Shown: positions 1 through 64,000 of the stretch, piece after piece
Position numbering within the stretch: the first letter of the stretch is position 1
Layout of the letters: each line of letters starts with the position of its first letter
Position numbers and translations under genes: made by a program
DNA from: Periplaneta americana
Lineage: Eukaryota; Arthropoda; Insecta; Blattodea; Blattidae
Direction: 5' to 3'
DNA: 64,000 nucleotides
Assembly (NCBI RefSeq): GCF_040183065.1
Contig: NC_091123.1
Coordinates: 106,986,821-107,050,820 of the forward strand
The notes under the pieces: model-generated
Database searches by the model: none
What the model was told of the DNA's origin: nothing
What the model saw: the letters and a program-made list of their open reading frames with translations, nothing else

Positions 1-327
1 GGACGATTGAACCCTGCCAGGGCCCGAGTTCGATGTGAACAATCATTAATCTTGAGCCGTCACCAATGTCTGGGGAAGTAAATGCAGGTCCGTGGCCCAT
101 TTCTTTTAGGGCTCATCCCGACATTTGTCTTAACGCCTTAGGAAAACCACGGAAAAACCTTAGGCAGGATGAGATGTCTCAATTTTAGAGACTAGCCAGT
201 TGGCTCTTAGGTAAAATGACTTGATTCGATGGATGTAGACTAGCCAATTGGCTCTATTACAACTCCATCGATCAGCAAAACGGATTTATTGGGGACGATA
301 TGTTAGCTCAAGTTATTTAACCATCAT
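1..327 (-). repeat. Left arm of long inverted repeat (PLE-associated)
   Basis: This segment is the reverse complement, with scattered differences, of 2954-3288, so it is the outer arm of a palindrome of about 3.3 kb. The repeat reaches base 1, so the arm probably continues off the window. It contains a block (about 60-180) that recurs at 2384-2450 and 3124-3240 and resembles the 3' domain of insect SINEs, with the core CAAATGTCGGGATGAG. It also carries copies of a 12-bp palindrome, AGCCAATTGGCT, at 194, 242, 337 and (variant) 379. It probably derives from PLE terminal sequence because it flanks PLE coding pieces symmetrically; that assignment is inference. Confidence 0.75.
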
Positions 328-498
328 AACGGTATTAGCCAATTGGCTTTTTGATGGTTTCTGTCAGATCCGGAGACTAGTCAATTGACTCTTCACTCCG
401 TAGACCTGTAACAGGGATAGAATGGATTTATAGCCCGAGTTAGAGCAGGCCATTTCACAGCGGTTGCTTATTAGATTAAGTCATGAATTAATAATCTA

Positions 499-960
499 CT
501 ACCTAAATCTGGGAGTGACACCTGCCTCCCTGTTTTCCTGTCTTAAGAGAATAGCTAGTGGACCTGTCTGGTGTCTTCGCCGTAACCTAGGATCATACCG
601 GCCGAGGCCTGATATGAGCGGGTTGGGGCTGGCACGAGCGGCCTCATACAGGTTTCTAGCCAGTCGAGCAATGAACTCGTCTACGGTTGGCAAGTTTAGC
701 TCATCGTGGAACTTCTCTCTCGAAGCGACTCGCGGGAGATGTGTTATGATGCGAATCACCTGGTTCTGGATAACTTGGAGTTTCCGGAGATGGGTCACTG
801 CCGCGAACCCCCATGCGGGTGCGGCATAGGTTATTACAGACCGAATGAGGGCCTTATACATGGTAAGTCCTACCCCCAGGTTGTCAGGAGTGAAGGCCGC
901 CAGAATGGGATAGTGTCTAACTATCAATCCATTGGCCTTACGAAGAAGGGAATGGATGGA
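499..960 (-). pseudogene. Jockey-like non-LTR reverse transcriptase C-terminal fragment
   Basis: Reading 960 to 499 gives an open frame with the thumb and C-terminal region of a jockey-clade reverse transcriptase: YKALIRSVITYAAPAWG, then LRKLQVIQNQVIR, then HDELNLPTVDEFI and NPLISGLGRYDPR. Only about 150 codons remain of the roughly 900 in a full ORF2; the catalytic FADD region and the endonuclease are missing. The 5' boundary is sharp: at about 961 the minus-strand PLE copy stops matching its plus-strand twin and the jockey frame begins. It occupies the place of 2326-2953 in the opposite arm of the palindrome. The RT assignment is from sequence motifs; the jockey rather than R1 clade call is moderately sure. 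Confidence 0.75.
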
Positions 961-1787
961 GCTGTGCGCCGATTATCTGTTATTAGTGCGGACCGTGGCG
1001 AGAACGCTGCCGACGTGTCGTCTTGCTTTGTGCTGTCAGGCTGAATGACCTTGGGTCTCACGGTGGGCTCGGCGGACGAGTTCTCATGTGTCCTTCCCTG
1101 TTGACGGCCCGTCGTCCGGGCGGTGAGATATTTAATAGCCGGTGCCCATGCCGTGCTTAGTTGGAGACCCGAGTCCCGTTTCAGGTTACCGCGTTCCGCC
1201 GCTATGGCCAGGGTTTCTTTTACTCTTCTATCCCAATAGCCCGAACACTTCGTCAGGACCTCGGTGTTATTGAAATTAGCACTATGGGTTTTTTCAATGC
1301 AATGTTCAGCCAATCCGGATTTTTCGGGCTGCATTAATCTGATGCTTCTTTGATGTTTCGGAAGACGCGTCGTTATTGTGCGTCCAGTCTGTCCAATGTA
1401 AGCCGCATCACATTCACACGGGATGCGGTAGATCCCTGGTACTCTGAGGCCTAGATCGTCTTTTACTGATCTGACTTTATTCCTGATTTTCGGCGGAGGT
1501 TTGTGGATTGTTTTTATTCCATGTTTGTGGAGCAGTCTGCTTATCTTTCCCGACAACTTCCCTGTGAATGGTAGACAGGCTGTGGCTGGTTTTTCCGCTT
1601 CTAGTGAGTCCGTGATGGGCTGCTGCTGCTGCTTCTTGCGTCTTGCTCTATTCAAAGAGGCCGTGATGTCTTTAGCCAAATATCCATTCTGCTGGAGGGT
1701 GAGCTTCAAGTGTTGAAATTCAGTGTCTAATTGCTCCGGGTCCGATATAGAGACTGCTCTATGGGCCAGTATGTTAAGTATGCCCAT
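961..1787 (-). pseudogene. Penelope-like element C-terminus with GIY-YIG endonuclease (minus copy)
   Basis: The open frame from 1787 down runs through the RT-to-endonuclease linker (LKLTLQQNGYLAKDI; FTGKLSGKISRLLHKHGI) into a GIY-YIG nuclease: GIY at residues 118-120, YIG at 130-132, conserved Arg 141, and a likely catalytic Glu near 191. The cysteine pair in IPCEC just after GIY is typical of PLEs. Such domains nick target DNA for PLE retrotransposition. The reverse transcriptase itself is absent, so this is a 5'-truncated copy. The last residues of the 287-aa frame read into the neighbouring jockey fragment. It forms a near-identical inverted pair with the copy at 1785-2360. Confidence 0.88.
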
Positions 1788-2360
1788 CCGCCGAAAATCA
1801 GGAATAAAGTCAGATCAGTAAAAGACGATCTAGTCCTCAGAGTACCAGGGATCTACCGCATCCCGTGTGAATGTGATGCGGCTTACATTGGACAGACTGG
1901 ACGCACAATAACGACGCGTCCTCCGGAACATCAAAGAAGCATCAGATTAATGCAGCCCGAAAAATCCGGATTGGCTGAACATTGCATTGAAAAAACCCAT
2001 AGGGCTAATTTCAATAACACCGAGGTCCTGGCGAAGTGTTCGGGCAATTGGGATAGAAGAGTAAAAGAAACCCTGGCCATAGCGGCGGAACGCGGTAACC
2101 TGAAACGGGACTCGGGTCTCCAACTAAGCGCGGCATGGGCACCGGCTATTAAATTTCTCACCGCCCGGATGACGGGCCGTCAACAGCGCAGGACACATGA
2201 GAACTCGTCCGCAGAGCCCACCGTGAGACCCAAGGTCATTCAGCCTAACAGCACAAAGCAAGACGACACGTCGGCCGCCTTCTCGCCGCAGTCCGCACTA
2301 ATAACAGCCAATCGGCGCACAGCTCCTCGGCTGACTCCTCCCTCTGGCACTATAAATTAA
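1785..2360 (+). pseudogene. Penelope-like element GIY-YIG domain (plus copy)
   Basis: This frame repeats the minus-strand copy from the linker PPKIRNKVRSVKDD onward, with only a few substitutions (for example PPEHQ for LPKHQ), and ends in a stop at 2360 after a private C-terminus (RLTPPSGTIN). It contains the full GIY-YIG core but no reverse transcriptase. The reported start codon at 1731 lies in sequence belonging to the opposite-strand copy, so the real 5' edge of this copy is near 1785. Together the two copies meet head to head around a 290-bp spacer (1498-1788), a junction type known for PLEs. Confidence 0.86.
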
Positions 2361-2953
2361 GGATTGGCTAATACCATTATGATGGTTTTCCTCAGGCGTA
2401 AGACAAATGTCGGGATGAGTCCTATAAGAAATGTGCCACGGACCTATATGCCCTTCCCCATATATATTCCCCTTTATTATAAACGACGTATGCCCTAGTT
2501 CAGAACCTATAAATTGTCTATTAAATATACGAGGTCACTCAATTAGTCGCAATTTGAAAGGACAGGGACCTCTCAAATTGCAGCTTTAGATTTCACGGCG
2601 CTTCTTCCGACGGCCTTCACATGCTTTGTCATCGAACAACAGATGACAACGTCTTGCCATCCTAACGGCAAACACCAGCCAGCTCTTCCTCTTCCCGTTC
2701 CGTGATCACTTGATCAAATCTCAGTCCCCCTCGCGTATGTGGTACCTAAGAGGTTACGTTCAATTTCGGCTTCCCCTTCAAAATTTTCTAGAGTTCCTTC
2801 AGTGGAGCAGTGTAACCCGGAGTGAGACTAGTGGCCAACAGGCTTGGAGCTCACATATTTAGTTTTGTACAGCCCCCAACCCCTTGCAAGGACGCGATTT
2901 GCGTACCTTTTAAATTTGTCCTCCCAATTCTCTTTCGATTTTTCGACTTATCG
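2361..2953 (+). repeat. PLE 3' non-coding unit, first tandem copy
   Basis: No open frame. A block at 2384-2450 matches the 3120-3240 block (core CAAATGTCGGGATGAG), and 2690-2950 matches 3430-3720 in the same order and orientation (shared AGTGAGAC.AGTGGCCAA and CTTGCAAGGACG). The two units are therefore direct repeats about 750-790 bp apart. PLEs are known for such pseudo-LTR-like tandem ends. Confidence 0.6.
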
Positions 2954-3288
2954 TTATGATGATTAAATAACTTGAGCTAACATATCGTCCCCAATAATTC
3001 CGTTTTGCTGATCGATGGAGTTGTAATAGAACCAATTGGCTAGTCTACATCCATCGAATCAAGTCATTTTACCTAAGAGCCAACTTGCTAGTCTCTGAAA
3101 TTGATACATCTCATCCTGCCTAAGGTTTTTCCGTGGTTTCCCTAAGGCGTTAAGGCAAATGTCGGGATGAGCCCTAAAAGAAATGGGCCACGGACCTGCA
3201 TTTACTTCCCCAGACATTGGTGACGGCTCAAAATTAATTATTCACATCGAACTCGGGCCCTAACATAATTCAATCGTCTCCTTGTACA
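2954..3288 (+). repeat. Right arm of long inverted repeat
   Basis: Reverse complement of 1-327, ending where homology breaks near GTCTCCTTGTACAG. It includes AACCAATTGGCT at 3030 and AGCCAACTTGCT at 3078. It overlaps the start of the second tandem PLE unit. Confidence 0.75.
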
Positions 3289-3740
3289 GATCAATGGAGT
3301 CATCAAAGAGCCAATTGCCTGGTCTCCTGATCTGAGAAAAATCATCAAAGAGCCAATTGGCTATTGCCGTTAAGATTAATTCCTACGCGTTCGAATCTTC
3401 AAACAGCCAAACTGGCTATTACCGTTTCGTGCCTAGACTTCTATCACTCCTCCTAGTTGGTATCATCGCGTCTCACTTCCGGATCAGGTCGCTGTACTTC
3501 TGGCCCTCCTCCCTCCCGTATATTGTAGCTAATCAGTTACGTCCATTTTCGGCTTACCCACTGGAAATTTCTAGCGCTCCTTCACTGGGGCGGCGAAACC
3601 CGAAGTGAGACAAGTGGCCAAGAGGCTTGGAGCTCTCATATTCAGTTTTTCACAGCCCCAACTCCCCCCTTGCAAGGACGTCTTTTCACGTACCTTTAAA
3701 GTTTCTCCTCACACTTCCCCTACTCATTCATTCATTCATA
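3289..3740 (+). repeat. PLE 3' non-coding unit, second tandem copy
   Basis: Continues the direct repeat of 2361-2953. Its first part carries three more copies of the AGCCAATTGGCT palindrome (3309, 3351, 3405). The short open frames here (3357-3608, 3605-3886) have no recognisable domain and lie wholly in repeated sequence, so I do not call them genes. Confidence 0.55.
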
Positions 3741-3757
3741 CCCTCAGATATCATTTA

Positions 3758-3800
3758 ACCCTGAAGATGAGGAAAATGAACATCCTCGAAATGTCGGTGG
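3758..3800 (+). ncRNA. Hammerhead-like ribozyme motif in PLE end
   Basis: Order of elements matches a type I hammerhead: CTGAAGA (3761-3767), a GAGG/CCTC stem, GAA (3788-3790), a minimal stem III, GTC (3793-3795) as the cleavage triplet, and ACC/GGT flanks able to pair as stem I. One extra T after CTGAAGA departs from the canonical core. Hammerheads with very short stem III are documented in PLE terminal repeats. Activity cannot be judged by eye. Confidence 0.4.
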
Positions 3801-4035
3801 ATCACCAACTTATGACCTGGCTGGAAGCTCGAGAAAATTTCGAATGCGGTCTTGGATCTGTGTGGAGGACGGTTGAACTTCATTAGTAGAAGGGGTGGGA
3901 GTGAAGTACATTCAAAAACTCAGTTACAATAAAAATTGAAGTAAAAATAAAATGATGTCCCTGTATTTGTGTGCATATTCACGAAAAAGCGTATGTGCAA
4001 AGGCAGCGAAATTCGAGATGACGCCGAGATCTAGT
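3801..4035. other. Unassigned sequence between hammerhead-like motifs
   Basis: No domain or repeat recognised; probably still PLE-derived because it lies between two motifs of the same type. Confidence 0.3.
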
Positions 4036-4080
4036 AGGCTCTGAGGATGGTGTGAAGAAACACCGAAACAGCTGTAAGCC
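4036..4080 (+). ncRNA. Second hammerhead-like motif
   Basis: GGCT (4037-4040) can pair with AGCC (4077-4080) as stem I. Between them lie CTGAGGA (4041-4047), a GGTGT/ACACC stem II with a GAAGAA loop, GAA (4065-4067), an ACA/TGT stem III with a two-base loop, and A4076 as the residue 5' of the predicted cut. As in the first motif there is one extra T after CTGAGGA. Four complementary segments in the right order are unlikely by chance, but a decayed core is possible. Confidence 0.45.
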
Positions 4081-4452
4081 GCACATGCTTACACAATTAA
4101 CACGAGTAAGATCGCCATTTAATCAATTATTTATATTCAAATGTCAAAAGTAGTGTACGAAAGATTGAACATGGCATAACTTTTTGGTTCTGGCTATACA
4201 ATTTTTTTAATTTTAATTTGATAATTTTAGGAGACATACTGTAAAATCATTGCGAACGAAAGTCTATTGCGGCACGCTACAAATTATCCACTCGGACTGT
4301 ACTGTGGTCCATTTGTACGTTTCATAACAATGATACTAGCGGAGGAAAACGTTATCGCCAGCCAACTCATTCATATAGAGCAACAAATGGCTCGTCGACT
4401 GGCATTGTCAGCAAGGTCATTCGCCAGAATCGGTGGTTCCAACTTTTTTTTG
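4081..4452. other. No feature recognised
   Basis: AT-rich with one 62-codon frame lacking any motif. Nothing supports a gene. Confidence 0.5.
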
Positions 4453-4553
4453 TAGAGACTGGATTAATTTTGCACACGGTAGGGATCGATGGCGGGCTTA
4501 TGTGAGGGCGGCAATGAACCTTCGGATTCTTTAAAAGCCATTTGTAAGTAAGT
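4453..4553 (+). pseudogene. RTE-like non-LTR 3' end scrap
   Basis: About 100 bp matching the last codons of the element at 18.7-19.5 kb (GGATCGATGGCGGGCTTATG, the codons for DRWRAY) followed by the same AAAAGCC...TGTAAGTAAGT tail. It is a very short 5'-truncated insertion; the AAGT tail marks the true 3' end. Confidence 0.8.
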
Positions 4554-4999
4554 TATATTAACGAAAGCTGATGTCGTATGGATGTAACACACTGAAATCA
4601 GTTCGGAAACGGGCAGGGTTTTGAGTCCGCTTACCTTACATCCACCTTGACATGATGCACCAAAACCGGAGGGGCACTGCACGCGCTGAGGGTCTTCGTG
4701 TTGTGTTTCCGGTTACTAATATACACTACAGTTTTTGGCACATTGGACGGAAGTGGTGGCCATGATATTTCATCGCGGTGGGCGAATTTCACAAAAGGGG
4801 CTGTCTGTTCGATCAGCGGGAGCGAGGGGGGTGTAGTAGGTGTGTATCTTTGGAGTTCTCGGAAGCGACGTTAACTGTGATGCTGCGGGGTTTAAACATA
4901 GCCGTGTCCTGCCGCTGCCAGCCACCGGTCAGTCCGCACGAGTTCTACTGACGAAATACGCTGTGCAGAAGCGTTGTGATGTACAGTTACATACGTAAG
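4554..4999. other. No feature recognised
   Basis: Locally GC-richer (4740-4960) than its surroundings, but without a coding frame or a repeat partner in the window. Confidence 0.5.
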
Positions 5000-6240
5000 T
5001 AGGGACCGGATTTTTATGTAACATCAAGGTGTGAAATATGTACATATTTATGTAAGAAAAATAAGCTGAATATGTACCAAAATATGTAAAATCATGAAAA
5101 TATTTAATATCAATATGTGGCAGGTATAGGATAGGTAAGACTCTCCAGTTGTAATTTCATAGAGCACCCGACTTTCTTATCGCACACTTGACACATTACT
5201 ATTTTTCCATCTGTAGTGAAAGCTTCGTTCATCGCAATCCATGATTTTATTTTTGTCGTTAGGGTTGAAGATACAGGAGCCATTTTAGTTAGTTAAAAGC
5301 AGTACATAAACTCACTTGCACTTTGTACTGTAAGTACTAAAACTAGAGAACTGAGTGAAATGAATGACACAACAGTACTGCAAGCAATGTTAGAATTAGG
5401 AGAAAATAAGAGGAGATGTGGGATACATGTATATTAGCTGCTCCCCTGTAAGAAACAAGTACCTACTAAAACCTCAAATTATAGATATTTACAAACTGTT
5501 GTTTGAAAAGTGACATTTCTGTCTCATTCAGAAGAGTAGGATTATTCCAGCCGAGAACGATACTTTCTAATTGCTCGGAAAATCCCATTTCCGTATAGGT
5601 CTACTAAATTTAAAATAAAGAGGTCAAGTAATAACCTCAAAGTCTCTGTCAGACTTTTTTCCCTGGAAGAATTAGGAAGAGGGTGGGTAAGGTTGCAAAT
5701 TGCATGGGAACGACTAGTTAAGATGTGTGCAGAACAATTATAGTTCGAGACATCATGTCGTCCTCGACCCATCCACCTCATGAAGGCAACGCTACTTTCT
5801 GAGTGATTTTTACAATACAAGGTAGTTGTATGAGAAAGGTTGCCTTTTGTTCACTCATATTTACAGTGGGCAGTATGGGGTGAGTGCCTGTATTAGTTCC
5901 TGGAACTAAGGACGTTATGATTTGTCCCGAAATATATCCTTTCTTGGGTAGGTAAAAAGGCTTTTTAAATCTGTGTATTTCAAATTGTAAACTTCCCCAG
6001 CAGAAGTTTTTTTTTTTTTTTTTTTTTCCTTTCAGAGAAGTAAAAATGAATAAAACCCCTAAATATGTAGATTTATGTATTAACAAGCCATAATATGTAA
6101 TGTGGGGAAAATATGTAAAAATGTGCAGTATCAAATTTTAATATATTAATGGTAATTACAAGATTCGCAAATATTTGTTATTTATATACTGTTACGTTGA
6201 AACGAATATAGTATGTAATTACATAAAAATCCGGTCCCTA
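5000..6240. mobile_element. Non-autonomous hAT-type transposon
   Basis: Terminal inverted repeats TAGGGACCGGATTTTTATGT at 5000 and its complement ending at 6240. An 8-bp target duplication, TACGTAAG (4992-4999) and TACATAAG (6241-6248), matches at 7 of 8 positions. Eight-base duplications and a (T/C)AGGG end are hAT hallmarks. The interior has subterminal ATATGTA motifs, a T19 run near 6007 and no transposase. The TIR is close to that of the coding hAT at 11014-13209 (AGGGA.(C/A)GGATTT.TATG), so that transposase may have mobilised it (inference). Confidence 0.82.
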
Positions 6241-6889
6241 TACATAAGTAACAACCCTCTCCGTGGAAATTATTAGAGGAACTGGGCCAGAAGCTTTAAT
6301 ATGGCAGTCCCATCACTGGTCTTCCCATAGGTAACATTCCTAACGTGTTTAGGAGGCAGTTTTTTTTTAACTGATAGTGCTCTGTACAAGACCAGCCGAA
6401 TACATTAGTTATTTTATCGGATAAATCAGTGTTTCTTGATGTGTTATCCGCGAACGTCTAGTAGTTGTTCAGGTAGATTACGACATAAAACTGTTATTGA
6501 GCAAAAATATTGATTTGAATATCTACATATTACAATTCTGTAATTATATTTTATAAAGGTGCACCTGTAGTTGAAGAAAAGTTTTAAAATGTCTTCATAT
6601 CTTTTTATTTATTTTTTAGCTTCATATAAAAAAAAGAAGATACAATAATATTAACAAAATTTGAGGACCAAATTAATTAACACGGTAAAGAAGTTAGAAA
6701 TTTAACCAGTTTAAAGATGTTATAAAACTACACTTTATAATAATTTAAATTACTAAGTAAAGCCCGTAAAACACATCATGGACTACAATAAACTAATACA
6801 AATACGGTTACAAAAATCTTCGTTTGCTTAAGAAATTACGGACAATTTGCGACATTGGTAGTATTATTATTTTTACAAAAAGAAATGTA
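6241..6889. other. No feature recognised
   Basis: AT-rich, with no frame or repeat partner seen. Confidence 0.5.
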
Positions 6890-7103
6890 GGGGAGAGTCG
6901 GGTAGTATCGGACGTCGGGTAATATCGGACAGTGAGTTTCTTTCATCTACCACACGATGATAGTACCTGATTGACATGGTTACGTTTTTGTGATGTCGCA
7001 TAGAGAAATGTAACCATGTCATTCAGGTACTGCCATATGGTGGTAGATGAAAAAAACGCACTGTCCGATACTACCCGATGTCCGATACTACCCGTCTCTC
7101 CCC
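6890..7103. mobile_element. 214-bp fold-back MITE with TA target duplication
   Basis: The two halves are almost perfect inverted copies over about 95 bp each (GGGGAGAGTCGGGTAGTATC at the left, complement ending at 7103), with a short loop near 6990-7000. TA flanks both sides (6888-6889, 7104-7105). GGGTARTATCGGAC occurs twice in each arm as a subterminal repeat. The TA flanks fit the Tc1/mariner group; the short open frames on both strands are mirror images of the palindrome and not genes. Confidence 0.85.
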
Positions 7104-7105
7104 TA

Positions 7106-7377
7106 ATGCAGATATATAAGGTGTGCCGTAAGAAGGACATAAGTCATAAATTGAAAGTTTTCAATAAAGTAAAAGCGAAGTTTGAAATGAGAACCAATAT
7201 AATTATAGATGGGCTAGAACTCTGACTCTATACATCATTATAGAAGAGGGTAGAGAAGGTCGGAACTCAAATCCACCAATTTCTGCTGATTTAAGCCCTT
7301 TTTACCGCACACCCTAGAATTTTTATTAAATATTTCGCTTTATCTAAAATACGTACGTACGTACGTGCCAAATGGCA
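7106..7377. other. No feature recognised; short (ACGT)n
   Basis: Contains a 16-bp run of ACGT units near 7350. Otherwise nothing identifiable. Confidence 0.5.
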
Positions 7378-7795
7378 GGTCTTTCACTGCAAACCCAGCA
7401 TTCTCCAATCTTTTCTACTTTCTACCTTCTTCTTAGTCTCCGCATATTATCCATATTATATTAATGTTGATTATCATCTGATAACTTCTACTGCCCCAAA
7501 CTCTTCTCCCGTTCACCATTTCTTCCCGTGCATCTTTCAGTAGACAGTTTCTCCTCAGAAAGTGACCCAACCAATTCCTTTTTCTCCTTTTAATCAGTTT
7601 TAACATCATTCTTTCTTTACTTACTCTTTCCAACATAGCTTCATGTATAATTCTGACTGTCCATTTCACATGCTCCATCCTTCTTCATATCCACATCTCA
7701 AATGCTTGTAGTCGCTTCTCTTCACTTCCTCGTTATATCCATGTTTCTGCTCCATACAATTCCACACGCCACACAAAGCACTTCACAATTGTATT
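7378..7795 (-). pseudogene. Non-LTR retrotransposon ORF2 C-terminal fragment (second RTE-like family)
   Basis: Minus strand encodes KRRKRNWLGHFLRRNCLLKD followed by MVNGRRVWG, and upstream, across a broken frame, YGAETWI-type sequence. This NWLGH..RRNCLLKD block is the C-terminal signature of RT-encoding elements whose ends read ...RMLGLQ-stop; the same family recurs at 43747-43919. No catalytic motif is retained and the frame is broken at least once. Confidence 0.75.
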
Positions 7796-7830
7796 ATATT
7801 ACAATTATCTATAAATAGTATCATAATGTA

Positions 7831-8080
7831 GTCCACACCTGTGGAGTAACGGTTAACGCGTCTGACCGGGAAACCAGGTGGCCCGGGTTCGAATTCCGGT
7901 CGGGGCAAGTTAGCTGGTTGAGGTTTTCTCCGGGGTTTTCCCTCCACCCAGCATTAGCAAATGCAGGGTAACTTTCGGTGCTGAACCCTGGACTTCTTTC
8001 ACCGGCATTAACACCTTCATTTAATTCAGATGCTAAATAACCTGAGATGTTGATACGGCGTCGTAAAATAACTTACTAAA
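7831..8080 (+). mobile_element. SINE-A (tRNA-headed SINE), full length
   Basis: Starts GTCCACACCTGTGGAGTAAC, has a tRNA-type box B (GGTTCGAATTCC) near 7888, the conserved GAGGTTTTCTCCGGGGTTTT body and the TTGATACGGCGTCGTAAAAT 3' end. The tail runs into the (ATGT)n microsatellite. Six copies of this family occur in the window (see also 27391, 33147, 34572, 41476, 53515), several with target duplications. Confidence 0.92.
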
Positions 8081-8084
8081 TATT

Positions 8085-8142
8085 ATGTATGTATGTATGT
8101 ATGTATGTATGTATGTATGTATGTATGTATGTATGTATGTAT
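8085..8142 (+). repeat. (ATGT)n microsatellite
   Basis: About 14 uninterrupted ATGT units directly after the SINE-A tail, which probably seeded it. Confidence 0.95.
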
Positions 8143-8965
8143 TCACACTGCAAATGGGTAAATATCCGGTGGCAGTGGTAACTAATTACACTCAATAGTG
8201 ACAATTAATAATAATCATAATGCAATATTTGTATAATTTAGAACAAAATATGATGGGATCTTATCTCTGTGTCATCTCTAGTATTTTTGACGTGAAACAA
8301 TGTATTCGACCTGCAAGAGAGAAAAATCAGTGGGGTGCTGTCCTAAGGAGAGTTCCGCGAGGTTTCGGGAGGAGAATTACAACATGAGTTCATGCAGGGA
8401 GAACGAAGTAGTTTTGGCACAAGAAAGGTCGAAAGAAATAAAGATTTTGAACAAGTTAATATTATTTTTTTTCTTCAAATTTTATAGAGTTCTTACATGG
8501 TATACAAGAGTTCACAGAGATATCGCGTTTCGTGTTTTAGGGTCGAAATCGATCGCTCGGAAAGACGTGGGAAGCTTCGATTCACTGTGATCGCGGAGTC
8601 GCGTTACATTTTCGTTACATCCAGCTCCGAAACAATTGGATAGACGTCTTCTACGTAAAAAATTGTAACTTTTGACTTGAAAAGTTTACCCTGACGTCAC
8701 TCGCGGTACCTTGACAATGACAATGAAAGAAGATGAAATGAAAGTAAAAACAAATAAAAGACTGAGAGGAGAGCTAAGCCTATTAGCCATTTGAAGGCTC
8801 ACTCCAATTTCCGCCGTTCAAATTAAAGGAACATTAGAGTTCTGAAAGGGGAAAGCCGAAAATGTAGGCTACGTAACTTGATAGCTCTCACATGAGGAGG
8901 GGAATAAAGCTCGAGAGAACAGCAACAGGGCAGGATCGCCGAAGTGTTATAAGTAGAGAGAAGAT
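8143..8965. other. No feature recognised
   Basis: A 96-codon frame at 8300-8590 lacks any recognisable domain or codon bias. I would not call it a gene. Confidence 0.45.
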
Positions 8966-9240
8966 TCATATGCACTAAAAACAGCCAAATATGCATGCAC
9001 GTATGCACTTAAACCAGGATATATAATACACTAAAAGTAACATGATATGCACCTTTAAAATTAAAAAAGAATACTAGTGGCTTGTGCAGCAAATGCTGCA
9101 AACCAACTTCATTAAACGTTCAAATAAAAATTTTTTCAGATTTATTTTCAGTGAAGAATATCAGACATTTTGAAAGTTATTTGCTTACATAATAATGAAA
9201 CATACTACTTCTGAATGTTTTTTTTATGCCAAATACTTTT
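8966..9240 (+). repeat. ATGCACTAAAAAC repeat family, copy 1
   Basis: About 110 bp from TCATATGCACTAAAAAC aligns closely with 43354-43465, and weaker similarity continues for some 200 bp. The alternating ATATGCA/TATGCA subterminal motifs resemble hAT-type non-autonomous element ends, but I cannot find a second end or a target duplication. Confidence 0.6.
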
Positions 9241-10324
9241 TCTTGAACCTATCCACCTTAGTTTTTGGGTTTCAATGCGAAAACGCAAGTAACAATATCA
9301 GGACGATCAGTGGATTTTTCATGTGGGAGTAAAGCAATAGCTGTGTCAGGTCATTGTGGATTGTAGGTCAAAGTTAAAAAAAGTCAGATTTTCTATGCTT
9401 TCGAACAATAGACATAGCATCTTGGTATAGCTGCTGCATGTAGAGCTTGTAATGTAGAGGGTAAAATAATTTTATCCTGCTAAGAGATCTTGCTGAAATG
9501 ATCGGGAGACTACAAAATTTTGTAGGCCTCTTATTTTATCAGTAAATAAACCTTTTGGTCTTTCCTTAGGAATTGAAATTTTTGCGCTCTCTCCAGCTAA
9601 TACTGAAGAGAATGACGCATGTAAGTATATACACCACACCGCCATTAAGTATATGAAAAAAACCCAACCCCGCTTGGTTAATAACTATAAAAACATTTGA
9701 TTTTTAATAACAATATTATTATCTTACATAAGTTTTGTAGTTATGATAGCCGCCACTCAGTAAATTATAGAAATGAAGATCTAATTTAAAATATTCTCTA
9801 CATCTACTTATATAACCCCAAACGTTTCACTTTCATATCATCAATATAGCATTAATATGTATAATTAATGAAAAATAGTCACATCATGGCATTAAACATA
9901 ATAATATTTCATTTCTAATGGTAATAATGTCATCAAACCACCTCAAGTTTTTTAGATTTTAATATCCAATACACAGCTGTACTCAGAAAATTACACACAG
10001 CAGAATCAGACCTCTAAATTATTTCTAGTAAGTCTTGAAGTTTTTAATAACTAATTGAATTTGAGCTCTAAATATGTCAGCAATCCTACAGGTCATGGCC
10101 TTCGTGTAATAGCCTATTGTTCACTGTAGTGTGTGTTTTGTTTTATACTGAAATACAATTATTTCTCAAAACTGACGACAGATGGATTTAGAAAAATAGG
10201 AAAAACTGAAAACTACTATTTTTCTGAAAAACTTTGGGTTCCAAGCTTCAAAATGAGAGGTCATTTATAAAATCCGTTCAGCCGTTTTCCCATAATTTCC
10301 ATTACCAGTTCAAATTTTATATAG
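9241..10324. other. No feature recognised
   Basis: AT-rich. The minus strand of 9300-9600 has short stretches of open frame but none long or motif-bearing enough to call. Confidence 0.45.
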
Positions 10325-11013
10325 CTATACTAATAATAAATCTGTAGCCGACATTTTTCTGGTAATTTTAGATTTTCCAAAAATAATTGGTCCTAACATA
10401 TATAATTAACCACCCTGAAAACGAAAATCGCATTTTTGAAATTTTTGTTTGTATGTCTGTCTGTATGTTTGTTACCTTTTCACGCGATAATGACTGAACC
10501 GATTTATATGAAAATTGGAATATAAATTAAGTTCGTTGTAACTTAGATTTTAGGCTATATGGCATTCAAAATACTTTATTTAAAAGGGGAGTTATAAGGG
10601 GGCCCGAATTAAATAAATCGAAATATCTCGCTTATTATTGATTTTTGTGAAAAATGTTACATAACAAAAGTTTCTTTAAAAATGATTTCCGATACGTTTT
10701 ATCCTTTACAAAATTTTGATAGAACTGATATTTAATGAGATAAATGAGTTTTAAAATTAAAATAACGCCATCTAAGACGGTGCAATGAAATAACAAATGA
10801 CTTCGTCTATAAGGGGCCTTGGACAACAACAATCGAAAAAGGGGCCTTGGACAGCAACAATCAAAAGCTATTAAACTTAGCCTATAGACAATGTTTCTGT
10901 GTTTGTATGAAGTAATATCGGAAGCTAAATTAACCGATTTGTATAATTAATTATTATTTCACCATTGGAAAGTGTAGTTTCTCTAGATGGACATACTGCT
11001 ATAATGTTATTAC
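10325..11013 (-). repeat. Repeat family R, copy 1 (partial, minus strand)
   Basis: Reverse complement of 30325-30976 and similar to 58560-59512. On the minus strand it ends CAGATTTATTATTAGTATAG. It includes the motif ATCGGTTCAGCCATTATCGCG type block followed by CAGACAGAC runs that mark the 3' UTR of RTE-group non-LTR elements and their SINEs. A 30-bp tandem duplication (GGGGCCTTGGACA, twice near 10815 and 10842) is private to this copy. The copy is cut at 11013 by the hAT insertion. Confidence 0.8.
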
Positions 11014-13209
<2,196 letters not shown>

Positions 13210-13305
13210 CTGATGACATAATCCTAATCCATTTATATCGATGTAATATTTTTTTAAAATAATAAATTAACACTTCTGTGTCATACATTGTACACTCAAG
13301 ACCAG

Positions 13306-13482
13306 GGGGGCCGCACTAAAGTAATGTGAGGAAACGTGGGGCCTCATCCAAAAGGCTGGAGCAAACTGTAGAACAGAATAAATAATATGAAATTCTGTAT
13401 CAAATAAAAAAAAAGTAATTAAATTATGTCTTTATTTAATACAGAATAGTCATGTTTAAATTTTCATAGAATAGCTTTTAAA

Positions 13483-13551
<69 letters not shown>

Positions 13552-13552
13552 A

Positions 13553-13588
<36 letters not shown>

Positions 13589-13666
13589 TATTATTTTCTT
13601 CGTGACCACCCATGAACTGCTCTGTGGACCGTCATGAGGCCGCGGCCCACCGGTTGAAAATCACTG
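13306..13666. mobile_element. Possible decayed hAT MITE interrupted by (ATT)n
   Basis: The right end reads GGCCCACCGGTTGAAAATCACTG, whose complement CAGTGATTTTCAACCGG is a typical hAT terminus. A possible left end is CAGGGGGGCCGC at 13306. Flanking octamers CTCAAGAC and ATATAGAC agree at 5 of 8. The centre is an ATT microsatellite. The left end is uncertain. Confidence 0.4.
13493..13595 (+). repeat. (ATT)n microsatellite
   Basis: About 34 nearly uninterrupted ATT units with one AATATT slip and one ACT. Confidence 0.95.
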
Positions 13667-15459
13667 ATATAGACCATTAACTCCTCACTCGGGCGATACG
13701 TGTTCGAATCACAGATAGAACTTCGATTTTTGATTGAAAAATCCACAATGGTCATAGTTGGGTTTTCTCGGGATCTTACCGTTTCCATATGTTAAACATT
13801 AACATCATTCCTGCCGATCTCCATTTCATTGTCATATTCATAGCATTTTTCTTATAACTGTTGGTGATGTGCGGAAGGTCTGGTTTAGGGACATGTGAGG
13901 TTGCCTGCATGAAACCTAGATAAGCAGCGAGCTTTAGCATAATCAACTGATGAATGATAATGTCCCTATTCGAAAGCGTAATAGTTTACTATGATGAACC
14001 TAGCATTAAGAGTTCATCATTGTTCTTCAAGATGATGATGAAAATGATAATAATAATAAAAAAATAATAAGTAATAATAATGAAGAATACAAGTAATGTC
14101 CTTAGCTATCAGTGCTTTACTGGTCTCTTCCGGATAATAACTAACGAAATAAGTTTAGACACATGTAACAGTAGCAAGAACACTGAAAGACAAGGTTAGA
14201 AAAGAAATGAAGAGAGATAGCGGTGCTTAATTTGTTACCTGGTTTTAAAAATGGGCAATTCATAAAAAATAAAATTCTCTGACAGTACCAGATAAATTAT
14301 CTTGTCTCGTCTTGATTATGCATCTCAATTATACACTTTTAACTATTTGTGTCACTTAAGAATATGGTTATAATAACAACTTTCATATGTTAAAATTAAA
14401 ACGAAGTTATACATTATCGGTAGTTTTCATTTTAACAATTGAAAGTTATTTGGCCTATAATCATATCCCTAACAAATTATCTATTTTATAATGAGGTTAA
14501 AAATTACGAATATTAATTAAATTAGAAAGAATGGGTAACATTAGATTCTCATTATTAATATTTAAATATAAGCTCATCGATAAGACAGATTTGATCCGTA
14601 TTACAAATTGACTAAACGCAGGCGGAGCAGACAGTAATAAAATTGGTGTTAATGATAGTGATAAAGATAATATTTAATGTGTGGAATACAGTCTGTAATT
14701 TATTTTTCTCATCTTGAAGTATCACCATGTTGTCAGCAACTAATAAAACCTTTAAAATACATCTAGTATTTTATCAACTCTTTGTCCATTCTACCTATTT
14801 TTAAAGTATTTACAACGATTTAGTTACATACAGAACTCAAGTAATGGAGTAAGGTTCTTTGTAAAGTTAACTATATAGTAGGCTGTACGGGATTTTAATG
14901 AAGAACTACTGGCATAGTTTATCGGGGTTCTTTTCGCTGAGTGTTTCTTGTCATGTCGGCAACTGTTAGGGGTATAATTCATAGTCAGATCGGTAACAAG
15001 CTGCGATCACTTATCCTCTAACTGTCGGATGTGCTCCGTCGCTCCTATCTTGTTACTGGAATGAAATATGTAGTTTTGCTGTTGCTTTAATAGCGATAAT
15101 ATATTTTGTAACTAACGAGCGTAAGGGACAAGAATAATATACAAAGTGTAATGTATTATTAATTCATATATTTAACGAAAGTGTGCACAATGGCTAAGGA
15201 GCAGCCATGACTCTGCGAGGAAACCAGGATCGTGGGTAAGAGTCTCGTACGTTTTATGAATTTATTTTCTAACGCAGTATGAAATCTTATGTTGCCTTAC
15301 AAGGAAATAATACTATTGCGATTATACTTAGGGGTGTGATTTTATGGTGATTATTTAACCCTCATTTCTAAGATTAAAATGGATTAATTTCTGTGAATTA
15401 TTTAATTAAAAACAATTTTGCTCATATTTCGCATCCTAAAGAAACTTAAAAATGATAAC

Positions 15460-15460
<1 letters not shown>
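13667..15460. other. No feature recognised
   Basis: 1.8 kb of AT-rich sequence without an open frame above 60 codons or a repeat partner in the window. Confidence 0.5.

Positions 15461-15530
<70 letters not shown>
15461..15530 (+). repeat. (AAT)n microsatellite
   Basis: About 23 perfect units. Confidence 0.95.
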
Positions 15531-15531
<1 letters not shown>

Positions 15532-15855
15532 CTTTATTTTTTCTGTACATTTTTAAATATTGTTATTGAAACAGTCGCTTTAAAACTAACAAATTGTTTG
15601 CATCATTAATTAAATTCATAATTTAATTTAGAATTTAGAATTTAGAAAACTTCTCACTATAAGTGAGTTGTCACAAGAGACAAAGAGTACTTAACCATAT
15701 AAATGTTTATAAGTTCATTGAACCATTAATTTTGTTTTGACAATGAATCTCCTACGAGTACATAGCTGCAAATAAATTTTCAGAGTGGTGGAAATATACC
15801 TAGTGTTAGAGAGGTAAGTGTTACAAAAAAGTGAAGAATGCTAATGAACTTGGTT

Positions 15856-16480
15856 TCATTTCGAATAAAGGTGATGCTTCAGGAAAGCAATTGATCCTTT
15901 CAATGCAGCTAAAGTTACAATCGGAATAGTAGATGTAGGTATTCCAAAGCTCTTAAACACATCTTTCATGAAGAGAGTAACGGTACCTCTTGCTCCAACC
16001 AGAAGTCCGATTACTTCAAGCTCTTCTAGCTGGTACTTTTGGAGGTAATATGGAATGGTAGGATTGAAGATATTCTTTTTTTTCCTTACCAACTTCTGCT
16101 GGCTGTTCCTCAATCGTTTCGAAACGCACAGTGGGATCAATTATGAATCCAGATCTTATAAATTCCTTGAAAGCTATTATATCTATGCGCCGTGTACTGC
16201 CAGTGACGGAGAGACCACGTACTTCTTCAAAGGTGTTGTAATCGGCATCTTTAAGGACAGTGGCTATAATTGATTGTACTTGGTGGTGTCTAGCGTTTCG
16301 CAGAGCTTCGCCGTGCGGACAGGAACCCAGGACGTGTGCAAGAGTTTCAACCTCGTTGCTGTGAGAGGTGACGGTATTGCCTTCTTGATCTCACGAAAGA
16401 AGTTGTTGCGGGAAAGAGAAATAACGTTATCTGCTTGTGCTGCTCCCTGGAAGAAGTCCTTGCAACTGTGTGTAGGTTAC
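15856..16480 (-). pseudogene. R2-type (RLE) non-LTR retrotransposon C-terminal fragment
   Basis: Minus strand, two frames joined at a T-run near 16075-16085. The first (about 16480-16085) reads ETLAHVLGSCPHGEALRN, then GSTRRIDIIAF and FIIDPTVRFE, consistent with the Cys-His block and the (R)xD...E core of a restriction-like endonuclease. The second (16083-15856) continues IFNPTIPYYLQKYQLEE, VIGLLVGARGT and LAALKGSIAFLKHHLYS-stop. This order is that of the C-terminus of R2/NeSL/CRE-type elements, in which the endonuclease lies downstream of the RT. The RT is missing. The family call is from motif memory; the frame break is seen directly. Confidence 0.65.
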
Positions 16481-18240
16481 ATCGTTGCCAGATGTCACAT
16501 GCATGTAAGTTAATATTGAACGATCAAATATGTAGAAATGTTCATGTATATTTTATAACGAAGAAAATTTTCACGTTTTACTTGGAAGAAATAGTCATTT
16601 TCGTATGAATTCTCCATAAACTCTGTTTTTTTTTTTGTTGTTGTTGAAAATATCGTCGTTATGAAGTAATTTCGTAAATTTATATCAATTTCGCGAAAAT
16701 TCGCGGATGTATTTCACTTAATTTTGAACTTTTATTAAAGAATTTGCATTTTCCATGCATAAAATTAAATTTCAAACACATTTCGCGTATATCATTAGTA
16801 CCAAAAAATCACATCCGTAATTATACTGTTTCGGATGAAAGAAAGTTGCTCATGTGAAACGAAGCACAGCAGAGCCAAACTATACAAGCTGAAAGATTGA
16901 CGAGTTAATGGAAGCGAAACCGCGGTAATTCAGTACGCAGATCTGAGACTAGTAATGGTGAAATACAGATTCGAGATCTTCCAATTTATCTTTATTTCCT
17001 TATTTTTTGCATGTTGAGGTAGGTGCTCACTTACCGGAACGGATTCGTTGGGCGCGTTCGTATTTTTATTTTTTGTACTATTTTAAATTAAGCAACACCC
17101 AGTCATTTATTCATGACTGCAAAGTATGTGAAATTTCCTTTAAGAAAGACTATTGTTATCACAACCCTGTTCCAAGTCTCACAACATGGAGAATTGTTAG
17201 GTTCTGAAAAGTCTTATTATTGTTTTTATCTTAAAATGTGTTGTATCCAATGTGTTGTGTTGAATTTATAAAAAGCATTAAAATCATTATTTTTCAATAG
17301 CATTACGTTTTTTTCTCACTTCATACTGTTACTTGCAACGGTATCTGACCTCACTCTTGGGACAAGTTGTGATGTAAAAAGTTTCTAGTTTTCAGACTGC
17401 ATCACTAAGTTTAATTTAGTTAATATTTCATAAACAATTTCATTTTTTACAAATCGTGATGTGAGAATAAAAATGTTCTTCCTGCATTTTCTATAATTTT
17501 TCAGGAGAGAGGTTTGAAGATTGGATTAAAAATATTTTCCGTTTTTAATTAAATTCTTTGAAATTTTGTCATATGGTTTCATTAAGAGAGGACAGTCTGC
17601 AATAAGATTTTCATAATCAATGGTCTACTATCCCCTGCACTGAAATTATCATTTTTTTCAGATGGAACCTTTTTACACTGAAATATGTTTTTCGAGTGAG
17701 GAGTTGTCAGAATCTATGATGTTTATAACTTAAGGAGAGAAAATGTGGACAAGATTGGAAGTTAACATCAATTATGATATCAGAAGACTTAAATGTTATT
17801 ATTAGCAATATTTTAGAGGTGATTTAAAATTTTATATTTAGAACTATTGGTATTGGTATTATGGCATCAGATTGAAGGAGGGGCTGTAAAAACGCTGTAA
17901 GTGGCAAATTTTGAAAAGTGAGGCCTTAATGTAAAAAGACACTAACTCTGTCTTCTATCTATTTTTGCATTGTTTTTGTAAACCATTTAAACATTCTACT
18001 TACAATGTTGTTGCGGCCCATATTTCAGTTATTTAGCAGTACTTTATTACTGGAATAAAAAAATAAATTAGAAACGAAATAAAAAATAAATAAATAACTA
18101 GACATTTGAATTATGACATAAAAAGTCTTAATAATTAAGACAATTATTGTTAACAACATTAAAAAATAAATCAAACAAAAGAAGTATTTGGGCTCGAACA
18201 AATACATTTACACCAAAATCCCGTGACGGATCATTTAGAG
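16481..18240. other. No feature recognised
   Basis: 1.76 kb of AT-rich DNA without credible frames. Confidence 0.5.
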
Positions 18241-18300
18241 CAGGGGTTCTCAACCTTTTTCAGTGACGTACCACTATTTTTAATTTTGGTCATTAGTTGT
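18241..18300 (+). mobile_element. Orphan hAT terminus
   Basis: CAGGGGTTCTCAACCTTTTT is a classic hAT end, but no matching inverted end is found downstream. Either the element is truncated or the right end is decayed. Confidence 0.4.
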
Positions 18301-18464
18301 AACAGTAAGCAAATCTATTATGGGAAAACGTCAGGTGTCGCTTCCAGGATCATAATTAACGTTTCTATTCTCCATTACCAATAAGTGATTGCTTTATTTA
18401 GTCGTGTTTAATTAAGAAACAGTTCGTCTGTGAATGTATTCGATGGAGTGTTCCATTACAGACA

Positions 18465-18699
18465 AATGCAATGTTTACAAAGCAGCTAGCAAGGTAGTTC
18501 TCTCCCGTCATATGCACACCGTACCAGTTGGAGATTTGCAATATAGGTCAAGCAAATAAATAAACTTTCACTTTAAAGACAAACGTAAATATTATGTTGT
18601 CCAGAATGCAATGAATTATCGTCTCTCAGGTATAGAAACATAACACTTTCATAGGCGTATAAAGAGTTGTGCAGAGCAGTACTGCTTAAAAAGTTGTTT

Positions 18700-18703
<4 letters not shown>
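18465..18703 (+). repeat. Paralogous repeat P, copy 1 left part
   Basis: Aligns with 42170-42465: shared AGCAGCT.GCAAG, TATAGGTCAA, ACAAACGTAAAT, ATTATCGTCTCTCAGGT and TATAAAGAGTT. The match resumes at 19604-19705, after the RTE insertion. Confidence 0.8.

Positions 18704-18754
<51 letters not shown>
18701..18754 (+). repeat. (AAT)n microsatellite
   Basis: About 17 units directly preceding the truncated RTE-like frame. Its translation as poly-Ile in a longer frame is an artefact. Confidence 0.95.
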
Positions 18755-18755
<1 letters not shown>

Positions 18756-19530
18756 CACGAGGATTAGGGAAAACACGAGGATTTTACTGGAAGCAAGTAA
18801 AGAAATAGGTTTGGAAGTAAATCCTGAAAAGACAAAATATATGATTATGTCTCGTGACGGAAATATTGTGCGAAATGGCAATATAAAAATTGGAAATTTA
18901 TCTTTCGAAGAGGTGGAGAAGTTCAAATATCTTGGAGCAACAGTAACAAATATAAATGATACTCGGGAGGAAATTAAACACAGAATAAATATGGGAAATA
19001 CCTGTTATAATTCCGTTGAGAAGCTTTTATCATCCAGTCTGCTGTCAAAAAATCTGAAAGTTAGAATTTATAAAACAATTATATTACCGGTTGTTCTTTA
19101 TGGTTGTGAAACTTGGACTCTCACGTTGAGAGAGGAACATAGGTTAAGGGTGTTTGAGAATAAGGTTCTCAGGAAAATATTTGGGGCTAAGAGGGATGAA
19201 GTTACAGGAGAATGGAGAAAGTTACACAACACAGAACTGCACGCATTGTAATCTTCACCTGACATAATTAGGAACATTAAATCCAGATGTTTGAGATGGG
19301 CAAGGCATGTAGCACGTATGGGCGAATCCAGAAATGCATATAGAGTGTTAGTTGGGAGGCCGGAGGGAAAAAGACCTCTAGGGAGGCCGAGACGTAGATG
19401 GGAAGATAATATAAAAATGGATTTGAGTGAGGTGGGATATGATGATAGAGAATGGATTAATCTTGCTCAGGATAGGGATCGATGGCGGGCTTATGTGAGG
19501 GCGGCAATGATCCTCCGGATTCCTTAAAAG
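18755..19530 (+). pseudogene. RTE-like non-LTR ORF2, C-terminal third
   Basis: Frame begins abruptly after the (AAT)n tract and shows LEVNPEKTKYMIMS, FKYLGATVTN, YGCETWTL and FENKVLRKIFG, then a stop at 19249-19251 where relatives have Tyr (HAL-stop-SSPDIIRN). The frame continues in phase to 19527: RWARHVARMGESRNAYRVL, GRPRRRWEDNIKMDL, DRDRWRAYVRAAM. So one nonsense mutation separates two open parts. The YADD active site and endonuclease are missing (5' truncation). The element ends in an AAGT repeat tail. Shorter fragments of the same family are at 4453, 22653 and 32820. Clade RTE is my best reading. Confidence 0.85.
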
Positions 19531-19532
19531 CC

Positions 19533-19533
<1 letters not shown>

Positions 19534-19585
<52 letters not shown>

Positions 19586-19618
19586 TAATAATAATAATAA
19601 TAATCATCATCATCATCA
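19534..19618 (+). repeat. (AAGT)n, (AAT)n and (ATC)n compound microsatellite
   Basis: About 12 AAGT units form the 3' tail of the RTE insertion, followed by AAT units and four to five ATC units. The ATC part is shared with repeat P copy 2 (42541-42558). Confidence 0.95.
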
Positions 19619-19705
19619 GAACATACATTTATAATTAAAAGAAACGACATAAAGCAATTGTAAAATACAGGAATAAACTTGTCTTAAAATAACATTACTA
19701 TAAAC
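19604..19705 (+). repeat. Paralogous repeat P, copy 1 right part
   Basis: Matches 42545-42655: ACATACA, AATTGT.AA.TA, AACTTGTC.TAAAATAA and ACATTACTA blocks in order. Confidence 0.7.
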
Positions 19706-20111
19706 GACAAAACATTTAGATAAACATTTATAAAACAATAATCGGTTCTATTTGCTCTAAATCTAAGTCCCGTATGAGTAAAACTCGGGTTCGGAGAGAA
19801 ATTTGAGCATACAGGATGATTCAGACCACTCGTAACAGTAATTATTTATTTCGGAAAGTAGTGCATTAAAATGTTCGAGACAAAAATATTTATAACTAAA
19901 CCACATTTGAACTTTCACTTGAGTTTTATTTCATCAATCAGCTCTAACAGGAAGTAGGGTCAGTGGCATACCACTTTAAAATTTCAACCATGGCCATCAG
20001 TCAAATGATGCTACGATGAGTAAACATACACAAAGATAGTTTAGTTAGAAAAAGAAACAAATTCCGGTAAACATATATAAAGGCAATTGAATTAAAAGAA
20101 ATGAAAAACCA
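19706..20111. other. No feature recognised
   Basis: ACAGGATGATTCAGACCA near 19812 looks like a mariner-type terminus, but no partner end was found. Confidence 0.4.
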
Positions 20112-20340
20112 CCGGTGTAGCTCAGTTGGCTGAGGCGCTTACCTGCCGATCCGGAGTTGCGCTCGGGCGTGGGTTCGATTCCCTCTTGGGGTGATTACCT
20201 GGTTGGGTTTTTCCGAAGTTTTCCCAATCGTAAGGCGAAAGTCAGGTAGTCTATGGCGAATCCTCGGCCTCATCTCGCCAAATCTACTTGCTATCGACTC
20301 TAAATAACCTAGTAGTTGATACAGCGTCGTTAATAACAAA
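20112..20340 (+). mobile_element. SINE-C (second tRNA-headed SINE family)
   Basis: Box A TAGCTCAGTTGGCTGAG and box B GGTTCGATTCC form a tRNA-like head. The body has GATTACCTGGTTGGGTTTTT and ends GTTGATACAGCGTCGTTAAT, resembling the 3' end of SINE-A. Two families with different heads thus share one tail type. No clear target duplication. Confidence 0.82.
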
Positions 20341-21299
20341 GTAAAAAATGACAGAAGGCATCCATGCATCCGATGGCTGCTTATACTCCCTGGTTCATTC
20401 ATTGGTCAAACATGTAACATGACCTAATACGTATTCCTACATTCACAAACGACTTCACTGACCGTTAGGAGCTGCCATCTAGCGACAATTTTTTTCTGTT
20501 GAATGAGTTGCTCAGTTACAAAAGCTGCTATGTGACACAATTAAAAACAGTTTCCAAGTTAAAATTCCAAATTAACTTATGAAACTTATAAGGTTAAGTG
20601 ATTATTTTTGTTCTTAAAAACTGGTGAAGACCATAGTATATTATTGGTCCTGCCACCTACCATTTCAGCGAAAATATTGTTAGAATGGTCTTATGAGCAG
20701 GCAGTATAAGCAGCTATCAAATACGTTGAAGTAGGCGGTGATCAAAACTTTCAGCCAACATTCCTGAACAACTGAAAATTTGGCGATAGAATTCGTTTCT
20801 ACTCCGTATTATGTTCTTTCCCAAACTTCAACTGTGTAACTTGTGAAAATGGAATATTCTTGAAATCCAAACGTTTGCTGGTATTGAGAACGTTGAGTCA
20901 CGATTGCGCGTAAATGACGACTGCGAATAAAATACAGACACATTTGCGCACTGCAATTATTAGAAAAAACAAAGATTGCGCAGTCTATTAGCGTTATGTA
21001 GGAGACACCACGTGGAGGTTGGCTGCGTGATCCTCCAGAAATCTTGTTGTTGTATTACATTTTACGTTGTAGTTAGTAAACAAATACATTGTCAAATTTA
21101 GGTTTTACTCGTATATACAAAAGCTGCAAGTTAATGTGTTTGCTTGAAAACGATAACCAACCATTTTTAAATAATTCATAAGGTTCTTTTGTAATCACTA
21201 TATGCTGTATTTACAAATGTATTAGGACTAACTCGTCGACTATTAATCTGATTTCTTTTTATTGACAGTATTTTCAAATTACAAATTACTTTTTGCCTG
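20341..21299. other. No feature recognised
   Basis: No coding frame or repeat partner seen. Confidence 0.5.
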
Positions 21300-21990
21300 A
21301 ATTTTTGCAACACATGTATCACAAGGTGTATGTTGGGGTGGCAGCTGTAGAACTGTGCGTTGTATTCACGATGGAACCTCTCTGGACCATTAGCAGTATG
21401 TGGCTGTGACGAGGTTCCGCTGCCCGTAACTCAGGAGGAAAACTTCCTTCTTCGGCTACATAGTTGTCTAGGATGTAGTCGGGAACTCTCATATCAGTTA
21501 TCGGTGACAGAGAGCTCTGTAAGTTGTATGAAAGCATCTTCCACTTCGTCGGGTGACAAGAAACTCAGTCCGAAGAAACATTTCAACCAGTTTCCAATTT
21601 CCGAATCGGAATTGTAATAGTAGTCTCGTAACAAAAGTTTGTCTTGTATACGTCGAAACCAAGCCTGGCCTAAATGGAATCTACAACCTATTATTATAAT
21701 GCGAGGAAACACCTACAGTACGCAACAGCAGAGTGTGCCGCAACTTCAAAATCAACATGTCGGTTAAAGAGATTCAACTTTGTACCCACTTGACTTTCAT
21801 ACAGCTCTTGGATTGTTATCCACATTGCTTTATACAGTTCAAGGGTTTTTGAATGTAAGAAACAAAATATAACTGGAACATAGAATCCATTCTTGAATAT
21901 ACTGTATGTATCGTGTACAATTTTTGGAAAAATCGGAGTGCATAGTTAGAAGTCCCATCGGTAAAAATGTATCAGAGGAAGAGGAAAGAA
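21300..21990 (-). pseudogene. MULE-like transposase, decayed
   Basis: Minus strand spells successive pieces of a Mutator-like transposase across at least three frame changes: TDGTSNYAPIF (first catalytic Asp), FKNGFYVPVIFCF, FNRHVDFEVAAHSAV, IIIGCRFHLGQAWFRRIQ, IGNWLKCFFGLSFLSPDEV, then VPDYILDNYVAEEG.FPPEL and FHREYNAQFYSCHPNIHLV. The order and spacing follow MULE proteins, including the GC.FH.. block and the C-terminal FH..FN....HP. No terminal repeats were found, so the element boundaries are unknown. Upstream of the DGT motif the frame has two stops. Confidence 0.8.
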
Positions 21991-22258
21991 GTTCAGGAAT
22001 AGATTTATTTGTAAACACTAGAATACTTGTAGCTGAAGTCATAAAACAAAAATTTTGCGCATTAACAATATAGTTGTTTTGATTTTGATAAATTTGTTTT
22101 TAATGTCTCATAAAGATCTTTTGGTAAGGGAGATAAATATTTTCTCCTCGCATCGTACACAGCGTTTCTAAACAAACGAACATCAGCATAGATAAGCAGC
22201 GAAGAATTACTTGTTTGAAGTTATTTTCGGTTCAATTTATTAGGTTTCTCATGCGGAC

Positions 22259-23385
22259 TAGTGATGAGCAGAGTATCACTGACCTGTGATTTTATCACGG
22301 TGATCGAAAAATCATGGTCACACCTGTGATTAAACAGCTTTTTAAACAGTGATCACAGTTCGAGAGCTAAACTGCTCACCAGCTGAGACAGTTCAGGTTC
22401 TTTACTCACTGTGTGCGCTGCGCTGCTGTGTTTATGGAACAACTACGCCCGCGAACTGTGAGCGCCCGATTTTAACAATACATTCAGTGCAGCCAACTCA
22501 GTAGATTTCAGGCTGATCCTGGCAGATTTCAATTTCTTAAAGCCGGAAAATATACTATTGTCAGCCGACAGCCGAAAATCTGGTAGGATTTTACATTGCT
22601 TAATTGATTCCATTATTTTAAACAGTGACGTTATTAATTGGCTACATTATTCAACTTACTTACAACTGGCTTTTAAGGAACCCGCAGGTTCATTGCCGTA
22701 CTCACATAAGCCCGCCATCGCTCTCTATCCTGTGCAAAATTAATCCAGTCTCTATCATCATATCCCACCTCCCTCAAATCCTCCCATCTACGTCTCGGCT
22801 TCCCCAAAGGTCTTTTTCCCTCCGGTCTCCCAACTAACACTCTATGTGCATTTCTGTATTCGCCCAGTAAACTTATAATAATAACAAAATTTTACCAAAT
22901 ACGACAATGATTAAAAAATAACAATGTTTCATTCATCTTCTGAGTGATGTCAAAATTATTAATTTTCCGTTTTTTTCCTATATAATATTTCATTTCAGGA
23001 ATGCTGAACAAGATCAAATGGACAATCATTATATTGGATAGCCAGACGACAAATTCAGTTTGTCTATAGCATTATTGAATGAATGAATATATAAATACTA
23101 ACTTTCAAAGCTTTAATCTGTTTTTAAAATGATGAAACTCCTATATTTACATCTCAGTATTGTGCTTACACTTGACTTCTGTGAAGTACCACAAAACCTC
23201 AACATTGTCTCGCCCTCTCCTACCATGTGCGAAATATCGAGAGCATTGAAACATCGCAGTGAGACGCTCTGATGATCAGTTCAATCACTGTTAATCACTG
23301 TTTCACTGTCTAAGATCACCGTGTTCATAAATGAGAAATCACAGGTCGAACAGTGATCACTTAAGAGCAGTTTATCTCATCACTG
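22259..23385. mobile_element. Non-autonomous hAT transposon, 1127 bp
   Basis: Ends TAGTGATGAGC (22259) and, inverted, CAGTGATGAGA (23385). An 8-bp duplication ATGCGGAC (22251-22258) / ATGCGGGC (23386-23393) matches at 7 of 8 and has T and A at the positions hAT targets favour. Both ends carry clusters of GTGATC/GATCAC and CACGGTGATC motifs. No transposase; an RTE scrap is nested inside. Confidence 0.85.
22653..22868 (-). pseudogene. RTE-like 3' fragment nested in hAT
   Basis: Minus strand matches the last 70 codons of the 19.3-kb copy (AYRVLVGRPEGKRPLG; DRERWRAY) and its 3' tail, whose (TTAC)n remnant is at 22653. Frameshifts are present. Confidence 0.85.
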
Positions 23386-24409
23386 ATGCGGGCAGTCCTT
23401 GGGTTTTTCTTTTCAGTGATGCAGTTATATTATGCCACTGAATTACATTTGGTGACAAACTGTCGTGATTGTGATTATTAGAAACAACAATATTTTTCTA
23501 TTATTACACATGGTTAGATTGGCACTACAGTGCTGTCGCTATTGTTTACAATCACACAATTTTTACCTCTTTGGAGGGGAAAGGAACTGGCCACTCTAAT
23601 CCATTATCTCCTGACCTAGTAGCCTCATAAATGGTGACTTCTTTGTATCACTTGTGAGTTTCAGACCTATCTTCGGACAGTTGACTAAATAACAACAACA
23701 ACAACAACTACTTCATTAAAGTCCAACTTGATATTTCGATGTCCATTCCGTAACAGTTCTTCCATCTTGCACACAATTGTACCTAGCTTCGTTGTGTATG
23801 AACTGGTTACGATTCAATAAGGCATACGTAGTCGTCTCACAGCCTCTACGCGCAGTCGTATACCTTAAAATTATCATTTGCGCGCAATCTTTAAAATCTT
23901 AAGACACAAAGTCAATCACTTTATAAGAATGTTTTTATTTACACTCTGTAACAGCCGAAGAAATCAAGTGGGTGACCAGAATTCAGACATTCATAACTTT
24001 TTTTTCAATCTGTGAATCCATATTGTTAACTTTTTGAATAAAAGAATGATCTTGTGTAGAGTACTTCATTGTTATACTGTAGTTTCAAGATTTGGGTATC
24101 GGTACTGATTAATTAGTGCTGTCATTGCTAATGATATCATCCATGATAACGTGCAGGAAATCTCATTAGCTATTCATCACCATAATATGTAAGACGGGTG
24201 TAACAACCTGACTGCATTAAAATAAAGACTTGAGTTATAATGCACGAGATGAAATAATATTCTGAAAATATTCACACTAAATGCAAACTATTAACATTAT
24301 CGATATTAAAGGGCATGCAGTAGTAAAAAATTCCATTCTGATTAGCTGTTCAAGTACTTCATTCAAGTAGCAGACGGAAAAAAGATTGATATGCCTGCAT
24401 AATGTAGAT
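23386..24409. other. No feature recognised
   Basis: Short (ACA)n near 23694. Nothing else identifiable. Confidence 0.5.
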
Positions 24410-24694
24410 CAGCGTTTTTCAACCTTTGTCACACTAAAGGTCTAATTTAAAATCCCGTGGTTCCTAATCAGAGGGAATTTTGAGGATTTTATGAGGGAAT
24501 GTATTTGCTGAATGCAGACTTGTGCCGCTTTCACTGAATGTTGACTATTGTGGACTCACTTTTTTACTGCTCTTTTCACTTTTATTTTTTTAATTTCTGC
24601 TACGACAACCTTTACTATTTCCATTTCCTCGCGGCACACCAGTGGATCATTCACGTCACATAGTGTGTCGCGGCACAGAGGTTGAAAATGGCCG
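24410..24694. mobile_element. Short hAT MITE, 285 bp
   Basis: Left end CAGCGTTTTTCAACCTTTGT, right end (inverted) CGGCCATTTTCAACCTCTGT. Octamers ATGTAGAT (24402-24409) and ATGTAGGT (24695-24702) agree at 7 of 8. An inner CACGTCACATAGTGTGTCGC palindromic stretch lies near the right end. Confidence 0.8.
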
Positions 24695-25582
24695 ATGTAG
24701 GTAGAATTTTTTTTATTTTAAATTGAAAATTCTTTTGGAATTGGATCCTTTTTCTCAGATCTCTACGTAACAAATTAAATTAGTTATGGGCATAAAAGCT
24801 CCTGTAGAAGATAAATCTGAATCTCACCTATATGATTTACTATATACGAGTAACTCAATTTCGATAAAAAGCGTAGATAGAACCTTTTCATTCTCAAATC
24901 ACGAAATATAAATGTCAGATACTATAACACATGAAGTAAGAAGATGACTTATTGGGCATAAAAATGATTGCAGACAACTCATTTGCCACAGCTTCACTTA
25001 AAATAGTTTTAAACGACTGCATATAATGAGAAGAAAGGTATCATTTGAAGGAGTCCGTTTGTTTATTTTGTGCTAGCATAAAATGTCGTAAAAGACATGT
25101 ATTTTTTTAAACTACGTGTCTTCACTCTACTTTCACCTAGCTCTGATAGAGAGATTTTCCTTCGGCAACGAAGTAAATAAGCTGTACAGAAACATCGATA
25201 AAAATAGGAAGCAAAACTATTAAGTTATATATACAGTTAGTATATCTTCAAAATTAGAACGAACTTATTTATTTTGAAAATTAATATTATAATCTTTTTC
25301 AAGTATTATACTGAGCAGAAATGTTTGAGCAATCATTGATCTCTATGTTGCAAATCAATAATCCATGTTCAACAAATGTAATGTGAAGAAATCATATAAT
25401 CAGAAAACATATTGGCATTTAATTCCTCCTTATCTCACTTTGTTTCTTTGTATCTACTTTTCTGTTAGTTTCACAAACAGAAAAGATACTCCACTCGTAT
25501 TTGGAAACGTTACTCAAGTTCTTAATGTATATAATGTACGAATATTTAATGCCATATCTATAAAAAGTAGGCTATATAAATA
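24695..25582. other. No feature recognised
   Basis: AT-rich. Nothing identifiable. Confidence 0.5.
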
Positions 25583-25647
25583 CAGAGTGATTTATATAAA
25601 ACTGACACATTTCTTTCTTTAATTATTCCGTTGGAAATTCATTCAAT

Positions 25648-25900
25648 GACCCAATTTTAGCACCAAATTAAGCAGAATGTTCTGGAGTTTCGATTCCTTG
25701 TCACTAGATGCGCAGATGTTTATGTTTTATTCCTATTGTTGGCAGCACTGACCCAATTTTAGCACCAAATTAAGCAGAATGTTCTGGAGTTTCGATTCCT
25801 TGTCACTAGATGCCCAGATGTTTATGTTTTATTCCTATTGTTGGCAGCACTAGATGCGCAGATGTTTATGTTTTATTTCTGCCTTGATTGTTGGCAGCTG
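25648..25900 (+). repeat. 102-bp tandem duplication plus partial third copy
   Basis: 25648-25749 and 25750-25851 are near identical (GCGCAG against GCCCAG is one difference). A partial third unit from AGATGCGCAGATG continues to 25900. It lies between the left TIR and the transposase start. Confidence 0.95.
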
Positions 25901-26413
25901 TTTTCGACATTTTGTGTCAACGTGAAAATGCAGTACACATTAAATCAACGACTCTTCCTTGTGAAGCAATACTGGATTACGAATTCAATTACAGCTACTC
26001 AAAGGGCATACCAGAGAGAATTTGATGTTCGCAATCCTCCCAAAAGAAATACAATATTGGGACTGGTAAACAAATTGGAAACAACTGGATCTCTGGTGAA
26101 TGAAAAGGGCAAGCATCGTTCATCTAGACTTCCCACGGTTGTTGTTGACTTAAGAGCACGACTGGAGCAGTCATCCAAAAAATCATTAAGACGTTTGTCG
26201 CAGGAGACAGGGTACTCCTACTCAATGTGTCAGAGAGCTGCGAAAAGTGCAGGCCTAAAGCCATATAGGGTTACGGTTGTTTCTTTGACGAATAATTTCC
26301 AGGAACCTGTGGCCACCGAGATCTCCGGATTTGACAACGCCGGACTTCTTTCTATGGGGTTACTTAAAAGACAGGGTTTACGCCACACGTCCCCAGACAT
26401 TGGACGATCCTAA
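25838..26413 (+). pseudogene. Mariner-like transposase remnant: HTH domain fused to C-terminus
   Basis: The true start is probably the Met of MQYTLNQRLFLVKQYW at 25928, not 25838, since the upstream codons fall in tandem repeat. The HTH pair runs YTLNQRLFLVKQYW...TILGLVNKLETTGSL, then LRRLSQETGYSYSMCQRAAK and GLKPYRVTVV, the N-terminal module of insect mariner-type transposases. After a junction near 26285-26310 a different frame (26319-26540) gives RSPDLTTPDFFLWGYLKDRV and CLMQDGGHFQHLL-stop, the C-terminal end. The first two catalytic Asp residues and about 150 residues between are deleted. The frame ending at 26413 reads the junction out of phase. Confidence 0.85.
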
Positions 26414-26656
26414 GCACAACATCACATAGGAGATTCAAGCTATTGACAACAGAATCCTCCAACGAGTGGCCAGTAACATGGAACGACGTGTTGAGTTGTG
26501 CCTTATGCAGGATGGAGGACATTTTCAACATTTGCTATAGAGGTAAATAATCTACCAAAATTCCTCTACATTTTAGGTATAATAAGTTGTCGCTAGCACA
26601 ATTCGTTTTGAAACAATTAATGAAAGAAATGTGTCAGTTCTATATAAATCACTCTG

Positions 26657-27051
26657 TATTACTTTTTATACTTAATTAGCGAAAATCAACAAAAGCAGGT
26701 AAAAAACTTGACGCATTAGTGTTACGGACAATTGGAAGGAATTATGTTAGGTCAGTGACTTAGATATTGGAAATGAATAATGATTATTTCATTTGAAGTT
26801 TTTCTTAAGGTTGATCGGTTACGATATTCTCCATTACATCCATGGTTTAATAGTTAAAACTTTGACCGAAAAACGTTTTCTGAAACAGAAGTAGATCTAA
26901 ACCTGAAGGTCCCACATTTTACAACCTACAACCTGAATCTAAATGAGAAGACTGGCCAAAATTTGGCAATCATTTCTCACCCTCATGCATGTTAAACTGA
27001 ACTCTTGAAAATCATCTTTCTTGCCACTCACCCTATCAATATTTTTAACTG

Positions 27052-27053
<2 letters not shown>
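26657..27053. other. No feature recognised
   Basis: No frame or repeat partner. Confidence 0.5.
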
Positions 27054-27106
<53 letters not shown>

Positions 27107-27390
27107 TTATTGTAGCTGGCAGAGTTAAGGCCGTAAGGCCTTCTCGTCCACTCAACCAGCAAAAAGTATACATACATATGTATCAACTTACAAAGAATTC
27201 AACAATTTGATTTAGATAAGAGCTACATGTATACAAGAGTTATTTACGAATTAAACAACAAAATATTATGAACTATTGATTAAACACTGAAATACAAACT
27301 ATGTAGCAGAATTAAGCTAAAATACATAGAATGTTAATATATTTCAAATAATGTTAGATAATAGAAAGAGATTATTATTTTATTTATTTT

Positions 27391-27652
27391 TATTTTATTG
27401 GGATTATTGGGTTATTTTACGACGCTGTATCAACATCTGAGGTTATTTAGCTTCTGAATGAAATGAAGGTGATAATGCCGGTGAAATGAGTCCGGGGTCC
27501 AGCACCGAAAGTTACCCAGCATTTGCTCGTATTGGGTTGAGGGAAAACCCCGGAAAAAACCTCAACCAGGTAACTTGCCCCGACCGGGATTCGAACCCGG
27601 GCTACCTGGTTTCGCGGCCAGACGCGCTGACCGTTACTCCACAGGTGTGGAC
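27391..27652 (-). mobile_element. SINE-A copy with 13-bp target duplication
   Basis: Full-length minus-strand SINE-A (head complement ends ACAGGTGTGGAC). AAGAGATTATTAT occurs at 27366-27378 and 27653-27665, a perfect 13-bp duplication. It is nested in the 3' UTR of the non-LTR element. Confidence 0.95.
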
Positions 27653-27704
27653 AAGAGATTATTATGAGACAATTTTGAAAATACAGCACTATCAGGATGC
27701 ATGT

Positions 27705-29057
27705 CTAAAGGAAGGAGTAACAATGTAGACAGTGATAGTTTAAGTCAGTATGATTGGAGTGAAAGCTAAGAGGGTTATCTTTTAAGCTGTTTTTAAAAGT
27801 GTTTATTGTCTTGCAACCCCTAATACTTTGTGACAGGGAATTCCATTGTCGCGAGGTGGATACTGTAAAAGATGATGAATAACGAGATGTTCTATGAAGA
27901 GGTATACGTAACGCGCCACAGATAAATGATCTGGTATTTACGTCGTGGTTAGAGTATAGATAAGATAAACGAGACGAAAGGTAATTTGGTGTTGAAGTGT
28001 GCAGAATTCGAAAGAGCAATGACAAGGAGTGTACATTTCTTCGTTCTTTAAGTCGGAGCCACGAAAGACTTGCGAAGGACGGTGATATGTGATCGTATCG
28101 TCGGATGTTGCATACGTATCTGACGCACATATTCTGAACTCGCTGTAACTTGACTGACAGTTCAGAACTTAGGTCACTTAACAAAACGTCACAATAATCG
28201 AAATGCGGAATTACTAGGGTTTGTACTAGGGTAAGTTTTAGTTGCTGGGGCAAGAAGTTTCTTACGCGACTCAAACGGTGAATGGAGGAACAGATTTTTT
28301 TTATGGCTTCTCTAACTTGAAAATTCCAATTGAGATTATTATCGAAAAAGAAGCCAAGATTTTTTACGACGGATGAATAAGGGATTAGCGTGTTGTTAAG
28401 GGTAACAACTGAAAGATTAGTGTATTAAGAGAGTTAACTAAACGCTTATGTCCAATAATTATAGCTTGAGTCTTACTTGGATTAAGTGCGAGTCCGAAAT
28501 TGGCCGCCCAAGTGGAGACAGTGGCTAGGTCACAATTCAACATGTCAATTGATTCATTGATCGTATTGGGTCTGGAATGTATGTAAAGTTGTAGGTCGTC
28601 GGCATAGAGGTGATATCGGCAATATTGTAAGTTCTTTGATACGTCATTAATGTAGATAGAGAAGAGTAGTGGTCCTAATACGGAGCCCTGCGGCACTCCC
28701 GCCTTTGTGCATCGCCATTGGGAGAACTGATTACAAGTGAAACACACTGTTGACGGTCACGTAGGTAGGAGTCCATCCAGCTCAAGGTATTGTCTGACAG
28801 GTGCAAAGTCTTCATCTTTGCAAGAAGCAAGTCGATATCAACAGAACTAAAGGCATTGCTGAAATCGAGAAGAGTTAGTGCCGTTACTTCACCCCTATCC
28901 ATAGCTTCACGGATGTCCTCAGTCACTTTAACTAGGGCTGTAGTAGTGCTGTACCCAGGCCTAAAACCCGATTGATAGTCATCAAGGAGTTTGTGTTCGT
29001 TGAGATAGTTCGTAAGTTGTCTGTGTAAAATATGTTCTAATGCTTTTGAAAGACATT
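27705..29057 (-). pseudogene. Non-LTR reverse transcriptase, frameshifted
   Basis: From the 5' side: SKALEHILHRQLTNYL and YQSGFRPGYSTTTAL, LLDFSNAFSSVDIDLL (motif A), then after a frame change [25 protein letters not shown] (motif C, YADD) and [13 protein letters not shown] second change leads to the C-terminal region FDYCDVLLSDLS, LQRVQNMCVRYVC, SWLRLKERRNVHS and SRQWNSLSQSIR, ending at 27705. So most of the RT is readable but needs at least two frame corrections, and the endonuclease is gone. RT motifs are clear; placing it in the CR1/jockey group rests on the C-terminal pattern. Confidence 0.87.
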
Positions 29058-29551
29058 ATACATTATGCAGGGTGTCTCCAACATTTAGGGTCAAAATTAT
29101 ACAGATGACAGAGGACTTTAAACTGAATATTTGGACATAAGGAACCAGTGGTCGGATATGGATATTTCGCACGCCACGAGATCTTGAAAGTATGTGAGGA
29201 ACGTTTCTGTAAGTTGCTTTAGTTTTCATAACAAACAACTGTCTGGCGCTTCCATGGTGATATCTGTTATTGCTTACAAAATTCATATGCCGTTGTAATG
29301 GTTGTATTGAGACAAGTGGTCGCCAGTTTCAACAACTGCTCTGAGCTCTAAGTTGTTGCAATGAGGTGTGTTGTTTTGTAAATAAAACATTAAATATCCT
29401 GTTGTTTGCAAGAGAATGTGGTTGTAACACTGCCCACTTCATATCCATGATCACCTGGGCAACAGATTCTTACCTGCCTGCCTTATTGTACAACAAACAA
29501 CAGGGATATTAATTAAGAGAGTGGAGCAGAATGTCATGCTTTATTCTGGAC

Positions 29552-30976
29552 TAGCCGTACCCGTACGCTCCGCTGCACCCGTTAGAAATAAATATAAAGT
29601 AATTATATAATTAAAATAGGACATTTGATCCAGGGAACATTCGTGTTTGATAGAAGGATAAATCGTTTAATATGTTACTTAATTTCAATTGTATTTAAAA
29701 TATTAAAATGCGATCATTTTGATCCAGAGACCACTCATTTGGTGCAATGACAATTCCTTTAACATTTTTCTTAATTGTTATTACCAATTATTTTTGGAAA
29801 AGCGAAAATTAACAGAAAAATTTTGGCTACAGATTTATTATTATGTTTATATTATATTATATTATATTATATTATATTATATTATATTATATTATATTAT
29901 ATTATGAAAAAGTGTGTTGATAACGGATGTACTCGAATTAGAAAGTTTTTAATTTGTTGTGGGAGCTCTTGAATCTCAGGAGGAACAACTTTTACAACAG
30001 CGCAACATAATCTGCTTGTCTCATTACCCAATTTTTTTTGCATTGCATTTATTGCATATGTATTTTATGTATTTTAACACGATTCAATTGAGCATAGTTA
30101 AAATTTGAATTATAAAATAATGGATTGCTAAGCTAACGTACTATTACTGCATACTAAATCAATACACTCTCGTTGTTCGTTAATTCTCTGAGATAAAAAT
30201 GAATATGTTCATAAACATTATTATAAGAAATACAGGAAATGAATATACAGAATAACCTATCAAGTTTTCTGTGCATAAGAAGCTGTTTTAATCTTACCTG
30301 TCCTCAATTCACTCACAAGTTACTGTAATAACATTATAGCATTATGTCCATAGAGAGAAACTACACTTTCCAATGATGAAATAATAATTAATTATACAAA
30401 TCGGTTAATCTAGCTTCCTATATTACTTCATACAAACACAGAAACATTTTCTGTAGGCTATGTTTCATAGCTTTCGATTGTTGTGTCCAAGGCCAAGACG
30501 AAGTCATTTGTTATTTCATTGTCTTAGATGGCGTTATTTTAATTTTAAAACTCATTTATCTCTTTAAATATCAGTCCTATCAAAATTTTTCAGACAATAA
30601 AACTTATCACAAATTATTTCTAAAGAAACTTTTGTTATGTAACATATTTCACAAAAATCAATAATAAGCGAGATATTTCGATTTATTTAATTCAGGCCCC
30701 CTTATAACCCCCCTTTTAAATAACGTATTTTGAATGCCATATAGCCTATAATCTAAGTTACAACGAACTTAATTTATATTCCAATTTTCATCGAAATCGG
30801 TTCAGCCATTATCGCGTGAAAAGGTAACAAACATACATACAGACAGACAAACAAAAAATTCAAAAAAACGATTTTCGGTTTCAGGGTGTTAATTATATAT
30901 ATGTTAGGACCAATTATTTTTGGAAAATCGAAAATCACCAGAAAAATTTCGGCTACAGATTTATTATTAGTATAGA
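29552..30976 (+). repeat. Repeat family R, copy 2
   Basis: Starts TAGCCGTACCCGTACGCTCC and ends TTATTATTAGTATAG. The 3' end block (AATTATTTTTGGAAAA.CGAAAAT...CTACAGATTTATTATTA) occurs twice, at 29795-29845 and 30910-30970, so either two elements sit in tandem or one is internally duplicated. Copies: 10325-11013 (minus) and 57463-59512. The 3' UTR style suggests an RTE-group non-autonomous retroelement, without any coding region here. Confidence 0.8.
29848..29905 (+). repeat. (ATATT)n pentanucleotide repeat
   Basis: About 11 units directly after the first copy of the R 3' end, possibly its expanded tail. Confidence 0.95.
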
Positions 30977-31163
30977 TGTATCAAGGCTGGTGATCGCCAC
31001 TTTGAACAGTTGTTATGAGATGTAAGTTGTTTATGTGTGTAAGAAATTTAATCAGCTTGCAAACTTATTAATTGTTCAAGACTTTATAGCTCCTGAAACA
31101 TGGATTTCCGACCACTGGTTCCTGATGTCAAAATGCTCAGTTTAGAGTCATCTATCATCTGTA

Positions 31164-31397
31164 CAGTCGCCCTGGGTGGCACAGTTGGTATAGCGCTGGC
31201 CTTCTGTGCCGGAGATTGCGAGTTCGATCCCGGTTCAGGTCGATGGCATTTAAGTGTGCTTAAATGCGACAGGCTCATGTGACTAGAACTAGTGACATGT
31301 AAAAGAACTCCTTCGGGACAAATTCCGGTACACCGGCGATGCTGATATAACCTCGACAGTTTCGAGCGTCGTTAAATAAAACATAATTAAAAATTAA
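31164..31397 (+). mobile_element. SINE-B (third tRNA-headed family) with target duplication
   Basis: Head CCTGGGTGGCACAGTTGGTA and box B GAGTTCGATCCC, then GGTCGATGGCATTTAAGTGT and a 3' end GAGCGTCGTTAAATAAAACA. ATCATCTGTA at 31154-31163 and 31398-31407 is a perfect 10-bp duplication. It splits the right TIR of the host element. Other copies: 45389 and 46882. Confidence 0.93.
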
Positions 31398-31445
31398 ATC
31401 ATCTGTATAAGCTTAATAGTGACCCTAAAGATTGGAGACACTCTG

Positions 31446-32819
31446 TATATGCCTTTGAGAACAGAATAAACAAGATGCACACAGTTGAATTGCCACTCAG
31501 TAGGGAACACAGAGCAACTGTACTTGCAAGAATTCTTATACTTATTCAGCAGTGATGTCAAATTTGGGCACTAATTCGACTTGCTCAGCCTGAGCCCGGA
31601 AATTTCGTAACTACAATATTATTGCAGTTGTTGACATTATATCATTCATCTTATGAAAAATTTACATTTATTGGCCCAACCTACAGTATACTTGAAGCTA
31701 ATTTTTGGGCTTTTCAACATTACTCTTTTTCACTATCTCACTACCTGATAATGTGATAAAGCATAAGACTCACAGTGACAACTGATCCTCATGCCTTTGA
31801 TATATTCGAACCCACAACCGTGGCTTCTATGTAGCATTGAAGTTGCAAGCTTTAATTAATGAAGACCTTTGATACATACATTAATAGGCCTATAGCGTAC
31901 TAATTTTCAGAAAAATGTTGGTGACGATTGGTGTTGGTATAAGCTCTCCTAGCTTATTCTAGTTTTATTGAACCTGAGTTGTCCTCTGTACTTTGGTCAG
32001 TTTTTATAATTATACGCTTGTATTGAAGTATCTGATAGTTTTGATATACTGCTATTAATTTTAATCGGATTCCGTATTCACTGGTGACTAAATTGCGTGT
32101 ATCGTTATTATGATTTACACTTCTTAATTTACGTTTGTTTTTTAATAATAAAAATCGTGCAACGGTTTAAACGAACACTAGAGCACTCAGGAGGTATTCA
32201 TTACTGCAATATTTGAATCTCAAACTTTACCAATAAACGAAGGTATTTCACAACTAATGCAAAACGCACGAAACAAAATCTGAAAGTAAGTTCAAATTAT
32301 TGCCTAACGGCCACGTGCATCAATGTCGGTTAGTGCAATCACCGGTTAAAATTGCCACCTAACCCCTGGTTAAGCATTTTACTGTGCATCGACCTCGGTT
32401 AGCACTTACACAGGAGGTTAACCACGGTAATCTCTAACGGCCATATGGAGGGATTAATGGATAAGCCTATAACCAGTGATAAGTAGGCCTAGTAAAAGAA
32501 AATGGCGGCCAGATCCACAGATGATTTATTTCTAAGGCAATTATTACTGTATTTGGATTAATTACTTGGATGGGGATGATGTTGAACATGAAGTTTACTG
32601 GTGGAAAGAGAATTATTACGACGAATTAGGTGACAGAACATTTCAGAAGATTAACTTGAAGGACAACATAACTGGGACCTAATTAATTTCCGTCCCACTC
32701 AAAAGGTTAAAGTTGGCAACTCTTTGATACTGAAGCTATGCACTTGCTATATTTTTCTTCCACGAATTATTCATTTAATTATTCATAAACTTTCTTAGAC
32801 AAATATATGCTCCCACTCA
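31446..32819. other. No feature recognised
   Basis: 1.37 kb without a usable frame. The 32300-32480 part has a run of GGTTA/TAACC words (for example TAACCCCTGGTTA, GAGGTTAACCACGG), suggestive of a decayed fold-back element. Confidence 0.4.
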
Positions 32820-33030
32820 CTCACACTCACTTACTGGCTTTTAAGGAACTCGGAGGTTCATTGCCGCTCTCACATAAGCCCGCCATAGGTCTCTGTCCTG
32901 AGCAAGATTAATTCAGTCTATATCATCATATCCCACATCCCTCAAATCCATTTTAATATTATCTTCCCATCTACGTCTCGGCCTCCCCAAAGGTCTTTTC
33001 CCCCCGGCCTCCCAACTAACACTCTATATA
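32820..33030 (-). pseudogene. RTE-like 3' fragment
   Basis: Minus strand matches the 19.3-19.5 kb C-terminus (VGRPGGKR; GRPRRRWEDNIKMDL) and the 3' tail at 32820. Confidence 0.85.
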
Positions 33031-33146
33031 TGCTCCGACACATCGCAATAATAGCTCAGAGCGTGTTTTGTTTTCAGTATACACGCCACGCTAATCACAA
33101 TTTTTGATATAAGAAATGGCACCGGTATAACAATTCAATTCGTAGA

Positions 33147-33404
33147 TTTTTTTATTTTATTGGGTTATTTTACGACGCTGTATCAACATCTGAGGTTATT
33201 TAGCATCTGAACGATATGAAAGTGGTAATGCCGGTGAAATGAGTCTGAGTTCCAACACCGAAAGTTACCCAGCATTTGCTCGTATTGGGTTGAGGGAAAA
33301 CCCCGGAAAAACCTCAACCAGGTAACTTGCCCCGACCGGGATTCGAACCCGGGCCACCTGGTTTCGCGGCCAGACGCGCTGACCGTTACTCCACAGGTGT
33401 GGAC
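33147..33404 (-). mobile_element. SINE-A copy with 11-bp target duplication
   Basis: Full-length. CAATTCGTAGA at 33136-33146 and 33405-33415. Confidence 0.95.
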
Positions 33405-33415
33405 CAATTCGTAGA

Positions 33416-33780
33416 AGAGCGCTAAATATAAACATAAACGGTTCGTGATGAGAAACATTCACAATCGCCAAGAATCATCCGAACACAAAAATCACAATAT
33501 GACAAATCCCTTTTATCTGTCATAGCGATTTTTCCAGAGATGTCACAGTTTGGAGCTATGATGGCAAAACGCTGTCACACCTCACCTGCAATTCTTAATA
33601 TCTGATGAGAAAAAACTGCGTCATATACATTGGTTAATATGGAAAATGAATTAAGAATATCAATTGTGACAATTTATTTTAGTATAATATAGACATACTT
33701 ACATTGTTTTAAATCACATTTACATTCACAGCAGTATATTGAAACTAAAACTTCAAAACTCATATTATTTGTAATGCTAC
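33416..33780. other. No feature recognised
   Basis: No frame or repeat partner. Confidence 0.5.
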
Positions 33781-34571
33781 ATAAGGGTCTGTCCACGAGA
33801 AAGTGTCCTGTTTTTGTGAAAAATAAAAGTATGAATGTTGGATCTTACTTCAATTAAAATTGAAGTCAAGGCATTGAAGTTAATATTCTTGGCACTAAAA
33901 GTGATTATATTATCTTATTTATATAGGTTTTCATGCATATATGCCAAGATGAAATAGTATCGAAAAAATCCCTAAATAAGGTATATATTTGCAAGATTAT
34001 TGAACATAAAAATTTTGTAGTATTGAATAATTTTTTCACATTAATCAGTTCTTGACATCTTTAACTGTGGTTTATCAGACAGGATTTCTTATTTCGTCAC
34101 CAATTATTAAGAAAAATTGTATCCTTAATTGAGATCATCTTCTTTGTCCGGATACTAACGACATTTTAGAAAAATTACAATAAAATCCTGTAGACTGCAG
34201 CCATCTCCAGGACACGTCTAAATCTGCTAGTGTTACTGTTGCTCTAGAGGTGGGAATAGCTGTCAAGGTTTTAATATCCCTTAGTGCATCACAAAATAGT
34301 TCTCAATTGTGTCCAGATACTAACACAACAACTGATCCTTGAAACCATTTTGTTACCTGCAGTGCAAGTTTCTGTTTCTGTGGTGACTTATGCATTGGTC
34401 GTAGTAAATTCGCAGAATTACGTCCCTCACAAGTAAATACATACCGTGACATTCCTCACAATGTGTGTGTTTGTTGGTACCACGAGAACTTCGAAAATCT
34501 ACAAGTTTTGGTTTCACAATATCTTTCTAGTTTGTCCACTCCATTGTTTGTGACCCAAGTGATAAGAACTG

Positions 34572-34834
34572 GTCCACACCTGTGGAGTAACGGTCAGCGC
34601 TTCTGGCTGCGAAACCAGGTGACCCGGGTTCGAATCCCGGTCGGGGCAAGTTACCTGGTTGAGGTTTTTTCCGGGGTTTTCCCCCAACCCAATACGATCA
34701 AATGCTGGGTAACTTTCGGTGCTGGACCCCGGACTCATTTCACCGGCATTATCACCTTCATATCATTCAGACGCTGAATAACCTAGATGTTGATACAGCG
34801 TCGTAAAATAACCCAATAAAATAAAAAATAAAAA
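34572..34834 (+). mobile_element. SINE-A copy with 10-bp target duplication
   Basis: Full-length plus-strand copy ending AACCCAATAAAATAAAAAAT. ATAAGAACTG at 34562-34571 and 34835-34844. Nested in the unplaced DNA transposon. Confidence 0.95.
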
Positions 34835-34979
34835 ATAAGAACTGTATGAATTACAATTGTGCTGTGTGTAAATCAAAGTTTATCAGTCTGAAGATTTCCT
34901 GACGAAAAATGTAGCCTTCAAGTGCAGTATCGCCAGTGGAGAATGGTTGACAAGCGGTATGAAGACATTCATTGGAGGA

Positions 34980-35590
34980 AGGATTAAATGATGCCATTGA
35001 TGATTTGAAAGAGCAGTTACCATTCTTCATGACTCACATTTTTAATCAAGAGCAATCACAAAGATGCTTTAAGACTATCAGGAATATGTCTTAAGTGAAA
35101 ATGTTGCGATGCAAGTGGATTTCGCAGAGAACTATTCTTGCAACTATCAAGACGAGAATACAATCTGCACATTGGTCGAATCGCCAAATAGCGCTGTTTA
35201 CTGCTATGGTATGGTATGGAAAAGATACATGGAACAGTTATGTAGTAGTTTCTGACAATATATCACATGATAGAGAGTGTGTTGACACGTTTCTGCGAGC
35301 TATAATGGCGAAAAGAATCTTCTGTTCAAATATCTGCGTGTATTATCAGATGGAGCTGCATCGCAGTTCAAACATAAATACAATTTTGCCAGTATTACTC
35401 CTTTGAAAGATGATTTCAATCTGAAAAGTCTCAAACGGACATTTTTTTTCTGCATCGTCTCACGGGAAAGGTTCTGTCGATGGTATTGGAGCAGTGGCAA
35501 AGCTCCATGTTTGGAACAACATACGCTCGCAGAAAACATTGCTTCGTAATGCTACTTCCATGAATTCTGCGAAAATCTCACTATTTCTAC
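34980..35590 (+). pseudogene. Transposase-like remnant of the unplaced transposon
   Basis: Across three frames: EQLPFFMTHIFNQEQS, a stop, AMQVDFAENYSCNYQDE (Asp codon at 35118), then IQSAHWSNRQIALFTAMVW and SYVVVSDNISHD (Asp near 35255), then LRVLSDGAASQFKHKYNF (Asp near 35348), then SHGKGSVDGIGAVAKLHVW. Three acidic residues in spaced, well-formed motifs with an SHGKG..DGIG block suggest an RNase H-fold DDD/E-type recombinase. I recall such proteins as uncharacterised in insect and fish genomes but cannot name the superfamily. At least three frame breaks and one stop make it inactive. Confidence 0.65.
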
Positions 35591-36418
35591 TATTTCTGTG
35601 CCATTAACTAAAACTGAATCTTTTAAGACGAACCTTGATCAAAAGTAGGAAACCATAATTACAGTTAAAGGTACACAAAAAATTTACCAGGTGACTGCTC
35701 TTTCCCCTTATGTTATTGGCTTTAAATATCATTCAGTGGACTCAGAAACTAATCTGAAGGTTGTAAATATGAGAATCTAAAATATTGAAAGGAATAAGGG
35801 AAGAACAGAATGTATCATTTCAAGTTTGGTCACATTCATTTAAATTCAAAATTGTGTATAACTATTTTGGTTAATTATTGTCTTTCTTGCACATAATAAA
35901 TTTTCTGTAATTCCAAAGGCTGATTTAAAGATTTACTAAAGTTTAGTGTCAACACGAACATTATTTACTGCATTAGTTTTCGGGTATTAATATTTGTCCT
36001 GATACTAACGTCCAGATACTAACAAGCGGAACTTTGTAGCTATTAATATTTCACAATAATGCAGTTATTGGAAGATAAAATAAATATGCTTAATTATAAA
36101 ACATATGTTGTATAAGTGTTCCCTGATAATGAAAACATTAATAAATCATTACAATGAGGAGAGTTTTCACCGTAATTTATGTACCACTTTATCTTACCAA
36201 GTTCCTTGTCCAGATACTAACGGAAGATACATGTGTGTTTTATTCAATATACAAGTGGAAAAATGTTAATAAAAGAACTAAAAATACAAGATGGATAAAT
36301 AGTTAACAGATTCATACCAGAAACTTTGTTGTTTAATTTATATACTGTATGTGATATCAAGTTTTGTAATTGAAATATCTGAGAAATGTCCGGATACTAA
36401 CGCTGGACAGACCCATAA

Positions 36419-37485
36419 ATTTTAACAAATATATTTAAAACTATATAATTCCTCACTAAAGGCTATTCTTAGAACGTACTAAATTTCTGCATACATCTTC
36501 CAAATCTCCAGCCCAGAACTGTCATAATTTAAATAAAATTTTAAGATAACTGGTGTATGTAATACACTGCTCCACCTATTTAGTAGAATGCTTTTAAGTC
36601 TAAAGAAAGCTGCAAAAGAGTACAACGTAATCTGTTGTGACGAAAATCCAATCCCCCGCATACCGGTAAAGCATCATGTCACAAACACGTTCACATTTAA
36701 GTATTTCTGAAAAAGTAAATATTATTCAACGCCTTGAAAACAGGGCAAACATTATTCATATTGTTGTAGAGTTTAAGATAATATTTAATGAATTAATTTG
36801 CTTATTTACTTACTTATCTCCTTACTTTATATTTATTTATTCATTTATTTATTAACTTTTTATTGCATCTTATAGATAGATATATTCTAGTAAATAAAAT
36901 TAATTTGTATTAACGTTGTCAGATTCATTTTTTTATAACGAATTAACAACTATTAAATACCCATTCCTATATGATCGATTTTTTGCTGTCCATAATATTC
37001 TTTGACATTCATGTTCTACCTAAACATCATGCTTGCCGATTTCCGGGGACTTGCACCGTGTGTTATATGTAAGTAGGTAAACAGTGGCTTTCTCCTATAT
37101 CGATGGAGCAGTGTAGTTACCTTTTAAATAAAATTACGTAAACGCAGTTTTCTTAATAGATCCTCAATTCACAATTACAAAGTGTTTATTAAGAGCTAAT
37201 TACATAAAATAATGTTGTAGTAAATGTTACAAAACTTTTAAATTGCTTAGTATGTCCAAGATGTAGTTAACGACAAAGACATTTATTTATATTCATTCTT
37301 GATTTACACACTTTTAACACCATATATGAGAAATAATAGTTGTTAAAAACTTGTTTCATTAACGACTTGATAATTGACTGTGGTAACTACTGAAATTTAA
37401 GAAGGTACTATACCTTAGTGACTAGTTTCGGCATGATGTCCGCTATTATCTGTAGTTGATGAATATGGGCCAATAGTGTAGAGCT
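36419..37485. other. No feature recognised
   Basis: About 1.07 kb of AT-rich DNA, including a TTTA/ATTT-rich stretch at 36800-36860. No gene. Confidence 0.5.
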
Positions 37486-37557
37486 GCTTTCTTAGCTCAG
37501 AGGTAGAGCACTAGTCTTGTAAACTAGGGGTCGTGAGTTCGAACTTCACAGAAGGCT
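37486..37557 (+). tRNA. tRNA-Thr (anticodon UGU)
   Basis: A complete 72-nt cloverleaf by eye: acceptor GCTTTCT paired with AGAAGGC (one G-U), D stem GCTC/GAGC, anticodon stem CTAGT/ACTAG with loop CTTGTAA giving anticodon TGT, T arm GTGAG-TTCGAAC-TTCAC. Box A TAGCTCAGAGGT and box B GTTCGAACT are intact. No intron, no encoded CCA. It could be a host gene, or a tRNA carried at the 5' side of the retroelement that begins just downstream. Confidence 0.85.
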
Positions 37558-37690
37558 AATATATCCCAGTTACGTTCCAACCCTTGAGGTGGACGGACGT
37601 CTCGTCTCTCAATCTTGTTGAGCAGCGGTGTTCCGACTACTGTGCTCGCGGTTTGTTGTTCTTGTTTTGTTTGAATTATTTTGATTAGCA

Positions 37691-39055
37691 ATGGCAAGTA
37701 AAATCTGTAGGAAGAATACTATTAAAGCAGTGTTTAATAAAGATCAACAACGTCCTACTGCATACGAAATACACCAATGGTTAGAAGAAAATATCAACGT
37801 TCGAGAAGATGAATTGGACACATTACAACTAGTGAGTAAACAGAATGCAGTGTACATAAAATTCAATAATCAACTTAGCTACGAGAAACATCTTCAACTA
37901 CACACCGGAACTTCAACAATCCAGCTAATGAATGGTGCAACAACAACTGTAAACATAACAGCAGGTGAGTTTGATACTACTACAGTTAGAATCTTAAACG
38001 TGCCACCAGAAGTGCCAAATGACAGAATTATGCATGTTTTGCAAACTTACGGGAAAGTGCAAGAAATAATAAATGAAAAGTGGTCCAAAAAATATCGATT
38101 TCAGGTGGATACTGGTATTAGACTAGTGAATATGCAAATTAACAAGCAAATTCCATCTACATTATATATTGCTGGCTATGAGGCTTATGTTGTCTATCCA
38201 GGTCAAGAACAAACTTGCTTCCTTTGTGGCAGTGCATCTCATATTCGCCGTTATTGTCCTGGTAAAGGTTCGCGTCAAATTGGGAATAATAATAACAGAC
38301 CCTTTCTGATGAGTGATCTTCTAAAACCGATACGAGATTTGCCTGATGAAAATCATCCTTCGACCGTTCTTCCGATCTCAGAGGAGGCAACCACCAGTGC
38401 TAGCTCGCGTACGATTGAGCAGAATACTAGAGAAGATGGACAAGGTGGACAAGAGTTCACAAGAGAAGATGGAACTTCTACTGAAACTACTACCAGACCG
38501 ACCATGTTATTAGGACAAGACCCCATACAAGACGATATAGAGAACAATCTCGTTGAAATTGAAGATTCTGATACTATAACGGCTGATGAGGATGAAAGTG
38601 ACACAAGTAATGGACAAATTTATAAAATATATATTGAAGCTAAAGAGCCTGGGAAGAAACGCCGTAAGAAAAATCCTGAACTTGATCAAGTCAAAAATGA
38701 TGGTCAATCTACGAACGTAGAAAAAAACAAAATACTTGGAAACTCATCACAACTGGATTCCCATATAAAAGATGATGGAAATCAAGTTAAATTAACAAAG
38801 GGGAGCAGTAACCAGTCTAATGCAATAACCAGTATACAGGAATCACGGACGCGGATGGAAGGTGATAACTGGAGTGACGAAATAGAAATGGAAGGGAAGA
38901 CAATGGAAAGTGAAGTAGACATGATTGATTCACGAACTGAAACGCATGGTTCAAAAAAACTAACGAAAGTGATTACGAAACAACGTGTACATCCCTACAA
39001 GTCTGACGAAAGCAAGTCAGGCACTTTACACTTACGGAAAGCAGATCAATATTAG
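37691..39055 (+). CDS. Non-LTR retrotransposon ORF1 protein (Gag-like), 454 aa
   Basis: Intact frame. Residues 98-127 (TVRILNVPPEVPNDRIMHVL..) look like an RRM-type RNA-binding strand pair, as in ORF1 proteins of I/jockey-group elements, followed by one CCHC zinc knuckle: C176, C179, H184, C189 in CFLCGSASHIRRYC. The C-terminal half (200-454) is acidic, Ser/Thr/Glu-rich and low in hydrophobics, likely disordered, ending in basic KKLTKVITKQRVHPYKS. Such proteins bind the element RNA and form the retrotransposition particle. Start at 37691 follows AGCA and is the first ATG. No stop or frameshift, so the copy is young or constrained. Confidence 0.85.
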   Translation: MASKICRKNTIKAVFNKDQQRPTAYEIHQWLEENINVREDELDTLQLVSKQNAVYIKFNNQLSYEKHLQLHTGTSTIQLMNGATTTVNITAGEFDTTTVRILNVPPEVPNDRIMHVLQTYGKVQEIINEKWSKKYRFQVDTGIRLVNMQINKQIPSTLYIAGYEAYVVYPGQEQTCFLCGSASHIRRYCPGKGSRQIGNNNNRPFLMSDLLKPIRDLPDENHPSTVLPISEEATTSASSRTIEQNTREDGQGGQEFTREDGTSTETTTRPTMLLGQDPIQDDIENNLVEIEDSDTITADEDESDTSNGQIYKIYIEAKEPGKKRRKKNPELDQVKNDGQSTNVEKNKILGNSSQLDSHIKDDGNQVKLTKGSSNQSNAITSIQESRTRMEGDNWSDEIEMEGKTMESEVDMIDSRTETHGSKKLTKVITKQRVHPYKSDESKSGTLHLRKADQY

Positions 39056-39060
39056 TCTTC

Positions 39061-39321
39061 ATGGCTTCGCCGCTAATTTATAGTGTTATTATGGCACTGA
39101 CTTTGACTATTGCAACGGTGAATTTTAATAGCAGTTCATCACCTACAAAAATGAAAATGTTGCAGTCTTTTTTAAATGTAAATGATATAGACATTGTTTT
39201 TTTACAAGAAATCGTATGTGACAGTTTTTGCTCAATTTATGGTTATAATTCATATATCAATATTGGATCGGAATATTTGGGTACAGGGTTCTTAACTAAA
39301 TCCGGGTTAAATTTGGTTTAA
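39061..39321 (+). pseudogene. ORF2 N-terminus: APE-type endonuclease, truncated
   Basis: Starts five bases after the ORF1 stop. TIATVNFNSSSSPTKMKML and DIDIVFLQEIVC carry the Asn and Glu of the first two endonuclease motifs, then YGYNSYINIGSEYLGTGFL. The frame ends at a stop formed where the element joins the A-run. About 86 codons of a normal 900-1200 remain; no catalytic centre is complete. Confidence 0.85.
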
Positions 39322-39348
39322 AAAAAAAAAAAAAAATAGTGCTAATAT

Positions 39349-40009
39349 TGCATTGTTAATAAAAAACTAAATTTGTACCTGTGATTATAGAAGGTAGAGG
39401 TATCAAGATGTAAATCTCTATCAAAATATTTATATAGATTATCGGTACGTAAAAAGTAAATATTTATATTTTTAACGGCGATATTCAATGTTTGCGTAAA
39501 AATTACGTTTATGGGTAGATAGGCCCTATAATATTCGGGGGAATGTAGAAATTAAACTGATAATGTTATGTATTTACAGTAGGCCTACACTTTTCTATAT
39601 TAGAAAATCTTTGTTCATATATTTCGTGTTGTTATATACTAACGCATTTTAATAGTTTATTTGAATGTAATAATGTAACTGCAACATCAGACTTAATAAA
39701 ATATGCAATCTAGATACTTTATATAACACATTTTTAGATATTTCACATTATTTTCTTAACTGTCTGTGATGCATTTCGCTACTGTTGTTGCTGTTGTCAC
39801 ATAAAGTATAGGTAATCTCTGTTACTTATTTCACAATGAATAGGCTTCAAGGTTTCCAGGCCACTCAGCAGATATTTTCTTACAATTTTATCTTCATGTT
39901 CATTTACCAGTTCCCATCTAGTTTCAACGCTCACCTGAAAAGGAAGATTACATTTTATATCTACTATTACATGAAACATATGGGGTCATTCCACAGTAAT
40001 TCACGTTAA
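39349..40009. other. No feature recognised
   Basis: AT-rich flank of the insertion. Confidence 0.5.
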
Positions 40010-40286
40010 ATTCAGCACCGTTTTCTCCAAATGAGTTTAAATTGGATTCATTTTATGCTGGTTTAAGCCTGATTTTAAACTAAAAATCATTTTCCCCACG
40101 TTAGTTTAAACTTTGTATCAAGTTTAAACGTGATTAAAACTTAAACTTTCTGCCGTGTAGGTTTAAGCCGATATTCGTGTTAAACTTCATTAACACTATA
40201 TATTATCTGCGATTTTTCTAGTAAAAAGGTTAGTTTCGACTGGCAATATATTATATTTCAATAGCAAATAGTAATGCCATTAGAAA

Positions 40287-40469
40287 ATGGATGAAATTAT
40301 TGAATTTTTTTATGAAATAGAAGATAATAAATATTATGTACAAGTGAGGTTATGGAGGCCTAGGATTATTCGTGTGAAAGTTGATAATTTCCAAAAATGT
40401 AATGAAAAAGAGTCTTTAATAGATTTAGAATTCGTAAAAAAACATCAAACATTATTTCACATCAGATAA
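40287..40469 (+). CDS. 60-codon frame inside the GTTTAAAC element, unknown
   Basis: Begins MDEIIEFFYEIEDNKYYVQV and continues RLWRPRIIRVKVDNF. It faintly resembles the N-terminus of PIF/Harbinger-type transposases (an acidic start then RPR..R...NF), which would fit its position inside a DNA transposon, but it is too short to be sure and stops after 60 codons. Confidence 0.25.
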   Translation: MDEIIEFFYEIEDNKYYVQVRLWRPRIIRVKVDNFQKCNEKESLIDLEFVKKHQTLFHIR

Positions 40470-41475
40470 AGCTTGTAATTAAAACAACAACTATGAAAAT
40501 AACGCTATTTTACCGGAAGCAATGTTCCTTGTCACTTTAGGATTTGCTTCAAGGAGTTTTCTCAATAATGTTGATGACTAAAGTGTTATTGATGTATCTA
40601 CCACAAACAAAACAGAAAAGGTTCTACAGTTGTAGGACATTTGTCACAGCGTTATATCAACATGCCAACAACACCTTAAGAAACTGCAAGGGTTAAGCAC
40701 GGATTTTATACGATTTCATGTTTTCCTATCTGTATACGTGCAATGGACTGTACACATGTGAAAATACGTTCACCAGGTGGAGGAATGCAGAAACCTTCAG
40801 ACACCTATTATGAATATTCAGACCCTGGGTCACTCGCAACCTGGACAGAGCAAATGTTGGCACTCTAACCTCTTTCTTTATCTTTACCCCTTCCATTAGC
40901 GAGCAGATAAAGTGAAACAATAATTGTGTCAATTCACCAAACAAAAGTCTGTTTTTATATTATTATTTATTAATATTCATTTTTATTGAGCTTGTACTAG
41001 GTATTTAACAATTATTTAAAAATCCTACATTAAAGTACTTACTCTTGCTCCCTCGCTCTGGGTATTTGCCCATTCTGTCCAATTATAAAATAGAGCCTGT
41101 GAATATTACATACCTAGGTTAGGTCACATCTACAACGTTAAAAGCAAATACTATTTCCCCTAGAATTATCAAGATCCTGAGTACATCAGGACCTAGGCCT
41201 AATTGGTGGGTTACCAAACTCTTTAAAAAGCTGGAAGTTGTTTTCTTGAAAATAGAGGTAATGATTTCCGGAGGGAAAGAAATAATGCCAAAGGAAATTA
41301 ATTTTTATATTCAGAATGGATCCACATATGACACCAGATAATGGAGATATCACAAGACACGAGTTATTGTACGATCTAGCCTATCAGAGAAAAGTGAAAT
41401 CGAGAATATTTCCTAATAAGTTCAAGAACACAGCTGATTAAATGACGATACACAACACTTCAAATGGGTATAAAT

Positions 41476-41737
41476 TTATTTATTTTATTTCATTGGGTTA
41501 TTTTACGACGCTGTATCAACATCTCAGGTTATTTAGCGTCTGAATGATATGAAGGTGATAATGCCGGTGAAATGAGTCCGGGGTCCAGCACCGATAGTTA
41601 CTCAGCATTTGCTCGTATTGGGTTGAGGTAAAACCCCGGAAAACCCACAACCAGGTAACTTGTCCCGACCGGGATTCGAACCCGGGCCACCTGGTTTCGC
41701 AACCAGACGCGCTGATCGTTACTCCACAGGTGTGGAC
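41476..41737 (-). mobile_element. SINE-A copy with 12-bp target duplication
   Basis: ATGGGTATAAAT at 41464-41475 and 41741-41752 flank a full-length minus-strand copy. Confidence 0.93.
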
Positions 41738-42169
41738 TACATGGGTATAAATGATTTATTTTTCTGTGAAACCAGTAGATATATTTCTTCTTTATTCGCT
41801 TTGATTTGATTATAGCATTAATTCTCTGTAAACAGCTGACATGTTGAAAATACGTATATGACCACGATATGACGCGCCATCGGTTTACTTGGCTCTGATT
41901 GTTGTTCGGTGTAGCCAACACAAGAGGAGCCTTGAGCATGTAGTTTCAACATTAGTTTAAATGGGTGGGCTGTCGTTCAAACTAAACGAGTGCCAGAAAT
42001 TTATAGAGAAAATGGAAGCACGTTTAAACTGAATAGTAAAGTTGAACGGGTTTAATTTATCCCAAGTTTCACTTACTTTGGATAAAACGGCTCTCAGACG
42101 CATTTATGAAATTATTAGTAGACTTAGAAGTTGAGGCACATAAACTCTAAAGTTATGTGCACACAGGAT

Positions 42170-42251
42170 AAAGCAGTGTTGACAGAGCAGCTGGCAAGAT
42201 AGTCCTCGTACACACACGGTATCAATTGGAGATTTTATAATATAGGTCAAA

Positions 42252-42290
<39 letters not shown>

Positions 42291-42467
42291 ATAGACAAAC
42301 AAATTTTCGCCTCGAGAACAAACGTAAATACTGTGTTATGTTGGCCAGAATACACTGTATTATCGTCTCTCAGGTGAAGAAACACATTTTCTCAGGCCTA
42401 TAAAGAGTTACACAAAGCAGTATATACTGTTTAAGAAGGCAATTTTAAACAATCTGTATGATTTTGC

Positions 42468-42537
<70 letters not shown>

Positions 42538-42680
42538 GTTATTATCATCATCATCATCCAAACATACAACATTTGTTGTCAAAGATATAAATAAAGTAAT
42601 TGTGAAGTATAAATCACAGAAAAAAACTTGTCATAAAATAATAACATTACTAGGGCCCGATTTTGTATGTCAAAAAAAAG
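42170..42680 (+). repeat. Paralogous repeat P, copy 2, with (AAAT)n and (ATT)n
   Basis: Matches 18465-18703 and 19604-19705 without the RTE insertion. Contains (AAAT)n at 42249-42293, expanded against two units in copy 1, and (ATT)n at 42469-42540 followed by ATC units. The poly-Leu frame over the ATT tract is an artefact. Confidence 0.8.
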
Positions 42681-43051
42681 TTTTTTTTTTTCCTAACACA
42701 TACATTCCTAAAACAAAGTTTAATATCCATATCGAGATCCGACAAACGTAAATTCCAAATTTTATTTTATATAAAAACACATATTTTACAAAAAATGTTA
42801 TGTGAATAAATATTTTCGATATTTTCTCCATAAATACATATTTTTAGTAATTTTCCTCTTTCTCTTTTAACATTTTACAACAAAAATTTGTATCTCGAAA
42901 GAATTCAATACGAATGGTTCACTTCCGCTTGTATGTTAACAGGAAGCCACAATTTAAGTCACACAGAATTTGTGTGCACTCAAAGTTGGGTTCTGGCGTA
43001 TTGTCAGCCCATTTGAGTTGTGTGGATATAAAGGAAAAATTATGACGGTGT
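42681..43051. other. No feature recognised
   Basis: No frame or repeat partner. Confidence 0.5.
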
Positions 43052-43145
43052 CGTGTATAGTTCCTGGGATAGCTCAGTCGGGAGAGCATTCCTGCGCTAA
43101 GCGAAGGATCCCGGGATCGATACAATTTTTCCTTGAAATTATTCA
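43052..43145 (+). mobile_element. SINE-E head (tRNA-like)
   Basis: Box A TAGCTCAGTCGGGAGAGC and box B GATCGATAC, with GCTC/GAGC able to pair, then CAATTTTTCCTTGAAATTAT. The anticodon loop is malformed (11 nt), so this is a SINE head, not a tRNA gene. Confidence 0.6.
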
Positions 43146-43353
43146 AACCTGTTTTTTAGAGAGCTACTACCTGAAAGCCAGATTTGCATAATTCTCTTCA
43201 GAGGTGCTAAAACTTTCGGAAAAACTCAACTAGGTACTTAATCTATGCCCTCTAGTGACCCTTCGGTATAGGCCCTATAGGTATTTGCATAAAAATTAGT
43301 ATGGATGTTTTCAGCACAATTCATTTTATATTCATCATCACTAGGGGGCGTTT

Positions 43354-43465
43354 TCATATGCACTAAAAACTGCAAAATATGCATCCATGTATGCATTTAA
43401 AAACTACGATGTGTACACTAAATATTACAGAATATGCACACTTATATTAAAAAAAATATTTGAAG
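43354..43465 (+). repeat. ATGCACTAAAAAC repeat family, copy 2
   Basis: Close match to 8966-9080; weaker similarity continues to about 43600. Confidence 0.65.
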
Positions 43466-43746
43466 AAATTTGCTATTATTTATTGTTTTTTGTTATGCAT
43501 AAGAATATTGAGACATAACTTTATTTTACTTCTGCATATTTTTAAAAATTGTCAGGCAGCAAGCTTATTCTCTTGTCCATAACAATTTTTTTAAACGACA
43601 AGAAGCTCCTTTGAACATCACAGGATCAGCAATGCATTTGGTAATTATGGAGTGCTTTGTTAGTTGCAGCAGAATTGCCCACTGTGATCCACAGATAACA
43701 GTGCCTGTCTGCATATTGTCAGATTGTAACAAATAATGTGTTTGGC

Positions 43747-43919
43747 TGAGAAGAAACTGCCTTCTGAACGATGCATTGGAAGGAATGGTGAACGGGAAAA
43801 GAGTTCGGGGCAGAAGAAGATATCAGATGATAGATGACATTAAGATATGTGGATCATATGTGGAGACTAAGAGGAAAGCAGAAAATAGGAAAAATTGGAG
43901 AATGCTGGGTTTGCAATAA
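43747..43919 (+). pseudogene. Non-LTR ORF2 C-terminus (same family as 7378-7795)
   Basis: Plus strand reads RNCLLNDALEGMVNGKRVRG, then RRRYQMIDDIKI and KRKAENRKNWRMLGLQ-stop (stop at 43917-43919). An open, 5'-truncated scrap of about 57 codons that ends at the natural stop. Confidence 0.82.
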
Positions 43920-44106
43920 AAGACCTGCCCATGGGTAGAACACGTATGTGTGTGAGTGTGAGTATGTGAGTGTGTGTGTTTTTTTCTCTTGAGCAGTGAA
44001 AACTTTGTAAGTCCCTTCGGGTGAGCGCGCAGTTCACTACGGTACCGTAAACCACAGTGCCCCGCTTTTGTTAACTCCATAATACAAGGCGCTGATTTGG
44101 GCTACC

Positions 44107-44945
44107 TCCACAGCATGCTTCGAATCTCCGTAGAGAATTTTTTGTTTGTCCATTCTTTTATATTTTATAACTCCTTTTAGTGTAATATAATCAAATAATT
44201 TTGCTTATGTTAATTCATGTTACTTACAGATAATTACCAAAATTGGTGAAAATTGTTGTTATAATTCCAGGAAATCGGGATATATTATTTTTATCATCAG
44301 AATTATGGTTTTTCTTCTTGTTTACAATTACTACGTTTAGGTCCTGATGGTCACGGATTTAGATTTAGTACAATAATAATATTCCCTGTAGCACAACTTA
44401 CAAATTAATTTTTGCCAATTATTATTTAACCGTCAACATTATATTTACTGAATGTTCCTTAAGCAATAGAGTGTAAAGCAGCAGGAACTAATAAAATAAT
44501 TAATCTCCACAGCATGTTTGGTGTGGAGTAGTAATTAAGCTACTTAACTTCTATGGAGACTGTTCGAGTTCGAATCTCTGTAATGAATTTTTTGTTTTGT
44601 CTTTTTTTTATTTTTCACAACTCCTTTTAGTGTAATATAATCAAATAATTTGCTTATGTTAATTCATGTTACTTACAGATAATTACAAAATTGGTGTAAA
44701 TTTGTGGTTATAATTCCAGGAAATCAGGATATATTTTGTCATCAGAATTATGGTTTTTCTTCTTGTTTACAATTACTACGTTTAGACCCTGATGATTACG
44801 GATTTAGATTAGTATAATAATCACATTCCCTGTAGCACAACTTGAAAATAAGTTATTACCAATTATTTAAACGTCAGCATATTTACTGAATGTTCCTTAG
44901 GCAATAGAGTGCAAAGCAGCAGGGATTAATAAAATAATTAACATA
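44107..44945 (+). repeat. Tandem pair of a 400-450-bp SINE-like unit
   Basis: Units 44107-44506 and 44507-44945 start CTCCACAGCATG and share ACTCCTTTTAGTGTAATATA, AATTATGGTTTTTCTTCTTG and AATAGAGTG.AAAGCAGCAGG. The second has about 50 bp more at its head (GGAGTAGTAATTAAG...GAGTTCGAATCTC, tRNA-like), deleted in the first. Confidence 0.88.
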
Positions 44946-45388
44946 GCATTTTAATATGAAAGCCCCTAATTGTCGTCTTTAGTGTTACTTCCATCTAGCG
45001 TCAAAAATTTCTATTAACACGAAAAAAATAATAAAGCGAAAAGTATTCTGAGGATAAAAAAAAATGACGAAAACCTGTTATATTTTCACTGATGCATTTA
45101 AAGGCAACAAAAAAAAAGTTTAGTAACTCCACGAAAATTTCAACTTACAACCTCACGAAATCTTAGCTAAAACTCTACCAACTACGCCAAGAGTTTTACT
45201 GCAATCAGAATGGCATTGTAACGAGCAATGGTCGTACTCCACTTGAGAACTTGTTATACAGTATATAGTGTTTGTATTACAATATTCACTGTTTAAACAC
45301 TCTGAACGATTGTCTGTTTTAAATCTGGGATATGAATTATTTTCTTGGAAGATTTTAGTAATTAATAGTTGTGTTCCCCATTATAACT
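44946..45388. other. No feature recognised
   Basis: No frame or repeat partner. Confidence 0.5.
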
Positions 45389-45592
45389 GTCGGCCTGGTT
45401 GGCGCAGTTGGTACAGCGCTGACCTTCTATGCCCGAGGTTCCGGGTTCGATCCCGAGCCTGGTCGATGGCATTTAAGTGTGCTTAATTAAATGTGACAGG
45501 CTCATGTCAGTAGATTTACTGGCATGTAAAAGAACTCCTTCGGGACAAAATTCTGACACTCCGATGACGCTGATATAACCTCGGCATAACAT
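45389..45592 (+). mobile_element. SINE-B copy, 3'-truncated
   Basis: Head GTCGGCCTGGTTGGCGCAGT and box B GGTTCGATCCC; matches the family through GATATAACCTCGG and then diverges, lacking the GTCGTTAAATAAAACA end. Confidence 0.9.
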
Positions 45593-46206
45593 TAATACTA
45601 TACCGCAATCTTTTGAACAAAGCCTGGCTGTCCCGAGCGCTCACGGAAATACCCGATTCGAACTTAGTCTCTCAGACGCCGGCCACTTTCGTTTTGACCA
45701 AATGTACAGTTCCCTAAATAAAGGAATGAGAAGCTGGAATATTCTTAAGTCTCAGATGTAAGACACTGCGCATGATCGGAGACCAGAGCACTGATACACA
45801 AGATAACGAATATTTGATTTACTTAAATTTAGGCTATTTGGTTTGTTGCTAGCATTGTTCCGAAATTCACTTCAAAAACTGCAAAAGATAATTATGGTAA
45901 TATGACGTAAATAATAATAAATACTCGTATATACATAAAGCGTGTAGTTAAATCGACATTTGAACCTTCATGACTAGATCTATACTTCTCGCAGAAATGA
46001 AAGCATTCGTGTCGTCTCAATAGCTCAGACGCTAAGTCTTCTGTGTACTGTGCAGAAGGAAGCGCATTCCATTCTTATAGTCTACAAATGATATTTTTAT
46101 CTGAATAACGTAGAAATAGAGTTTTACAGAGTCCTGAGATTATGTGTTAATGGTCACAGACAATACAAAATTACAAATTATAATATTATATACAATAATC
46201 AAATGA
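45593..46206. other. No clear feature; possible tRNA-like remnant
   Basis: CAATAGCTCAGACGCTAAG near 46018 looks like a worn SINE head. The rest is unassigned. Confidence 0.35.
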
Positions 46207-46217
46207 ATGCATTTACA

Positions 46218-46280
<63 letters not shown>

Positions 46281-46301
46281 TTATATACAGTGTAAATGCA
46301 T
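46207..46301. repeat. 95-bp AT-rich palindrome
   Basis: ATGCATTTACAC (46207-46218) and its perfect complement GTGTAAATGCAT (46290-46301) enclose about 30 AT dinucleotides, so the whole tract can fold into one hairpin. Confidence 0.92.
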
Positions 46302-46870
46302 ATATATTAAAAACTAACAATTACAATGAAATTAAAAAAAATGTAAAATGCTTTAACAACAAGCATTAAGAAATTGATTTTAAGTAATTACATTTAATTA
46401 TTAACCTATAAGCCACCGAGACACGATGGAGAGACAGACATTTATCCAGCTTTTTAGTCTCACAGCAGGCAGATTCCTATTCCAAATACTGACATAAAAA
46501 ATATAGCCTGGACCATTTAGGAAGACGTTCCGAGAGGAGAAACATGCGAGTGAGAGTGCTGACTTCTCCTCCTCGAGATGGCTTTAAATCAAGTTTTTTT
46601 CATGTCATTTCATTTCATTTATTGTATTCTATAGATCTTAAATTGGCATTGAAGCTTTAAGATGTGGAATAAGTCACAATTTTGTAAGTTTACAATAAAA
46701 TTGTACAACTTTTTGTATTATAGTATATAGACGAGGAGACGAGATATGGCATATGGGGTGTGTGACAGGGGAAAGAATGAGCTATCAGAAAGAGAGTTTG
46801 TTTCATGATGATTAATAATCTACTGACACAAGGTTCATCTATCTTCCCCCTTCTATATAGCCATTGGTGA
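46302..46870. other. No feature recognised
   Basis: No frame or repeat partner. Confidence 0.5.
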
Positions 46871-46881
46871 TATAGCGACGG

Positions 46882-47108
46882 TTCGACCTGGTTGGCGAGT
46901 TGGTATAGCGCTGGCCTTCTATGCCCAAGGTTGCGGGTTCGATCTCGGGCCAGGTCGATGACATTTAAGTGTGCTTAAATATGACAGGCTTATGTCAGTA
47001 GATTTACTGACATGTAAAAGAACTCCTGCGGGACAAAATTCCGGCACATCCGGCGACGCTGATATAACCTCTGGAGTTGCGAGCGTCGTTAAATAAAACA
47101 TAACATTC
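46882..47108 (+). mobile_element. SINE-B copy with 11-bp target duplication
   Basis: Full-length; TATAGCGACGG at 46871-46881 and 47109-47119. Confidence 0.93.
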
Positions 47109-47344
47109 TATAGCGACGGCACATGATAAGGTCACAGGACAGGTCTTGCCTCCTCTACTATAGTATAGCTTACCTCAAAATTAGTTACATGGCACTCGGT
47201 ATAAAATATCCTGAGTAATTCCGTGATCGGTCAGGCTGCCGTACAGCATCTTAAAAGACCCTGCTTTGAGGACGACATTATCTACCGTGTGAAACAATAT
47301 CATTTTCCAAAGGGGAAAAACATTATAATTTGAAATGTTAAGTG

Positions 47345-48849
47345 TAGGAGCATGCAAAGACGAGGACGACAAGAATCACAACATGAACTGCGACAAGCAC
47401 CACAACAAAGATTACGATAAAGACCACGAAATGAATCATGATAAGGATCACTATAATGAACAAGTCCACGATAACGAGTCTGACAAAGAGAATAAGGACC
47501 ATGATAAGTACCACAATAAAGACAACAATAGTCTCGATAAGGACCATGACAAAGACAACGATCACAGTAAGGACCACGACAAAGACAACAAGGATCAGCA
47601 TAAGGGCCCTCACAACAAGAACCACGATAAGAACTACGACAAGGTGAACGACAAGAACCACAATAGGCCTAAGTATCACGACGTGAATCACAGTCCTTGT
47701 CGTGGTCCTTGTCATGATACGTGTCTTGGTACTTGTGATCCTTATCGTGATCCATGTCGTGGTCTTTATCGTGATCGTGCCGTAGATATCATAATGATCC
47801 TTGTTGTCTTTGCCACAGTCCTTATCGTGGTAACTGTTATCTTTGTCATGTTTCTTATCGTGGTCTTTGTTGTTTTTGCTGTGGTCCTCATGATGATCCT
47901 TGTCACTGCAATGACCCTTATCGCTTTTGTTGTCTTTATCATGATCTTTATCATGGTATTTGTTGTCTTTGTTATGGTCCTTATACTGATCTTGGTCCTT
48001 ATCGTGGTTCATGAAAGAACCTTATCGTGAACTTTGTCCTTATCGTGGTCCATTTCGTAATTATTATCGCCGCCCTTGTCTTTGTGTATGTCGCGTTTCT
48101 TATATGGATCCTTGTTTTCTTTTGTTATGATCCTTATCGTGATCTTTATTGCTTTTGCCGTGGTCCTTGTTGTTTTTTATATGTCCCTTATCGTGATCCT
48201 TCTTGGCATTGTAATAGTCCTTATCGTCTTCCTTGCTATTTTTGTCATGGTCCTTATTATTAGGCATTTGTTGTCTTTGTCATTGTTCTTATCGTGGTTT
48301 TGGTCCCTATCATTGTTCTTGTCGTGATCCTTATCACGCATACCCCATGTTGTGGTCCCTATCGCGATCATTCTTGTGGTGCTTGTCGTTGTTCATGATG
48401 GGATTTTTATTGTAGTTTTTGTCTTTGTTGTTGTCGTGGTCCTTGTCAATCTCACAGTTCTTATCGCAATCCTGTTCCTTGTGATCCTTATCGTGTCCCA
48501 ATTTTGTGGTCCCTTTCTTGATAATTGTCGTGGTTTTCGTCATGGCCCATGTCATGTTCCTCTCCGTGATCCTTGTCTTTGTGCTAATCATTGTCCCTGT
48601 CTTTGTCCTTGTTGTGGTCCTTGTCATTTTCATGGTTCTTATCGCAGTCGTGGTTCTTGTGCTGTTTATCATAGTCCTTCTTATGGTCATTGTCGTGGTC
48701 CATATAGTGATACCTATCAAAATGCTTTTCGAAGTCCATATCATCATCCTTATCGTGGCAGTTTTCTTTGCTTTATCTTGTTGTGGTTCTTGTTATCTTT
48801 GACGGTCCTTATCGCAATCCTTTCGTGATTCTTTCATGGTTCTTTCATG
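47345..48849. repeat. Degenerate 12-bp minisatellite with strand switch
   Basis: From 47345 to about 47693 the plus strand reads diverged GACAAGGACCAC units (codons DKDH in one frame). From about 47694 to 48849 it reads the complement, GTCCTTGTCGTG units. The period is 12 bp with 6-bp sub-structure and no phase loss over long runs, which keeps frames open on both strands. The array resumes at 50797. Confidence 0.9.
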
Positions 48850-48904
48850 GTTCTGTCCTGCGCCGGCCTCCGTTGACGTCCCTCTGCTGATGACTCTGTC
48901 CGAG

Positions 48905-49405
48905 GTGTAGAGACGGGAAACTGGAGTGACGTGACAAGGGGAGCTAAAGTGTTTGGAGAAGGGTGATGTTACGATATAGGTGTTGTGCTTCGGTCTGCGT
49001 TGACGTTCTTCTGCTTGCTGTGATATCAGATGATAAGAGGGAAAACGGGAGTGAAGGATAGGTGGTGACGAACTTTGTGGAGTGGTTATACGATGACGAC
49101 GGAAGAGAATATAACTACAGATGTAGTTGTTTATTTGAAATAATCAGTGTCCTTCTCCTGTTCGTGAGCAGGGGAAACGGGAGTGTCTGAGAAAATCTAG
49201 AATATTGCCTTTTTGGCCCTGTGACTCTGGCTGAAGCTAACTTGAAGGCGTGCTGTTGCCATGACTGAGAATATTGGAGAAAGGTAACGGGAGTGCCTGG
49301 GGAGAAATGAAGACAAGACGAGGGAGAGAGAGTAGCGAGGGGTCTGGAATGAAGTGAACGGGTTAGCAACGTAGAAAAGAGGAGAGGAGAAATGGGAGTG
49401 CCTGA
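48905..49405 (+). repeat. Five roughly 120-bp spaced subrepeats
   Basis: A GGGAAACGGGAGTG-type motif recurs near 48915, 49033, 49158, 49275 and 49385, spaced about 110-125 bp apart. Longer similarity (CGTTGACGT.C.TCTGCT) links the first two. Confidence 0.75.
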
Positions 49406-49499
49406 GGAAAGCTGAAAAGCGAGTTTGCACGAAATGGGGTACGAATTCGGTGGGTAGAACTGAGTGATGGAATGTAGGGGTGGGGGGAGGTGGAGGGGT

Positions 49500-49735
49500 T
49501 ACTCTCCGCTAACGAGCTCCGCTGACAAATGGCCGGCGATGGGCGTCCACAGAGAGGGAAGTCAAGGATAGAAAACACAATGTTTTCTAAAAGGGTTCGA
49601 GCACGGTGAAGTAAACACCTCTCTGCTAACGAGCTCCGCTGACAAATGGCCGACGATGGGCGTCCACAGAGAGGGAAGTCAAGGATAGACAACTCAATGT
49701 TTTTAAAAGGGTTCGAGCACGTGAAATCAAGATAA
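49500..49735 (+). repeat. Direct tandem duplication, unit about 121 bp
   Basis: GCTAACGAGCTCCGCTGACA to GGTTCGAGCAC occurs twice (from about 49505 and 49626) with few differences. The unit matches the spacing of the upstream subrepeats. Confidence 0.93.
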
Positions 49736-49782
49736 TGTGATACACGAGGGGGGAGGTGGTCAAGAAGAGCGATATTAGGATA

Positions 49783-50269
49783 TATATATATATATATTTT
49801 TTTAATGTACCGAAGTACATATGATATTTCCATGCAGATATTCTGCGTCATCATACGATGAAAGAGTAATGGAACAGAGAAAAATTCTCTCCGGCGCCGG
49901 GATTTGAACCCGGAAATATCATATGTACTTCGGTACATTAAAAAATAATATATATGATATGCGTAAATCACTTCGTGATTTAAGACGGCGCTTATTCTGT
50001 CGAATCCCGGCCAAATAGTCACTCATTACGAGTGCACCTCAGCACACGTGTGGACTTCGGTCCTTGGTTCATAGATATCTATGACGTAGTGCAGAGGGCG
50101 GCCACTAGAGGGAACCCAAGAGTTGAAACTTAAAACTGAGACGATTCTTCCGACGCCGGGGTGGAATCCGGTGTGGCTTAGTGGATAAAGCGTCAGCACG
50201 TACAGCTGAAAACCCGGGTTCAAATCCCGGCGCCGGAGAGATTTTTTCTCTGTTCCATTACTCTTTCAT
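49783..50269. mobile_element. SINE-D insertion, folded back, with 13-bp target duplication
   Basis: CGATATTAGGATA at 49770-49782 and 50270-50282. A minus-strand SINE piece (tail TATATAT at 49783, box B complement at 49901-49911) is followed by a plus-strand tail piece (49912-49955), about 200 bp of body, and a plus-strand tRNA-like head with the start of the body (50167-50269). The result is one insertion with inverted ends. Confidence 0.82.
50167..50237 (+). ncRNA. tRNA-like head of SINE-D
   Basis: A full cloverleaf is possible: acceptor TCCGGTG/CGCCGGA, D stem GCTT/AAGC, anticodon stem TCAGC/GCTGA with loop ACGTACA (GTA, Tyr-like), T arm CCGGG-TTCAAAT-CCCGG. A C at the usual U33 and its place inside a SINE argue against a functional tRNA gene. 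Confidence 0.7.
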
Positions 50270-50481
50270 CGATATTAGGATAGATTGGTTAGGGCGATTG
50301 GAACGGGGAAGCGGAGACAGAGCCGGCGAGGCGTTTCTGTTCCGAGGAAGTGTCGGCTGTGAATACCCGGTCCGACGAAGTACAGCACGCTGGATCAGAG
50401 AAAGAGATGTTGTCGGTGGCGGAGGGAGCATGGTAGCTGCCCCCTAGCCGGCAACGAATGTCCCTATGGCAATTGGGTCCG

Positions 50482-50490
50482 CCTTATATA
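50482..50490 (+). promoter_or_regulatory. Possible TATA box in the LTR-like insertion
   Basis: CTTATATACACC near 50482, in the 3' part of the insertion, would suit an LTR promoter. Position is the only support. Confidence 0.25.
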
Positions 50491-50796
50491 CACCCTCGGG
50501 CTTCGCGCCATTTCTTCCTTTCTTTGGAGTGGGTTTAAGTGTTGTGATGCTATGACGTCAGAACGCCCGCGAAAACTTTGTGTCATGTCGCAAGCCACGC
50601 GCTTGCTTGACCATGTGGTCACCCGACTGTTAGGCGCCCGGACTCCCACCCTCCTCTGCACTATAGCACGGAGGGTGCGTGCATCCTGCTTTAACATGAA
50701 GGGGAGATGGCTGCTAGGGACCTGCGTAAAACTTGAAAATACGAGACCTAAAGAATCCGCACGGGCACGAAAGAAATGAAATACACACAACAGTTC

Positions 50797-51313
50797 TTTC
50801 TTATTCTTATCATAGTCCTTTCGAGGTCCTTGACGTAATCGAGGTACTTATCAATCTACATGTCGTGGTCCTTATCGTGATCGTTGTCGTGGTGCTTATT
50901 ATGGTCCATGTGTGATCCTTATCGTTGTCCTTGTCTTTCTCGCAGCCTTTAGAGCGATCCTTGTTATTTTCTCCTTGGTCCTTATCATAATGCTTGTTAC
51001 TATTGTAATGGTTTTTATCGTTCCACTTGTCCTTGTCATGGTCTTTATAGTGGTATTTCTTGTCTTTGTCTAGGTCCTTATCTTGGTAAATTTCGAAGTT
51101 CTTATCATAGTCCAAGTCGTGGTTCCTACCATGATCCTCCTTTTGTTTGTCGTTGTCCATGTCGTGATCCTTATCGCGATCTTTCTCGTGGTGTTAATCG
51201 TGGCTCTTGTATGTGATCTTTATCGTGGCCAATGTCGGGGTTCGTATCCTGATCCTTATCAAGGTGCTTATCGCGCTTTACGCCGTGATCCTTATCTTGG
51301 TCCTTGTCGTGAT
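50797..51313. repeat. 12-bp minisatellite, right segment
   Basis: Same GTCCTTGTCGTG-type units and orientation as 47694-48849, running directly into the first 76-bp satellite unit. Confidence 0.88.
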
Positions 51314-51857
51314 GTAATTTACTAAAAAAATAACCCGAGTCATAACGTCGTTCGTAACATTGATTTTACATTGGATATCCATGTAATTTATTAAAAAAAA
51401 TAACCCGAGTCGTAACGTTGTCGTTCGTAACATTGATTTGACGTTCGATTTACATGTAATTTATTAAAAAAATAACCAGAGTCGTAACGTTGTCGTTCGT
51501 AACATTGATTTACATGTGATTTATTTAAAAAAAATAACCAGAGTCGTAACGTTGTTGTTCGTAATATTGATTGACTTTACGTTCGATTTTTATGTAATCT
51601 ATTAAAAAAATAACCAGAGTCGTATTGTTGTCATTCGTAAAATTGATTGACTTTACGTTTCATTTATATGTAATTTATTAAAAAAAATAACCCGAGTCGT
51701 AATGTTGTCATTCGTAACATTGATCGACTTTACGTTCGATTTATATGTAATTTATTAAAAAGTAACCCGAGTCGTAATGTTGTCATTCCTAACATTGATT
51801 GACTTTACGTTCGATTTATATGTAATTTATTAAAAAAGTAACCCGAGTCGTAATGTT
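51314..51857 (+). repeat. 76-bp satellite, array 1 (about 8 units)
   Basis: Units contain AACCCGAGTCGTAATGTTGT, TCGTAACATTGATTGACTTT and ATGTAATTTATTAAAA. Eight GAGTCRTA landmarks from 51337 to 51845. Early units are shorter and more diverged than later ones. Confidence 0.93.
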
Positions 51858-54800
51858 TGAGGCTACGCTACCGGGATGTTACTCGCCAGATGGAGTTGGT
51901 GCATCGGATAATTAGGATGTGTGCAGTGGAAGACTTACAGAATAAGTAGTGTGAATTTATAATAACAAATATAAATAACAAATAATAAATAACAAATACA
52001 TAAATGATTGAATGAAACAAACATGAAATTATGAGGTTAAATGAGAAGAAATGATGTACTAAATTGATCTCAAATACAACAATAAATAAATTGCAGGACC
52101 TTAGACTCTTTGAACAATATGGGCCAATATACTTCCAAAGTCATAACTCAATCTAAGTGACAAATTACAAAATATTAAGCTTCATGACCTATAAAAATAT
52201 TTCTCCGCTGGAACATTCTCACAAAATCTCAAACAACATATGAAAGTTTAACATCAATGTCCAGCGGTTCCCACTAACTCTTACTAAATGCCCAATTAGA
52301 TTTTAATAATTCCCATGAAAATGCAACTAATAGGCTCAAGATACAGAGAAATAAGCCAAAGTGAGACAGTCACACACCTGATCAATATGCACATACTTAG
52401 TTAAAACTTGATTCTTAATTACAATCTCTAGATATAATAAATCTCTGTACTATCACAATGAACATAATACCCGAGAGAGAGAAAAAAATTATATATAGAA
52501 CAATAATGCCCCTAAATCCACGTACCCACGTAAATAAACTAGGATTCAATACACTCGGACTTATAAGTCGAATCATCTAGAAGGTAGTAATCAATTTGGA
52601 ATAGAAAGACGAAGAATCAAGAAAACAATTTAACATACCGTCACAGACTTTACCACGAAATAACCAGATACTGTCATCCACAATTCCGCCAGGCTATCTT
52701 GGAACTTAAATACGACACAATATCTGCGTATCCTAATACCCACGCAGAATCAAATCACGAAACCACTTCACTTTCTGTAACATACTATGCACCAATACGA
52801 CGTAACTCGTCACGACTAGAAACCTCACACAATCTGATACATGAACCAAGACATTCCCACTAGCGAATACTCTCATAAACAATTCACCAAATATATCGTA
52901 AGCAAATGTAACAGATACCAAACAAGTTCGTAATGTAAATTAACTACTCCATGATACATTCAATACAACATTATATGTGTCGACTGAATTCGTGAATGAA
53001 ATTAATTGTAGAACATCGAATCCCCAAGTATTAACTGGTCGACGTATGGTTCCCGACAGAGACCTGCAAGAGAGCGAGCGCGGGATATCGTTATCAGTCC
53101 AGGAAGGCACTGACTGAATGAATAGCGATCATATACGAATAGTTCCGATAAATCACGAAGTAAGGCAACACACCGAGCGATCGGGTCTGAGGACGAGCGC
53201 TCGGTGTTCATGAGTGCTCTTCCGGTAGCAGCAAGCAGTAGGTGAATGTAGGCTTGTCTAATCAGTACGTTTCATCGAAACGAATGTTGAAGATGATTCA
53301 ATAGTATCGACGTCGATCTCAAGCAGAGGCTCGGACACCGTCTCTGTTGATGGTAAAAGATTACAAGACACGATGTCAAAAGTATATGCCGAAAATAAAG
53401 TTAAATCAGCAGAGTCAGAGTAGTGGAAGAAAAGGGAAAGCAGTTACCTACTAGCTCTGCTTGGACTAAATTCGGAGAAGTAAGGGATAAGAATACCTTA
53501 AAGTACATAGGATTGTCCACACCTGTGGAGTAACGGTCAGCGTGAAACCAGGTGGCCCGGGTTCGAATCCCGGTCGGGGCAAGTTACCTGGTTAACGTTT
53601 TTTCCGGGGTTTTCCCTCAACCCAATACGAGCAAATGCTGGGTAACTTTCGGTGCTGGACCCCAGACTCATTTCACCGGTATTATCACCTTCATTTCATT
53701 CAGACGCTAAATAACCTAAGCTGTTGATAAAGCGTCGTAAAATAACCTACTAAAATAAAAATATTCCCAAGTTAATGAATAAAGTTCATATTACGTTCGA
53801 GATGAAACAAAATATATCGCTACTAATTTATTATTTGCATTTCATACTTCGACAGACATTTTTACTTATCACGTATTAAATGTAATTTCTCGGTTTTATA
53901 TACATTTTATAGTAATATAACCAAACATTTCATTTGCATTTACAATATTATTACAATTAAATTTGTGTCTCAGTTTGTTTTTGAAGTTAAATGTTAAACT
54001 AAGCGGGAATGAAATATATTTATACAGAAAATCATTTCAGGCTCTTTCAATCTAAACAAAGAAAAATGTGTAATTAATTAAATTTCCACTAAAATATATA
54101 ATTGTTGAAAACAATCGAATGATTTCTATGATTATTCCATTGTAGGATTACATCATTCGAATGCATGAATGAATTGTTCAATAACATTGCAGTATGTTGA
54201 TTAGTCATTCTATACGTAGGCCTATAGCCTGAGAGCAGCGCTCTTTTTTCTTATCGCCATGTAGGTCAGGTGTTTAATTTAATAAAGATCAGGGTCAGAT
54301 ACTGGGGCTGTTAGAAGAGTCAGTACGCTACAACCACACAGAACATTCGAAGCTTATCATTCTATTTTTGCGTCATATGATTCTGAACTCGAAGCTCTTA
54401 TCATTATCTTAAAATGGAACATATTCTGTTATGCGAGTACATATTTTGTGTAACTTCATACGGCTTGTTGTGGTGGTAAGCAAAATCAATGAATAATCGA
54501 GTGATATTGTGAATATTTCTATTATTTCGAATGGTTTTGATAATCAAATGAATTCATTCGATTTTTACCAATGCTGTACTACGTAGTACTATAGCATACT
54601 GCTTCGCTTACAGTGGTTGAAGCGAGCGCTCGTTCTGACAAGGGAGCGATCCCCCGGGCGAGCTCGAGCGAGCGCAGGCCAAACCCGAGCTCGAGCGATT
54701 ACACACGAAGAGCATTCGGTAAAACCGATCTCAGATATCGTTAAGCATCGCTCTCTTGCAGGTCTCTGGTTCCCGAGTGAGTTATGAACTAGCCGACGTT

Positions 54801-55044
54801 GACTTCCTGAGTGTACTTAACTGGACGAGATTGAGTTCCTAAGTGAAAGGCTTTGCTACTGAAGGTAAAAAGGAATCCTCGGTTCTCTCTTTCTCATTTG
54901 TTTCAAAATCCTAGCCGGCCAATAGGAATTTAGGTAACAAAAATGAAAGGGAAAAGGTGGCGCTATGGGCGATATGCTAGCGATGCGAACTCTGTTGGTG
55001 ACGTGGTCGACGAGATGATCCGCTGATGCGTCGAGCTCTGCTCA
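51858..55044. mobile_element. LTR-like TG...CA insertion in the 76-bp satellite, 3187 bp
   Basis: TGTT at 51854-51857 and 55045-55048 flank a segment starting TGAGGCTACG and ending GAGCTCTGCTCA. Removing it and one TGTT restores an unbroken satellite unit (GTCGTAATGTT then GTCATTCG). No coding frame or matching terminal repeats seen; it may be a large solo LTR or an unknown element. It carries a SINE-A and inverted AGAGACCTGCAAGAGAGCGA copies (53056, 54745). Confidence 0.7.
53515..53756 (+). mobile_element. SINE-A copy with deletion in head
   Basis: As other copies but lacks about 11 bp between box A and box B (GGTCAGCG joined to TGAAACCAGG). No clear duplication. Confidence 0.92.
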
Positions 55045-56415
55045 TGTTGTCATTCGTAACATTGATTGACTTTACGTCCCATTTATATATGTAATTTATT
55101 TAAAAAATAATCCGAGTCGTAATGTTGTCATTCGTAACACTGATTGAATTTACGTTCGATTTACATTTAATTTATAAAAAAATAACCCGAGTCGTAATGT
55201 TGTCGTTCGTAACATTGATTGACTTTACGTTCGATTTATATGTAATTTATTAAAAAAAAATAACCCGAGTCGTAACGTTGCCGTTGGTAACATTGATTGA
55301 CTTTACGTTCGATTTACATTTAATTTATTAAAAAAATAACTCGAGTCGCAATGTTGTCATTCGTAACTTTAATTGAATTTACGATCGATTTATATGTAAT
55401 TTATTAAAAAAATAACCCGAGTCGTAATGTTGTCATTCGTAACATTGATTGACTTTACGTTCGATTTATATGTAATTTATTAAAAAAATAACCTCAGTCG
55501 TAACGTTGCCGTTGGTAACATTGATTGACTTTACGTTCGATTTACATTCAATTTATTAAAAAAATAACTCGAGTCGCAATGTTGTCATTCGTAACTTTAA
55601 TTGAATTTACGATCGATTTATATGTAATTTATTAAAAAAATAACCCGAGTCGTAATGTTGTCATTCGTAACATTGATTGACTTTACGTTCGATTTATATG
55701 TAATTTATTAAAAAAATAACCCGAGTCGTAATGTTGTCGTTCGTGACATTGATTGACTTTACGTTCGATTTATATGTGATTTATTAAAAAAAATAATCCG
55801 AGTCGTAATGTTGTCATTCGTAACATTGATTGACCTTACTATCGATTTATATGTAATTTATTAAAAAAATAACCCGAGTCGTAATGTTGTCATTCGTAAC
55901 ATTGATTGACTTTACGTTCGATTTACATTTAATTTATAAAAAAAAAAAAATAACTCGAGTCGCAATGTTGTCATTCGTAACTTTAATTGAATTTACGATC
56001 GATTTATATGTAATTTATTAAAAAAATAACCCGAGTCGTAATGCTGTCATTCGTAACATTGATTGACTTTACATTCGATTTATATGTAATTTATTAAAAA
56101 AATAATCCGAGTCGTAATGTTGTCATTCGTAACATTGATTGACTTTACATTCGATTTATATGTAATTTATTAAAAAAATAACCCGAGTCGTAATGTTGTC
56201 ATTCGTAACATTGATTGACTTTACATTCGATTTATATGTAATTTATTAAAAAAATAACCCGAGTCGTAATGTTGTCGTTCGTGACATTGATTGACTTTAC
56301 GTTCGATTTATATGTGATTTATTAAAAAAATAACCCGAGTCGTAATGTTGTCATTCGTAACATTGATTGACTTTACGTTCGATTGATATGTAATTTATTA
56401 AAATAATAATTCGAG
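55045..56415 (+). repeat. 76-bp satellite, array 2 (about 18 units) with higher-order period
   Basis: Landmarks GAGTCGTA/GAGTCGCA from 55108 to 56411 recur every 75-79 bp. Three variants in the order C (AACGTTGCCGTTGGTAAC), B (CGCAATGTTGTC, TTTAATTGAATTTACGATCG) and A (standard) occur at 55266, 55341, 55417 and again at 55494, 55570, 55646, a 229-bp higher-order unit. Confidence 0.93.
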
Positions 56416-57080
56416 TCATGCTGTGTGTGTGTGTGTACTTTACTTACGAACCCTAAGACCTAGGTTTTATTGTGTGTATATTACATATCACAAGTGTATA
56501 GCAAAGTTATAGAAAAAAAAATACCTGAAAAGTGTGTGCCTCCGCCCGTGGCTGTAGAACAATAATAATGATGATAATGAAGCATGGCATTCTGCGTATA
56601 GGCTGTTTGGTCTCCGGTGTTGGGAAATAATGTAGGTGATCTCGTTTAGCCTAATAATGTATAGTTAACTTACAAAAAAAGAAAGTAACAAATATATGAG
56701 TTAAAGTTGGGAAAATTTGAAATTGTTATATACAGCAAGCTATAGAAAGTGAATAATGAAATGTAAAATTACAATGATCACATTTGAGAATGAATCGTGA
56801 ATGAATGAATGAAACACAACTTATCACATTCTTTATATTCTACACCAATTACAACTGAAAACAAAGATGCACACATTAGAATGACAGTGATATCCATGAT
56901 TATGTATCGGAAGCTACAAAACTGGCGTGATTATATACTGTTTTTTTTTTGTTCTGAAAATAATGTATTTGTCAATTTAACACTCTGTATGTTCAGCACG
57001 TTACATACAGAACTCGTGAGAAGCTAATACTATCGCTGTCACGAAACTCTCCTTAACATACGAGGTTTTTGGATGACGAC
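56416..57080. other. No feature recognised
   Basis: Flank of the satellite. A 72-codon frame at 56809 has no motif. Confidence 0.5.
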
Positions 57081-57082
57081 TA

Positions 57083-57198
57083 CAGTCGCGGTCAAACTTC
57101 CTGACGTTTGCAGGTGTGTACGCTTATCGGCGATAGCCAATAGTTGCGCTCGCATGTTATTGTCGCTTGCGAAACGTCAGGAGGTTTGAGCGCGACTG
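57083..57198. mobile_element. 116-bp MITE with TA duplication
   Basis: Left CAGTCGCGGTCAAACTTCCT and right (inverted) CAGTCGCGCTCAAACCTCCT, continuing TGACGTTT; TA on both sides (57081-57082, 57199-57200). Confidence 0.88.
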
Positions 57199-58057
57199 TA
57201 AATCAATATCCCTAATAAAATTTACAACAGTTCACTCTGTGGCTTACGTGACTTCTGCAGAAAATGAGATTATAATATACAAACGTGGCGTGACCATGAA
57301 ATACCTCGACATTATCACAAGAGTTCGCTAGTTCCGTAACACGAAGTGGAGGGTGAAGTAATATAACAAGTGATAAAGCTGTTGACGTTTCTTGTTATTT
57401 CTTAATCCTTATTGTTACTCATAACCGAACGTGTAAATTGTCTGCTCCTAATAATATAATAATAGCCGTACCCGTGCGCTCCGCTGCACTTGTTAGAAAT
57501 AAATATAAAGTAATTTACATAATTAAAATAGGACATCTGGTCCGGGGAACATTCGTGTTTGATAGAAGGTTAAACCGTTTAATATGTTACTTAATTTAAA
57601 TTTTATTTAAATAATTAAAAGGCGGTCATTTTGGTCCAAAGACCACTCATTTGGTGCAATGATAATTCCTTTAATATGTTTCTTAATTGTTATTACATGC
57701 AAATAATTATAATATGACCATTTGGTTCAGAGAACATCCGTTTTTGGTGCAAGGATAATCCGTTTAACATTTTTCTAAATTAGTCTTGAATGCATCCTTT
57801 AATAAATCACTCTAAATTAATAGAGTGAATTGTGTACGAAGATAATTTTTATGTTAACCTTACTATGCATCTATTTTTTTGTTAAGATTATTTTATTCAC
57901 GTCTTAACATCTGTGGTCATGTCGCGTGTTTAGAATGTGTGGGTATATGAGTAGACTGTTTTTACTCTTGTTAAGTTCCTCTTTCTATTGTGTGTTGTAG
58001 ATGACTTGTGTTCATGTAACTGATTACATTAATGTTTTTGATATTGGTAATTGAGAC

Positions 58058-58215
58058 GGTGATGAATCATGGCATGTATCTTTCCAATCCGGCATTTGCC
58101 TTTATGACTCAGGGAAATCATGAAAAACCCCAGTCAGATTGGTCGGCCACGGGGTTTATTACATGGGACCTCCCGAATGCGTGTCTCAAACGCTACCGAC
58201 TGAGCCAACTCGCTC
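58058..58215 (-). mobile_element. SINE-F (tRNA-like head, conserved insect SINE tail domain)
   Basis: Minus strand: GAGTTGGCTCAGTCGGTAGC head, then GACTGGGGTTTTTCATGATT and AAGGCAAATGCCGG, the conserved tail domain that also appears in the PLE arms at 3145 (AAGGCAAATGTCGGG). Box B is worn. Confidence 0.7.
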
Positions 58216-58731
58216 GATTGTGTATCATTGTTCATGAAAATAAAAAATAAAGTACCCTACATAAATATTATTTTAAGAAACACAGGAAACGAATATGGGT
58301 AAATTATGAGCGCAGGAACACCATTTCGTGACAGCTTTTAAATAACTCAGCTCCAGTGAGCTCTATGGTAAAATGTTTATTTATTATGGGCTGTATGGTC
58401 CAGTAAAATACTCATCTTTATAACAAAACTCTTAACTGTTATGTTCTGTGAACAAAAATAAATTTAAGTGTATAAAATTAGAGTATTTTATGTGGACCAA
58501 ATAAAGTTGCAATAGTCAAGTCATACAATATTTGCACAGAATATCAAGTTTTCTGTGCGTAAATATCTAATAGAGAAACTACAAATTTCAAATAGTGAAG
58601 GAATTATCCAAATTAGCTTCTGAGATTACTTCATACAAACACACAAATTAATATTCTCTGAATATTAATATTGATAAACGTCAAGGCCGCCTTAAATAGA
58701 CGGAGTCATTTGTTTTTATTTCATTATAGTC

Positions 58732-58889
58732 ATCGACGTCGTTTCTGCAATAACTGCTATGTGACATCGATTTTCAGATTTTTGCTCTATTAAATTAGGT
58801 AGCAAATAATATCGACGTCGTTTCTGCAATAACTGCTATGTGACATCGATTTTCAGATTTTTGCTCTATTAAATTAGGTAGCAAATAAT
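58732..58889 (+). repeat. Exact 79-bp tandem duplication
   Basis: 58732-58810 and 58811-58889 are identical by eye, starting ATCGACGTCGTTTCTGCAAT. Identity implies a recent event or an assembly duplication. Confidence 0.97.
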
Positions 58890-59512
58890 ACAATCTCCTA
58901 TATGTAATTATTGTTCTTTCTTTCGAAAATGTAAGAATTCACGATCTCCTGTGTACCGCTGCCATAGAATGAATAAATCTCCTTTTTCTTCCTACTGAAA
59001 AATTTTATATTTTTCACATAGGAGTTACGGAACAACGACGCTATAATCTGAGGCGTCGGTGAAAATGTATTGTATTGTTATTTTAAAACTCTTGTATATT
59101 CTTAAATATCTGTCCTATCAAAATTTTGCTTGGAATAAAACTTATCGGAAATCATTTTTAAAGAAACGTTTGTTACGTAACATTTTTCACGAAAATCAAT
59201 AATAAGCGAGATATTTCGATTTCTTTAATTCAGGCCCCCTCATAACCCGCCTTTTAAATAAAGTATTTTGAATGTCATATAGCCTAAAATCTAAGTTACA
59301 ACGAACTTAGTTTATCGAAATCCGTTCAGCCATTATCGCGTGAAAAGGTAATAAACATCCAGACAGAAAGACATACAGACATACAAACAAAAATTTCAAA
59401 AAAGCGATTTTCGGTTTCAGGATGATTAATTATACATGGTAGCACTAATTAGTTTTGGAAAAGCGAAAATTACCAGAAACATTTCGGTTGCAGATTTATT
59501 ATTAGTATAGAT

Positions 59513-60096
59513 TTAGGGAAAGAAATAATTAAACATTTATATGTGAATACTTGGAAATAACTTTACTTAATTTAAAGATGTTCACTATAATGTTATTAAT
59601 TACATTATGTTCTACAATTAATGTCCGGTATGAACGTTAGTTGTAATTTCCCAATTTTTAGATACACTTGACCAGGGCCGACCTTGGGCGGGGCAAGTGG
59701 GGCGGTCGCCCCAGGCCCAGCGCTTTGGGGTCCCCGCAGCAGGGAAGAAAATTCGATGTCTCGACTACTAATTAAAATAATGTTAGTCCTATGTTCTTGT
59801 TACAATTTTTACTGTGAGAAACTTAAAAAGAAATAGCGAAGTGAATGTTGAGATAGCTTTTGTGTACGTAATGAAACGTAATTGACAATAATGTTAATGT
59901 ATGCGGATCAGATGTTGCACCGTTTGTTGAAGATTTAATTACCGACATACGTATTGTACTAAATTGAACCTTGATTTCACGTGTCACCTAACAATATATA
60001 CTGCAGTCTCTATTATTGGCACAGAAAATTTACTTTATTTCATATTATTTATAAACAGAGAGTTCCAAAGATAAACCGAACCCGATATTCGATGCA
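59513..60096. other. Mostly unassigned; orphan GGGGCAAGTGGGGC terminus
   Basis: CAGGGCCGACCTTGGGCGGG followed by GCAAGTGGGGCGGTCGCCCC near 59674 is the type of end seen in many non-autonomous DNA transposons, but its partner was not found. Confidence 0.4.
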
Positions 60097-60793
60097 CAGG
60101 GTGTTTCCGAGGTGGTGTTTCAGGGATTATGGCGAAGGCACAAGTATCAATTTGAGATCAGGAACCATGGTCCGGAAATGACTGAGTCGAAAGTTATAAG
60201 CAAAAATAGTTGTGTGGAAATGGAATGGTAATTTGACACCACGTGCCCTCCTTCCCTTAACCTTTGAAACAGTCGTGGAAAGTCTCCTACGTGGTACTTA
60301 AACCTGATACAATCTGTGAGCTTGTCTACTGTTCCCATTGGCTCATCCGTATTCGAAAATCAGGTCTGCTTATTCCGCTCTCGTGTACTCCTCCATTTGA
60401 CTAGGACTGATCGACTGGACACTGCAACTTGTACACATACATTGCTGTCTACAGACGTGCATATCAGGACCGACCATGTCCGTTACACATTACGCTATCT
60501 GCATTGCTTTAGTGTAGTTTCCTGTCCCCACCCCTCAGACAGCACACTGAATGGAATACTGTAAGTAGACAACGTAAACAACGTCAGATGAATACAGTAT
60601 GTGTAAGATGTACAGATAAATACACATAAATAAGATGTACAAAGGAATAAAATTATTTCATTTCCACACAACTATTTTTGCTTGTAACTTTCGACTCGGT
60701 CATTTCCGGACCAGGGTTCCATATCTCAAATTGATACATGTGCCCTTCGCCATCATCCCTGAAAGTTTGTAACACCACCTCGGAAACACTCTG
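60097..60793. mobile_element. Tc1/mariner-type MITE with about 130-bp TIRs
   Basis: Left CAGGGTGTTTCCGAGGTGGT, right (inverted) CAGAGTGTTTCCGAGGTGGT, with matching sequence through GGTCCGGAAATGAC and CAAAAATAGTTGTGTGGAAA. Right flank TA, left flank CA (one change). The interior has no transposase. Confidence 0.82.
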
Positions 60794-60844
60794 TAGAAGC
60801 ACACACTAACTCGATTGTTGCAGGTGTTTCCTTCACAAGTGTTG

Positions 60845-61921
60845 TAGATAGGGGCCGTACGGAAATTTACAATTGGTCTAATGGGGATGTTTAGTTTATG
60901 TATTTTTGGTAAAGATCTCATTTTAGGAGCCTGTGGATTCATTGACATTAAAGAACGTTTTTCTTTGTTCGTGATAGTAAATTCGATTGATTTTAGAGTG
61001 TCTTTTAAATTCTTTTGATAGTGATTTGTGGGGTCTCTTTTCAAAGTTTCACATTTATTTTCCGAAATAATAAATTCTGTTTTTTTTTTTAATATAATAA
61101 GATTTTTCTAAAATTACAGTTGCGTTTCCCTTATCTGCTTTCGTTATAATCAAATTATTTTCTGAAATTTTATTGCAAAGATTTTTCATTGTTTGTTTAT
61201 TTGTTTTACAAGAAAATGGACTTTTACTTTGTTTGATATTGGATTGTAATTTGTTGATTCTATTTGCTATTTTGTGTCTAATTATATTCCTTTGGGGATC
61301 ATTAATCTTTTGTAATGCAATTTCAGAATCTATGATAAGTTGTTGAGCTGATTTGACTTTGTTGTCGTCATCCAAATTGTACTTCTGTCTATTCTTTAAC
61401 AAATTTGTTTTATTATGGTCAAAGACAATATTTGACAAATTAATAATTCTTTCGTGAAAGGAGTGTTATGCAAGAGAACTTTTATTAGCCTTTTTTTTTT
61501 TTTTTTTAGTTGAACGTAAATTGTGGATTTTTTTTTTAATTTGAGAAATTGAAATCTTACTTTCTTACTTATTCGTTGAAAAATCTCTCTTTGAATAAGT
61601 TCCCATTTAACAGGATGTACAACGTTAATTATATTTAAATGACAGTTGTATAGTTTCAAATTAAGTTCTTTCTGAATGTGAAAAAGTTTTAATCTCATTT
61701 TGGATCCAAATTTTTATGAATTGTTTAACAATATGTTGAGAACCTCGAGAATCTGTGTTTCGTTGGATACTGACATATTTGGGTTTCAAGCCTTCCTTTA
61801 AGCAGGTTTTATTTAACCAATTTTTTTTATTTAAAAGTTCTATTTTAAGACGCACGTCGTAGTAAAAATTGACCAGTTTTTCTTCACTAGCTTTTTTCAT
61901 ATTTAATGATAAAACACACAT
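60845..61921 (-). pseudogene. Penelope-like element N-terminus and start of RT, frameshifted
   Basis: Minus strand from Met at 61921: YYDVRLKIELLNKK, GLKPKYVSIQRN, FIKIWIQNEIK (first frame); KELNLKLYNCHLNIIN and HPVKWELIQREIF (second); NNLIITKADKGNATVIL (third); KMRSLPKIHKLNIPIRPIV (fourth). The order is that of the PLE N-terminal domain followed by RT motifs 1-2 (ADKG and LPKIHK..PIRPIV). It breaks off before the catalytic YADD. At least three frame changes. Confidence 0.85.
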
Positions 61922-61956
61922 GTTAGGTCAATAATACAGTGTTCATTGATAAATAA

Positions 61957-62202
61957 CATAGAAATATCTCCCATGAAATTTCTCATTCTGCTTTCAGCGA
62001 ACACATATACAATAATCAACATTATTTTACAGACATTAACTCAGATATGGAAATTTTACATATTAATAGGAAAGGTAAATTATTAAATATTATGGATTCT
62101 ATCGAAATATACAAAGACAAATTCATAAATTCTCACAATTTGAATGAAAAAGCAATTTATGAAAAAAAATTCTCTTTGACCTTTATATTACTTCCTATTT
62201 GA
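61957..62202 (+). pseudogene. Penelope-like element C-terminus (plus strand)
   Basis: Short plus-strand frame ending at a stop at 62200-62202: HSAFSEHIYNNQHYF, INSDMEILHINRKGK, LLNIMDSIEIYKDKF and LNEKAIYEKKF. This matches the segment after the GIY-YIG core in PLEs (..AEHL....H.F......LEILH...KG..LN..E..EIYK). The GIY-YIG motif itself is cut off. It lies head to head with the minus-strand N-terminus 36 bp away, with most of the protein between them missing. Confidence 0.72.
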
Positions 62203-62714
62203 ATAGTAAAAGACTAACGTAGTATTACTCAACTTAATTTCTGCCCTTTCCTTCATCTCATTGAGTCTCCTTTAAGCCAAGCAAGAACACGGTTCGAACA
62301 ACTGAACCACATCGGTGAGTCATTTATCCAAGTTGCAATTTTGTCCATTCTTCTTTTATCTTTATTTTAAATATGGTCTGTGTTTATTTTTTGTCAGAAA
62401 TATGTATATGCATCATAATATCAAATTTTTAAATATCAATTCAATTTTCATACTTTTATTCAATTTTATTATACATTATTACAGTTTCTTATATAATTTT
62501 AGTTACCACTTACATATACAGAAGACATAACACATATTGCTTATTCAGAAATCAATTATATTTTATATTTTCAACTTTTCCAATCAATGAAAGACGTTTA
62601 CAAAGTATAATAATTTAAGATAATCTTTCTATTTTCCCATTTGTCACTTTTTAATTTTTGAAATATAACTAATCAAATTATTAATTATAAATGTTTTCCT
62701 TTTGCAGTCGTTGT
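62203..62714 (+). other. Likely PLE 3' non-coding sequence
   Basis: AT-rich, without frames of interest, between the PLE C-terminus and a hammerhead-like motif. Confidence 0.4.
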
Positions 62715-62760
62715 AATTAGTCACTGAAGAGGAGAAGCATCTCCGAAACGTGTCTAACAT
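62715..62760 (+). ncRNA. Hammerhead-like ribozyme motif, canonical core
   Basis: CTGAAGA (62724-62730), stem II GGAG/CTCC with loop AAGCAT, GAA (62745-62747), two-pair stem III (AC/GT) and GTC (62752-62754). No extra base in the core, unlike the two motifs near 4 kb. Stem I pairing is weak (3 of 4 positions), so activity is doubtful. Confidence 0.5.
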
Positions 62761-62882
62761 CTTCAATAAACTTATTTTACTTATTAGTGTTCATACAACT
62801 GTAACATATCAACTTTAATGTATTACATATTAATCAATTTAACAAATATAAACCTTGTGAGCGTTTTGAAGTAGGGTGAAAC

Positions 62883-63076
62883 GAGCGTTGAGCGACTGCC
62901 TCCGATTTTGGAATAGACACCGACACACTCGAACTGCCAACATAGAAAACAAAAAAAAAATCACACTCAATCGCTTTCACCTTCATCTTGACGGGATAAT
63001 AAAAACCTAAACGAACCTAACCTAACCTAAGTGCGTCGGAATCTATTCCAAAATCGGCGGAAGTCGCTCAACGCTC
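62883..63076. mobile_element. Fold-back MITE with CCTAA run
   Basis: GAGCGTTGAGCGACT..CTCCGATTTTGGAATAGA (62883-62925) and the inverted GAGCGTTGAGCGACTTCCGC..GATTTTGGAATAGA (63034-63076). Next to the right arm inside lies AACCTAACCTAACCTAA. No target duplication resolved. Confidence 0.72.
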
Positions 63077-63345
63077 ATTTAACCATTTATTTAAAATGAG
63101 TGAGTAAATATTTAAAGAAAGAATATTATGATTTACGTATTATTCATTAACAAAGTTTATGAAATGGCAACCATTTTGAATTTTAGGTATTAAACTAACA
63201 TTTCGCCAAAGAGAAATGAATACAAATAAGTAATAATAAGACAGGAAATAAAAAAATACACGAGCAGCAAAATCACAATGTAATAAGAGAAAGTAATATA
63301 AACTCTCCAAACTTGCGTAAGGCAGCGCCTCGTTACTCACCTGAT

Positions 63346-63408
<63 letters not shown>

Positions 63409-64000
63409 TTTGACCTGTTTGTTTTAACGAAGAAAGAGAACGCATCCTTCTGTCAGAACTCGAGAAACAAAAACCTATTATTACAAGAATAGAATGCTGG
63501 AAATTATCCAGTATTTGCCTTGTTCGGTCTTAAGTAAGGAGTTTTAACAAATTTTATCATTTCCTTAATGATTGACTTAAAATTTTCACCTCACAGATTT
63601 ACATATTATTACCTCATATCTGTCCGTTAATTGTTCATAAGTAATTACATTTTGTAAATTTCTGAGAAATGTAGACTGAATTAAAAAATAATGTCTAGCA
63701 ATCTGCCCTTTTATTCTGGTGATTATAGCAGTTTTAGTATAGCAGTGTAATTGCTAAATTCCTTATTAAGTATTTCATTGTCAGATTTTTTACACTGCTT
63801 TATACACTCTGAAGACGGAAGTAGTTTAAATGATACAGACATACTTATCTAAATGTCTAAAAGGACAAATTACTTTTAAAGCAATAGATGATGATGTATT
63901 TCCCAAATCTTTTGTTAGAGAGTACATCTTTCATATAGGAATGTAGTTAGGAATTCTTCTACGAATGCCTTGCCTTTTGTTTATATGCCAGTGCTTCTTC
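63077..64000. other. No gene recognised
   Basis: Besides the AAT tract nothing is identifiable; the 101-codon minus frame over it is a poly-Leu artefact. Confidence 0.5.
63347..63407 (+). repeat. (AAT)n microsatellite
   Basis: About 20 perfect units. Confidence 0.95.

Follow-up and report, generated by a model that had tools for sequence, protein, structure and literature searches.

The question raised by this locus is to which class of DNA transposon an element with short inverted ends, a 4-bp duplication and six same-strand motif copies belongs, and how an element whose transposase gene is broken could have been moved. The element lies in a 64-kb stretch of the genome of Periplaneta americana, hereafter the window, and unprefixed coordinates are positions within it.

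Ends, target sites and motifs of the element

Direct reading of the sequence delimits a transposon spanning 33785-36414, bordered by ATAA at 33781..33784 and again at 36415..36418. Its left terminal inverted repeat is GGGTCTGTCCA (33785..33795, + strand) and its right one is TGGACAGACCC, the complement of GGGTCTGTCCA (36404..36414, - strand). The inverted repeats of the family are 11 bp long and its termini are GGG...CCC. The letters and coordinates that the first-pass annotation had given for the 11-bp ends and the ATAA on both sides are thus correct.

Other copies of the family were used to examine these boundaries. Both ends are recognisable in 32 of the 37 other loci fetched (all except L010 and L042-L045). 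With the window, this makes 33 insertions and 28 distinct flank pairs, since five copies occupy one site and two others (L019 and L029), which have the same simple-repeat flank, were counted as one pair. The 4 bp flanking the element are identical in 27 of the 28 pairs (the exception being L013), so that the duplication proposed from the window copy recurs at the boundaries of its relatives. Flank identity reaches 5 bp in none of the 33 insertions, and the duplicated sites, which include ATAT, TTAT, ATAA, ATAG and TGAA, have the consensus WTAW. For the sister insertion represented by five copies, a query made of the two flanks around a single TTAT is matched at nine genomic places (2-3 mismatches in 26), the reversed control giving none. 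Judging from their sequence, we take these places as empty sites of the repeat that surrounds the TTAT insertion, which would directly support the 4-bp duplication.

The six same-strand motif copies listed in the first-pass annotation were all located, all on the + strand. Two lie towards the left end, M1 (34145..34159, 360 bp from this end) and M2 (34310..34324, 525 bp). The four others lie towards the right end: R4 (35995..36009, 420 bp from this end), R3 (36009..36023, 406 bp, in tandem with R4 and with one mismatch), R2 (36207..36221, 208 bp) and R1 (36387..36401, 28 bp), which adjoins the inverted repeat. At up to 3 mismatches, the motif is found 9 times in the window vs 4.8 expected, an unremarkable number reached by 7 of 100 shuffles. 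When up to one mismatch is allowed, the best 13-mer has six same-strand copies in the element and its flanks, and the same test on eight approximate dinucleotide shuffles gives 2-3 copies.

Comparison of the copies also reveals a tRNA-like SINE, overlooked in the first-pass annotation, that is inserted in the window copy at 34571..34835 (+ strand) between ATAAGAACTG direct repeats. It is missing from all the other fetched copies that cover the insertion point (35 of 37). Six long copies of one tRNA-like SINE are found in the 64 kb (at 7831, 27652, 33405, 34571, 41737 and 53515), the five others being 87-94% identical to that of the element, together with a 60-bp piece at 20296. The window also harbours a MITE-like, TA-flanked inverted-repeat element of about 210 bp (6890-7100) bounded by GGGGAGAG and containing doubled units of GTCGGGTAGTATCGGAC / TGTCCGATACTACCCGA, two satellite arrays separated by a few kb (51368-51857 and 55044-56417) and built of similar 76-bp units, and a 494-aa open frame (11488-12972) that resembles, as judged by reading, a transposase of another family.

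A transposase remnant of a widespread animal lineage

Between the motif arrays, a frame-broken remnant of a DDD transposase, devoid of its start and N-terminal part and interrupted by the SINE, extends over approximately 34343..35781 (+ strand), its presumed catalytic Asp residues being encoded near 35118, 35349 and 35479 (sequence reading). It is a member of a transposase lineage widespread in animals, for which structure prediction gives a D-D-D triad and an RNase-H fold, the fold that the first-pass annotation had suggested looking for in a homologue. The topology of the predicted structure puts the triad at QVD, SDG and HGKGAVD. Therefore, QVD and SDG are retained from the three Asp motifs initially listed, and the third, VVSDN, is probably not catalytic: its Asp is nearly invariant in a 70-row alignment, yet is replaced by Glu in the closest relative, P0001. 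The corresponding residues of P0001, D182, D262 and D304, are nearly invariant (67 rows) and have an RNase-H-like placement in the predicted structure; L072 carries an Asn at the third place of the triad.

The Pfam cut-off was reached by no model for the joined remnant, 10 homologues, the 37 and 70 alignment members or the open L063 frame, placing the remnant, which the first reading could not name, beyond Pfam recognition. DUF7869 provides a weak hint (best E 8.3e-5, in 2 of 70 members), its match covering the catalytic part in the three members with coordinates shown. An NCBIfam search with four proteins gave no match near the cut-off, a sequence search of solved structures with a 37-row profile gave one match (E 0.59), and Foldseek gave none at E <= 0.001 against the PDB and viral models. 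Among the 50 matches listed in each of two further sets, the weaker Foldseek hits are mostly integrase cores, plus IstA and Mos1/Metnase, and include the V-K CAST transposase in one of the two sets. The peptide words HGKGAVDG, HGKGPVDG and HGKGACDG had no match in the literature text searched. Within the transposase protein itself, some members of the lineage carry a protease domain, of either the SUMO-protease type (PF02902; P0134, P0144, P0153, P0155, P0160, P0173, P0175, P0177 and P0214) or the OTU-protease type (PF02338; P0151).

Copies of the family and probable loss of autonomy

A search of the 3.23-Gb genome (91 contigs) with the element identified at least 81 matching stretches. A 22-base right-end pattern was found at 36 places with up to 2 mismatches, the reversed control giving one per strand. 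Comparison of coordinates assigns 34 of these places to the window and 33 fetched copies (of 37), the other two being new (C7:104489095 and C14:69167714). A transposase piece 64% identical to P0001 is located about 1.3-1.7 kb before the end near C7:104489116, which makes the element ending there a candidate for the partner acting in trans.

Identity of the copies to a majority sequence built from 29 of them is about 97-99%, with a single copy at 93%. In this majority sequence, the longest stop-free frame does not exceed 154 codons and the transposase is split over three frames. Furthermore, the distance between the second left motif and the SKF..LRP block is only 93 bp in the window's family vs 667-905 bp in the six relatives where this block was located, which indicates that the start and N-terminal part of the transposase are missing. 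The matches of the family in the transposase search are stop-bearing or short pieces, and none of the copies read combines exactly these ends with an intact transposase. With its frame broken and the transposase start missing from the majority sequence, the family looks non-autonomous and, as far as its sequence can tell, moved in trans. It is simplest to suppose that the element spread once its own enzyme had been lost. The deletion sits just inside M2 and leaves both motif arrays intact, as expected if an enzyme acting in trans needs the arrays. Globally, we consider it probable that the element is an internally deleted, non-autonomous cut-and-paste transposon of the DDD lineage, mobilised in trans through its subterminal motifs.

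Layout of the motif arrays in eight families

Fifteen relatives from the same genome (L046, L051, L063 and L065-L076) were examined; they were picked from 110 transposase matches by favouring open frames and differing identities and are a non-random sample. A repeated motif is present near both ends in 10 of the 15, which represent seven families besides that of the window, all eight families belonging to one genome. The motif sequence differs between families and has the common shape TGT-N9/10-AC. In the orientation of the transposase, the first motif lies 360, 356, 359, 362, 358, 356, 359 and 357 bp from the left end in the eight families, and the second left motif follows after 155-169 bp. 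The right motifs lie 27-29, 195-217 and 383-414 bp from the right end, with intervals, going inward, of 166-189 then 185-198 bp (R2-R3 being 185-188 bp in 6 of the 8 families). The spacing of the tandem partner is 21-23 bp in other families and 14 bp in that of the window, this inner partner being not found in L046 or L067. All the motifs of both ends are on one strand in five families, the three others (L067/L072/L075, L068 and L069) having their second left site in reverse orientation. At 3 mismatches, L069 shows two additional forward matches inside.

For the eight representatives, each array comprises 5 or 6 copies vs 2-3 in eight approximate shuffles. The array was sought and was absent in five of the 15 relatives: L051, L066 and L073, which have broken frames, and L071 and L076, which have open frames of 636 and 582 aa despite the lack of a detectable array. 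Under the same shuffle test, L071 and L066 do not stand out (3 copies vs 2-3). L071 and L076 may form a sister group whose ends are designed differently; where the right end of L076 was expected, a SINE-like stretch is found.

The reliability of these distances depends on how the ends were located. Six families (window, L046, L063, L072, L070 and L074) have ends marked by a 4-bp duplication, and 11-12 of 14 positions match between the ends of L046, L063, L067, L070 and L072. The end finder gave unconvincing results for L071, L066 and L076 and none for L069, which has matching ends and no duplication. The ends of L068 (9 of 13 positions matching, AATT on both sides) were chosen by eye near the expected place. 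Therefore, the end distances of L068 and L069 are not independent, and it is the six families with independently fixed ends that carry the layout argument, the ends of the two others being less certain. The end finder was free to range as far as 700 bp outside the first motif on the left and 160 bp outside the last one on the right, so that the distances were not forced.

These distances are kept while the letters have diverged. Indeed, pairwise identity between the transposases of the eight families is 28.8-48.0% (28 pairs, local BLASTP), and the interval sequences show a mean identity of 61-65% between families vs 62-64% when shuffled, one pair reaching 77%. The distance from the frame end to the first right motif ranges from 41 to 462 bp among seven relatives. 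Similarity of the motifs is weakly linked to that of the transposases (Spearman 0.16, a value reached in 980 of 5000 permutations; Pearson 0.35, reached in 186 of 5000). The intervals of about 155-200 bp resemble the nucleosome repeat and tend to whole helical turns: across 24 spacings, the Rayleigh R is 0.65 at 10.5 bp (naive p 4e-5) and the peak is broad, covering 10 to 11 bp, but this phasing is only suggestive because the spacings are not independent.

Relationships with known superfamilies

The best guess is that the element is Sola-like and closest to Sola2, a likening by description of ends, duplication and triad. Sola transposases are reportedly DDD enzymes, as Bao et al. are said to have described in 2009. 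The element shares with this superfamily a predicted DDD triad, short inverted ends and a 4-bp duplication that is AT-rich in the window's family. In the portion of the literature available, Sola2 is described with inverted ends of 12-13 bp (also 21-bp imperfect ones) and with 4-bp duplications rich in A and T, AWWT, ATAT, AAAT and ATTT among them (Bao and Jurka 2013, PMC3627910). Given these reported ends and duplications, the undescribed element class put forward in the first-pass annotation is not supported as stated; its reading of the locus as a DNA transposon delimited by the ends described above and duplicating 4 bp holds.

We lean slightly towards an ordinary member of Sola, most likely Sola2, whose layout is already known or trivial and for which only the family name would be new. 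The 11-bp ends, the WTAW duplications and the DDD triad are near the description of Sola2. However, the consensus is WTAW instead of AWWT, TTAT and ATAA do not fit the latter, and other families of this genome duplicate AGCA, TGCT, AGTA and also AGCT. Moreover, the portion of PMC3627910 available does not mention any fixed-distance motif array for Sola2, and the partial texts examined describe no such layout for Sola. Literature searches, in which studies were recognised by title or by the start of the abstract, gave no study of the mechanism at Sola ends.

Kolobok and piggyBac agree less well. They resemble the element by a 4-bp duplication and short inverted ends, but both are described in the available portions of the sources as TTAA-specific (PMC9587614, PMC10045372, PMC2872659), whereas the sites here are varied and of WTAW type; furthermore, piggyBac has CC..GG termini instead of GGG...CCC. 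The fold predicted for the transposase lineage resembles integrase cores. Ginger encodes an integrase-type (rve) catalytic domain recognisable by sequence, and rve is not among the 8 Pfam families listed for the 70 members (E <= 0.01).

Two known systems have repeated sites at their ends. In Sleeping Beauty, a Tc1/mariner element, the spacing of the direct repeats is near 165 bp. The available text describes IR/DR ends, in which each inverted repeat of about 220 bp contains an outer and an inner direct repeat bound by the transposase, and a TA duplication (PMC7827188). In contrast, the ends described here are asymmetric with a 4-bp duplication and sites mostly on one strand, entirely so in five families, three having an inverted second left site. 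Hermes, a hAT element, shares with them an asymmetry of the binding motifs between ends; as far as the accessible part of the source goes, its motifs are many, short and at the tips, with five in the first 55 bp (PMC10368747), whereas those of the element are few, longer, about 155-200 bp apart and at near-fixed distances.

Proposed mechanism

Returning to mobilisation in trans, the recurring layout suggests a fixed docking pattern for the mobilising enzyme. A full-length relative would supply the transposase. The transposase of each family would recognise its own motif, several subunits binding at set distances. In the window's family, it would bind same-strand sites at the right tip and about 208, 406 and 420 bp inside, and at 360 and 525 bp on the left. 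The two unlike ends would then be paired across segments of roughly nucleosome length, cleaved at the GGG...CCC termini and joined to a WTAW target by staggered cuts 4 bp apart. The view of the motifs as transposase-binding sites, already advanced in the first-pass annotation, is strengthened by the like layout of seven other families, the binding itself being inferred.

The motifs could instead be promoter elements of the host or the transposase (transcription-factor or insulator sites) and not synapsis sites, and the location of all six copies on one strand relative to the gene is in line with this. It is nevertheless unlikely, as the motifs are found at both ends, adjoin the inverted repeat on the right and are kept in an element whose gene no longer works; moreover, they are not the same in families exposed to the factors of a single host. 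That the layout is merely inherited, the presumably related families having split too recently for spacing drift, agrees with the R2-R3 interval shared by most of them, but is quite improbable given the divergence of the transposases, the near-shuffled identity of the intervals and the variable distance between frame end and first right motif, which implies indels that should blur the 360 bp too.

Beyond binding and mobilisation in trans, we propose only tentatively, and consider rather doubtful, that the transposases of a widespread animal lineage, which may constitute a separate superfamily, assemble on an array of fixed geometry, in which the site sequence is free to change between families and the distances to the ends are conserved and tend to whole helical turns over about 155-200 bp.

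Significance of the layout

The eight families of this genome constitute a natural experiment in which enzyme and site have diverged and the layout has hardly moved. The layout therefore provides a testable rule for how this transposase joins its ends and offers a route to non-autonomous relatives devoid of coding sequence. If the lineage is Sola, it would supply an end architecture for the Sola superfamily. It also bears on the use of nucleosome-scale DNA loops by transposition complexes: if the fixed-geometry proposal is true, the transpososome of this lineage would be built around a DNA loop of nucleosome length, perhaps around a nucleosome itself.
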